45,027 nucleotides of DNA from Sulfuricurvum sp. (GTDB lineage: Bacteria; Campylobacterota; Campylobacteria; Campylobacterales; Sulfurimonadaceae). The stretch's first letter is position 1. The number at the start of each line of letters is the position of its first letter. The DNA lies in the NCBI GenBank assembly GCA_030696285.1, contig JAUYSQ010000190.1, positions 1 to 45,027 on the forward strand, given 5' to 3'. A program made the translations under genes and the position numbers. Below the pieces are notes generated by a model. The model had not been told where the DNA came from. It saw only the letters and a program-made list of their open reading frames with translations, and did not search any database. This document shows positions 1-45,027 of the stretch, one piece after another.

Positions 1-125
1 AAGAAATTGCTTTTGAGATGGGTTACATCAGCAAAGAAAAGTTACTGGAACTGGCTAAGCCATTGAGCAAAAATCAATACGGCCAGTATTTAATCCGACG
101 TGCCCACGAAGGTAAAATAAACTAA
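1..125 (+). CDS. rfbA: Glucose-1-phosphate thymidylyltransferase, 3' end only
   Basis: The window opens inside this gene, and only about 40 C-terminal residues are visible in the frame starting at base 3. They read [18 protein letters not shown], followed by a YGQYL motif, which matches the conserved C-terminus of RmlA/RfbA. The enzyme makes dTDP-glucose from dTTP and glucose-1-phosphate, the first step to dTDP-L-rhamnose. The stop codon overlaps the rfbC start (TAATG), so the two are translationally coupled. The next three genes are the rest of the same pathway, which strongly supports the call despite the short fragment. Confidence 0.85.
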
Positions 126-697
126 TGACATTTACCCGCACTTCCATACCCGACGTCGTCCTTATTGATCCAGTAATCCACGGCGATGAGCGTGGATATT
201 TCGTTGAAACTTTTCGTGCCGATAAACTCGAAACATTTCTTGGCTTTAGTGCCCCTTTTTGTCAAGACAACGAAAGCAAATCTTCTTATGGAGTCCTACG
301 GGGTCTGCATTATCAACTCCCTCCCTTCGCTCAAACAAAACTGGTTCGTGTAATTGAGGGAGAAGTACTGGATGTAGCTGTTGATATCCGAAAAGGTTCG
401 CCAACATTTGGTCAACACGTAGCGATCAAACTTAGCGGAGAGAACAAACGCCAGATGTTTATACCGCGAGGATTTGCTCATGGTTTTATAGTACTTAGCG
501 AAACCTGCACTTTTGCCTACAAAGTCGATAATTATTACAGCCCAGAATGTGACCGCGGGATCGCATTTGATGATCCGATGCTAAATATCGATTGGATCGC
601 CGAAGTATCTAAATTACAGCTCTCCGCCAAAGATACGAAACAACCGTTATTTATGGATGCCGATCATTTCGATTACAGTGAAAACCTCTATGTCTAA
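125..697 (+). CDS. rfbC: dTDP-4-dehydrorhamnose 3,5-epimerase
   Basis: This 190-residue protein has the usual length of the RmlC cupin family. It converts dTDP-4-keto-6-deoxyglucose to dTDP-4-keto-L-rhamnose in the cytoplasm. Family signatures are visible: DERGYFVETF near residue 22, LRGLHYQ near residue 58 with the catalytic histidine, KLVRV, and PRGFAHGF near residue 114. The start overlaps the rfbA stop by one base, and the 3' end overlaps rfbD by eight bases, as in a tightly packed operon. Confidence 0.96.
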   Translation: MTFTRTSIPDVVLIDPVIHGDERGYFVETFRADKLETFLGFSAPFCQDNESKSSYGVLRGLHYQLPPFAQTKLVRVIEGEVLDVAVDIRKGSPTFGQHVAIKLSGENKRQMFIPRGFAHGFIVLSETCTFAYKVDNYYSPECDRGIAFDDPMLNIDWIAEVSKLQLSAKDTKQPLFMDADHFDYSENLYV

Positions 698-1559
698 GAT
701 CTTAGTGACAGGGGCGACTGGACAGCTTGGCAGCGAAATAAAAACAATTGCAACCAATTACCCGCAACATGATTTTACCTTTGCTGATCGCAGCGCACTT
801 GATATAAGCAATCTTTGCAAACTGGAAGACTACTTCGATGACAAAACTTTTGATGTCATCATCAACTGTGCTGCCTATACTGCTGTAGACAAAGCAGAAA
901 ATGAAAATGATTTAGCCGATACGATTAATCATCGTGCCGTTTCATTACTTGCTAAAATTGCAAAAAAGAAAAACATGACCTTCATTCACATTTCTACGGA
1001 TTATGTTTTTGATGGTCAGAACTACCGTCCTTACATCGAAACGGATACTACCGATCCGCAGGGGGTTTATGGCCGAACCAAACAGGATGGAGAAAATGCG
1101 ATTTTAGATGTTGCTCTTAAAAATAGCATCATCATCCGTACATCATGGGTTTACTCATCATTCGGATCTAACTTTGTGAAAACGATGCTTCGTTTAGGCA
1201 AAGAGAGAGATGCGCTTGGCGTCATCTTCGATCAAGTCGGAACCCCTACATATGCGCATGATTTAGCCAAAACTATTTTAGATATTCTTCCGCAAATCAA
1301 CAATGAATCGCCCGAAATTTACCACTACAGTAACGAGGGGGTTATCAGCTGGTATGATTTTTCTCAGGCGATATTTGAACTCTCAAAGATTCAATGCCAA
1401 ATCAATCCTATCACAACCGATCAGTATCCGACCCAAGCCAAACGCCCCCATTACAGTTTACTAAATAAATCAAAAATCAAAAATAACTTTGAAATCACTA
1501 TCCCCTATTGGAGAGATTCTCTCAAAAAATGTTTAAAAGAGTTAGGAGAAATCAAATGA
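690..1559 (+). CDS. rfbD: dTDP-4-dehydrorhamnose reductase
   Basis: This is the last enzyme of dTDP-L-rhamnose synthesis, an NAD(P)H-dependent reductase of the SDR superfamily. I chose the ATG at 690 because the protein then begins MSKILVTGATGQLG, which puts the Rossmann GxxGxxG motif at the N-terminus as in the family. A start at 657 would add 11 residues inside rfbC. The resulting 289 residues match RmlD length. Further motifs are STDYVFDG and the YGRTKQDGE segment carrying the catalytic Tyr and Lys. Its stop overlaps the rfbB start as ATGA. Confidence 0.95.
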   Translation: MSKILVTGATGQLGSEIKTIATNYPQHDFTFADRSALDISNLCKLEDYFDDKTFDVIINCAAYTAVDKAENENDLADTINHRAVSLLAKIAKKKNMTFIHISTDYVFDGQNYRPYIETDTTDPQGVYGRTKQDGENAILDVALKNSIIIRTSWVYSSFGSNFVKTMLRLGKERDALGVIFDQVGTPTYAHDLAKTILDILPQINNESPEIYHYSNEGVISWYDFSQAIFELSKIQCQINPITTDQYPTQAKRPHYSLLNKSKIKNNFEITIPYWRDSLKKCLKELGEIK

Positions 1560-2587
1560 ACACTATTTTAGTCACCGGATGCGCCGGATTTATCGGGAGT
1601 AATTTTGTCCCCTATTTTTTAAATAAATACCCCGATATGCGCCTTATCAATCTCGATTTATTAACGTATGCGGGTGATATGGCCAATCTATCCGATGCAC
1701 CGCAAGGTGATCGTCACATCTTTGTCCAAGGGGACATCTGCAATCGTCCTCTCGTCGAATCTCTTTTTGCCCAGTACGACATCCGTGGTGTCATCCACTT
1801 TGCCGCCGAAAGCCACGTAGATAACAGCATCAAAAATCCCGGTGTGTTTGTACAGACCAATGTGAATGGCAGTTTTACTCTGATCGATGTTGCCTATAAG
1901 TCATGGATGGAAAAACCGTTTGTGTATAAATCTGGATATGAAGGGTGCCGTTTCCATCATATCAGTACCGATGAAGTCTATGGGACGCTCAGCGATGATC
2001 CAAGCGATCTGTTCACCGAGGAAACATCGTACGCACCCAACAGTCCGTACAGTGCATCAAAAGCTGGATCAGACATGATTGTCCGTTCTTACCACCATAC
2101 CTATGGGATGAATACCATTATTACCAACTGTTCCAATAACTATGGTCCCAAACAACATAACGAAAAATTGATCCCAACCGTAATCCGTAAAGCACTCAAT
2201 GGTGAGAATATCCCTGTCTATGGTGATGGTAAAAACATCCGCGACTGGCTCTATGTCTTGGATCACTGCAAAGGGATCGACCTTGTTTACCATACAGGAC
2301 GCAGTGGTGAAGTCTACAATATCGGTGGACGTAACGAGCGCAATAACAACCAAATCGTTGAACGTATCTGTACCCTTCTCGATCAGATGAAACCTAAAGC
2401 TGATGGCAAAAGCTATAATAGCCTCATTACCTACGTCGAAGACCGGGCAGGACATGATCGCCGTTATGCGATCGATGCCACTAAAATCGAAACCGAGCTT
2501 GGATGGAAAGCCGAAGAAACTTTTGATACGGGGATCGTTAAGACAGCGGAATGGTATTTACATAAATTACAAGGTAATACAAAATGA
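1556..2587 (+). CDS. rfbB: dTDP-glucose 4,6-dehydratase
   Basis: RmlB/RfbB is an extended SDR enzyme that turns dTDP-glucose into dTDP-4-keto-6-deoxyglucose. The ATG at 1556 overlaps the rfbD stop (ATGA) and puts TGCAGFIGSNF (GxxGxxG) at residue 6. Other family marks are HFAAESHVDNSI, ISTDEVYG, YSASKAGSD with the catalytic Tyr and Lys, and YGDGKNIRDWLYV. At 343 residues it is of normal length. The gene order A-C-D-B completes the rhamnose pathway. Confidence 0.96.
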   Translation: MNTILVTGCAGFIGSNFVPYFLNKYPDMRLINLDLLTYAGDMANLSDAPQGDRHIFVQGDICNRPLVESLFAQYDIRGVIHFAAESHVDNSIKNPGVFVQTNVNGSFTLIDVAYKSWMEKPFVYKSGYEGCRFHHISTDEVYGTLSDDPSDLFTEETSYAPNSPYSASKAGSDMIVRSYHHTYGMNTIITNCSNNYGPKQHNEKLIPTVIRKALNGENIPVYGDGKNIRDWLYVLDHCKGIDLVYHTGRSGEVYNIGGRNERNNNQIVERICTLLDQMKPKADGKSYNSLITYVEDRAGHDRRYAIDATKIETELGWKAEETFDTGIVKTAEWYLHKLQGNTK

Positions 2588-2700
2588 TCAATATCACAAA
2601 AACATACCTGCTCAAAAAACTCGGTTTATAAAAACCACTAAAAAGACTTTATTACCATTGTAAACTTCCTAAAAAACATAACAATCCATTAGCACGGTGA
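2584..2700 (+). pseudogene. Possible remnant of a deleted cluster gene
   Basis: An ATG at 2584 overlaps the rfbB stop as ATGA, just like the other junctions of this operon. It opens a 15-codon frame (MINITKTYLLKKLGL) that ends at TAA 2629-2631. The same frame continues for another 22 codons of protein-like sequence (KPLKRLYYHCKLPKKH and so on) up to TGA at 2698. The coupling plus the readable continuation suggest the 5' scrap of a once-coupled gene interrupted by a stop, or a short coupled peptide. I cannot assign a family. Confidence 0.3.
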
Positions 2701-2722
2701 ATGTTACCTTCCGGTAACATTC
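2699..2722 (+). terminator. Perfect hairpin after rfbB, possible terminator
   Basis: GAATGTTACC and GGTAACATTC form a 10-bp perfect stem around a TTCC loop. A T6 run lies about 14 bases further on (in tatagtttttta) rather than directly after the stem, so termination may be partial. The hairpin separates the rhamnose genes from the gmm-ugd-wzx part, and a promoter-like box follows. It could instead be an operator. Confidence 0.45.
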
Positions 2723-2739
2723 ATAATAAATATAGTTTT

Positions 2740-2751
2740 TTATTGTAGAAT
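2740..2751 (+). promoter_or_regulatory. Putative promoter for gmm-ugd-wzx
   Basis: TAGAAT at 2746-2751 follows a T-rich stretch (tatagttttttattg), the usual appearance of a Campylobacterota sigma-70 promoter, where the -35 box is weak. The expected start point is near 2758, about 23 bases before the gmm ATG, with GGAG at 2765-2768 as ribosome binding site. It is called by eye from the -10 sequence only. Confidence 0.4.
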
Positions 2752-2780
2752 ATCGCAACTATTTGGAGTCCCTATATTTG

Positions 2781-3278
2781 ATGTCTTATCTTGATTCGAA
2801 CACCTTTGCCACCGTCGTAGAGAACACTCCGCTGATCTCGATCGATCTGATCATCCGTAACAGTAAGAACGAGGTATTATTGGGACGCCGTCTCAATGCT
2901 CCTGCAAAGGGATTCTGGTTCACCCCAGGCGGACGGATCTACAAAAACGAAACTATGGCTGAGGCTTTCACACGAATCATCCACGATGAGACAGGACTGA
3001 CACGCACCATCACTGATGCGACCTTTATTGGTCCCTTTGAACACTTTTACGACGATAGCTTAATGAGTCCTTCTATCGCTACCCATTATGTTGTCTTAGC
3101 GTATGAAATTCATGCTGATATCGATCTCTCTGCTCTTCCTCATTCGCAGCACGGCGAGTACCGTTGGACATCAGCGCTAGATTTGATGAATGATGACACC
3201 GTTCACGCTCATGTAAAATGGTATTTTAATACTCAGTCCAAAACCATAAAAACAACTCACCACAGGGACATTGTATGA
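2781..3278 (+). CDS. gmm: Nudix hydrolase, GDP-mannose mannosyl hydrolase type
   Basis: This 165-residue protein belongs to the Gmm/WcaH branch of Nudix hydrolases, which cleave GDP-mannose or related GDP-sugars to GDP and free sugar. The Nudix box is recognisable: GGRIYKNE, then R-IIHDETGL. As in GDP-mannose hydrolases, the first glutamate of the canonical REUXEE core is missing. The N-terminal [11 protein letters not shown] and the [18 protein letters not shown] stretch are also typical of that branch. The ATG at 2781 has GGAG 12 bases upstream; the TTG at 2778 is an alternative. It overlaps ugd by four bases. The exact sugar nucleotide is inferred. Confidence 0.85.
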
Positions 3279-4480
3279 AAATCGCTATCGCCGGGACTGG
3301 TTATGTAGGACTCTCCAATGGGATACTTTTATCCCAACACAACGAAGTCGTCGCTTTGGATATCATCCCTGAAAAAGTTGCGATGATCAATGCCAAAAAA
3401 TCCCCTATCGAAGATCATGAAATCGCAGAGTATCTCCAGCGAGATGACCTAAATTTCAAAGCAACATTAGACAAAGAAGAAGCGTACACAAATGCAGATT
3501 TTGTGATCATCGCAACCCCAACCGATTATGATGCCGATACAAACTATTTCAATACAAAATCAATAGAATACGTCATTGCTGATGTCATCGCTATCAATCC
3601 AAACGCCGTCATGGTCATCAAATCAACAATCCCAGTAGGCTATATCAAAAAAGTCAAAGAGCAATTTTCTACAGATAATATTTTCTTCTCTCCCGAGTTT
3701 CTACGCGAGGGCAGTGCACTGTATGACAACCTGCACCCCTCTCGTATCATTGTAGGCGAGCGAAGCGAACGAGCACGTACATTTGCCTCTCTTTTGGCTC
3801 AAGGAGCCATTAAAACCGATATCCCTATCCTCTTCACTGATTCTGATGAAGCCGAAGCGATCAAACTGTTTGCCAATACTTATCTGGCTATGAGGGTTGC
3901 TTATTTCAATGAGCTGGACAGCTACGCAGAAAGTCACGGCATGAATAGCCGTCAGATTATCGAGGGGATTGGTCTTGATCCGCGTATTGGAAACCATTAC
4001 AACAACCCCTCTTTTGGATATGGCGGTTATTGCCTTCCAAAAGACACCAAACAACTTCTCGCGAACTATGCCGAAGTACCCAGCAACATGATTCGTGCCA
4101 TCGTCGATGCCAACAGTACACGTAAAGACTTCATAGCCGATAGCATTATCAAAAAATTAGGGATGAGCCCTCGCAGTACTGATCCAAAAGTCGCAGCGAC
4201 CAAAACGGTAGGAATCTATCGTCTCGTGATGAAAGCGGGATCAGATAATTTCCGTTCTTCAGCCATCCAAGGCATCATGAAACGGATCAAGGCAAAGGGA
4301 ATTGAAATTGTCATCTACGAACCTACCCTCCGCGAAGATGAGTTTTTCCGTTCACGCGTCATCCATGATTTTGAAGAGTTTAAAGCACTCTCGGATGTCA
4401 TCATTGCAAACCGTCATGCTGATGTCCTCGATGATGTTGCCCATAAAGTTTACAGTAGAGATTTGTTTGGGAATGACTGA
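3275..4480 (+). CDS. ugd: UDP-glucose 6-dehydrogenase
   Basis: Ugd oxidises UDP-glucose twice with NAD to UDP-glucuronate, a precursor for acidic polysaccharides. The 401 residues begin with the Rossmann motif [15 protein letters not shown]. The catalytic-cysteine motif [14 protein letters not shown] puts Cys near residue 253, and [16 protein letters not shown] is typical of the short bacterial Ugd group. It is coupled to gmm by an ATGA overlap. UDP-glucuronate made here could be used by the glycosyltransferases downstream. Confidence 0.94.
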
Positions 4481-4524
4481 GATTATCCATAAAATTAACA
4501 ATTTGCCGATACAGGTATTTATCC

Positions 4525-5811
4525 ATGCGTAAAGCATACTCAAAAAATTTGGCTACTTCCTACATACTAATCGTACTTGGCATTATAATACCTATTATCA
4601 TGACACCCTTTCTACTAGACAAGTTAGGTACTGAATTATACGGTTTATGGATATTAATGACTACAATGGTCGCATACTTTTACCTTTCAAATCTGGGACT
4701 GAACACTGCTTTTACAAAAGAAATCAGTAGTGATACCGACATACCTATAAGCAATAACCTCATCTCTACAATAGTGTTTTTTTTCTTAGGGGTCATTGTT
4801 CTTATGTCCATTGTGACCCTCATCATTTTTTTCAATCTGGATACTTTTTTTACCATAAAGGGTGATCATTTAGAAACTGGAAAGTATTTATTGATCATTT
4901 TCTTTTTGAGCTTTGCTGTAGGATTAATATCGTCAATTTTTGATTCTATACTTTTCGCCAAGCAATTACTTTTTCTTTCGAACATGATTAAAGTGGTTTC
5001 ACTGATAGTTACAACCAGTTCTACAGTCATATTGCTGCTGTACGGTTATTCCATCATTGCCATTGCACTGAGCAATCTTGTCATAGGGGTTTTGCTTTCA
5101 ATGGTGATGTATTGGTACAGCAGAAAGATCATAGATTTTGAATTGCATCTCAAATACGTCGATTTTAAAATTTTAAAAAAATTATTCAAACCAAGTATCT
5201 ATTATTTTCTCATTAGCATAAGTGTGACCATTTCCTTTTACAGCGATACCATAGTCATCTCTACAATATTGAGTCTAACAGCAGTTGCTGTATATTCTGT
5301 AGCCCAAAAAGTGGTCAATATCAGTGAAAAAATACTTTTCAAAATCACAGACATTATGTTTCCCAATATTGCCAAGCTTTTTCATGAAGAAAACTATAAT
5401 GAAATCGAGAGATTGCACAATCGTGTCATGGCAATTTCAATCGGTTTAGGCATTCTGGGGTATGGTACCCTTTATTTCATAGGACCTGAGCTTATTAAAC
5501 TCTGGATTGGCAACAAACTGCACATAGACACAACTGTATTCAATATCCTCCTCCTTTTTTCTTTTATACACATATGGAATCATGTCAGTTCGGTATTTGT
5601 CATGGCAATGGGATTGCACAAAGAGGTAGCATGGTCAGTTATGATCGAAGCAGTTTTGAACGTAGTCTTCTCGGTCCTTTTAGCAAAAGAGTATGGACTC
5701 CCCGGTATCGCGATGGGGACATTAATCGCACACGCCCTTACCAATAACTGGTTTACACCGTATTGGTTTTACCGAAATTTACATCTCCTGAAAGCTAGAA
5801 AAAATGACTGA
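4525..5811 (+). CDS. Wzx-like lipid-linked oligosaccharide flippase
   Basis: This is a 428-residue, very hydrophobic protein of the polysaccharide-transporter/MATE-like superfamily with roughly 12-14 membrane segments. The first (ATSYILIVLGIIIPIIMTPF) directly follows a short positively charged N-terminus, and LGTELYGLWILMTTM is typical of the family. It is expected to flip undecaprenyl-linked repeat units across the inner membrane. It follows ugd after 44 bases and precedes the first glycosyltransferase by 21. The coding sequence is visibly AT-rich and contains a T8 run near 4779-4786. Confidence 0.88.
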   Translation: MRKAYSKNLATSYILIVLGIIIPIIMTPFLLDKLGTELYGLWILMTTMVAYFYLSNLGLNTAFTKEISSDTDIPISNNLISTIVFFFLGVIVLMSIVTLIIFFNLDTFFTIKGDHLETGKYLLIIFFLSFAVGLISSIFDSILFAKQLLFLSNMIKVVSLIVTTSSTVILLLYGYSIIAIALSNLVIGVLLSMVMYWYSRKIIDFELHLKYVDFKILKKLFKPSIYYFLISISVTISFYSDTIVISTILSLTAVAVYSVAQKVVNISEKILFKITDIMFPNIAKLFHEENYNEIERLHNRVMAISIGLGILGYGTLYFIGPELIKLWIGNKLHIDTTVFNILLLFSFIHIWNHVSSVFVMAMGLHKEVAWSVMIEAVLNVVFSVLLAKEYGLPGIAMGTLIAHALTNNWFTPYWFYRNLHLLKARKND

Positions 5812-5832
5812 ACATAAGGAAAAAATTTAAAT

Positions 5833-6741
5833 ATGGAACTCATAACACAAATCGAACCATACTTGGAACAAAAGCCAGAATATAAACTCACACGGGGACT
5901 CTTTTGGCCTGCCCATGAAAAACGGCAGGGGGAAGGCGGCTTACGGACAAAAGGCTATTTCAAAAAGTCTTATGATACTAAACCGCTAATAAGTGTCGTT
6001 ACCGTTGTCTACAATGGGCAAGAAAATCTAGAACAAACCATAAATAGTGTTTTAGATCAAACGTATGACAATATCGAGCACATAATCATTGATGGCGCTT
6101 CCAAAGACAAAACTCTTGAGATTATCCAAAAATATGATGATAAAATAGACTATTGGGTAAGTGAACCCGATGGTGGAATCTATAAAGCCATGAACAAAGG
6201 TGCCAGCCTTGCATCGGGAGAATATATCGCTTTTTTAAACGCAGATGATTGGTACAATTTAGACACCATACATTCGGTCGTCGATGCCATTATAGAACAT
6301 CACCGTCTTGATTATATTTTCGGAAATGTTGATATCTACTCTAATGATATTTTACACTCTACCTTGAAAAAACAATTTGAACAATACAAATTCAATACTC
6401 CATTCGGTCACCCGGCTTTATTTGTGCAGACCTGTCATCTTCTGACTACGCCGTTTAATACTGACTATAAAGTAATCGCCGATTATGATTTCATTCTAGA
6501 ATTGATTGCTAAAAAACTCAACTATTACCATCTCGATAAATCACTTACAAATTTTCGTTTAGGTGGAGTTTCTTCCTCGGCGAACATTAGTAGAGAAAAA
6601 TTTCGACTATATTACGCCCGTTTCGGCCTTATCCGAGCAGTCTACAGCTATCTTCTCGCTACCCATAGCCCACTGATAAAACCGATTAATACACTCATAC
6701 ATACCTTCCGATATATCTTAAAACTATCGGCTTCACGATGA
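5833..6741 (+). CDS. Glycosyltransferase, family 2
   Basis: A GT-A fold transferase of 302 residues. After a 45-residue N-terminal extension comes ISVVTVVYNGQENLEQTI, then HIIIDGASKDKT, EPDGGIYKAMNKG, and the metal-binding NADDW near residue 138. This pattern is that of the WcaA/WcaE-type GT2 enzymes of exopolysaccharide clusters. It probably adds one sugar to the lipid-linked repeat unit at the cytoplasmic face. AAGGA lies 12 bases before the ATG. It overlaps the next gene by four bases. Donor and linkage cannot be read from sequence. Confidence 0.9.
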   Translation: MELITQIEPYLEQKPEYKLTRGLFWPAHEKRQGEGGLRTKGYFKKSYDTKPLISVVTVVYNGQENLEQTINSVLDQTYDNIEHIIIDGASKDKTLEIIQKYDDKIDYWVSEPDGGIYKAMNKGASLASGEYIAFLNADDWYNLDTIHSVVDAIIEHHRLDYIFGNVDIYSNDILHSTLKKQFEQYKFNTPFGHPALFVQTCHLLTTPFNTDYKVIADYDFILELIAKKLNYYHLDKSLTNFRLGGVSSSANISREKFRLYYARFGLIRAVYSYLLATHSPLIKPINTLIHTFRYILKLSASR

Positions 6742-7307
6742 AACTCTCAACCTTGTTCAACCCCTACGCAATCGGCTTTTATCTGAAACAATTTCTTTTG
6801 TTAAAGAAACATGGGGGTAGATTACATTCAAATGGATTTCGTCTTTCATGCGAACCGATGGCTGAATTTACAATCGATCCGAATTCACATATCTATCTCG
6901 GACGACAAATTCACCTGCGTAAAAATACCGATATCGAAGCCAGAGACGGGGCAGTGATTCAGATCGGCAATAACTTTTTTATAAATAAAAACTCTAACAT
7001 CATCGCTCGTTATGGAATCACTATTGGTGATAACTGCATGATCGGTGAAAATACGAGTATTATCGATCACAATCACACCTTTCATAATCCCACCGAAACT
7101 ATCCAATCACAAGGCTATCAAGGTGCGAAAATTGCCATTGGAAACAATGTATGGATAGGAGGACGAGTTTTTATAGGACATGGAGTTCATATTGGGGATA
7201 ACGTTGTCATCGGGGCCAATACCGTTGTAACAAAATCGATTCCTTCTGATTCGGTTGTTTATGGGAAAACAGAACTCATCATCAAACCTGTGGAAAGAAA
7301 AGAATAA
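6738..7307 (+). CDS. Left-handed beta-helix O-acyltransferase (WbbJ/CysE-like)
   Basis: A 189-residue hexapeptide-repeat acyltransferase. Imperfect [LIV]-G-x4 repeats run from about residue 45 (IYLGRQIHLRKN) to residue 175. The DHNHTF segment carries the likely catalytic histidine, and the helix cap follows at IGANTVVTKSIPSDSVVYG. Proteins like this transfer acetyl from acetyl-CoA to a sugar hydroxyl. The ATG overlaps the preceding transferase gene by four bases, so the two are probably made together and may act on the same residue. Confidence 0.9.
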   Translation: MKLSTLFNPYAIGFYLKQFLLLKKHGGRLHSNGFRLSCEPMAEFTIDPNSHIYLGRQIHLRKNTDIEARDGAVIQIGNNFFINKNSNIIARYGITIGDNCMIGENTSIIDHNHTFHNPTETIQSQGYQGAKIAIGNNVWIGGRVFIGHGVHIGDNVVIGANTVVTKSIPSDSVVYGKTELIIKPVERKE

Positions 7308-7326
7308 CTATGGCAAGGACGCTCGC

Positions 7327-8133
7327 ATGAAAAGTAAAATAGTAGTCCAAGAACAAGAAATTACAATTATTGAAGATGACTATATATCATTAACCGACAT
7401 GGTAAAAAATATTGACAATGGTCTTGTTCTGATTGAAAAATGGCTTAGAAATAAAAATACGATAGAGTTTATTGGCATTTGGGAAGAAATTTATAATCGT
7501 AATTTTAATTCCCCCGAATTCGAGGGGATTAAAAATGAAGCTGGCTTAAATAGATTTTCTTTATCCGTAAAAATGTGGATATCAAAAACAAATGCGATAG
7601 GGATAATAGCCAAAGCTGGAAGATACGGTGGCACGTATGCACACAAGGACATAGCTTTTGAGTTTGCAAGCTGGATAAGTCCAAAATTCAAACTGTTTCT
7701 TATCAAAGAGTTTCAAAGACTTAAAAATGATGATATAGAAAAGCAAAAGCTCGGATGGGATATCAAACGAACCATAGTAAAGATGAACTATCATATCCAT
7801 ACGGATGCCATAAAAAACAATCTAATTCCGCCAAATATTGCAAAAAATAAGATAAATTTCATATATGCCAGCGAAGCAGATCTTTTAAACCTAGCGTTAT
7901 TTGGCACTACTGCCAAACAATGGCAAGATGAAAATTTAGATAAAAAAGGAAATATGAGAGATTATGCAACAGTAGAACAATTGGTGGTTCTAGCAAATCT
8001 TGAAAGCCTAAATGCAGAGTTTATAAAACAGCAGCTTTTACCAAAACAAAGAGTTGAACGATTAAATGAAATAGCCATAGAGCAATTAGAAATAATGTTA
8101 AGCTACAGCAAAAAGCTCAAGGGTAACGAATGA
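7327..8133 (+). CDS. KilA-N domain protein inside the polysaccharide operon
   Basis: This 268-residue protein starts at the ATG at 7327, which has AAGGA seven bases upstream; a longer frame from 7255 would overlap the acyltransferase gene. Residues about 15-130 look like a KilA-N domain: DDYISLTDMVKN, an IEFIGIWEEIYN segment, and the conserved AGRYGGTYAHKDIAFEFASW followed by FKLFLIKEFQRLK. The C-terminal part (FGTTAKQWQ... EQLVVLANLESLNAEFI) is common to bacterial KilA-N proteins. The domain is known from phages and large DNA viruses and is thought to bind nucleic acid; the function here is unknown. Composition is rich in Lys, Asn and Ile, and the DNA is more AT-rich than its neighbours. Its stop overlaps the next glycosyltransferase start (ATGA). 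Confidence 0.88.
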   Translation: MKSKIVVQEQEITIIEDDYISLTDMVKNIDNGLVLIEKWLRNKNTIEFIGIWEEIYNRNFNSPEFEGIKNEAGLNRFSLSVKMWISKTNAIGIIAKAGRYGGTYAHKDIAFEFASWISPKFKLFLIKEFQRLKNDDIEKQKLGWDIKRTIVKMNYHIHTDAIKNNLIPPNIAKNKINFIYASEADLLNLALFGTTAKQWQDENLDKKGNMRDYATVEQLVVLANLESLNAEFIKQQLLPKQRVERLNEIAIEQLEIMLSYSKKLKGNE

Positions 8134-9197
8134 AGGCACTAAGTGTTTTAATCGTCAACAGCCACATCCCATGGGGAGGACTTGGGCAATTTACCCTCTC
8201 TCTCGCTCAAGGCCTAAAATCAGAAGGGTATGAGGTGCATGGACTAGTCACTCATTCTGATGAAGATAATTTTAATGCGTTTAAACATTTAACAAGCACC
8301 ACGACCTATGTCGGGAACTTAGGTAAATTAGCAAAATACATAGCTGTTTTAAAGTTGCTATGGAAACTAAAACCCGATGTCACCCTCATCAATTACAATG
8401 CCGTTATCCATTTTTTACTCCCTTTTATACCTAAAAGTAGGGTAATCGATATCATCCATAACGATGTCGAAGATTTTTATCGAATATCCAAAATCAATCA
8501 TCACTATGTCAATGCATGGGTAGCCCCTACCCCTGGAATCAAAGAAGGATATATCAAATATGCCGGATTGCCAAGAGCGAAAAATGATACTGTCGTGATA
8601 TCACATGGTATTTCACAAAGCAAAACAGTGCGTCCAGCATACAATGAAACTGAGTTGAACTTGGCTTTTGTCGGTGCAGTATATGAACACAAGGGAGCAG
8701 ATATGCTCCCACAAATAATGGAAAAAATTCTTGCGGTCGTTCCTTATGCCAAATTACGGATTATCGGAAGCGGTAAATTAGAATCAGCATTAAAGAGCGA
8801 ATTTGAATCAAAAGGGATGAGTAAAAGCATCGAGTTTATGGGTGTCATTCCTCACGAGGGAGTGCGAGAAACTTTGGCGCAGAGTGATATTTTACTATTT
8901 CCTACGAGAGTCGAAGCGTTTGGATTGGTTATAGCCGAGGCGATGATGGAGGGGGCTGTCCCTGTAGTAACTTTGTTACCAGGAATTACCGATGCAACGG
9001 TTGAAAATGGCGAAACAGGCTATCTCATTTCAAAAGATGATGTAGAAACATTTGCCAAGAAAGTCATTGATCTAGCAAGAGATAGAAATCTATTGGTGAG
9101 CATGTCAAATAGATGTAAAATAGCGGCTCAAGAACACCTCTCTTTATCTACAATGGGCCGAAATTATAGAGATTTAATTGAAAAAATGAGCAACTAA
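8130..9197 (+). CDS. Glycosyltransferase, family 4
   Basis: A GT-B fold retaining glycosyltransferase of 355 residues. The N-terminal half has the acceptor-side IPWGGLGQFTLSLAQGL. The C-terminal half shows FVGAVYEHKGADML and the EX7E motif (EAFGLVIAEAM, about residue 265) that binds the donor nucleotide sugar. The start overlaps the KilA-N stop by four bases and the end overlaps the next transferase by one base (TAATG). It acts on the lipid-linked oligosaccharide; the sugar is not predictable. Confidence 0.92.
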   Translation: MKALSVLIVNSHIPWGGLGQFTLSLAQGLKSEGYEVHGLVTHSDEDNFNAFKHLTSTTTYVGNLGKLAKYIAVLKLLWKLKPDVTLINYNAVIHFLLPFIPKSRVIDIIHNDVEDFYRISKINHHYVNAWVAPTPGIKEGYIKYAGLPRAKNDTVVISHGISQSKTVRPAYNETELNLAFVGAVYEHKGADMLPQIMEKILAVVPYAKLRIIGSGKLESALKSEFESKGMSKSIEFMGVIPHEGVRETLAQSDILLFPTRVEAFGLVIAEAMMEGAVPVVTLLPGITDATVENGETGYLISKDDVETFAKKVIDLARDRNLLVSMSNRCKIAAQEHLSLSTMGRNYRDLIEKMSN

Positions 9198-10366
9198 TGA
9201 GTAAAAAAATAAAAATCGCCTTTTTAGATTACAGCCATATTTTTTCCGGTGCAGAAATGAGTCTCCACTCCCTAATTCTTCATCTCGATCCCAAAAAGTT
9301 TGAATCTGTTCTCCTCTTTCGTTTTCCACAACCGCATCAAGAACGCTACGCCGATCTTCCATGCCGGAAATACGCTCTTGCTTCAGAAAAAAAATGGTGG
9401 ATGGGAAGTGACCGATGGAAAAAACCGTTTCGCGGTAGCGACATGTTAAAGCGGATCATTTTCGGATTTAAAATCGTCCGTTTTGCAAAAAAAGAGAAAA
9501 TTAACATTCTTCATATCAACCTCATTAAACCTGAGACTTATTGGTGTGCACGAATTGCAAAATGGTTTGGCATTCATGTAGTCGGCCACTCTCGAAGTGA
9601 TGCGATGTCATGGATCCCCTCCCCAAAACTCCAAAAACAATGTGATGCTATTATTTGTGTATCTGATTTTGTAAAAAACAAAGTATTAATAAAATATCTC
9701 GCATCTAATGCCTTTACCGTATACGACGCGATTGATTTTAATCAATTCAAAATCCATAGATCAAGAGAAGAAATTCTGCAAAGTTTCGGAATCGACTGTT
9801 CTAAAAAACTTCTCGCTTCAGTGGGGCTCCTTTCACCCCAAAAAGGACACGATATCGCGATAGAAGTCTTCGCTATTTTAGCCGACCGCCTTCCCGATTA
9901 TATTCTGATAATCGCCGGAGGAGGAGGTGAGGATGAACTCGCGCGCCTCAAACAATTGGCCCACAAACATGGAATAACATCCAGAGTCTTCTTTACGGAA
10001 AAACAGATTCCTAATATTTCTGAAGTCTATCATACTGCCGAGTTGATCTTTTCAATTACGACAACAGGTGAGGCTTTCGGTCGAGTACCATTCGAAGCAA
10101 TGGCATGTTCCACTCCTGCCATCGCTCCAACCAAAGGAGCATCCGTTGAACTCATTACTGATAATGAGACAGGCTTTTTAGTCGATCCCTTTGATCTATC
10201 AACTGCAGCTGCTAAAGTTTTAAAAATCTTAGAAAATTCAGAAGAGACTTCCAAAGTTGTCGAACATGGAAAGCAATACTTTGAAGTTCTACTATCTCCC
10301 AAGCATTCAGCGGAAAATATTGCAAATATTTATCTAAAAGTTTTAAACAGTTACTATGAAAAATAA
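9197..10366 (+). CDS. Glycosyltransferase, family 4
   Basis: A second GT4-type enzyme, 389 residues. Visible features are the N-terminal FSGAEMSLHSLILHL, the central ASVGLLSPQKGHDIAIEVF, IAGGGGEDELARLKQLA, and the EX7E segment EAFGRVPFEAMA near residue 293. It overlaps the next gene by 11 bases and the previous one by one. An A8 run near 9387-9394 encodes consecutive Lys and is unremarkable in this AT-rich gene. Confidence 0.92.
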   Translation: MSKKIKIAFLDYSHIFSGAEMSLHSLILHLDPKKFESVLLFRFPQPHQERYADLPCRKYALASEKKWWMGSDRWKKPFRGSDMLKRIIFGFKIVRFAKKEKINILHINLIKPETYWCARIAKWFGIHVVGHSRSDAMSWIPSPKLQKQCDAIICVSDFVKNKVLIKYLASNAFTVYDAIDFNQFKIHRSREEILQSFGIDCSKKLLASVGLLSPQKGHDIAIEVFAILADRLPDYILIIAGGGGEDELARLKQLAHKHGITSRVFFTEKQIPNISEVYHTAELIFSITTTGEAFGRVPFEAMACSTPAIAPTKGASVELITDNETGFLVDPFDLSTAAAKVLKILENSEETSKVVEHGKQYFEVLLSPKHSAENIANIYLKVLNSYYEK

Positions 10367-11483
10367 AAAAGTTCTCATCACCATCCCCTGCCTCCTACTA
10401 GGCGGTACTGAATACCAAACACTTAATCTCGTAAAAGCACTCCGTGAGTGTGGATACGATGTAAAAGTTCTCTGCTATTTTGAGTATGATGACCGGATGG
10501 TGGCCTATATGCGCGAAGCGGGAGCAGATGTAGTACTTATGACCCCAAGTGGTATTAGGCCAGTCAAGTTTTTACCCAAACTCTCCGCGCTCTTACGAGG
10601 ATTTCGCAAAATGCTAAAAACCTACAGACCCGATATCGTCCACGTACAATACATGGCACCTGGATCATTGGCAATTTTACTCTTTAAACTACTGGGAGCA
10701 AAAAAAGTATTGGCAACCGCTCACGTACCAGGCCATATCTATAAAAATACCTCTGCGCCGAGGTTCATCGCCCGATACATGACAGAGTTATTCCTATGCG
10801 TCTCAAAATCTTCAGAACATGCATTTTTTGACAGCGAACCTCATCTCTATGATGCACAGTTACACCATCAGGGAAGAAAACATTTTACGGTATACAATTG
10901 TACTGATATTCCACAACAGCGGCCAAGGAGTGTAGAGCATCAGCCTTTCACTCTTGGTGTCGTCTCTCGACTCAGCCATGAAAAGGGGATCGACATACTC
11001 ATCACTGCTATGCCAAAAATTCTCTCGCACTTTCCAGAGCTCCGACTTCTTATAATTGGAGATGGTGCTCGTAAACAAGACCTTCAAACTCTGGCTATTG
11101 AGCTTCATTACGATCATGCCATCACCTGGGCTGGATTACAACCAAAAGAAGCATTGGAAAACTATTACGCACAAATGGACATCGTTGTCATCCCCTCACG
11201 ATTTGAGGGATTCGGACTCACCGCGATCGAGGCCATGAGCTACAGTATTCCTGTCATCGCATCATCCGTAGATGGTCTCGCAGAAGTAATAGAAGATCAA
11301 GAGTCCGGTATTTTGGTCAAGCCTGAAGAGCCATCCTCCCTTGCAGATGCCATTGTCTCCCTTATGCAAGACTCAGACCGATGTCGACAAATAGGTGAAA
11401 ATGGGTACAACAGAGTCAAAGCTACTTTTGCGTACAATATTTACCAAAAAACAATATCAGATATTTATAAAAATCTGACGTGA
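10356..11483 (+). CDS. Glycosyltransferase, family 4
   Basis: A third consecutive GT4-type transferase, 375 residues. The N-terminus reads LLLGGTEYQTLNLVKAL, with a GGxE acceptor-loop motif. The donor domain has VVSRLSHEKGIDILITAM, IIGDGARKQDLQ and the EX7E element EGFGLTAIEAMS near residue 287. The start lies inside the previous gene. A GAGGA at the 3' end of this gene serves as ribosome binding site for the following gene. Probably one of the chain-extending enzymes of the repeat unit. Confidence 0.92.
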   Translation: MKNKKVLITIPCLLLGGTEYQTLNLVKALRECGYDVKVLCYFEYDDRMVAYMREAGADVVLMTPSGIRPVKFLPKLSALLRGFRKMLKTYRPDIVHVQYMAPGSLAILLFKLLGAKKVLATAHVPGHIYKNTSAPRFIARYMTELFLCVSKSSEHAFFDSEPHLYDAQLHHQGRKHFTVYNCTDIPQQRPRSVEHQPFTLGVVSRLSHEKGIDILITAMPKILSHFPELRLLIIGDGARKQDLQTLAIELHYDHAITWAGLQPKEALENYYAQMDIVVIPSRFEGFGLTAIEAMSYSIPVIASSVDGLAEVIEDQESGILVKPEEPSSLADAIVSLMQDSDRCRQIGENGYNRVKATFAYNIYQKTISDIYKNLT

Positions 11484-11495
11484 GGACATAAATAC

Positions 11496-12821
11496 GTGTA
11501 TACACTGATCAACTTGGTCGCTTTTTTTGCCTTGACATGGTATGCGATCCGGCTGTTATTTTCAACACCTTCTTACGTCACCCTCACCAAAGAAACAAAA
11601 GTCCTCCTGAGCGGTCGGGAAAAATTTCTTTTATTGACCATCCTCACCGGGATGCTCCGCTTTAGTGATTTCTCTGCGACCCGTTTGATGATTTGGATTA
11701 TTCTCATTCTCGCGGCATTTTTCCTCTATCGCCGTCCTCCAAAAATCACGCTGGTTACATCCTTGTATATCGCCTTTATACTTTGGATTGTCCTTTCTTT
11801 CTTTTGGACGGCAGATATTGGGTATGGCTTTCGTACTTCTCTGAAATACATCTATGCACTGCTAATCATGCTTTTCGCCGCGACGTTCGTTCGTTCTCGC
11901 GAGTTTATCTTTATTGCTATGAAATGGCTGATCATTACTGCTTTTATCTACTCGATCTTTTTGGGTGGGTTGATGACTGGGGTACTTGGAGTCTGGTCGT
12001 TTTATATCCAAGGACTATTTTGGCCGATGTCGACACTAAATGACTATCTGGCGATGATGAGTGGGCTCTCGTTTTTGATGTGGTGGCGTACGGGGGAGAA
12101 AAAATATCTCTTTTTGATCGGATGGTTTTTTCTCTCCGCTGTATTACAAAGTGTCCGTACAGGATTACTAGGGATATTTTTGGTCATTGCCATCGCTTCA
12201 TATATGCGCTACAGGCTACTGGCACTCCCCTATCTGGCAGCCATAGCCCTTAGTGCACTCATCTCTATTTTATTTATCCCGCAGGTGCGAGACAAGATGT
12301 TCTATGATCCCTCTGCCGTCCAAAGTATCGAAGATTTACAAAGTGTCGAAACCACCCAGATCGACAGTAATGGCAGATTTGCAATGTGGGAATGGACACT
12401 GAAAAAGCTGTATGATCCCAATCCTCTTGTTGGCTCTGGAATCGGCACAACCCAATATACGTATTATGAAACCAATCATCCTTTTGCCCCAATTCGTGTC
12501 ATTCACAACGACTACGTTCAGATGCTATCAGACAACGGTAACATCGGATTAGGACTCTATGCCCTATTTGTCATTCTCGCTTCCCTAAGCGCATATCGTG
12601 AGATCCATAGTAAAAAACCGGAATACCTCAAAAATACGGCATTTTTGGTCATAACCTCATTTACTGCCGTTTCTACAACGATGATGACTGATAACGTCGT
12701 TTTATATGTTTTAGCAGTTTTTTCGTACCCCTTTATCTTTTTTGGACTTTTAATCGCGTACCGCAGGATCTATACCCAAGAGATGCGTCAACTCCAGCAA
12801 AAGAGTACTGATGAATCGTGA
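11496..12821 (+). CDS. Wzy/O-antigen ligase-like membrane protein
   Basis: A 441-residue integral membrane protein with about 11-12 hydrophobic segments and one long periplasmic loop near residues 255-345. The loop ends in HNDYVQMLSDNGNIGLGLY, the pattern seen in the O-antigen ligase/polymerase (Wzy_C) family. In a locus with a Wzx-like flippase and Wzc/Wza-like proteins, the polymerase role is more likely than ligase. The start is GTG at 11496, nine bases after GAGGA at 11482-11486. It overlaps the next gene by 11 bases. Confidence 0.85.
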   Translation: MYTLINLVAFFALTWYAIRLLFSTPSYVTLTKETKVLLSGREKFLLLTILTGMLRFSDFSATRLMIWIILILAAFFLYRRPPKITLVTSLYIAFILWIVLSFFWTADIGYGFRTSLKYIYALLIMLFAATFVRSREFIFIAMKWLIITAFIYSIFLGGLMTGVLGVWSFYIQGLFWPMSTLNDYLAMMSGLSFLMWWRTGEKKYLFLIGWFFLSAVLQSVRTGLLGIFLVIAIASYMRYRLLALPYLAAIALSALISILFIPQVRDKMFYDPSAVQSIEDLQSVETTQIDSNGRFAMWEWTLKKLYDPNPLVGSGIGTTQYTYYETNHPFAPIRVIHNDYVQMLSDNGNIGLGLYALFVILASLSAYREIHSKKPEYLKNTAFLVITSFTAVSTTMMTDNVVLYVLAVFSYPFIFFGLLIAYRRIYTQEMRQLQQKSTDES

Positions 12822-13824
12822 CGACACCCTCTTTTTACGTTTTGTAGCCATTTTTTTGGTGATTAACTCTCATTTAGATGCTTTTTATCCCAATCCGTTG
12901 TTTGCCAGCGGCGGTGCCATCGGTGATGCTCTGTTTTTTATGCTCTCATCGTACGGTTTGCTGCTGAGTGAACGTTTTAAACCGCAAACCTTTAGCGGTT
13001 TTCTCTCCAAACGTGTTTTACGGATCTATCCTGTCGTTTGGAGTACCCTTTTATTTGTTATCCTCCCACTAATCTCCTTTTATTATTTTCAATCCGACAC
13101 GAGGTATCTCTCCATCATCGAATCTTTTGGGCTAAATGAATCCCTTCGGGTCTTTGGTCTTTTTTTCTTCCCCCCTGCCCCATTTTGGTTTTTACAAGCA
13201 CTGATGCTTTTTTATATCGTAGGGTTTTTCTTTTTCAAAAACTACTCCGACCGTAAAATCGCTCAAGGGCTACTCGCATTAGCAGTCTTATATATGATCT
13301 TTTACCTCCAATTTGAGGATTACTCCACATTAGTCATTGAGCAGGTTGTTTCATTTAAAGTCATCTTTTATGGAATGGTCTTTTTATCTGGTATTTATTT
13401 CGGTTCCATCCATGAACAAATACGATACCGTGGATTCCGAGACTATCTCTTTTTATTCCTATCGATCGCAGCGATGTATACACATAAATTCCTCATGATG
13501 AAAGGATTCTATGCGAATTTACAGTTTGTACAGCAGCTCTTTTTATTCCCAACTATCTATTTTTTCCTAAAAGTTTCCAAATCTCCTCTGGTCTTGGAAT
13601 GGATTATGAAACCTAAATTTTTAAACAGTTTTATTACCCTCATCGGTGCCATGACTCTGGAACTCTATCTCGTACACGGCCCTCTGCGTCTCATAGCTTA
13701 TGAGTATTTCCCAGGATTTCCGACGAATATCCTCGTATTTTTCATTTTTACGTTCATCCTTTCTTATCTCCTCTATCGGTTCAATAATCGATTTATCGAT
13801 AAGCTAAAGAGACTCAAACTATGA
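12811..13824 (+). CDS. Acyltransferase-3 family membrane protein (OafA-like)
   Basis: A 337-residue protein of the acyltransferase-3 family, with about ten membrane segments. The N-terminal pattern is typical: RFVAIFLVINSHLDAF with the conserved His near residue 20, FFMLSSYGLLLSERF, and KRVLRIYPVVW. Such proteins O-acylate polysaccharides at the inner membrane. The last segment, ELYLVHGPLRLIAY, also fits. Start and end overlap the neighbouring genes by 11 and 4 bases. Confidence 0.88.
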   Translation: MNRDDTLFLRFVAIFLVINSHLDAFYPNPLFASGGAIGDALFFMLSSYGLLLSERFKPQTFSGFLSKRVLRIYPVVWSTLLFVILPLISFYYFQSDTRYLSIIESFGLNESLRVFGLFFFPPAPFWFLQALMLFYIVGFFFFKNYSDRKIAQGLLALAVLYMIFYLQFEDYSTLVIEQVVSFKVIFYGMVFLSGIYFGSIHEQIRYRGFRDYLFLFLSIAAMYTHKFLMMKGFYANLQFVQQLFLFPTIYFFLKVSKSPLVLEWIMKPKFLNSFITLIGAMTLELYLVHGPLRLIAYEYFPGFPTNILVFFIFTFILSYLLYRFNNRFIDKLKRLKL

Positions 13825-14795
13825 ATTTTAGTATCATCATCCCTCTCTATAACAAAGAAAAATATGTAGCTAAAACCATCCGAACTATACTCTCACAGAC
13901 ATTTCAGGAGTTCGAGATCGTCATCGTAGATGACGGTTCTACCGATCAAAGTGTGAATCAAGTGAAAAAAATAGATGATAACCGCATACGTATTATCAGT
14001 CAGCAAAACGCAGGCGTATCCGCAGCAAGAAACCGCGGAATAGCAGAAGCAAAATACGATTTGATTGCTTTTTTAGATGCTGATGATTTATGGGAAAAAG
14101 ATTTTTTAGAAACTATTATGAACTTGCAAATCAAATATTCATCTTGTTCTATTTTTGCCGTAAATTACAAAGTATTATCAAACGATGGCAAGATGAAAAT
14201 TCCACTTATAAATTGTTTGCCAGCAAATTTCAAAGATGGTATATTGCAAAACTATTTTGAAATCGCTTCCAAATCTGATCCTATCATTTGTTCCATATCA
14301 CTGGCAATGAAAAAAGATGCCATTGAATCTATCGGAGGATTTCCGATCGGCATACGCGCAGGTGAGGACCTACTAACATGGGCGAGATTGGCTGCACGAT
14401 ACGATATCGCCTACAGCATTGAACCAAAGGCTGTTTTTAACCGATTGGACGAAGGAATCAATATCGCGCCTCGTATACCCGATGAACATGACAAAGTGGG
14501 GCAAGAACTTAGAAAACTTTTAACCAATAACGATCAAAGCAGACTCAAGGGACTCAAAGACTACATAGCTTACTGGCATAAAATCCGAATGGCCATTTTT
14601 ATCCGTCTGGGAAAATCAAAAGAAGCAAAAAGAGAATTTTACAAAATGTCCGAATTCACACAAAAAAATCTAAAGTTTTTTATCTATGCATTACTTATAT
14701 ACTCTCCAGCGTGGATGCGAAAATCTCTCAACTCATCGCTGTTACAACTCAATACCTATCGTAGAAAATTGATGATAAAAAGTGAAGGAAATTAA
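13821..14795 (+). CDS. Glycosyltransferase, family 2
   Basis: A 324-residue GT-A transferase. The first 100 residues carry the full GT2 signature: FSIIIPLYNKEKYVAKTI, IVIVDDGSTDQS, ISQQNAGVSAARNRGI, and FLDADDLW with the metal-binding DxD near residue 85. The C-terminal 100 residues are less conserved and basic. It directly abuts the next gene (stop at 14795, ATG at 14796). Confidence 0.92.
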   Translation: MNFSIIIPLYNKEKYVAKTIRTILSQTFQEFEIVIVDDGSTDQSVNQVKKIDDNRIRIISQQNAGVSAARNRGIAEAKYDLIAFLDADDLWEKDFLETIMNLQIKYSSCSIFAVNYKVLSNDGKMKIPLINCLPANFKDGILQNYFEIASKSDPIICSISLAMKKDAIESIGGFPIGIRAGEDLLTWARLAARYDIAYSIEPKAVFNRLDEGINIAPRIPDEHDKVGQELRKLLTNNDQSRLKGLKDYIAYWHKIRMAIFIRLGKSKEAKREFYKMSEFTQKNLKFFIYALLIYSPAWMRKSLNSSLLQLNTYRRKLMIKSEGN

Positions 14796-15710
14796 ATGCA
14801 ATACGCACCGATAGTCCTTTTTACCTACAACCGTCTCGATGAACTGATGCATACTGTAAATGCACTGCAAAAGAATTTTTTAGCTCAAGAAAGCGACCTC
14901 TTTATCTACTCAGATGCCGCTAGAAATGAGAATGACATTCCAAAAATTCAAAAGGTGCGTGAATATCTTCACACAATCAGCGGTTTTAAATCCATCCACA
15001 TCATAGAACGGGAAAGTAACTTTGGACTGGCCAAATCTGTTATACAGGGTGCAAGCGAAATCCTTGACAAATATGGCAAGATCATCGTTCTAGAGGATGA
15101 TATCATCACCAGTGTCAATTTTTTGTGCTATATGAACAGTGCTTTAGAATTTTACCGTGAAGATAAACAGGTTTTTTCAATTTCAGGCCATACCATTCCA
15201 TTAAAATCATTAGCTACATGGGAAAAAGAGACCTATGTAGCCTTGCGCCCAGCCTCATGGGGATGGGCAACTTGGAAAGACCAATGGGAAAACATCGATT
15301 GGAATCTGCTCGATTATGATCTCTTTATCCAAGACAGAAAAGCAACACAACGATTTAATCTCGGAGGAGTAGACCTCACCCGTATGCTCAGACACTATCG
15401 TGAGGGAAAAAACAATTCTTGGGCAATCCGCTGGGCTTACGCAATGTACAAAGCCCAAAAATATGCCATCTACCCCAAAGTTACCAAAGTACAAAATATC
15501 GGTTTCAGTGACGAGGGAACCCACTGCAACGGTATCAATATCTATGAATCTGTTATGGATACGTCACAATCATGTGAATTTGATTTTGTCAGTGAAATCA
15601 TTCCAAACAAAAAGATCGTAGACGAGTTTAGATCCCAATATACCTTTTTCAGCAAACTAATGAAAAAAATATCGGAAACAATCAAAAAATACTCAAACGC
15701 AAACGGGTAA
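14796..15710 (+). CDS. GT2/GNT-I-like glycosyltransferase
   Basis: A 304-residue protein starting with APIVLFTYNRLDEL, a GT-A opening. The metal-binding acidic cluster is VLEDDIITSVNFL near residue 105, and ALRPASWGWATWKDQW near residue 150 is characteristic of this group of bacterial sugar transferases related to the GNT-I fold. It follows the previous transferase with no gap. Donor and acceptor are unknown. Confidence 0.85.
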   Translation: MQYAPIVLFTYNRLDELMHTVNALQKNFLAQESDLFIYSDAARNENDIPKIQKVREYLHTISGFKSIHIIERESNFGLAKSVIQGASEILDKYGKIIVLEDDIITSVNFLCYMNSALEFYREDKQVFSISGHTIPLKSLATWEKETYVALRPASWGWATWKDQWENIDWNLLDYDLFIQDRKATQRFNLGGVDLTRMLRHYREGKNNSWAIRWAYAMYKAQKYAIYPKVTKVQNIGFSDEGTHCNGINIYESVMDTSQSCEFDFVSEIIPNKKIVDEFRSQYTFFSKLMKKISETIKKYSNANG

Positions 15711-15721
15711 GGGAGCCATCT

Positions 15722-16225
15722 ATGTTTAACTATCTATTCCAAGACTGGAAAGCAAACAAAAGCAATATAAAAGGGCGTCTCGTACTGATAAGTTTTCGAC
15801 TCGCGCAACTGTGCCGAAGATCACCCAAGCCTCTTATGCTCATTCTCATTCCCTATCTCATTTTTTACCGCGTGATATTTGAGTGGATACTAGGGATAGA
15901 ACTGCCGTGGAATACTCGCATCGGTTCTGGACTTAAACTCTATCATGGCCAAGGATTGGTCGTCAACGATCACTCCATCATCGGTGCGAACTGCACCCTG
16001 CGACACAACACGACAATCGGCCACAAAGAACTCGCAAACGGTGAATATTCCGATTCTCCCAAGATTGGCGATAATGTAGACATCGGTTCCAACGTTGTGA
16101 TTATCGGCGCCATAGAAATCGGTGATAACGTCAAAATAGGTGCGGGTTCGGTTGTTGTAAAAAGTTTAGAAGAAAATGGGATTTATGCTGGTAACCCGGC
16201 AAGATTGATTAAAAAAATAATCTAA
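15722..16225 (+). CDS. Serine acetyltransferase-like (WcaB-type) O-acetyltransferase
   Basis: A 167-residue protein with an N-terminal helical part that includes a hydrophobic segment (LMLILIPYLIFYRVIF). A left-handed beta-helix starts near LPWNTRIGSGLKLYHGQGLVV. The catalytic-type LRHNTTIGHKE, the repeats IGDNVDIGSNVVIIGAIEIG and the AGNPARLI cap are those of CysE/WcaB. A role in polysaccharide acetylation is more likely than cysteine synthesis, given the position between glycosyltransferases. Its stop overlaps the next start (TAATG). Confidence 0.88.
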   Translation: MFNYLFQDWKANKSNIKGRLVLISFRLAQLCRRSPKPLMLILIPYLIFYRVIFEWILGIELPWNTRIGSGLKLYHGQGLVVNDHSIIGANCTLRHNTTIGHKELANGEYSDSPKIGDNVDIGSNVVIIGAIEIGDNVKIGAGSVVVKSLEENGIYAGNPARLIKKII

Positions 16226-17343
16226 TGACTAAACAAAAACTCCTCTGCATCCTCCACCGTTCACCCCCTGCACACGGTGCGGCAAAAGTGGGAGACTATA
16301 TAGCCTCTAGCGAAAAACTCCGAGAGGCATTTGAGTGCCGTTTCATTACAATCAAATCCTCCGATACGATCGGGGATATCGGAAAGGTTAATTTTAAAAA
16401 GTTTTACCTCGTTGCAGAACTGTACGTTAAAGTGCTTTGGGCACTGATCACCTTTCGCCCCGATCTCATCTACTTCACCGCTTCCATCCGCAGCGTAGCC
16501 TTTTACCGTGATCTGTTCCTCTCAACCCTCTGGAAACTTTACAAAAGAATCACCCCAGTAGAAGTGTTTTACCACTACCATACCAAAGGTGTCAATGAGT
16601 TTGTTTCCCTATCATCGCGCAATCTCTCTCTGACCCGTTTTTTTCTGGACAATATCAATCTCGTAATCTTAAGCCCCATGCTCGAAGATGATTTCAAACA
16701 GGTGAGAACCTACAAAAGCGTCTCCTACCTACCCAATGGTGTCGAAGATACGCTGGACGATGGTCGTTTCCAATCCATGATAACAGCACGGTACGCCAAT
16801 CCAAAACCCCTCAACATACTCTATCTCTCCAACATGATCAAATCCAAGGGGTATTTTCATATTCTAGAGCTCGCAAATCAGACCAAAGATCGCTCTGTTC
16901 ATTATCACTTTGCCGGCGGATGGCAAAACGATGCGGATGAAAAAGAGTTTTTTGACTATATTCATAGCAATACCTTGAGTAACGCCGTCACGTTTCATGG
17001 TTTTGTAAACGGGGAGCAAAAACGCACTCTTTTTGAGAATGCACATCTCTTCATCTTTCCTACGCGCTACGAGAACGAAGCATTCCCACTGTCGCTGCTC
17101 GAAGCCATGTCCTATGGTTTACCCTCTGTGGCTACGGATGAGGGCTCTATACCCTATATACTCGATACACAAAGCGGTGTTATCATATATCATACTAAAT
17201 ATCTCAATATCGCCTTGGATACCATGATAAAATCATTCGTCAATCCAGATACGGCAAACTACTGCCGCCAACGCTATCTGACACACTTTACGCAGCAGCA
17301 GTTTGAACAAAATTTCATTAGGATATTAAAGGCTACCTCATGA
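16225..17343 (+). CDS. Glycosyltransferase, family 4
   Basis: A 372-residue GT-B transferase. The N-terminus (CILHRSPPAHGAAKVGDYI) has the acceptor loop, ILYLSNMIKSKGYFHILELA opens the donor domain, and YENEAFPLSLLEAMSYGLP near residue 280 contains the EX7E element. The gene is more GC-rich and uses more C-ending codons than the Wzx and acyltransferase genes, suggesting a mosaic origin of the locus. It is coupled to the next gene by a four-base overlap. Confidence 0.9.
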   Translation: MTKQKLLCILHRSPPAHGAAKVGDYIASSEKLREAFECRFITIKSSDTIGDIGKVNFKKFYLVAELYVKVLWALITFRPDLIYFTASIRSVAFYRDLFLSTLWKLYKRITPVEVFYHYHTKGVNEFVSLSSRNLSLTRFFLDNINLVILSPMLEDDFKQVRTYKSVSYLPNGVEDTLDDGRFQSMITARYANPKPLNILYLSNMIKSKGYFHILELANQTKDRSVHYHFAGGWQNDADEKEFFDYIHSNTLSNAVTFHGFVNGEQKRTLFENAHLFIFPTRYENEAFPLSLLEAMSYGLPSVATDEGSIPYILDTQSGVIIYHTKYLNIALDTMIKSFVNPDTANYCRQRYLTHFTQQQFEQNFIRILKATS

Positions 17344-18332
17344 ACAGAGATCTCAAACTTGATATACTGCGAGTACTCAGCATGCTGACTGTTATACTCA
17401 TTCATGTTACAGCAGCGTATGAAAACACCAATACGTTTGATAGCCATGATATTAACTCATGGATTCTCGAAATACTCAATAAATCTCTTTTTTGGTGTGT
17501 GCCTATTTTTTTTATGTTGAGTGGTGCACTATTACTCAATAAATCGGATGAATCTATATCAATTTTTTATAAAAGACGGATGGGTAAAATAGTTATTCCA
17601 ACACTTTTTTGGAGCGGTTTCTTTTTAGCTTACCTCTCTATTTTTAAAGATTTTACCCTCTTTAACATAGTGGGCTCACTTTTCAAAGGTGCCCCATTTT
17701 ATCATCTATGGTTCATGTATGCAATCATAGGCATCTATATATTTACCCCATATTTGCGTATTCTCCTAGCTAATCTCTCTTTGGTCCAGATAAAATACCT
17801 TATCATTATAATTTTTATCTTCACGATTGGAAATAACTATCTGGCAAACTATTTTGACAATCAATCAACTCTTTTTTCCTCGTTTATAAGCTATCTAGGC
17901 TACTTTATTTTAGGATATTATCTCTATAAGACAAAAAATGATTTTCAAAAACACACAACCTCCTATGGCATACTTTTTCTTATGAGCCTGATTACCGTCT
18001 CCATAGGATCAATCGTACTAAAATACATCCTGCACGTTAATATCCCTATTATCGGTTATTACACTCCCTTTGTTGCATTTCAAGCTATTGCCCTATACCT
18101 TTATATTATCACCAATAGCCGTGAGATCAAGCTCCCTAAACTGTGGATACATTTATCTCTGTATTCTTTTGGTGTCTATCTTATGCACCCTGCTTTTATA
18201 CTACTAAGCGAATCTTACATGACCATGGATCATCTTGTTTCACTCCCTTTCTTCTATCTTTTGGTTTTAGTAGGCAGCTATACGGCTGTTTATACTCTAA
18301 GTAAAATCAAATTTCTAAAAAATCTCGTTTAA
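17340..18332 (+). CDS. Acyltransferase-3 family membrane protein (WecH/OafA-like)
   Basis: The second membrane acyltransferase of the locus, 330 residues and about ten membrane segments. The N-terminus shows LDILRVLSMLTVILIHVTAAYE with the conserved His, then WCVPIFFMLSGALLL and FYKRRMGKIVIPTLFW. YSFGVYLMHPAFILL near the C-terminus is also conserved. It is expected to transfer an acyl group to a sugar or lipid-linked sugar. It is AT-rich compared with the glycosyltransferase before it. Confidence 0.88.
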   Translation: MNRDLKLDILRVLSMLTVILIHVTAAYENTNTFDSHDINSWILEILNKSLFWCVPIFFMLSGALLLNKSDESISIFYKRRMGKIVIPTLFWSGFFLAYLSIFKDFTLFNIVGSLFKGAPFYHLWFMYAIIGIYIFTPYLRILLANLSLVQIKYLIIIIFIFTIGNNYLANYFDNQSTLFSSFISYLGYFILGYYLYKTKNDFQKHTTSYGILFLMSLITVSIGSIVLKYILHVNIPIIGYYTPFVAFQAIALYLYIITNSREIKLPKLWIHLSLYSFGVYLMHPAFILLSESYMTMDHLVSLPFFYLLVLVGSYTAVYTLSKIKFLKNLV

Positions 18333-18342
18333 AAGGACACCT

Positions 18343-19062
18343 ATGCAGATAATGAGCTACAACGTTTTCACTGACGATATCAATACGCTTAAAATTACGG
18401 ATAAAAAACAAATCATCAACACGATCAATCCCCACTCGTATGTCACGGCCAAGAGTGATCCTGCATTCGAGACTGCATTGCGTGACTCTGATATATTACT
18501 CCCTGATGGCAGCGGTATCGTTATTGCCGCTCAAAAACTCCACGGAGCACAAATCAAAAAGATCGCCGGATTCGACTTGCACATCCATCTATTAAAACTG
18601 CTTGATGCAAGTGGTGGGAAATGTTTCTATATGGGCGCATCTCAGAACACTCTGGACAAGATCAAAGACAAGCTAACAGCAGAGTATCCTAATATCACCG
18701 CAGCCTTCTACTCGCCTCCGTTCAAACCCCAGTTTAGTGACGAGGACAATGCAGCTATTCTTAAAGCGGTTAATGATTTTGAACCTGATGTTTTGTTTGT
18801 GGGTATGACCGCACCCAAGCAGGAGAAATGGCTCAACGAGCACAAAGAGTCGTTAAATACAAAAATCGGATGTTCGATCGGAGCGGTGTTTGATTTTTAT
18901 GCGGGTACGGTTGTCCGTCCATCTCAGTTTTGGATTGACATCCATCTCGAATGGCTGCCACGACTACTCAAAGAGCCGAAGCGGTTATGGAGAAGAAACT
19001 TTGTCTCTACTCCCGTATTCTTATGGGATTTGATGAAGTATAAAATAGGGGGAACAAAGTAA
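18343..19062 (+). CDS. WecG/TagA/CpsF family glycosyltransferase
   Basis: A 239-residue GT26 enzyme, a family that transfers a sugar such as ManNAcA, ManNAc or glucose to a lipid-linked acceptor. Motifs are LLPDGSGIVIAAQKL, the KIAGFDL segment (residues 66-72) and VGMTAPKQEKWLNEH near residue 150. AAGGA precedes the ATG by a few bases. It is the last gene of the + strand locus and converges on the repeat protein with a gap of only ten bases. No obvious terminator lies between them. Confidence 0.9.
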   Translation: MQIMSYNVFTDDINTLKITDKKQIINTINPHSYVTAKSDPAFETALRDSDILLPDGSGIVIAAQKLHGAQIKKIAGFDLHIHLLKLLDASGGKCFYMGASQNTLDKIKDKLTAEYPNITAAFYSPPFKPQFSDEDNAAILKAVNDFEPDVLFVGMTAPKQEKWLNEHKESLNTKIGCSIGAVFDFYAGTVVRPSQFWIDIHLEWLPRLLKEPKRLWRRNFVSTPVFLWDLMKYKIGGTK

Positions 19063-19072
19063 AAGCTAACTC

Positions 19073-19513
19073 TTAACTTTTACCTTTGAGAAGCTTAAAA
19101 ATACCATTCTGATTATTTTCTGCATTATTATTGGTCAATGAATTTCCAGGTGCCTCCTGATCTCCATTGCCCCATCCATTATTCCCTTTATTATCTACCA
19201 GATCTTTTTCGTGTCCGCCGTGCGTATCCACACCAACATTATTTACTTTGTTTTTAGCATTCTTGCTTGATGTGGTGTCGTTTTCTGCGCCGTTATGGTT
19301 CAATGAGTTTCCAGGTGCATTCTGATCACCATTACCAAATCCATTGTTCCCTTTGGATGCTTTTAACGTAGAATTACCTGGTGCTTTAGAATCACCTTTG
19401 AGCGAAGCATAAGCATTTAAAGAACCCAACATCATAATGGCAGGAGCCATATAAACTGATTTTTTTAGAAATCCGCGTCTACTTTCAACAGTAATATTCT
19501 GTTCATTTTTCAT
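19073..19513 (-). CDS. Small exported Asn/Gly-rich repeat protein with Tat-type leader
   Basis: A 146-residue protein of no family known to me. Residues 11-36 form a twin-arginine-type leader: SRRGFLKK, a hydrophobic core, and AYAS as a likely cleavage site. The body contains two 26-residue repeats at residues 54-79 and 109-134, sharing the core GNNGxGNGDQxAPGNSL, and a third APGNS at 44-48. The body is strongly hydrophilic with no cysteine. The leader closely matches that of the protein at 21896-22264. It has its own promoter. I infer that it is exported and possibly modified by the kinase/PqqD/nucleotidyltransferase set upstream; nothing in the sequence proves this. Confidence 0.8.
   Translation of the reverse strand: MKNEQNITVESRRGFLKKSVYMAPAIMMLGSLNAYASLKGDSKAPGNSTLKASKGNNGFGNGDQNAPGNSLNHNGAENDTTSSKNAKNKVNNVGVDTHGGHEKDLVDNKGNNGWGNGDQEAPGNSLTNNNAENNQNGIFKLLKGKS
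19112..19189 (-). repeat. Coding repeat, copy 2 (26 residues)
   Basis: This encodes residues 109-134 of the repeat protein (GNNGWGNGDQEAPGNSL core, then NNNAENN). It is a diverged direct repeat of 19277-19354, with starts 165 bases apart. Confidence 0.85.
19277..19354 (-). repeat. Coding repeat, copy 1 (26 residues)
   Basis: This encodes residues 54-79 of the repeat protein (GNNGFGNGDQNAPGNSL core, then NHNGAEND). Most differences from the other copy at protein level are conservative, so the motif appears to be under selection rather than freshly duplicated. Confidence 0.85.
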
Positions 19514-19546
19514 CTTTACCTACTTTAATGGTATTATATTGAACTA

Positions 19547-19555
19547 ATTATAGCA
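19547..19555 (-). promoter_or_regulatory. Extended -10 promoter of the repeat protein gene
   Basis: On the minus strand the sequence reads TGCTATAAT, a perfect extended -10 box. The predicted start is about 25 bases before the ATG at 19513, and a TAGG-type binding site lies just before that ATG. The 68-base gap to the nucleotidyltransferase gene therefore carries a dedicated promoter. Confidence 0.6.
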
Positions 19556-19581
19556 CACTTCACATTAGGAATGATTAATAC

Positions 19582-20754
19582 TTATTTTAATCTAAGAATA
19601 TTAAGCTTAAAGAGTCGATACAATCGAATCAGATAATAAAGAGGCGATAAGAAATTCGGTAAATTGACCATATAGACATCCAATTCTTTGATCTGGAAAA
19701 GGGTGAGTAGATAATGGCGTAACCATCCATTGGACTCATCTTTCATAAGCAAGATCTTATTGAGATTTTCCAGGGAAACCAACCCCGTTTGCTCATTTTG
19801 AATCGTATCGTTTTTTATTTCTAACAGTATCGCTTCTTTGGCTTTTAGTACTGCAGAATCCGATTTTATATGAGACACTATAGTTTCTTTCAATGGCGTA
19901 TTGAAGAGATCATAACTAACAGCCAATCCCAAATAAACCATAAACTCTATTTCCATGTCGTGTGCCATTTTACTTAACACATTCCAGTCGATCACGTCTG
20001 CATGAAGTCTGATCAATCGATCAATATCTACAATCCACTCTAATCTTTCCCAATAGTGCTTTGATCCATGCAGTAGCAGATAGAGTAAAAGTGCCCCAAG
20101 TTCCAATGTTTCAACAGAAGCATTATTGATCATGCAACTGTAATTTAAGTCGCTAAACAAATTGATGTCACTCTTTTTGATATGACGATCTAAAAACAGC
20201 TTCCAGTGAAATTCGATCAAAACATTGTTTTTAGTATGGGTCGTTGGAAAATCTTTTCCAACACTTAACAAAGTATTATTTTTTAGAAATGCTATCGAAT
20301 ATTGCGATTCATATCCTATGCTCGTTAACAACTCCAGAGATTTATACATGTCCGATTTTTCAACTAAAAGATCCACATCTGAAAATTGACGTTGCGTGAT
20401 ATCACCATGGATGATTTGAGATAGAACAGGGCCTTTTATCGCTAGAGCACGAATACCATTTTCATCTAGTAGCTTGATAACCTTGAGCATCTCAGCTGTC
20501 ATCATCATATTTCTGCTGGCTATTTCAAGGTTAGTGATTTTGAGGCGATTTTTGATGGTTTCATCAACCGCTGCGAGTGGCTTGAGCGCTTTGTGCGCCA
20601 AAGGAAAGACCCCATGCATATAAGCAGAATTTAGAAATCTGTCCCAATCATCGATCTGGGCTACAAGGGATTCCAGCTTGAGGGGATCAGATTTAAACTG
20701 ACAACACTCAATCAATAAATCATAGAGTGCTTTATGCTCATACTTTGGTTTCAA
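19582..20754 (-). CDS. Nucleotidyltransferase family protein (NTP_transf_5 type)
   Basis: A 390-residue protein of the large nucleotidyltransferase superfamily branch often seen beside peptide-modification genes. The active-site region is ALAIKGPVLSQIIHGD (about residues 104-118) followed by RQFSDVDLLVEK with the metal-binding Asp pair at 126 and 128. The remainder is helical (LLYLLLHGSKHYWERLEWIVD). By family it would transfer a nucleotide or a related group; the substrate is unknown. Its start overlaps the pqqD-like gene by 17 bases, so it is the last gene of the four-gene run beginning at 22264. Confidence 0.82.
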   Translation of the reverse strand: MKPKYEHKALYDLLIECCQFKSDPLKLESLVAQIDDWDRFLNSAYMHGVFPLAHKALKPLAAVDETIKNRLKITNLEIASRNMMMTAEMLKVIKLLDENGIRALAIKGPVLSQIIHGDITQRQFSDVDLLVEKSDMYKSLELLTSIGYESQYSIAFLKNNTLLSVGKDFPTTHTKNNVLIEFHWKLFLDRHIKKSDINLFSDLNYSCMINNASVETLELGALLLYLLLHGSKHYWERLEWIVDIDRLIRLHADVIDWNVLSKMAHDMEIEFMVYLGLAVSYDLFNTPLKETIVSHIKSDSAVLKAKEAILLEIKNDTIQNEQTGLVSLENLNKILLMKDESNGWLRHYLLTLFQIKELDVYMVNLPNFLSPLYYLIRLYRLFKLNILRLK

Positions 20755-21019
20755 AACTCAACAATCCTTGCTCAGCGAGCGTATTGGCAAAAGCGATGAT
20801 GTCATTACTCAAGACGCTATTGTCTACTTCGAATAACTCAACCATTTCATCAAAGATTTCTTGCAAACTGTGTGATTTACTCATCATCTCCCACATCACA
20901 GCCCCCATCTCATTCAAAGCAAAAAAGAGCTCATTGGAACTGTTAAAAAGTAAGGTTTCATCATCAATGCATTGTAATAATACAGTGCTAGGTATCGTAT
21001 AGCGGCTCTCAAGATTCAT
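20738..21019 (-). CDS. PqqD-like peptide-binding protein
   Basis: A 93-residue protein with the PqqD fold pattern: RYTIPSTVLLQCIDDE, then LLFNSSNELFFALNEMGAVMW near residue 40, SLQEIFDEMVELFEVD and a final FANTLAEQGLL helix. PqqD-like domains bind the leader of a precursor peptide (the RiPP recognition element). In this position, two bases after the HprK-like gene and overlapping the nucleotidyltransferase gene, it is the expected adaptor between enzymes and a leader-bearing substrate. The protein partner is inferred. Confidence 0.85.
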   Translation of the reverse strand: MNLESRYTIPSTVLLQCIDDETLLFNSSNELFFALNEMGAVMWEMMSKSHSLQEIFDEMVELFEVDNSVLSNDIIAFANTLAEQGLLSFETKV

Positions 21020-21021
21020 CT

Positions 21022-21888
21022 TTACCCTTGTAATTGAAGCGTATGATTTGTAATCACAGTATACACTTCTTTCAGTCGTTCTAAGTCATGTGGGACCGTT
21101 ATCGCAAATACATTAACGCGATTTGCCAATCCTGCAAGATACGAAACATATTGAGGCGTAAAAAAGCTGAAATTCATCTCCCCACCCTCATGCAATCGGC
21201 TAAATTTCTCAATACCCTTGAGCGTTCTAATAGTGATCTGCGCATCGGGTGCTGATTTTTCGAGTATATAGATCGCATGGATAGGGTGTATCTGCGTTGA
21301 GGGATTTTCACATAAATGTCCAAGCACTTCTACGGTACGAAAGGGACGATGATAGGGATGTGCAGGGACAGCATAATAAACACCCTCACGCTCAAATGTA
21401 GCCATCTTGTCATCCGTAATAAGGGGATGCCCACGCTGTATAAAATAATCTGTAAGTGTTGATTTTCCTCCGTGTGAGGGTGCCATAAAAAGAACCGATT
21501 TATCCTCGATCTCAACCGCTCCGGCATGCAGAAATTTATAGACTTCTCCTATGGAGAAATAAATGGGAAGAACAATATGATACAGCCAAAATCGAAAAAT
21601 ATCTTCGGTCGCTTCTGCTAAGAATCGATAAGAGATTTTTCCACTCTGGGTTTCCCACATAAATTCAATCGTATCTTCAACTTGGAAAAACCATTTTTGA
21701 CCGATTTCAGGTTTATCAAATACTCTATCGGTTGCCAAAGTAACATTTTTCTCTTGGTTGTTTTGATACACTTGTATATTAAAGCATGTTGAGGAGTCTA
21801 TAAAGTCTGAAGGAGATATTTTGATTGTATTGGGTGTATGCTCATCTTGCAACTCATTACTGAATGCAAGATGATAGCCATAAATCAT
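21022..21888 (-). CDS. HprK-like serine kinase (HprK-related kinase A type)
   Basis: A 288-residue protein from the ATG at 21888. Its central part matches the HPr kinase/PEPCK P-loop fold: FLHAGAVEIEDKSVLFMAPS, then HGGKST with the Walker A Lys at residue 142, and GHPLITDDKM with the Asp pair at 159-160. Homologues act in peptide-modification clusters; in lasso peptide clusters, related kinases phosphorylate the precursor. The start is uncertain: ATG 21888 lies seven bases after the upstream stop but lacks a clear binding site, and in-frame starts to 22008 would overlap the upstream gene. It lies between a leader-bearing small protein and a PqqD-like gene. Confidence 0.85.
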   Translation of the reverse strand: MIYGYHLAFSNELQDEHTPNTIKISPSDFIDSSTCFNIQVYQNNQEKNVTLATDRVFDKPEIGQKWFFQVEDTIEFMWETQSGKISYRFLAEATEDIFRFWLYHIVLPIYFSIGEVYKFLHAGAVEIEDKSVLFMAPSHGGKSTLTDYFIQRGHPLITDDKMATFEREGVYYAVPAHPYHRPFRTVEVLGHLCENPSTQIHPIHAIYILEKSAPDAQITIRTLKGIEKFSRLHEGGEMNFSFFTPQYVSYLAGLANRVNVFAITVPHDLERLKEVYTVITNHTLQLQG

Positions 21889-21895
21889 TGAAGGT

Positions 21896-22264
21896 TTAGA
21901 CGCCGAAATATTTAGTGGCGCCGCCAAACAAACTGTTGACCCAAGCCCACGTTCCATTACCAGCATCAGCATATGCTTTAACTTTTGCCCCAGATAGACT
22001 TTTTGCATCCTCTGGAAAGAGAAGTGGTTGTGGTGTATCTGTACCAGACATTACAATGTTTGTTCCATCTTTAGTAGTGACAGTCTGAGTGCTTGCTATT
22101 ACACTTGGATTGTTTTGATCTACTGTATTGTGAGTAAACGTACTCGCTTGTGCGCTGCTTGGAAGGGTCAAAGAACCCAATACTACTACAGCAGGTGCTA
22201 CATACGCTACTTTTTTCAAGAAACTTCTACGAGCTTCAACATTGTCAATTTGAACATTTTCCAT
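21896..22264 (-). CDS. Small exported protein with Tat-type leader, candidate substrate
   Basis: A 122-residue protein starting at ATG 22264, with AGAGG seven bases upstream. The leader has ARRSFLKK, then the hydrophobic stretch VAYVAPAVVVLGSL and a likely cleavage near SSAQAS (residues 38-43). The mature part of about 80 residues is rich in Thr and Ser (NNPSVIASTQTVTTKDG) and ends in GGATKYFGV; no cysteine is present. I know no family for the body. The gene is first in a run with the HprK-like, PqqD-like and nucleotidyltransferase genes, as a precursor would be. Confidence 0.8.
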   Translation of the reverse strand: MENVQIDNVEARRSFLKKVAYVAPAVVVLGSLTLPSSAQASTFTHNTVDQNNPSVIASTQTVTTKDGTNIVMSGTDTPQPLLFPEDAKSLSGAKVKAYADAGNGTWAWVNSLFGGATKYFGV

Positions 22265-22299
22265 AATATGCCTCTGTAACCAATCCAAAATAAAGACTG

Positions 22300-22334
22300 A
22301 TTGTAAGTACGTTAAATCTTTTCAAATATGTCAA
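22300..22334 (-). promoter_or_regulatory. Weak promoter-like element before the candidate substrate gene
   Basis: On the minus strand TACAAT (22305-22300) lies 35 bases before the ATG at 22264. TTGACA lies further upstream (22334-22329), but the 23-base spacing is too long for a standard pair. It may be a promoter without a -35, or chance. Confidence 0.3.
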
Positions 22335-22408
22335 GATTTACTCATCCGAAAGCGACCTATCTGCTCCGAATGTAGCCTTTCATTGCTATTGCAAATATAG
22401 GCACGCAT
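22331..22408 (-). CDS. Possible 25-residue leader ORF
   Basis: An ATG at 22408 follows AGGAG by four bases and opens a 25-codon frame beginning MRAYICNSNERLHSEQ and ending at TGA 22331-22333. An extended -10 box lies about 57 bases upstream. It precedes the leader-bearing small protein by 66 bases. It could be a regulatory leader peptide, a small protein, or a chance frame. No homologue is known to me. Confidence 0.35.
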   Translation of the reverse strand: MRAYICNSNERLHSEQIGRFRMSKS

Positions 22409-22464
22409 GTAACTCCTGCTATAATATGATGTAATTATAAAAATTACAGAACTATAGCTTATGA

Positions 22465-22473
22465 ATTATATCA
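22465..22473 (-). promoter_or_regulatory. Extended -10 promoter of the kinase/PqqD/nucleotidyltransferase run
   Basis: The minus strand reads TGATATAAT, a complete extended -10 box, inside the 243-base gap between the Wzc-like gene and the candidate substrate gene. Transcription from here would cover the 25-codon frame and then the four-gene run. The downstream mRNA also contains a short palindrome (GTAATT...AATTAC, 22431-22447). Confidence 0.5.
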
Positions 22474-22507
22474 AACAATCTTAAAAATTATCATAAATTT
22501 AAAACTG

Positions 22508-24805
22508 TTATTTTCTGAGCCATGGCCTGATCTTTTTGAGTTCAAGTCCATTTAGGATTAGTCCTACATTATGCAACTGGTGTTCATGCACGAATCGATT
22601 AGTACTTTTGATAAAATCCTTCTTCGAATACGCTGCTTTGAATACAATCAAATTCAGATCTGACAATCGCATCAAGACCAAAGCGTCCGCAACCAAACCG
22701 GCAGGCGGTGACTCCAAGATAATATAATCATAAAGCCCTCTAAGCTCATCAAGCAATGTTGTAAGTCGCTGGGAAATGATCAATTCATATGGATTTGCAG
22801 GAGTGGGACCGGCAACAACGACATCCAAATGAGAATTCACTTTTCGGACAACGTTTTCAAATGTATTCGCCCCCAAAAGAAGACTGCTCATCCCTAGTTC
22901 ATTGGTAATCGCAAGTTTTTTATTGACTCTGGATGCACGCATATCCAAATCCAAAACAACGACTTTTTTACCGCTTTTACTGATGATTTGAGCTAATTCA
23001 AGTGCTGTTGTCGTGCGACCCTCACCCTTTACCGAAGAAGTAATTGCAATAATCTTTGGTCTCTCTTCCATAAATTGAAGTCTTGTCAGTAAAACACGCA
23101 GTGCATCTTCGTACAATGATTTTTTCTCTGTAAAGAGAGGGAGAACACTGTAAAGAGGTAGGTGTGTATGCTTTTCAAGATCCCCGATCGTCTGAATCGT
23201 ATTGGCCATAAAGTGTCGTACAAATGCTTGGAGCACTCCAATAATCAATCCAATGATTAAACCCATCATCACTATTAAGGCACGATTAGGCTGCACAGCA
23301 GGTCCATTTACAAGCGCATCATCAATGATACGCATACCAGAAACGGTAGAGGACTCTATGATTGCTGTCTCAGCTCTTTTTTGGAGAAGAAATTTATAGA
23401 TTTCTTCATTGACCATAAAGCTGCGGTTTAGCTGCGTAAGCTGTCTTTCCTCTTCCGGAAGTTTTTCAAATGATCCTGTATGCTTATTAATAATCTCCTG
23501 CAGTGAGCTTTTTCGCTGTTTTAATCCACGTAAGCTGCTCTCAAGTGTCCCCTGCAAGTCCGATTTCAATGATGCCAGCTGATCATTAACTTTCATCACC
23601 GAAGGATGTTTTGGTGTATAATCAACCAAAAGTGAACTGTGAAGAGTATTGAGTTCCTGAATTTTTTGGATCAACGAAATAACCGGTTCACTTGCCCCAC
23701 TTAAATCAATCCCTCGTATCTCTTTATTGTTTTTAATAAATGCGAGCATGTTTTCTAACATGCTTTGCTGCATCTCCAGCTCATACATTTGAGCTTCATA
23801 TTTACTCAATTCACTAGCTACAATACCTGCTTTGCTACCTAGTTCAATGACTACATGCGATGATTTGTAATCTTTTAAATTTATCGCTGATTTTTGAAGT
23901 CCTTCATTGACAGCAGCAAGCTGTTCATCAATAAAGCCCAATGTCTTTTCAGCACTCGCACTTTTGATTTTTATATTTTGTCTTTCATATGCATCTGCAA
24001 TCGCATTCAAAACATCTTGCGCACGTTGTGGAACATTATCTTGATAACTCAATGTTAAAATCGACCCCTTGTCTGCAGCCGTTGCAATGCTCAATGAAGA
24101 CTGTATCATCGTATACATCATCTCATCTGGTGTAACCGTAAATGCGTAGCTGCCCGTCCCCATATTAGCTATTTGAGTAACCTTTAGCTTGAATAAGGGG
24201 TGAGTAATGATACTGCCATATGAAAAAACACCCTCAAAGGTAGTTGATTTTATCATTGCAGCAGCACTGTCTGAGCCAAAGAAAGCGGTGACCTTCATTC
24301 CAAACGTCGGTTTCAGCATAAGCCGAAAATGTCCTGCATCCACAGGCTGAAGCTGGAATTCGTACCCAATCAGTTTTTCACCGATCCCATATGCCTGAAC
24401 AATAAAAGGCGCTTGCTTATACAGTTCAACCGATTTAAATCCTGCAGTTGAGTAATAACGCGTACCCACCTGAACTTTTTCCAACACTTTTTTCGCAATA
24501 AATCGGGATTTAAATATTGCAATTTCATTACCAAGATTGCTTCCCTGTGTTCCTAGGGCAGCAGCCATAAAATCACCAGGTCCCTGGCTCGCAGCATCTT
24601 GGATTTGAAGTGTCAAATCTGCCTGATAAATATCAGTTTTGGAAGATGCGATAAATATACTCAGCAATAGTATCCCTAACGTGACACCGATCATCGACTT
24701 TTTATAGCGCAACAGTGATGCTATAATCTCTTTAAGGTCGATCTCTTCTTCCGGAAGATTGGGCATTGTGGATCCCATGTTTTGGTTACTTAAATAAGAC
24801 GACAT
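22508..24805 (-). CDS. Wzc-like polysaccharide co-polymerase with degenerate BY-kinase domain
   Basis: A 765-residue protein. The Wzz part starts with EEEIDLKEIIASLLRYKK and a membrane segment at about 38-54. A long coiled-coil periplasmic region follows (about 280-480), then a second membrane segment at 509-529 and a cytoplasmic kinase-like domain from about 550. The Walker A region is SSVKGEGRTT with Arg at 597 where Lys is expected. Walker A' is intact (VVVLDLDMR, 615-623). Walker B reads YIILESPP with Glu at 698 instead of Asp. The usual C-terminal tyrosine cluster is absent. It probably controls chain length and export with the Wza-like protein, perhaps without kinase activity. ATG 24805 is preferred (AAGG six bases upstream); it overlaps the upstream gene by 20 bases. 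Confidence 0.88.
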   Translation of the reverse strand: MSSYLSNQNMGSTMPNLPEEEIDLKEIIASLLRYKKSMIGVTLGILLLSIFIASSKTDIYQADLTLQIQDAASQGPGDFMAAALGTQGSNLGNEIAIFKSRFIAKKVLEKVQVGTRYYSTAGFKSVELYKQAPFIVQAYGIGEKLIGYEFQLQPVDAGHFRLMLKPTFGMKVTAFFGSDSAAAMIKSTTFEGVFSYGSIITHPLFKLKVTQIANMGTGSYAFTVTPDEMMYTMIQSSLSIATAADKGSILTLSYQDNVPQRAQDVLNAIADAYERQNIKIKSASAEKTLGFIDEQLAAVNEGLQKSAINLKDYKSSHVVIELGSKAGIVASELSKYEAQMYELEMQQSMLENMLAFIKNNKEIRGIDLSGASEPVISLIQKIQELNTLHSSLLVDYTPKHPSVMKVNDQLASLKSDLQGTLESSLRGLKQRKSSLQEIINKHTGSFEKLPEEERQLTQLNRSFMVNEEIYKFLLQKRAETAIIESSTVSGMRIIDDALVNGPAVQPNRALIVMMGLIIGLIIGVLQAFVRHFMANTIQTIGDLEKHTHLPLYSVLPLFTEKKSLYEDALRVLLTRLQFMEERPKIIAITSSVKGEGRTTTALELAQIISKSGKKVVVLDLDMRASRVNKKLAITNELGMSSLLLGANTFENVVRKVNSHLDVVVAGPTPANPYELIISQRLTTLLDELRGLYDYIILESPPAGLVADALVLMRLSDLNLIVFKAAYSKKDFIKSTNRFVHEHQLHNVGLILNGLELKKIRPWLRK

Positions 24806-25604
24806 CGACAGCCTTTCCATTCTTGAGTGAAATAGCGCTTAGGAAAGGGCTCATCATAGTTGTGATCATATTGAAAAACGGTAGCTGTTCAGCAAAGGCG
24901 ACATTATATGCTTTCATAGCACGCGGCTGCACGTAAATAATATCGTTTGGCTGCAAGATGAGACTCGTTAATGTCATTTGAGACATATCTGCCAAATTGA
25001 TCTCACGTACCTGTGGATTACGCAGTCCTCCACGTATTACACGTACATTTGTCCGCTCTGCATCAACCGTCAAATCACCAGACTTGGCAAGTGCTTCAAA
25101 AAGGTTCATCGTTCCGTTGGGCACCTGAACAACACCTGGGCCTTTGACCTCACCTAGCACAAAAAGTCTTTGGTTCAAGATTTTTACACTCACATATGGA
25201 CTTCTTAAATACTGCTTGTACAGTGTTGAAAGCTTCTCGGCTGCCTGATTCTCTGTAAGCCCCATAATCTCAACCGCACCGATCAAAGGAAGACGTATCA
25301 AGCCATTGTTCGCAATCAAATACCCCTCGGTACCATCACGTACCAAGGTCTGCTGCCCTCCTCGACTCAGCATTTGATTCAATTGCTGATCACCTTCACT
25401 AGAGGTTAGGTTCGCAATGTTAACTTCTACTCTATCCCCTTTGATAATTTTCCATTCAAATTCAACCTCTTCGCTATAATTCGCATCCGATACGGTAATC
25501 GTTTTAATCAACCCTCCGCTGTTTCCAAACATTTTAAATGATTGAGTTGAACATCCGCTAAACAGGACCCCAATAGCAGTAATAAACAACATTGAATATC
25601 TCAT
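24786..25604 (-). CDS. Wza-like outer-membrane polysaccharide export lipoprotein
   Basis: A 272-residue protein of the outer-membrane polysaccharide export (OPX) family. From the ATG at 25604, six bases after AAGGG, it begins with a lipoprotein signal ending LFSGC, putting the lipidated Cys at residue 18. The export domain is around GDRVEVNIANL to YLRSPYVSVKILNQ, and the SLBB-type part follows (RLFVLGEVKGPGVVQVPNG, NLFEALAKSGDLT). It forms the export channel partner of the Wzc-like protein encoded immediately downstream. It is shorter than E. coli Wza (about 380 residues). Confidence 0.9.
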   Translation of the reverse strand: MRYSMLFITAIGVLFSGCSTQSFKMFGNSGGLIKTITVSDANYSEEVEFEWKIIKGDRVEVNIANLTSSEGDQQLNQMLSRGGQQTLVRDGTEGYLIANNGLIRLPLIGAVEIMGLTENQAAEKLSTLYKQYLRSPYVSVKILNQRLFVLGEVKGPGVVQVPNGTMNLFEALAKSGDLTVDAERTNVRVIRGGLRNPQVREINLADMSQMTLTSLILQPNDIIYVQPRAMKAYNVAFAEQLPFFNMITTMMSPFLSAISLKNGKAVDVVLFK

Positions 25605-25678
25605 ATCTACCCTTTTATACTTAATAATAATATCTTTATCAGAAGTGTAAAATATCACCTGATTTAACAAAAAAATTT

Positions 25679-25696
25679 ATTCTACCCCGAATTGTA
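25679..25696 (-). promoter_or_regulatory. Putative promoter of the wza/wzc-like pair
   Basis: Two -10-like hexamers lie on the minus strand, TACAAT (25696-25691) and TAGAAT (25684-25679), 75-90 bases before the ATG at 25604. The 207-base gap to prs also holds a CTAAAG...CTTTAG inverted repeat near 25785-25802, next to the prs stop, without a T-run. Called by eye. Confidence 0.3.
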
Positions 25697-25811
25697 CCAT
25701 TTAATAGCAAGAATCTTTGATATAAAGGTAAATAATTACATACGGGTAACAATCGCAAAATGAAGTTATAAAAAGCGGATACCCTAAAGAAAAACTTTAG
25801 AGAATAAGAAG

Positions 25812-26741
25812 TTAACTAAAAAGGGAATTTACGCTCTCATTGTGATAAACACGACGAATGACTTCGGCAAACAGAGGAGCCACACTAATGACTTTGATCT
25901 TATCGCTGTGACCGTTCAGAACGAGTGTGTTAGAAACCACAAGCTCATCAAGCTCACCGTTATTGATATTCTCATACGCTTTTCCGCTCAGGACGGCATG
26001 CGTCGCACACGCCATGACTGAAGTAGCCCCGCGCTTTTTGAGTGCGGCTGCAGCTTTTACCATTGTTCCCGCAGTATCGACCATATCATCGATCATAATA
26101 ACATCTTTACCTTCGACATCACCGATAATGTTCATTACTTCGGATTCATTCGCTTTTTCACGACGTTTATCAACGATAACCATATCAAGACCCAGTTTTT
26201 GGGCAAAATAACGGGCTCGCGCTACTCCGCCGATATCCGGAGAGGCAATAACCGGATTTGCAAGATTTTTAGACGTAATGTATTCTTGGAAGATGATTGC
26301 ACCGTAGAGGTTGTCGACGGGAATATCAAAAAAGCCTTGGATTTGACCCGCATGCAAGTCGATCGTCACAACACGATCGATCCCTGCTGTTTCGAACATA
26401 TCAGCAACCAATTTCGCCGTGATAGGGACGCGGGGAGCCGCTTTACGATCTTGGCGTGCGTATCCAAAATAGGGAACAACTGCTGTAATAGAACTCGCAG
26501 AAGAGCGACGAAGTGCATCCGTCATGATCAATAATTCCATCAAATTATCATTGGAAGGGGCACCGGTACTTTGGATGATAAACACATCGCGCCCGCGAAC
26601 ACTCTCCGAAATTTGAACGTTGATCTCACCATCGCTAAAACGTTTGATTTCCGCTTTTGAAAGAGGAACATCAAGCGTTCTGCACACCTCTGCTGAAAAT
26701 GCACCGCACGATGAACCGCTGAAAATTTTATACCCGCGCAT
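25812..26741 (-). CDS. prs: Ribose-phosphate pyrophosphokinase
   Basis: PRPP synthase makes 5-phosphoribosyl diphosphate from ribose-5-phosphate and ATP for nucleotide, His and Trp synthesis. The 309 residues start MRGYKIFSGSSCGAF. Family motifs are FSDGEINVQI, PYFGYARQDRK, DLHAGQIQGFF, and the PRPP-binding VIMIDDMVDTAGTMV. ATG 26741 is favoured over GTG 26747 because AGAGG lies eight bases before it. A TATACT box (26780-26775) may give its own promoter; otherwise it is co-transcribed with argJ. Confidence 0.97.
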   Translation of the reverse strand: MRGYKIFSGSSCGAFSAEVCRTLDVPLSKAEIKRFSDGEINVQISESVRGRDVFIIQSTGAPSNDNLMELLIMTDALRRSSASSITAVVPYFGYARQDRKAAPRVPITAKLVADMFETAGIDRVVTIDLHAGQIQGFFDIPVDNLYGAIIFQEYITSKNLANPVIASPDIGGVARARYFAQKLGLDMVIVDKRREKANESEVMNIIGDVEGKDVIMIDDMVDTAGTMVKAAAALKKRGATSVMACATHAVLSGKAYENINNGELDELVVSNTLVLNGHSDKIKVISVAPLFAEVIRRVYHNESVNSLFS

Positions 26742-26808
26742 ACTCACAACCTCTTAGCAAAACAAAATTACGAAAGTATAACAAGGTGTCACTTAGGGGT
26801 TGCTAATA

Positions 26809-27996
26809 CTATGTCCGATAATCCGCGTTGATTTTGACATATTCGTGTCCCAGATCACATCCATAGGCGATAAATTCACCTGTACCTTGCCCAATATCGC
26901 AATGGATCGTAAATGCCGATTTTTGCATGACCGCCGCTGCAAAAGGTTCCAATGTGTCATTAAAAAGAAGATCCCCTTTTTGGTAGACACATACCTCATC
27001 AAACCAGATACTAAGGGTTGCCTCATCGCACATTACACCGCTTGCGCCTACCGTTGAAGCGATACGCCCCCAGTTGGGATCTTCTCCAAACAGAGCTGTT
27101 TTCACAAGCAATGAATTACTCAATGCTTTAGCCGTGATCTCAGCTTCTGTATCGCTCAAAGCACCGGTTACTTTATAGGTGACGAGCTTCGTCGCACCTT
27201 CCCCGTCACGTACCATCTCTTTGGCCAAAAAAAGCATGATTCTTTCCAGTGCCTCTTTAAAAGCCTCCGGATGGAACACACCGCTTTTCCCGTTTGCCAT
27301 GAGCAATACGGTATCGTTCGTCGAGGTATCCCCATCAACACTCGCTGCATTAAAGGTAGTACGGGTACACGCATCGAGCATTGTTTGCATCGTTACTTTA
27401 TCGACCAGCGCATCGGTCGTGATAAAACAAAGCATCGTCGCCATCGCAGGGTTAATCATCCCTGCCCCCTTTGCCATCGCCCCAATACGAAATGTTTTTC
27501 CATCATTGAGAGTGATTTCAAACGCAATCCGTTTGGCAAAGGTATCGGTCGTCATAATCGCCTCAGATGCGGCCACACCCTCACGACGGGTGAGATCAAT
27601 ACCCATAGCGCCCTGAATAATCTTCTCTTTTGGCAAACGCACGCCGATAACTCCGGTAGAACTCATAACCGGATGTTGAATATCTGGAAATTGCTTTTGA
27701 AGTTCGTTTAGTACCTCATTGATATCTTCTATTCCCACATTTCCTGTCATCGCATTGGCATTTTTGGCGTTAATAAGGACAAAGTTGCCCTCAAAATTTC
27801 CTTTTTGACGAAAATGGCGGATGGGTGCGGCGGTCATCTTGTTGGTAGTGAACACCGATACATTCACACAAGGGGTATCGGCATAGATAAAGGCGAGATC
27901 ACGGGCTCCCTCTTTTTTAAGTCCGATAGCAAGTCCATCGGCATAAAAACCGTGCGCGGCACACACTCCACCCTCAATATTTTTCATTGTAACCAT
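26809..27996 (-). CDS. argJ: Glutamate N-acetyltransferase / ornithine acetyltransferase
   Basis: ArgJ transfers acetyl from N-acetylornithine to glutamate in arginine synthesis. The proenzyme cleaves itself into two chains. The cleavage motif KGAGMINPAMATMLCF is present, with the nucleophilic Thr at residue 187, as is VDGDTSTNDTVL. The ATG at 27996 (MVTMKNIEGGVCAAHGF) is preceded by GGAG with seven-base spacing, giving 395 residues. Starts further upstream lack family similarity. Confidence 0.96.
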   Translation of the reverse strand: MVTMKNIEGGVCAAHGFYADGLAIGLKKEGARDLAFIYADTPCVNVSVFTTNKMTAAPIRHFRQKGNFEGNFVLINAKNANAMTGNVGIEDINEVLNELQKQFPDIQHPVMSSTGVIGVRLPKEKIIQGAMGIDLTRREGVAASEAIMTTDTFAKRIAFEITLNDGKTFRIGAMAKGAGMINPAMATMLCFITTDALVDKVTMQTMLDACTRTTFNAASVDGDTSTNDTVLLMANGKSGVFHPEAFKEALERIMLFLAKEMVRDGEGATKLVTYKVTGALSDTEAEITAKALSNSLLVKTALFGEDPNWGRIASTVGASGVMCDEATLSIWFDEVCVYQKGDLLFNDTLEPFAAAVMQKSAFTIHCDIGQGTGEFIAYGCDLGHEYVKINADYRT

Positions 27997-28023
27997 AAAA
28001 ATCTCCAAAAGATAAACTGCATT

Positions 28024-28029
28024 ATTATA
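28024..28029 (-). promoter_or_regulatory. Putative argJ promoter -10 box
   Basis: The minus strand has TATAAT 28 bases before the argJ ATG, in an AT-rich context. No -35 box is evident, as is common in this phylum. Confidence 0.45.
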
Positions 28030-28104
28030 AACACTCAAGCCAATAAGAAGGTTAAAATCAAGAAGAGGAAAATCTAATAAAGAGAAAAATAAAAGTAGAG
28101 AAAA

Positions 28105-28120
28105 TCGGGAAAAATCCCGA
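28105..28120 (-). terminator. Rho-independent terminator of rpmB
   Basis: On the minus strand TCGGGA and TCCCGA form a stem around TTTT, followed directly by TTTT and further T-rich sequence. It lies 26 bases after the rpmB stop and before argJ. Confidence 0.7.
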
Positions 28121-28145
28121 AATGCGAAAAGACTAGAGGTGAGGG

Positions 28146-28334
28146 TTACGAATCTTTTTTAAGGGTACGAAGCTCAGAAGCAGCGATACGAAGTTTTTTC
28201 GTTGTACCGTCTTCAAGTGTTACACGAACAGTACGAAGATTTGGTAAAAAACGACGCTTAGTTCTGTTTTTCGCGTGAGAAACGTTGTTCCCGCTCATTG
28301 GGCCTTTACCGCTAATAGCACATCTTCTTGCCAT
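28146..28334 (-). CDS. rpmB: 50S ribosomal protein L28
   Basis: A 62-residue basic protein starting [21 protein letters not shown], the conserved L28 N-terminus, then [17 protein letters not shown] and the C-terminal [19 protein letters not shown] lies eight bases before the ATG. It is a single-gene unit, divergent from the HDOD gene and followed by a terminator. Confidence 0.97.
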
Positions 28335-28365
28335 TTGAGGCTCCTTGCGTAAATTTAGGTTGCGA

Positions 28366-28371
28366 ATTCTA
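28366..28371 (-). promoter_or_regulatory. Putative rpmB promoter -10 box
   Basis: TAGAAT on the minus strand lies 32 bases before the rpmB ATG in the 143-base divergent region. Confidence 0.4.
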
Positions 28372-28443
28372 TCTCAATCAACCCAAAGTTTACCTTAAGC
28401 AACAACCATTTTACTGCTAAAGTTTTCTTTAACCAACTAATAC

Positions 28444-28449
28444 TACAAT
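28444..28449 (+). promoter_or_regulatory. Putative promoter of the HDOD-CheX pair
   Basis: TACAAT lies 28 bases before the GTG start at 28478, in the region shared with the divergent rpmB promoter. Confidence 0.35.
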
Positions 28450-28477
28450 AAACAAAAACATTGGACAACACACCACC

Positions 28478-29269
28478 GTGATTACCCCTGAAGAAGTAGC
28501 TTTCTACATCCAAAATATCCCTCCGACGCCCAGCGTGGTACAGCAAGCTTTAGCATACGCACGGGAAGGGGATTTGATCAAAGCGGCTAAATATGCCCAA
28601 GAAGACCCGGCACTACGTCTTTACCTAAAAACATTGCTAAATCGCCCTATTTACGGATTTAAAAATGAAGTTTCTGACGTAAGCCAAATTTTTGGAATTT
28701 TAGGAGTTGCCGCCACACAGCAGACCCTTTACCATTATCTTTTAAGTCTACTATTGCCTAAAAAATGGGAACTTTTTGCCCTCACAAACCATCAATTTTA
28801 CGATTTGCAAGCGTCCCTCGGTAAGCGCTGGGAAACCATCCTTGATCATCTCAAAATCGATGACAAAGAGATACACAGCGCTATTGCCCTCATTCCTGCC
28901 ACCATCATCGTATGCGAAGCCCTTTTCGCCTCGAAAAAAAAAGAGGTGGAGCAGCTGCGCTCCATCAAAGCACTCGATTACAATACAATTTTAAAGCGGC
29001 TTAGCGGTTATGACCTCTTCGACCTCGCAGCTCAAATTGGACAAATGTGGGAAATGAGTGAAAAAACTATTAGCCTGATCCGTTCAGCTTCGGGTGTACA
29101 CAACGAACTATTCGCTGAGCAAAAAGTGTTAGCGCAATGGATACATCTCCTCCTTTTTTATCAGTTTTCGCAAAGTACTTATGTGAGTGCGGGACTCAAC
29201 GAGTTTATTGATTTTCAAATCGACTTTGTCCAAGATATTTATGACTCTTTTTGTCAGGTGGTACAGTAA
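28478..29269 (+). CDS. HDOD-domain protein
   Basis: A 263-residue protein related to HDOD domains, non-catalytic relatives of HD phosphohydrolases found in signalling proteins. It begins with the typical IQNIPPTPSVVQQALA and DPALRLYLKTLLNRPIYG, then VSDVSQIFGILGVAATQQTLYHYLL. The start codon is GTG at 28478 with only a weak GGA upstream. It is followed after two bases by the CheX fusion protein, so the two probably work together. An A9 run at 28934-28942 lies within the gene in an SKKKE stretch. Confidence 0.75.
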   Translation: MITPEEVAFYIQNIPPTPSVVQQALAYAREGDLIKAAKYAQEDPALRLYLKTLLNRPIYGFKNEVSDVSQIFGILGVAATQQTLYHYLLSLLLPKKWELFALTNHQFYDLQASLGKRWETILDHLKIDDKEIHSAIALIPATIIVCEALFASKKKEVEQLRSIKALDYNTILKRLSGYDLFDLAAQIGQMWEMSEKTISLIRSASGVHNELFAEQKVLAQWIHLLLFYQFSQSTYVSAGLNEFIDFQIDFVQDIYDSFCQVVQ

Positions 29270-29271
29270 TT

Positions 29272-30666
29272 ATGAGAGCTGTAGTCAAAGGACGTATCGG
29301 AGTTTTTCATTTACAAGGATTTTTGGATGGCAATAATGCCCCCTCCTTTTTAACACTCGAAGACATTCGGGCAACGGAATCCCTCAACGTCGATATGCTG
29401 CTGGTTTCCCTTAAAAAAGTGATTTTTTTTAATAAAAATGGCTTAGATGTTTTTGTCAAACTGCTTACAAAAGTGCGTAATCTTAAGCACATTGTTGTCG
29501 GCTTTTGTGATTATGACCACACCAAATTTCAAGCGATTAACAGTTTTTATGGTCATGACATCAACTTTTCACTCTTTAAAAGTGAAAAAATTGCCGAGCT
29601 CTTCGTTGCGACTAATAAAAATGATTCAAAAACTGTACTGCTCTATAATGCAGATCCCTCACAGCGCTCTGCAATGGCGATCGAACTGTTCGATTATGGA
29701 CACAACCCCGTCATTGCCCAAAGTTTGAGTGAATTTGAGACAAAAAAGAAAACAACCGATCTTTATTATGCCATTATTGAGGATACCCATCTGGGGTTTT
29801 TTGGACAAAAAGTAGCAACACGCGTCACAGGAAATGCGGTTATCTATACCATCTCCAACTTTCTCGATGCTGAGATTGCTGAAACATTCAATATCACCTA
29901 TCACAACAACTCCCTCAATGTCGGATTTCGTCTTTTTATTTTCGATGCCTACAAAGTCATCTCAATGAATATCCATGCCCTCAATTTTTTTACCAAACTT
30001 GCAAGCTCCGCTGCTGAATACAATGCTACCATCTGCTTCGTCGGACTCACTTTTGAAAAAACGCCCGAAATATTTAAAAATGATCTCGAAGATGCAGGGA
30101 TCATGTTTTTTGAAACTATGGATAATATCCTCAAAAACAAAGAGTTATTGCAAGAGCTTGGCGGCGGCGGTGGAGCAACGGTGAAACAGCATCGTGCCCT
30201 CAATAAAGGACTCATCAATGAACTTTCCCATTTTATTGATGCAACGGTCTCCACACTTAACATGATGACCAACGCTCAAGCGACCAAAAACTCACTTAAT
30301 ATTCAAACCCTTACGATTGCTAATCCTGCCGATCAGTTTGCTAGTTCTATCGGTTTTTACGGAGACATAGATGGGCTCATCATCCTTGTTTTTCCCAAAG
30401 CAATTGCCAAAAAGGCATGCGAACTCCTCATAGGAGAGTCCAATGTGACCGACGAAGAGGTACTCGATTCTCTCGCTGAGTTTGTTAATATCATTGGTGG
30501 ACGAGCCAAAGTACTCCTCTCTGAAAATAAGAAACGGCTCGATATTACCCTCCCGCGAACCTACTCTGATATCGCGACCTTAATGGAGATTGCCCAAACC
30601 AAAAAAGGGGTTCAAGTCGATTTAAGTTTTGAGGGGCAAAACTTTATATTCTTTTTGACACGATAA
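29272..30666 (+). CDS. Multidomain signalling protein with C-terminal CheX-like phosphatase domain
   Basis: 464 residues from ATG 29272. By pattern, residues 1-115 resemble a STAS-type domain (RIGVFHLQGFLDGNNAPSF). Residues 118-212 resemble a receiver fold without the usual acidic pocket (KTVLLYNADPSQRSAMAIEL). Residues 215-290 look STAS-like again (NVGFRLFIFDAYKVISMNI). A Gly5 linker at 297-301 leads to a CheX/CheC-like domain from about 310, with the ExxN phosphatase motif EFVN at 403-406 and a second region at 417-440. CheX removes phosphate from CheY, so a chemotaxis or motility role is likely. It is coupled to the HDOD gene. Domain limits are estimates. Confidence 0.75.
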   Translation: MRAVVKGRIGVFHLQGFLDGNNAPSFLTLEDIRATESLNVDMLLVSLKKVIFFNKNGLDVFVKLLTKVRNLKHIVVGFCDYDHTKFQAINSFYGHDINFSLFKSEKIAELFVATNKNDSKTVLLYNADPSQRSAMAIELFDYGHNPVIAQSLSEFETKKKTTDLYYAIIEDTHLGFFGQKVATRVTGNAVIYTISNFLDAEIAETFNITYHNNSLNVGFRLFIFDAYKVISMNIHALNFFTKLASSAAEYNATICFVGLTFEKTPEIFKNDLEDAGIMFFETMDNILKNKELLQELGGGGGATVKQHRALNKGLINELSHFIDATVSTLNMMTNAQATKNSLNIQTLTIANPADQFASSIGFYGDIDGLIILVFPKAIAKKACELLIGESNVTDEEVLDSLAEFVNIIGGRAKVLLSENKKRLDITLPRTYSDIATLMEIAQTKKGVQVDLSFEGQNFIFFLTR

Positions 30667-30704
30667 GCACACTTCAGGAATCAAACTGCAAGATTAGACA
30701 CTTC

Positions 30705-30769
30705 GTCATACCGTGCTTGACACGGTATCCATTCACTGTTTGTGGATTCCGTGTCAAGCACGGAATGAC
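30705..30769. repeat. Palindromic dispersed element, copy 1
   Basis: A 65-base element with 27-base inverted arms that differ at two positions. It begins GTCATaCCGTGCTTGACACG and ends with the complement (…CGGAATGAC). Each arm can itself fold (CCGTG CTTGA CACGG). It lies in the 217-base gap between the CheX gene and rpe, which otherwise holds only the rpe promoter. The ends match the elements at 32862 and 36400. Confidence 0.75.
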
Positions 30770-30850
30770 AGTGCAAAAATATACAGTAATCTTGGTTTTG
30801 ATTGACCGTGAACCACAACCCATCAAAGCTACTCCAAAAACCTTTTTCGC

Positions 30851-30856
30851 TAAAAT
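30851..30856 (+). promoter_or_regulatory. Putative rpe promoter -10 box
   Basis: TAAAAT after a T-rich stretch (ctttttcgc), 27 bases before the rpe ATG. An AAGG binding site precedes that ATG. It would drive rpe-trpF-exonuclease. Confidence 0.4.
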
Positions 30857-30883
30857 AACAAAAACATTTCACAAGGTATCCTT

Positions 30884-31525
30884 ATGCTCGTCGCTCCCAG
30901 TATTCTTTCGGCCGATTTTGGTAATTTAGCGCGTGATGTTCGTGCTATCTGTGATGCGGGATGCGACTTTGTCCATGTCGATGTGATGGATGGCCATTTT
31001 GTCCCTAATATGACAATTGGACCGGTAGTAGTAAGTGCCATTGCCAAGGCCGCTACCAAACCGCTCGATATTCATCTCATGGTTCAAAACAATACTTTTT
31101 TCGTCGATCTCTTCGCACCTCTGAACCCGGAATTTATCTCGTTTCACATCGAAGAGGAAAAAAATCCCCATCGTCTGATCCAATACATTCGCTCTCTTGG
31201 GATTAAACCCGCTATCGTTCTCAATCCTCACACCCCTGCTGAGGCAATCGAGTATCTGCTGGGTGATTTAGATATGGTCCTCGTTATGAGTGTTAATCCT
31301 GGCTTTGGCGGTCAAAAATTTATCCCGACCGTAGTGGAAAAAATCAAGCGTCTCAAAGTTCTGCGTGATCGAATCAATCCTAACTGTCTTATCGAAATCG
31401 ACGGTGGCGTAGGAAGCTCCAACATCCAAATGCTCAAAGAGGCCGGTGTCGATGTGTGCGTTGCCGGAAGCTACGTTTTTGGAGCAGAAAACTACAAAAT
31501 AGCCATTGATAGTCTACGCGTATGA
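30884..31525 (+). CDS. rpe: Ribulose-phosphate 3-epimerase
   Basis: Rpe interconverts ribulose-5-phosphate and xylulose-5-phosphate in the pentose phosphate pathway. The 213-residue TIM barrel begins VAPSILSADFGNLARD and contains FVHVDVMDGHFVPN (metal and catalytic residues), VLVMSVNPGFGGQKF and IEIDGGVGSSN, all family signatures. It is coupled to trpF by a four-base overlap. Confidence 0.97.
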   Translation: MLVAPSILSADFGNLARDVRAICDAGCDFVHVDVMDGHFVPNMTIGPVVVSAIAKAATKPLDIHLMVQNNTFFVDLFAPLNPEFISFHIEEEKNPHRLIQYIRSLGIKPAIVLNPHTPAEAIEYLLGDLDMVLVMSVNPGFGGQKFIPTVVEKIKRLKVLRDRINPNCLIEIDGGVGSSNIQMLKEAGVDVCVAGSYVFGAENYKIAIDSLRV

Positions 31526-32109
31526 AAGTCAAGATCTGCGGCATTACAAATCTAAACGATGCACTTGATGCCATTGAAGCCGGTGCGGACGCATTAGGAT
31601 TTGTCTTTTATCCTGAATCTCCACGCTATATTTCACAGGAAGCCGCTCGTACCATCATCACCAAGTTACCCCCTTTTGTTGAAAAAGTTGCCCTTTTTGT
31701 CAATGAATCCGCCGACAATATCCGTCAAATATGTTTAGAAACGGGATGCACTCTTGCCCAAATTCATTTTGACGTAACCGATGATTTTTATGACTCCCTG
31801 CACTTCCCCTCTCTGAAAGTTATCCGCGCGCAAAATAAAGAAGACGTGCTGCGCTATGAGAACGACTATCGTCTCATCGATGCGTATTGCAATGCCTTTG
31901 GGGGCAGTGGAAAACGGCTCAATAGCGAGTGGTTCGATGGAGTAGACTGTTCTAAAATTATTCTTGCAGGGGGACTTGATCCCGACAATGTTGCCTCACT
32001 AAAGCGTTATGGTTTTTATGGAGTCGATGTTAGCAGTGGTGTAGAAGCATCCAAGGGGAAAAAAGATCCCAAAAAAGTTGTCGATTTTATCAAAAGTGCA
32101 AAATCATGA
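31522..32109 (+). CDS. trpF: Phosphoribosylanthranilate isomerase
   Basis: TrpF converts phosphoribosylanthranilate to carboxyphenylamino-deoxyribulose phosphate in tryptophan synthesis. The 195 residues open with KVKICGITNLNDA, including the catalytic Cys, followed by ADALGFVFYPESPRYIS, and end with ILAGGLDPDNV and GVDVSSGVEASKGKKDPKKV. It overlaps rpe and the next gene by four bases each. Confidence 0.97.
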   Translation: MKVKICGITNLNDALDAIEAGADALGFVFYPESPRYISQEAARTIITKLPPFVEKVALFVNESADNIRQICLETGCTLAQIHFDVTDDFYDSLHFPSLKVIRAQNKEDVLRYENDYRLIDAYCNAFGGSGKRLNSEWFDGVDCSKIILAGGLDPDNVASLKRYGFYGVDVSSGVEASKGKKDPKKVVDFIKSAKS

Positions 32110-32897
32110 ATCGATTGGACCAAAAAATACTGAATCGCCTTGCAAAACAGGGCATTATTTCAGAGGAATTTGAATCACTTATCGGGAGCGATCTTGCCCT
32201 TGAAATGCTACGCGCTCAGGGGATGAACATCGTCCTAGATAGAAATGTTTACAAATTTCAAAGTGCCTTAACTCCTGTCGACGACACCTTGTTTTGTATC
32301 GTGGATGTTGAGACCAACGGCTCAAAAACAGCACACCACCAAATCATCGAAATCGGTGCGGTAAAGTTCCAAAATGGCAAGATCATTGATACCTATGAGA
32401 GCTTAGTTCACTGCACTGAAATCTCCGATGCAATAGCAGAAATCACGGGTATCCATGTAGAGGATACTATGAATGCCCCGAGCCTCTCCAAGGTGATGAG
32501 CGAGTTTCGCCTCTTTTTAGGAGACGCTATTTTCGTTGGGCATGCTGCAAAATTCGACTATAACTTCGTCTCCGCAATGATGGAACGCGTAGGTCTAGGT
32601 GGGCTTCTCAACCGACAGCTGTGCACGATCGATTTGGCAGAGCGAACATTTGAATCAGAGCGCTATGGTTTAGCCTATCTCAATGATCAGTATGACCTTC
32701 ATAGTGATGCAACGCACCATCGAGCTCTCTCTGATGCCATTACCACTACAAAGCTTTTAGATCAGGTACTCCCGATGGTTCCTAAAAATATTCATACGAC
32801 GGAAGAGTTGATTGCATTTTCAAAAGAGGCGACGAGGATGAAGAGATTAAAACCGACATCTCTCGTCATTCCCAACTTGATTGGGAATCCATCTTAA
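32106..32897 (+). CDS. DnaQ-type 3'-5' exonuclease
   Basis: A 263-residue protein with an N-terminal extension of about 58 residues and then a DEDD exonuclease domain. Exo I is IVDVETNG (Asp67, Glu69), Exo II is GHAAKFDYNF, and Exo III is HHRALSDA. This is the epsilon-subunit/DnaQ family; a repair or proofreading role is likely, but a dedicated polymerase link cannot be read here. The last 11 residues (LVIPNLIGNPS) and the stop codon come from a palindromic repeat at 32862-32966, so the native C-terminus was probably replaced. Confidence 0.88.
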   Translation: MNRLDQKILNRLAKQGIISEEFESLIGSDLALEMLRAQGMNIVLDRNVYKFQSALTPVDDTLFCIVDVETNGSKTAHHQIIEIGAVKFQNGKIIDTYESLVHCTEISDAIAEITGIHVEDTMNAPSLSKVMSEFRLFLGDAIFVGHAAKFDYNFVSAMMERVGLGGLLNRQLCTIDLAERTFESERYGLAYLNDQYDLHSDATHHRALSDAITTTKLLDQVLPMVPKNIHTTEELIAFSKEATRMKRLKPTSLVIPNLIGNPS

Positions 32898-32966
32898 GAG
32901 CAGAGCTGGATTCCCGCCTTCGCGGGAACCTCAAAGAGGTACTCGTGCCCTATAGGGTATGACGAG
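32862..32966. repeat. Palindromic dispersed element, copy 2 (about 105 bases)
   Basis: The ends are inverted: CTCGTCATtCCC at 32862-32873 and GGGTATGACGAG at 32955-32966 (11 of 12 match). Inside are three hairpins: ATTCCCAA/TTGGGAAT, TTCCCG CCTT CGCGGGAA, and the CCCTATAGGG palindrome. It overlaps the 3' end of the exonuclease gene and stops five bases before the accA stop codon on the other strand, so it may also end both transcripts. Confidence 0.75.
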
Positions 32967-32971
32967 AATAC

Positions 32972-33907
32972 TTATTCGCTAAATTTACCTACGCCTACAA
33001 GACGGTTATAACGCTGTTCGAGACGATCAGTATCACTAAGCTGACGCAATGATGTGACTTGCGAAAGAAAATAATTCTTAACTGCCGTTGCTGCACCCAG
33101 CTTGTCACGGTGTGCACCAATCAGTGGCTCATCAATGATATCATCGATCAGATCCAATGATTTAAGATCGGCACTTGTGATTTTTAACGCTTTGGTAGCG
33201 GCTTCGACTTTGCTGGGATCATTCCATAAAATCGCTGAACACCCTTCCGGTGAGATAACGCTAAATACTGAATAGCGCATCATAGCAAGGCGATCGGCAA
33301 CACCGATAGCCAATGCTCCACCGCTTCCACCCTCACCGATAACAACCGAGACCGTAATCGTATTGAGATTAGAAAGCTCGAGTAAATTACGTGCAATCGC
33401 TTCACTCTGGTTACGCTCTTCTGCACCCAATCCCGGGTATGCACCCGGAGTATCTATCAGCATCAAAACAGGAATATTAAACTTCTCTGCCATCTTGGCC
33501 ATACGCAACGCTTTACGGTATCCCTCAGGGTTAGGCATACCAAAATTACGTTTGAGTTTATTTTTGGTTCCACGCCCTTTTTGTTCACCGATAATCATGA
33601 CACGCTCATCACCAATGGTTCCGATATAGCAAATAATAGAGAGATCATCGCGAAAATGGCGATCTCCATGCAACTCATATTTTTTATCAAAAAGAAGATT
33701 AATGTAATCAAGGGCATAGGGGCGATCTTGATGACGCGCAAGCTGAAGCTCTTGATACGGGGAAAGATTTGCGTAGGTTTGCTGAACTTCTTTATCCAAA
33801 TCTTGCTTGAGTATCGCTACTGCATGGTGGTCGTAACGAACCTCTGCAGCAATGATCTCCTCTTGGATTTGGCATATTTTTTGTTCAAAATCAAGATAAG
33901 TAGCCAA
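32972..33907 (-). CDS. accA: Acetyl-CoA carboxylase carboxyltransferase, alpha subunit
   Basis: AccA works with AccD to move CO2 from biotin to acetyl-CoA, giving malonyl-CoA for fatty acids. The 311 residues include [41 protein letters not shown] and [16 protein letters not shown], all diagnostic. The start is TTG at 33907 (next residues [10 protein letters not shown], as in the family). The AAGG binding site seven bases upstream overlaps the fabF stop. It is co-transcribed with acpP and fabF. Confidence 0.96.
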
Positions 33908-33916
33908 GTAAAAGCC

Positions 33917-35140
33917 TTAGATTTTTTTGAAAATGACGACACCATTGGTGCCGCCAAAACCAAAAGAGTTACTCATAACGACGTTAAGCTCTGCTTTACG
34001 TGCGACATTGGGAACAATATCCAAATCACAATCAGCATCAGGTGTTTCGTAGTTAATGGTCGGAGGGATAATACTATCACGCATTGCCATGATACTCACA
34101 ACCGCTTCAATACCCCCAGCAGCTCCCAAACAATGCCCTGTTTGACCTTTGGTCGAGCTGATCGGAGGACAGTTCTCAACTCCGCCGAATGTCTCTTTGG
34201 TTGCCATTGTCTCATACCAATCATTGTACTTGGTACTTGTACCATGCGCATTGATGTAATCGACTTTTGGATTTCCTGCCATTCTCATAGCCGCCTTCAT
34301 CGCACGTGCAGCGCCCTCGCCACCAGGAGCTGGCGTTGTGATATGGTTTGCATCACCGCTTTCACCAAATCCAATAAGTTCCGCATAAATACGCGCACCA
34401 CGTGCAATCGCACTCTCGTATTCTTCGAGTACAAGTGCTGCAGCACCCTCACCCATTACAAATCCCGTACGATCTGCATCAAATGGACGAGACGATTTTT
34501 TAGGCTCATCATTACGCGTCGAAAGGGCTTTCATGGCAGCAAATCCACCGATACCGACACCACAAATCGCTGATTCTGCTGCAACGACGAGCATTTGATC
34601 TGCACCGCCTGTCATAATGGTTTTTGCTGCTTCACTAATCCCATGAGTTCCTGCGGCACATGCCGTTACGCTTGAAAGGTTGGGTCCCTTAAGACCGTGT
34701 TCAATCGAGACAAATCCACCAAGCATATTAACAAGCGCTGAGGGGATAAAAAATGGAGAGATACGACGTGGACCTTTCGTCTCTAGTACGATAGAACTCG
34801 CCTCAATCGCTGCTAAACCACCGATCCCTGCTGCTGCACTGATCCCAAAACGGTCTTTGTCTATATCGGCATTCAATCCTGCATCCGCCATCGCTTCTTG
34901 CGCCGCTTTGAGTCCAAAATGGATAAAGCGATCCGCTTTTTTTACCTCTTTTGGGTGCATGACCGTTTCAGGATCGAATCCTTTTACTTCTCCTGCAATT
35001 TGGACACTGTGTTGTGATGCATCAAAAATAGTAATCATATCGATACCACACTCACCCGCACAAATAGCCTTAAAAGAACTCTCTTTGTCATGGCCCAATG
35101 CGTTGATCATACCCATGCCAGTTACTACTACTCGTTTCAC
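33917..35140 (-). CDS. fabF: Beta-ketoacyl-ACP synthase II
   Basis: FabF condenses malonyl-ACP with acyl-ACP. The 407 residues show the Cys-His-His triad: TACAAGTHG (Cys161), INAHGTSTKYND and GQTGHCLGAAG. The start MKRVVVTGMGMINALG is typical, with AGGAG before the ATG. It lies 97 bases downstream of acpP and nine bases before accA. Confidence 0.97.
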   Translation of the reverse strand: MKRVVVTGMGMINALGHDKESSFKAICAGECGIDMITIFDASQHSVQIAGEVKGFDPETVMHPKEVKKADRFIHFGLKAAQEAMADAGLNADIDKDRFGISAAAGIGGLAAIEASSIVLETKGPRRISPFFIPSALVNMLGGFVSIEHGLKGPNLSSVTACAAGTHGISEAAKTIMTGGADQMLVVAAESAICGVGIGGFAAMKALSTRNDEPKKSSRPFDADRTGFVMGEGAAALVLEEYESAIARGARIYAELIGFGESGDANHITTPAPGGEGAARAMKAAMRMAGNPKVDYINAHGTSTKYNDWYETMATKETFGGVENCPPISSTKGQTGHCLGAAGGIEAVVSIMAMRDSIIPPTINYETPDADCDLDIVPNVARKAELNVVMSNSFGFGGTNGVVIFKKI

Positions 35141-35237
35141 ATTTTCTCCTGCGTATCAATGGTCTTAATAGTAGGCTTGAAAAAGCCAACACTTAAAATC
35201 ACAGCATCAAGGCTTATTCACCTTGAAGCGTTAATGA

Positions 35238-35468
35238 TTACTTTTTACCTTCGATGTAGTTGATTACATCTTGAACTGTTTGGATTTTTTCTGCTTCATC
35301 ATCAGGAATTTCGATATCGAATTTCTCTTCAAGAGCCATTACCAATTCAACAACATCAAGGCTATCAGCACCAAGATCTTCTACGAATTTAGAATCCGCT
35401 TTTACTTCGTCCGGGTTAACGCTGAGTTGCTCAACCACTACTTCTTTAATGTCTTCCAAAAGTGCCAT
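35238..35468 (-). CDS. acpP: Acyl carrier protein
   Basis: A 76-residue acidic protein with the phosphopantetheine site [12 protein letters not shown] at Ser36, followed by [18 protein letters not shown]. It carries growing acyl chains for the neighbouring Fab enzymes. AGGAG precedes the ATG, and an extended -10 box lies upstream. Confidence 0.98.
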
Positions 35469-35501
35469 AATAGCTCCTGTTCATATGAATAAAATCGCCA
35501 A

Positions 35502-35510
35502 ATTATAACA
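35502..35510 (-). promoter_or_regulatory. Extended -10 promoter of acpP-fabF-accA
   Basis: The minus strand reads TGTTATAAT, a TGnTATAAT box, 34 bases before the acpP ATG. With the fabG terminator upstream, it makes acpP-fabF-accA a separate unit. Confidence 0.6.
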
Positions 35511-35524
35511 CATTTAACTTAAGT

Positions 35525-35550
35525 GGGGAAATTTTTCCTTTCATTTCCCC
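35525..35550. other. Inverted repeat upstream of the acpP promoter
   Basis: GGGGAAAT and ATTTCCCC form an eight-base stem with a ten-base loop, just upstream of the acpP -10 box at the -35 position and beyond. It could be an operator or a second part of the fabG termination region. The 160-base gap also has a partial TTAGC/GCTAA pairing between this and the terminator. Confidence 0.4.
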
Positions 35551-35594
35551 TCCTTCGGCTAGCTTAGCGCATATAGCCTTCGGTTCCAAAGCTA

Positions 35595-35618
35595 AAAAAT
35601 CCAAGCAGTTGGATTTTT
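35595..35618 (-). terminator. Terminator of fabG
   Basis: AAAAATCCAA and TTGGATTTTT form a perfect ten-base stem with a GCAG loop, ending in a run of T on the minus strand. It begins 11 bases after the fabG stop. Confidence 0.75.
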
Positions 35619-35628
35619 ATGACGCTTT

Positions 35629-36372
35629 TCACATATACATTCCGCCATTAACTTTAAGGGTTTCTCCCGTGATGTAGCTGGCGTGATCGCTGAGTAAAAA
35701 TGCCGTCGCTTCTGCCACTTCCGCAGCGTTACCAAAACGTGCCATTGGGATTTTGGCAGTAAAGGCTGCTTTCACCTCTTCTTTGAGTTCATCGGTCATA
35801 TCGGTTGCAATGAAACCCGGAGTGATGCAGTTATAACGAATACCGCTCGTAGCCGCTTCAATCGCAAAACTTTTGGTCATTGCAATCATTCCCCCCTTAG
35901 AAGCAGCATAATTGGTTTGCCCTGCATTGCCTGTTTCGCCCACGATAGAAGCCATATTGACCACACTCCCAAACTTTTGTTTTCGCATCGCCTTCATCGC
36001 TTCACGGCATCCGATAAACGCTGATGTAAGATTGGCATCCAGTACGCTTGTGAATTCTTCTGCCTTCATCCGCATGGCCAGCTTATCGTTTGTGATACCG
36101 GCATTATTAACCAAATAGGACAATTCGCCGTCTGAATCAATGATGGTTTTGATCGCATCGACAAACGCCGCTTCATCACTCACGTCAAATCCAATGACAG
36201 CTGCATTTCCCCCCTCGGCTTCGATCCCGGCTTTAATCGCATCGGCTGCATCGGCACCGCTTCGGTAGTTGATCCATACTTTTAAACCATATCCTGCCAA
36301 TACTTTTGCCACTTCAGCACCGATTCCTCGACTTGAACCTGTTACCAATACGTTTTTACCTGTGAATTTCAT
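35629..36372 (-). CDS. fabG: 3-oxoacyl-ACP reductase
   Basis: FabG reduces beta-ketoacyl-ACP with NADPH. The 247-residue SDR protein has VLVTGSSRGIGAEVAK, the NNAG motif (YLVNNAGITND), the Tyr-Lys pair in YAASKGGMIAMTKS, and the ending GETLKVNGGMYM, all typical of FabG. AAGGAT lies seven bases before the ATG. Confidence 0.96.
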   Translation of the reverse strand: MKFTGKNVLVTGSSRGIGAEVAKVLAGYGLKVWINYRSGADAADAIKAGIEAEGGNAAVIGFDVSDEAAFVDAIKTIIDSDGELSYLVNNAGITNDKLAMRMKAEEFTSVLDANLTSAFIGCREAMKAMRKQKFGSVVNMASIVGETGNAGQTNYAASKGGMIAMTKSFAIEAATSGIRYNCITPGFIATDMTDELKEEVKAAFTAKIPMARFGNAAEVAEATAFLLSDHASYITGETLKVNGGMYM

Positions 36373-36399
36373 TTTTATCCTTTATGATTAATATCTCTC

Positions 36400-36453
36400 G
36401 TCATTCCCGCGAAGGCGGGAATCTAGCTGGATCCCCGCCTTCGCGGGGATGAC
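36400..36453. repeat. Palindromic dispersed element, copy 3
   Basis: A 54-base element made of two 24-base arms that pair along their full length if G-T pairs are allowed. It starts GTCATTCCCGCGAAGGCGGG and ends CGCGGGGATGAC. It fills most of the gap between fabG and gpmI and lies five bases from the gpmI stop. The ends match the elements at 30705 and 32862. Confidence 0.8.
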
Positions 36454-36458
36454 AAATC

Positions 36459-37934
36459 TTATATGAGTGCCCCATCCATCTCAGCTGGGATTTCAATTCC
36501 CATCAGTTTTAACACGGTAGGGGCAACATTATTCAACGCTCCCGCATGGACATGATCTACTCCATCCGCCATCACAAAACACCATACTTTACCCACCGTA
36601 TGATTGGTCAAGATATTGCCCGCATCATCACGCATCTCTTCACAATTGCCATGATCGCTTGTCAGAACCATCGAATATCCATTCCGTTTTGCGGCTTCAA
36701 CAATGGTTCCCAGCTGTTCATCGACCGCTTCTACTGCCTTGATGGCTGCTTCAAAATTACCCGTATGACCCACCATATCACCATTGGCAAAGTTAACGAC
36801 GATAAAATCGATTCCCTCTTCTATCGCTTTTACGACCACGCTTCCCACTTCAGGAGCACTCATTTGAGGCTGCATATCGTAGGTTTTGACTTGCGGACTT
36901 GGAATCAACACACGCGTTTCGTTCTCGTAGGGCTCTTCGATACCGCCGTTAAAGAAAAACGTCACGTGGGCATATTTTTCTGTCTCAGCGGTATGCAATT
37001 GTCTTTTTCCTCCACGTGAAATCACTTCTGCAAGAGTATTGATGGGGGCATCTTTGGGAAACAATACGGGATAAGGGAAACTTTTATCGTATTGTGTCAT
37101 CGTGGCCAGATGGGTAGGGACAAATTTTCTCTCAAATCCTTTGAATTCCGGATCACCCAACGCGGATGAGAGCTGACGCATCCGATCGCTTCGAAAGTTA
37201 AGCGTTAAAACTGCATCCCCTTCTTTGAACCCTTCGTATCCATTAAAGGCACAAGGAACGATAAACTCATCGTTTTCACCTTTGGCATACGAGTTTTCGA
37301 TGTAATCGGCAACACTTTGATCACTCTTTGGGGTAGCATGCACGATAGCCTCAAACCCTTTTTGGACACGATCCCAACGATTATCCCGATCCATCGCATA
37401 AAAACGCCCGCCCAATGAGCCGATTTTAATATTTTGTCGTCCATGAGCTTTGATCGTATTCAAGAAATGGACAGCGGAGGTAGGAGAAACATCGCGTCCA
37501 TCCGTGATAAGATGAAGCCAAATCTCTTTCCCCTCATCTGCCGCAATCTCTGCTACGCCGATCAAATGATCGATATGCGAATGAACACCACCATCACTCA
37601 TAAGGGCAATCAGATGCAGTCGATTGCTTGTTTTGAGCAATGAAGAAAATATCTCATTACGCTCAAAACTTCCGTCCTCAAGGGCAAGTGAAATTTTGAC
37701 TAAATCTTGGTAAAGGACCCGTCCGCTGCCGATACTCATGTGCCCGACCTCTGAGTTACCCATCTGTCCCTCCGGCAATCCGACACTCAAACCGAACGTA
37801 TCGATAAGAGAGTGCGGAACACTCATAAACAGCTGATCGTATGTCGGTTTATGTGCGGCATGGAAAGCATTAAACGAGTGCTTTGGCGAATACCCAATCC
37901 CATCCGTAATGACCAAAACGGTTTTTTTGTTCAT
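36459..37934 (-). CDS. gpmI: Phosphoglycerate mutase, cofactor-independent
   Basis: GpmI interconverts 3- and 2-phosphoglycerate using two manganese ions. The 491 residues include the phosphoserine site GQMGNSEVGHMSIGSGR (Ser61), HLITDGRDVSP, and the metal ligands in VLTSDHGNCEEM and NFANGDMVGHTGN. AGGAGG lies four to five bases before the ATG. Confidence 0.97.
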   Translation of the reverse strand: MNKKTVLVITDGIGYSPKHSFNAFHAAHKPTYDQLFMSVPHSLIDTFGLSVGLPEGQMGNSEVGHMSIGSGRVLYQDLVKISLALEDGSFERNEIFSSLLKTSNRLHLIALMSDGGVHSHIDHLIGVAEIAADEGKEIWLHLITDGRDVSPTSAVHFLNTIKAHGRQNIKIGSLGGRFYAMDRDNRWDRVQKGFEAIVHATPKSDQSVADYIENSYAKGENDEFIVPCAFNGYEGFKEGDAVLTLNFRSDRMRQLSSALGDPEFKGFERKFVPTHLATMTQYDKSFPYPVLFPKDAPINTLAEVISRGGKRQLHTAETEKYAHVTFFFNGGIEEPYENETRVLIPSPQVKTYDMQPQMSAPEVGSVVVKAIEEGIDFIVVNFANGDMVGHTGNFEAAIKAVEAVDEQLGTIVEAAKRNGYSMVLTSDHGNCEEMRDDAGNILTNHTVGKVWCFVMADGVDHVHAGALNNVAPTVLKLMGIEIPAEMDGALI

Positions 37935-37965
37935 TTTGCCTCCTAATTAACCAAACTTTTGACTA

Positions 37966-37971
37966 ATTATA
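37966..37971 (-). promoter_or_regulatory. Putative gpmI promoter -10 box
   Basis: TATAAT on the minus strand, 32 bases before the gpmI ATG, in the 83-base divergent gap with mraY. Confidence 0.5.
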
Positions 37972-37989
37972 TTAAAATGTCACTTGCTT

Positions 37990-37995
37990 TACAAT
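37990..37995 (+). promoter_or_regulatory. Putative mraY-murD promoter -10 box
   Basis: TACAAT, 23 bases before the mraY ATG at 38018. It lies back to back with the gpmI promoter. Confidence 0.4.
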
Positions 37996-38017
37996 TTTGT
38001 CATCAAAGAGTCCTTTA

Positions 38018-39076
38018 ATGTTATATTGGTTTCATCAGTCTTTCGGTATTAATATTCTCCAGTACATCACCGTTCGTGCAGGGCTCGCTTTTTTTATCGG
38101 CTTATTACTCACCCTCTTTTTTATGCCCCGTTTTATCGCATGGGCACAGCGTTCCAGCAAGGTTCAACCCATCAATGAATACGTCAGTGCTCATCAGGGA
38201 AAAGCCAAAACACCGACGATGGGGGGGATCGTTTTTATCATCTCCACAATTATTGCATCGTTGCTTACCGTAAACGTTATGAACCCTTTTGCCATCGGCG
38301 CTTTGCTCACGTTGCTCTTTTATGGATATATCGGCTTTACCGATGACTGGGGGAAAATCCGAGGCGGTGACAACTTAGCCGGATTGAGTGCGCGTGCCAA
38401 ACTCACCCTCCAGCTCGTTTTTGGACTTGCCATCGGAATTTTTTTGATCTATGTCGCCAAACTCGAAACAGGTTTTTACGTCCCTTTTGTCAAATCCAGC
38501 CTCTTTGATATGGGGTATTTTAGTATCGGCTTCTGGGTCCTTGTCATCATTGCAACGTCCAACGCTGTCAATCTCACCGATGGACTCGACGGACTGGCTA
38601 CCGTCCCCTCCGTTTTTGCACTCCTCTCACTCAGTGTTATCGTCTATGTCGTCGGTCACGCTACCCTCTCACACTATCTTCTGATGCCGAAAATCCCTGC
38701 AGGGGAAGTAGTCGTCATCGCCGCTGCCCTCATTGGATCGCTTGTAGCTTTTTTATGGTTCAACTGCCACCCTGCGCAAGTATTTATGGGGGACAGCGGT
38801 TCCCTGACCCTCGGAGCGTTTATCGCCTATATGGCCATCATCGGTAAGAGCGAGATTTTGCTTATCCTGATCGGATTTATTTTTGTCATCGAAACAGTGT
38901 CGGTCATCTTGCAAGTAGGAAGCTACAAACTCCGTAAAAAAAGGGTCTTTTTAATGGCACCGATCCATCACCATTTCGAAATGAAACAGTGGGCAGAGAA
39001 CAAAATCATCGTACGATTTTGGATCATCGCCATGCTCTCCAATATTCTCGCACTCATCACCCTAAAGATTCGATAA
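38018..39076 (+). CDS. mraY: Phospho-N-acetylmuramoyl-pentapeptide transferase
   Basis: MraY makes lipid I from UDP-MurNAc-pentapeptide and undecaprenyl phosphate in the inner membrane. The 352-residue protein has about ten membrane segments and the family motifs [38 protein letters not shown] and [11 protein letters not shown] 38018 ([12 protein letters not shown]) is preferred to TTG 37997. A G7 run at 38221-38227 lies in the coding sequence for MGGI. It overlaps murD by one base. Confidence 0.97.
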
Positions 39077-40281
39077 TGGAAAAAATGAATATCGCCTGTT
39101 TCGGATACGGAAAAACAACCCGCGCCATTGCTAAACTCCTCGGTTCTTGTACCTTCTTCGATGACAAAGTAACCAAACCCTTCACTGATGAAGAGGGAAA
39201 TCAGCTCAAGCCTGTGAGTGAATTTGACACCCGCTTTTTCACCCATGAGATCCCTTCCCCCGGTTTCCCGCCGTCGCATCCGCTCATTGCTCAAGCGACT
39301 CACCTCATCAGCGAATACGATTTTTTTGCCCCTAAAATGCCTTTTTCAATCTGGATCAGCGGAACCAACGGCAAAACGACGACGACACAAATGGTGGAAC
39401 ATCTCCTGGGAGACAAAGGAGCCATCAGCGGCGGAAACATCGGAACCCCATTGGCTGAGATGTCGAGCGACGCCCCTATCTGGATTTTGGAAACAAGCTC
39501 ATTCAGCATGCATTACAATCGTATCGCACACCCAAATATCTACGCCCTTCTCCCCGTCACCCCCGATCATGTGAGCTGGCATGGGAGTATGGAAGCCTAT
39601 TACGATGCAAAACTCAAACCTCTCTCTATGATGAAAGAGGGGGAAGCCGTCATCCTCCCTAAAATGTTTGCCGACGTCGAGACAAAAGGGTTCAAAATAC
39701 TCTATGAAAACGAAAAAGATTTAGCCGAATATTTCGGATTTGATGCGAGCAAAATCAAATTTAAAGGGGCATTTTTGATGGATGCCATGATCGCTATGGG
39801 GATTGATAAGATCCTCTACGATCGAATCGATTACGATCGTATCAATGCATTCATCCTCGATCCCCACCGTCAAGAGGAATTTCGTGATACCAAAAATCGT
39901 CTTTGGATCAATGATTCCAAAGCAACCAATATCGACGCTACCCTCGCCGCACTGCGTACCTACGGCGATCATCCGCTGCATCTGGTGCTTGGAGGAGATG
40001 ATAAAGGGGTAGAACTCGAGGAACTTTTTATCCCTCTTAAAAAATACGATGTCAGCGTTTATGCCATCGGCGCAAACGCACTGCGTCTTGAAGCGCTTTG
40101 CAAACAATACAGTATCCCTTGCACTCTATGCCATACCCTCGATGTCGCAGTAAAACAGATTAGCCAAAAACATAATCGCCACAGCATAGCCATGCTCTCT
40201 CCTGCCGCGGCAAGTTTGGATCAGTTTACATCGTATGCACAACGAGGAAATCTATTTAAAGAGTTGGCAACCACAATTTAA
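39076..40281 (+). CDS. murD: UDP-N-acetylmuramoylalanine--D-glutamate ligase
   Basis: MurD adds D-Glu to UDP-MurNAc-Ala with ATP. ATG 39076 overlaps the mraY stop (TAATG), giving 401 residues, the short form common in Campylobacterota. Motifs are SGTNGKTTTTQM (P-loop Lys100), ILETSSFSM, PVTPDHVSWHGSMEAY and WINDSKATNIDAT. The ending MLSPAAASLDQFTSYAQRG is also diagnostic. Confidence 0.97.
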   Translation: MEKMNIACFGYGKTTRAIAKLLGSCTFFDDKVTKPFTDEEGNQLKPVSEFDTRFFTHEIPSPGFPPSHPLIAQATHLISEYDFFAPKMPFSIWISGTNGKTTTTQMVEHLLGDKGAISGGNIGTPLAEMSSDAPIWILETSSFSMHYNRIAHPNIYALLPVTPDHVSWHGSMEAYYDAKLKPLSMMKEGEAVILPKMFADVETKGFKILYENEKDLAEYFGFDASKIKFKGAFLMDAMIAMGIDKILYDRIDYDRINAFILDPHRQEEFRDTKNRLWINDSKATNIDATLAALRTYGDHPLHLVLGGDDKGVELEELFIPLKKYDVSVYAIGANALRLEALCKQYSIPCTLCHTLDVAVKQISQKHNRHSIAMLSPAAASLDQFTSYAQRGNLFKELATTI

Positions 40282-40295
40282 GCTTCCTTTTAAGC

Positions 40296-40322
40296 TTGTG
40301 GAGCTATAATTGCACTCCACAA
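40296..40322 (+). promoter_or_regulatory. tRNA-Phe promoter inside an inverted repeat
   Basis: A TATAAT box at 40305-40310 lies 17 bases before the tRNA. It is flanked by a perfect eight-base inverted repeat, TTGTGGAG at 40296-40303 and CTCCACAA at 40315-40322. No T-run follows, so this is not a murD terminator. The repeat may be an operator or chance. Confidence 0.55.
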
Positions 40323-40327
40323 AACGT

Positions 40328-40403
40328 GGCTAATTAGCTCAGTCGGTAGAGCAGTAGACTGAAAATCTGCGTGTCCTTGGTTCGATTCCGAGATTAGCCA
40401 CCA
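40328..40403 (+). tRNA. tRNA-Phe (GAA)
   Basis: A 76-base cloverleaf. The acceptor arm GGCTAAT pairs with ATTAGCC, the D-arm is AGCTCAGTCGGTAGAGC, and the anticodon loop CTGAAAA gives anticodon GAA. The T-arm is CTTGGTTCGATTCCGAG. The discriminator base is A, and the CCA end is encoded in the DNA. Confidence 0.97.
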
Positions 40404-40559
40404 CCTTCACTTTCAAAACAATCCAGACCCATTTAGAAACATCTTATAAACCACCTAATTCAAGCACTTTCAGCCATTTTACTTGTCAAACAAAAATATT
40501 AATCGTAAACAATCAAAACGTGTTATCATACTTACTTATATTATTCCAAGGAGTATGTC

Positions 40560-40796
40560 GTGGAAACTAAGTTTCAAAATACCCCGTTTAAAGCTTCCCT
40601 CGATGCCGATACCGAGTATTGGTACTGTACGTGCGGTCTCTCTGAAACCTTTCCGTTTTGTGACGGAAGCCATAAAGGAACCGATAAAATACCAATCAAA
40701 TTCTCCGTCAAAGTCGATACGGATAAATGGCTCTGCCGATGCGGCCGGTCAGGACGCAAACCCTATTGCGATGGGTCTCATCAGCAAGGGGGTTAA
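40560..40796 (+). CDS. CDGSH iron-sulfur protein with two cluster motifs
   Basis: A 78-residue protein with two CDGSH zinc-finger-type motifs, each a three-Cys one-His ligand set: Cys23, Cys25, Cys34, His38 and Cys59, Cys61, Cys70, His74 (the latter in CRCGRSGRKPYCDGSH). These bind 2Fe-2S clusters and are linked to redox or iron handling; the exact role is unknown. The start is GTG at 40560, six bases after AAGGAG. It lies between tRNA-Phe and a membrane protein, near sodB. The 156-base gap before it holds only a weak TATCAT box near 40524. Confidence 0.9.
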   Translation: METKFQNTPFKASLDADTEYWYCTCGLSETFPFCDGSHKGTDKIPIKFSVKVDTDKWLCRCGRSGRKPYCDGSHQQGG

Positions 40797-40918
40797 GTTT
40801 CCTACAAAAAAATGACCATACCCCGCCTTAAACTTCTCTCCTACCTTCCTATTGCATACCGTTTTTAATCGGATGGATGCTACAACATAGATTGAGAATT
40901 CACAGAAGGAGAGTTTTC

Positions 40919-41779
40919 ATGAAACGCATTATTAATATCTACAATCAACACAAAAACAGTATTCAATTTTATCTTCGTAAAACGATGGAAAATTTTCGTC
41001 CCTCTTCAAGCGATTCGAAGGATATACGACGAGTTTTCGAATCTGAAAAATCGGCTGAAGTTATCTATGTTGTCAATGCTTCTTTTATCCAATCTACCCC
41101 AAGCTTCGGTCGAAACTATATCGATGAAAATCGTGATGGTACGGATAAATCTTTTTATTTTAAATGGGTCAGTTTTGCAGACGAATCGATCCATATCAGC
41201 AATCCCTATCTCCATCACGTTACTGGATTACCTACCCTTACAGCCGTAAAGCAGGACAATGATCGCTATCTTGTCGCCGATTTTGATATGCTCAAACTCC
41301 TCGAAGAGCTTCGTCTGATCGAACATAACAGTGCTTTTGAAAAAGTTAATGGGTTCGTTATGGGAATGGGTGGATTATTGCTGGGAATCGTATCTGTTTT
41401 TTTGATCTTGTATGGTGCCTATATCTTTTTTTCTATGCTCATTTCTCCCCATTCAGGAGAGGTTATTATGCATGAAATATTCACTTCGATTATTTCCATT
41501 ACTATCGGACTCGCCATCTACGATTTGGCCAAAACGCTTATAGAAAATGAAGTTCTCTTTAAAACGTTCAATTATGGCAACGATCTACAGAATAAAACCC
41601 TAAGTAAATTTTTAACCTCGATTATCATTGCTCTCTCGATTGAGTCACTTATGGCCGTATTCAAAATCGTCTTGGATGATTACAGTAAACTCATTAATGC
41701 CTTTTATTTAATTATCGGTGTAACGTTGCTCATTGTGGGAACCGGAATATACAATCAACTTTCCGCTAAAGCCAAATAA
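40919..41779 (+). CDS. PDC-like sensor membrane protein of unknown function
   Basis: A 286-residue protein starting at ATG 40919, seven bases after AAGGAG. Residues about 35-140 resemble a PDC/Cache-type domain (VIYVVNASFIQSTPSF, DGTDKSFYFKW, GLPTLTAVKQ). Four membrane segments follow at about 155-185, 195-220, 230-255 and 260-280. No signalling output domain is present, and the PDC-like part lacks a preceding membrane helix, so it may be cytoplasmic. I do not know its function. It stands between the CDGSH gene and sodB. Confidence 0.65.
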   Translation: MKRIINIYNQHKNSIQFYLRKTMENFRPSSSDSKDIRRVFESEKSAEVIYVVNASFIQSTPSFGRNYIDENRDGTDKSFYFKWVSFADESIHISNPYLHHVTGLPTLTAVKQDNDRYLVADFDMLKLLEELRLIEHNSAFEKVNGFVMGMGGLLLGIVSVFLILYGAYIFFSMLISPHSGEVIMHEIFTSIISITIGLAIYDLAKTLIENEVLFKTFNYGNDLQNKTLSKFLTSIIIALSIESLMAVFKIVLDDYSKLINAFYLIIGVTLLIVGTGIYNQLSAKAK

Positions 41780-41833
41780 ATTTTACCATGCTGAACAGTT
41801 ACTGAGATAAGATTTCAATCTTACTTCTTTGTG

Positions 41834-41871
41834 TATAATTTTATTATTAAAAGTTATTATAATAGTATAAT
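41834..41871 (+). promoter_or_regulatory. sodB promoter region with three TATAAT boxes
   Basis: TATAAT occurs at 41834-41839, 41858-41863 and 41866-41871 within an almost pure A/T stretch that includes TTATTATTAAAAGTTATTAT. It resembles AT-rich Fur-binding regions known in this phylum. AGGAGG at 41882-41887 is the binding site for sodB. Which box is used cannot be decided here. Confidence 0.45.
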
Positions 41872-41894
41872 TTTTAAAGTCAGGAGGAGTCGCG

Positions 41895-42575
41895 ATGAAA
41901 CATGTACTTATGGAATTGCCCTATGAGCAATCAGCATTGGAACCTTATATTTCTGCCGAAACGGTCTCGTACCATTACGGTAAACACCATGCCGGATACG
42001 TCAACAAACTCAATTCTCTAATCGAAGGGACAGAGTATGCGGACAAGCCGCTAGACTATATCATCAAGTATGCGAATAATTCCATTTTTAATAATGCCGC
42101 TCAGGTGTATAACCATGATTTTTACTGGAAGGGGCTTAGCAAAACAGCCACCAGCCCCTCCGTGAAGCTGTTAGGTTTGGTTGAGCGTGATTTTGGATCA
42201 ATCAAAGCGTTTGAAGAAACTTTTTTAACCGCTGCCGCAGGATTTTTCGGTTCGGGATGGATATGGCTGATCATAACAGGTGAGGGGAAACTGGAGATTA
42301 AAATGACCTCTAATGCCGATACTCCGTTACGGCATGGAGATACACCGTTGTTGACATGCGATGTCTGGGAACACGCCTATTACATCGATTATCGCAATGG
42401 ACGCCCGGATTATCTTGCAAACTGGCGGAAGTTGATCAATTGGAATTTTATTTCGGATAATCTTGCAAAGGTTGAGAATGATCCTATCGCCGGCTATAAT
42501 CAGTCCTGCAATGAGATCAACCAAGTGTGTGACTATGTTGATTACATGCAAAAAAATGAGACTACACCCTCATAG
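41895..42575 (+). CDS. sodB: Superoxide dismutase, iron type
   Basis: SodB converts superoxide to peroxide and oxygen. Metal ligands are His27 (YHYGKHHAGYV), His74 (QVYNHDFYW), Asp156 and His160 (DVWEHAYYIDY). Gln70 in NNAAQVYNHD and Gly in AAAGFFGSGW favour the iron type over manganese. At 226 residues it has about 30 more than typical FeSOD, because of a C-terminal tail after residue 195. The gene converges on a diguanylate cyclase with a seven-base gap. Confidence 0.95.
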   Translation: MKHVLMELPYEQSALEPYISAETVSYHYGKHHAGYVNKLNSLIEGTEYADKPLDYIIKYANNSIFNNAAQVYNHDFYWKGLSKTATSPSVKLLGLVERDFGSIKAFEETFLTAAAGFFGSGWIWLIITGEGKLEIKMTSNADTPLRHGDTPLLTCDVWEHAYYIDYRNGRPDYLANWRKLINWNFISDNLAKVENDPIAGYNQSCNEINQVCDYVDYMQKNETTPS

Positions 42576-42582
42576 TGTCCCT

Positions 42583-43371
42583 CTATAAGGCAGCTAAAAT
42601 CTTCTCTCCCCGCTTATGCCGATACATTTCATGGTCGGCTTTTTCGATGATACTTTCAAGTGAAGCGTCCGAAACAAAAGAGGCCATTCCGTACGAAAAC
42701 CCTATTTTAAACTCTCCTTGCTCGACTTTAAACGCAATTTTTTCGAAATAATGGAGAATTTTTTCCATTGCCTCTTCGATATGTTTGGGCGAAAAAGACG
42801 ATGTAAAAAGGATCACAAATTCATCCCCGCCGTATCGAACAATCTCCCCTTCACTCTCTTTTAGCTTCAAGGCTACATGCTTGAGCACTTTATCCCCGAC
42901 AACATGCCCGTACGTATCATTAATGGATTTAAATCGATTTAAATCCACGACTACGAGAGTTCCATTTTGACGAAATGACCCTTTGTCTCCACTCAAAAAC
43001 GTATCTTCTAGCCATTTTCGATTGTAGCTTTTTGTGAGAGGATCTTCATAAATAATTTCTTGAAGATGTTGAATCTCATCTTTGAGTTTTTTAGTCTCTT
43101 CAATCACATCTTGAAGTTTTATCATGTTATTGGTTTCCATTGCTTCAAGTGCTTGATCGGCAAATTCATATAATGAAATAACATGCCGTACCATTTTCTC
43201 ATCCAGCATTTCACGAGTAACAAGCTCTTCAGGGGTAAGTTCAATATTGTACTGATGCGCAAGCTCAGTGTAAAGCCTCCCGTATTGGGCGGGGAACACG
43301 ATTCTAACATCTTGGATGGTATGTTTCACTTCGTCAGTAATATCTCTATGTATTTGATGTAAATCTTTCAT
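42583..43371 (-). CDS. Diguanylate cyclase with helical N-terminal region
   Basis: A 262-residue soluble protein. The N-terminal 105 residues are helical, ending in a coiled-coil-like linker (EETKKLKDEIQHLQEIIYEDP). The GGDEF domain has the metal-binding Asp143 (VVVDLNRFKSIND) and an intact YGGDEFVIL at 180-188, so it should make cyclic di-GMP. The inhibitory RxxD site is absent (ESEG there). The ATG has no strong binding site upstream. Confidence 0.9.
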   Translation of the reverse strand: MKDLHQIHRDITDEVKHTIQDVRIVFPAQYGRLYTELAHQYNIELTPEELVTREMLDEKMVRHVISLYEFADQALEAMETNNMIKLQDVIEETKKLKDEIQHLQEIIYEDPLTKSYNRKWLEDTFLSGDKGSFRQNGTLVVVDLNRFKSINDTYGHVVGDKVLKHVALKLKESEGEIVRYGGDEFVILFTSSFSPKHIEEAMEKILHYFEKIAFKVEQGEFKIGFSYGMASFVSDASLESIIEKADHEMYRHKRGEKILAAL

Positions 43372-43509
43372 TATTGCTTTTCATTTGAAATAAATTCAAC
43401 CAAAGAAAAAAGCTCATTTCCAGCCTTTTCCCTTGCTTTAAAATCGTTTGTTATCATATCACGATTTGCGGCTTATATCGTCATTGATAGTCAAAAAACA
43501 GCTTTCTCT

Positions 43510-44778
43510 TCAGGGCACTTCTAACAACTCCTTATGTACTGCCACAATTTTATTACGTCCTGAGCGCTTGGCTTCATAGAGTGCATTATCGGCAAGTTTT
43601 AGTACCTCTTGAATCGTATCAATTTCGATAATATCAGGATGGTATACTCCTGCGCTGATTGTAATATCAAACTCATGCTCATTGTAAACAAACCGATGCT
43701 CTTGAATGCGTTGACGTATTTTTTCGCTTTTATTCACTGCTTGCTCTTGGGTAATTCGGTTAAAGACAATCACAAATTCCTCTCCTCCAGCACGATAAAC
43801 ACTGTCTTGCGGTCGGACACTTGTCAAAAAAATCTCGGAGAGTTCACAGAGGACAAAATCACCTGCATCATGACCGTAGGTATCATTGATTTTTTTAAAC
43901 CAGTCGATATCTAACATCACTACCGCGTAGGGGAGATGATGTATTTTATAATGTTTTATTAACCCTGCAAGTTCCTCTTCTAGGTTAAGCCGATTTTTTA
44001 ACCCGGTGAGAGGATCATGTGATGCCAAATGAGCTAGTTTTTCATTGGCTTGTTCGAGACTAAGGGTTCTAATTTCGATTTCTTGCAGTAGATTGTGCCG
44101 ATTCCATACAACTTTTTGAAAGAGTTCTCGTATTTTATTTCCCATCGGTTGAAATATAAAAATAACTTCGAGCATCAGGACAAAAAGGGTTAGCGTCCAT
44201 GCCGTAAATTCCAGATTATAAATCATCGTAAGTCTTTCTTCACTCTCATGTTGATACTGCGCAACAACCGTATTCAGGAAGGGTAAAATAGCATCGGAGG
44301 AGAGAATAAGTGTCTCCAGAATAACCTCTGCCTCCTGTTTGGTTTTCGTATGAAGTAAACAATCTACCAACGTGAGATACTCATCTATTTTGATTTTGAG
44401 TTGGATTTGTCCAAAATAAAGTTCTCGAATCTCGTTTGAGATCTCAACATTGCTTCCGTTGCTCAATTTCCCAGAGGATAGTCGTTCATTGGCATCACGC
44501 ATCTCTTCCATCGATTCATACAATGCTGATCTAATTTCTTGAACTTCTTTTTCCGATTTTTTATCAAAAGAATAAAAATAATATTGTTGTGATTGCGACA
44601 CGATTCGCTGAGAAAGCATCCTTTGTTGCCCTGAAATATTGATGACAACTGCACTCGAATCACTGAAGCTAAGTGCAAAATGAAGGATATAAAAAGCGGC
44701 ACTCGAAAGAAGGGCAATTAGTAAAATGGCAAGAACGTAGCGTTTTGTGAAATTCTGCTTTAGTTCATCTGCATGCAT
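43510..44778 (-). CDS. Membrane diguanylate cyclase with PilJ-type sensor
   Basis: A 422-residue protein with membrane segments at about 14-36 and 193-211. The periplasmic part carries the PilJ/NarX-like motif NISGQQRMLSQRIVSQSQ near residue 47. A coiled-coil linker (TLSLEQANEKLAHLASHDPLTGL) leads to the GGDEF domain with Asp290 and AGGEEFVIV at 330-338. The inhibitory site RPQD lies at 322-325, five residues before GGEEF, so it should be feedback-regulated. AAGGG precedes the ATG. Confidence 0.93.
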   Translation of the reverse strand: MHADELKQNFTKRYVLAILLIALLSSAAFYILHFALSFSDSSAVVINISGQQRMLSQRIVSQSQQYYFYSFDKKSEKEVQEIRSALYESMEEMRDANERLSSGKLSNGSNVEISNEIRELYFGQIQLKIKIDEYLTLVDCLLHTKTKQEAEVILETLILSSDAILPFLNTVVAQYQHESEERLTMIYNLEFTAWTLTLFVLMLEVIFIFQPMGNKIRELFQKVVWNRHNLLQEIEIRTLSLEQANEKLAHLASHDPLTGLKNRLNLEEELAGLIKHYKIHHLPYAVVMLDIDWFKKINDTYGHDAGDFVLCELSEIFLTSVRPQDSVYRAGGEEFVIVFNRITQEQAVNKSEKIRQRIQEHRFVYNEHEFDITISAGVYHPDIIEIDTIQEVLKLADNALYEAKRSGRNKIVAVHKELLEVP

Positions 44779-44880
44779 TTTTGTCCCTTAACTCATTTTA
44801 TTCTTCTATAGTACAATAACTGTTATGAAATTTAAAAGGTTATAACGATTGTGTCAAAAAATTAGCGGGGAAAAAGGAGG

Positions 44881-44909
44881 AAATTTCTACCTCAGCTGAG
44901 GCAGAAATT
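44881..44909 (-). terminator. Terminator of the peroxiredoxin gene
   Basis: A long hairpin, AATTTCT-x-CCTCAG paired with CTGAGG-x-AGAAATT, with one mismatch (A-C). On the minus strand it is followed by CCTCCTTTTTCC, a T-rich but not perfect run. It starts five bases after the stop of the gene at 44915. Confidence 0.6.
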
Positions 44910-44914
44910 GAAAA

Positions 44915-45027
44915 TTATAACGCTTCTGCGTGAGCTGCAAGATACTCAGCAACACCGGCAGTGCTAGCTTTCATACCCGCGTCACCTTTTACCCAACCAG
45001 CAGGACAAACTTCACCGTGCTCATCGG
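44915..45027 (-). CDS. 2-Cys peroxiredoxin (AhpC/TSA family), C-terminal part
   Basis: The window cuts this gene, and only its last 36 residues are visible: DEHGEVCPAGWVKGDAGM and then STAGVAEYLAAHAEAL. The EVCPAGW motif with the resolving Cys is that of typical 2-Cys peroxiredoxins, which reduce peroxides. The rest, including the peroxidatic Cys, lies outside. A terminator follows. Confidence 0.85.
   Translation of the reverse strand, partial: DEHGEVCPAGWVKGDAGMKASTAGVAEYLAAHAEAL

Follow-up and report, generated by a model that had tools for sequence, protein, structure and literature searches.

We propose that five adjacent genes in a Sulfuricurvum genome encode a RiPP-like pathway for two linear, probably phosphorylated, exported proteins, whose common leader doubles as a Tat signal, a reading to which we give a probability of roughly 0.7. 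The pathway would be a Gram-negative counterpart of the linear polyphosphorylated peptides (LPPs), which, like the paeninodins, have been stated to be restricted to Bacillota (PMC13381572, 2026). The genes lie around positions 19,073-22,264 of the stretch of DNA that we analysed, hereafter the window (45,027 nt; Sulfuricurvum sp., contig JAUYSQ010000190.1, assembly GCA_030696285.1), and are arranged with their neighbours as follows:

19073-19513, minus strand: predicted precursor protein 2 (SML2), an ORF of 146 aa with a leader as in SML
19582-20754, minus strand: NTP_transf_5 nucleotidyltransferase (NT), an ORF of 390 aa with a TTG start
20738-21019, minus strand: PqqD-like discrete RiPP recognition element (RRE), an ORF of 93 aa
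21022-21888, minus strand: HprK-like putative peptide kinase, an ORF of 288 aa with an ATG start
21896-22264, minus strand: predicted precursor protein 1 (SML), an ORF of 122 aa with an ATG start and same-place homologues in congeners
22508-24820, minus strand: wzc, encoding a Wzc-type chain-length/tyrosine kinase protein (PF02706, PF13807, PF13614); context, outside the modification set
24786-25670: wza, upstream of the set, beyond wzc

An earlier reading of this DNA, made from the sequence only, had described four tightly packed minus-strand genes. The ORF coordinates agree: 7 bases separate SML from the kinase gene and 2 the kinase gene from the PqqD-like gene, and the NT and PqqD genes overlap by 17 bases. 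That reading stopped at four genes and overlooked a fifth member of the set, SML2. All five are located between wza/wzc and other polysaccharide genes, with WecG, an acyltransferase and a glycosyltransferase on the flank opposite wzc and wza. Since the order wza-wzc-small-kinase-PqqD-NT-small2 is retained in two congeners (L021, L022), this packing did not arise by chance; wzc also adjoins the set in congener loci L021-L023 and L037.

SML is laid out as a leader (residues 1-40) followed by a variable body (residues 41-122), and the SML2 leader is 51% identical to that of SML across 39 residues. The consensus common to the leaders of the small proteins is RRxFLKKxxYxAPxLxxLGxL..AxA, and its elements are placed in SML as follows:

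22211-22231, minus strand: Tat motif RRSFLKK, SML residues 12-18 (TIGR01409)
22175-22204, minus strand: putative RRE docking motif YVAPAVVVLG, SML residues 21-30 (YxxPx[LVI]xxxG)
22145-22153, minus strand: predicted signal peptidase I site AQA, SML residues 38-40, then Ser41 (AxA-S)

The arginine pair and K17 are invariant across 19 leaders. AxA usually closes the leader, at the expected place in most of them, and AxA-S is invariant in four aligned precursors of the window's locus class (Ser41 in SML). The Tat-type leader noted earlier on the 122-residue protein is supported by TIGR01409 (cut-off 16.7), which the SML leader alone passes with 19.1 bits; the genome scan gave 17.6, the whole protein 16.5, slightly below the cut-off, and 13 of the 19 leaders were matched at a loose E limit. 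What had been overlooked is a docking motif within the same leader. YxxPxL is a documented RRE motif in lasso and LPP precursors (PMC10368454, PMC13381572), and the pattern [YW]xxPx[LIVMFA]xxx[GS] occurs in 45 of 45 leaders, with 8 or 9 residues between it and the twin arginines, a count that is partly circular because some of these leaders had gone into the profile used to select them. The mean for the shuffled region was 0.2, and the motif was found in none of 18 ordinary Tat-like N-termini, namely 14 from one set of 16 (the entries L049 and "window" were dropped, not being Tat proteins) plus L130, L136, L138 and L139. The Tat control and the shuffle are independent of the circularity in leader selection.

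The same motif is present in candidate precursors from lasso loci that carry a kinase (for example YHAPCLKRIGRINTVTKGG in L093 and YVSPQLMDMGSLVKVTMGG in L085), and the leader profile aligns with a profile of local lasso precursors, themselves picked with the motif pattern, over exactly the docking-motif stretch (hhalign P 1.1e-4, probability only 56%). The NCBIfam lasso-leader models NF033521 and NF033528 gave leader matches below cut-off only, and the window leader was not matched in the NF033521 scan. With YxxPxL in register, a fit to the Tat model and the usual AxA, one sequence therefore bears the signatures of both functions.

The bodies behind these leaders are diverse. That of SML2 bears GNGDQxAPGNS..HNxAEN repeats, and bodies of this type are found in only 4 genomes among 150 relatives, always with the leader and at the kinase locus. 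For the SML body, AlphaFold gave no fold with confidence (pLDDT 39.7, from a shallow alignment of only four sequences), as would be expected of a peptide-like substrate, although this model is no proof of one.

The kinase had been described as HprK-like with an intact P-loop. Indeed, its profile matches HPr kinases in the PDB (E 3e-6), HPr kinases are the best fold matches of its AlphaFold model (pLDDT 89; E 9e-8), and GGKST is invariant within its P-loop, APSHGGKST; the DD after the P-loop is also conserved in homologues. H121, K142, D159 and D160 are invariant in two kinase family alignments, and the spacing of His121, P-loop Lys142 and Asp159-Asp160 (21 and 17 residues) equals that of H148, K169 and D186-D187 in BsfK, where H148, G163, K169, S170 and both Asp residues matter for catalysis (PMC9266682, PMC10368454). 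The kinase differs from BsfK at the G163 position, which is an invariant Ala in its family (Ala136). Its closest relatives come from public records named Sulfuricurvum, from genomes placed in the window's own genus; plasmid and viral contigs held no kinase relative at the limits used.

The PqqD-like adaptor passes PF05402 (49.4 bits, cut-off 23.4), and in the PDB the profile of its family finds the lasso RREs TbiB1 (1e-19) and TfuB1 (3e-11), and also 9x90 and 9x8z. We take these last two to be PbaB1 and LppB, because a single offset of 18 puts their residues on the published G42/Q79 and N33/D70. N36 and D73 of the window protein sit at the positions of LppB N33 and D70, which hold the Pro and Tyr of YxxP; the N33A exchange almost abolished binding and D70A weakened it (PMC13381572). 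We regard the PqqD-like protein as a discrete RRE, which would bind the leader. The nucleotidyltransferase belongs to PF14907 (E 3.5e-51), and the DxD pair pointed out earlier is conserved, R122, D126 and D128 being invariant in nine homologues; a sequence search of the PDB gave no match for it. Attachment of hexoses to phospho-Ser in pseudomycoidin requires PsmN, which is annotated as the nucleotidyltransferase of that lasso cluster (PMC9266682, PMC10368454), and LppN was inactive in the host tried (PMC13381572).

Leader and kinase also travel together across genomes. A profile built from 19 leaders gave 24 strong matches (E below 1e-10) in 16 of 150 related genomes, the next match standing at 2e-5, a gap of five orders of magnitude. 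The kinase was detected in 16 of the 150, and 13 genomes have both (Fisher p 1.6e-13 over the 150 genomes, kinship ignored), with 19 of the 24 strong leader matches within about 4 kb of a kinase. Where a kinase genome has no leader (G050, G081, G115), lasso clusters with B2 and cyclase are found at the kinase. Leaders without a kinase match occur in G067 and G090, which are 80-89% complete with the leader on a contig under 5 kb, and in G013, where an orphan leader gene adjoins a transposase-like ORF; in G142 and G095, leader and kinase are on separate contigs. Of 74 distinct kinases, a leader lies within 4.5 kb of 33; another 27 are accompanied by lasso genes alone and 14 by neither (several at contig ends). 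PqqD matches within 6 kb are missing from 8 of 30 Tat-leader loci and an NT within 4.5 kb from 18 of 30, some of these loci being cut by contig ends. The earlier reading was to fall if homologous clusters proved to be consistently free of a leader gene, which was not the case among the non-lasso clusters. Together with the docking motif, the leader-kinase co-occurrence strongly backs the earlier proposal that the small leader protein is the substrate of the kinase, PqqD and NT set and is then exported; that proposal had overlooked SML2, a second substrate-like gene.

Two classes of locus can be distinguished. Loci of the window class, from Sulfuricurvum and, in similar form, Arcobacter-like records, have wzc close by and in most cases an NT, and their bodies are generally longer. 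Those of the other class come mostly from Sulfurovum and Helicobacteraceae records. There the leader gene adjoins two others, one for a protein of roughly 750 residues with a lectin domain or P-domain and one for a putative lipoprotein; most bodies comprise 8-20 residues, with much Pro, Gly and Trp (FGKPPSGPTWS, NSVPGPPVWG), and an NT is generally lacking. This second context bears on a rival reading, in which the small proteins would simply be Tat-exported surface proteins of the polysaccharide locus, and the enzymes, having no more than the locus in common with them, would have another target, for instance Wzc, a polysaccharide enzyme or a precursor since lost. Such proteins would carry a sound Tat signal, as these do, and both the conserved wzc neighbour of the window class and the orphan leader gene of G013 fit this picture. 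However, the leader-kinase link persists beside P-domain proteins where wzc is missing, and the rival does not account for an RRE docking motif within the Tat signal, so that we consider it unlikely.

On the kinase tree, the Tat label changes 14 times, against 23.7 when shuffled. Tat-leader and lasso kinases are thus clustered and do not form one clade each, which implies that partners were exchanged several times over in the kinase family, or that one of them was lost again and again. One kinase family would serve both lasso and Tat-leader precursors, sometimes on one contig, as at L099, where one Tat-leader kinase and one lasso kinase lie within 8 kb. Measured by tree path, the closest kinases from beyond the genus belong to lasso clusters, and the RRE is like lasso B1, as would be expected if the window held a decayed lasso cluster that had lost B2 and cyclase and kept kinase, RRE and NT. 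We reject this as very improbable: all frames are open and active sites intact, congeners retain the gene arrangement, and this arrangement turns up again, with a leader type of its own, in separate clades of the kinase. The missing lasso cyclase and leader protease had been remarked on before; neither is present in the window set, and a genome search found neither the B2 protease (PF13471) nor an archaeal-type signal peptidase (TIGR02228).

To consider where a phosphate might be placed, LppK and BsfK offer a precedent, as both phosphorylate core Ser3, with the RRE stimulating BsfK (PMC13381572, PMC9266682, PMC10368454). Of 41 cores of Tat-leader proteins, 26 have a Ser within the first three residues past the predicted cut, where 11.2 would be expected; among 24 short cores, 11 have S/T as the third residue (3.1 expected). 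This enrichment near the body start is suggestive only as an acceptor signal, because only near-copies were removed, a rule set the cut sites, and the preference of signal peptidase may play a part. The bodies do not all share any single acceptor residue, and core Ser3 was rejected as a universal acceptor, Ser there being enriched and not general.

We propose that the PqqD-like RRE binds both small proteins through the leader motif YxxPx(V/I)xxxG (Tyr21 and Pro24 in SML), and that the kinase, assisted by the RRE, phosphorylates a body Ser (or Thr), most likely near the body start. The PF14907 enzyme would then extend the phosphate with a further group, a sugar or nucleotide if PsmN is a guide. 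Export of the modified protein would follow via the housekeeping Tat translocon, signal peptidase I would trim it at AxA, and its site of action may be the cell surface or the exopolysaccharide layer. TatC and LepB were found in the genome; since the leader is itself a Tat signal with AxA, housekeeping Tat export and signal peptidase I could suffice, with no dedicated protease or exporter. This order of steps would build on the gene set, the motifs, the active-site residues and the leader-kinase association, which are established at the sequence level, and borrows the steps after docking from described relatives.

The export step could be otherwise if the RR leader were non-functional for Tat in a pathway that is RiPP-like all the same, with RRxFLKK only part of the docking site and the precursor retained or leaving by another exit. 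Cores of 8-20 residues would be odd Tat cargo, and Tat signals do not usually have an invariant Tyr, Pro and Gly in their h-region. Nevertheless, TIGR01409 is passed by the window leader and matches most others at the loose limit, AxA is where it should be in most leaders, and the window set contains no exporter; we put this variant at perhaps one chance in ten. Returning to the Tat-coupled pathway, the odds lean slightly towards a new Campylobacterota RiPP family in which the RRE leader is the Tat signal and cytoplasmic modification is coupled to Tat export and a housekeeping signal peptidase, so that one branch would make phosphorylated (or phospho-glycosylated) proteins for the cell surface and another Pro/Trp-rich peptides of 8-20 residues.

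Among known systems, the NCBIfam HPr-rel-A system (a TIGR04352 kinase with a TIGR04353 PqqD protein) had been suggested for this set. It likewise combines an HPr-kinase-related protein with a PqqD-family partner, and both models match weakly, but the kinase reaches 23.3 bits against a cut-off of 200 and the PqqD-like protein 17 against 35, and other PqqD models score better; we reject membership as extremely improbable. The SynChlorMet cassette ScmC/ScmD (TIGR04249/TIGR04248) provides the best NCBIfam match of the kinase and also has a PqqD-like partner, but again scores are far below the cut-offs (28.6 versus 125 and 31.1 versus 100 bits). Our literature search returned nothing on HPr-rel-A, nor on HprK with PqqD, nucleotidyltransferase and exopolysaccharide.

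Phosphorylated lasso peptides (paeninodin with PadeK, pseudomycoidin with PsmK/PsmN and the Bradymonas peptide with BsfK; PMC9266682, PMC10368454) are closer, and the earlier comparison with lasso cluster enzymes is upheld by the lasso RRE structure matches, the BsfK spacing and the YxxPxL leader. They share an HprK-like kinase with the same H-K-DD spacing, a discrete RRE (B1), a nucleotidyltransferase and the YxxPxL leader. In contrast, the window set is without the B2 protease and the Asn-synthetase-like cyclase (the latter present in L024-L026), and in its precursor a Tat motif and AxA replace the T-x-G junction and the macrolactam ring residues. In the open-licence literature, we found no RiPP leader reported as a Tat signal; the work found there that touches on both twin-arginine signals and RiPP leaders appears to concern lanthipeptides in phage display and in B. 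subtilis.

The LPPs differ in having an archaeal-type (SipW) signal peptidase, LppS, whose model TIGR02228 has no match in the Sulfuricurvum genome, and an MsbA-like exporter, LppD, of which none was seen when the ORFs around the set were read by eye; the wider LPP leader YxxPxVLxHQxIxFETxxS was not seen either, its place being taken by a Tat signal with AxA. Because the genome search gave no LPP signal peptidase and the set showed no transporter, we do not class the set as LPP. The likeness is nevertheless extensive: an HprK-like kinase with conserved catalytic residues, a discrete RRE with N33/D70 equivalents, an NTP transferase in the cluster (here PF14907, matched to LppN by enzyme type), a conserved N-terminus with YxxPx[L/V/I/F/A] ahead of a variable C-terminus (LPP clusters have 1-3 precursors of 35-200 aa), no macrolactam cyclase, and a home in capsule/polysaccharide loci. 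The earlier statement that no role had been assigned to such a system stands, yet a sister system in Bacillota, the LPPs, has been published (PMC13381572). If our reading is right, the leader would be both an enzyme-docking tag and an export signal, so that a dedicated protease or pump would not be needed; LPP-type phospho-RiPPs, which in 2026 were reported to be confined to Bacillota, would extend to Gram-negative Campylobacterota, and the function of phosphate-bearing peptides in polysaccharide loci, a question left by the LPP authors (PMC13381572), would become directly testable.

The body of SML2, the second leader-bearing precursor in the window, carries repeats of the form GNGDQxAPGNS..HNxAEN, which were found in 4 of 150 relatives and, among these genomes, are confined to leader-bearing proteins at kinase loci:

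Window 19073-19513, minus strand, SML2 (146 aa)
L021, L022 and L030, proteins with SML2-type repeats

L030, L028 and L034 all belong to a single genus within the same family, and there the leader gene and the kinase-PqqD-nucleotidyltransferase operon diverge instead of running in the same direction.

The leader search also revealed a second class carrying the same leader, in which the tails are very short and rich in Pro, Gly and Trp (for example FGKPPSGPTWS, NSVPGPPVWG and DGSVPPPPPPW):

L027:4775-4972, short-tailed leader match
L029:8435-8614, short-tailed leader match
L094, L100, L102, L104, L107 and L108, further matches

These genes adjoin a P-domain/lectin protein of ~750 aa and a putative lipoprotein, at loci where the kinase is present, PqqD usually so, and the nucleotidyltransferase absent.

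Genome G013, which gave no kinase match, holds a leader gene (L145:6718-6942); this orphan, which adjoins a transposase-like and a DNA methylase-like ORF, is a stray or decayed copy. In the window itself, the polysaccharide locus has an unusual gene, possibly of mobile or phage origin, in among those for glycosyltransferases and acetyltransferases:

Window 7330-8133, protein with a KilA-N domain (PF04383, E 4.9e-25)

Lasso peptide clusters with a kinase are numerous, mainly in Campylobacterota records with a few in other proteobacterial MAGs, and candidate precursors were listed for them:

L024, L025, L026, L071, L075, L080, L081, L083, L086 and L087, kinase-bearing lasso clusters
L090, L093, L095-L097, L114 and L128, further such loci

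In one Sulfurovum record (L099:1-8153), a Tat-leader gene and its kinase lie immediately ahead of a lasso cluster comprising ABC, leader protease (B2), second kinase and cyclase genes, an adjacency that echoes the co-location of linear polyphosphorylated peptides and paeninodin in Bacillota.
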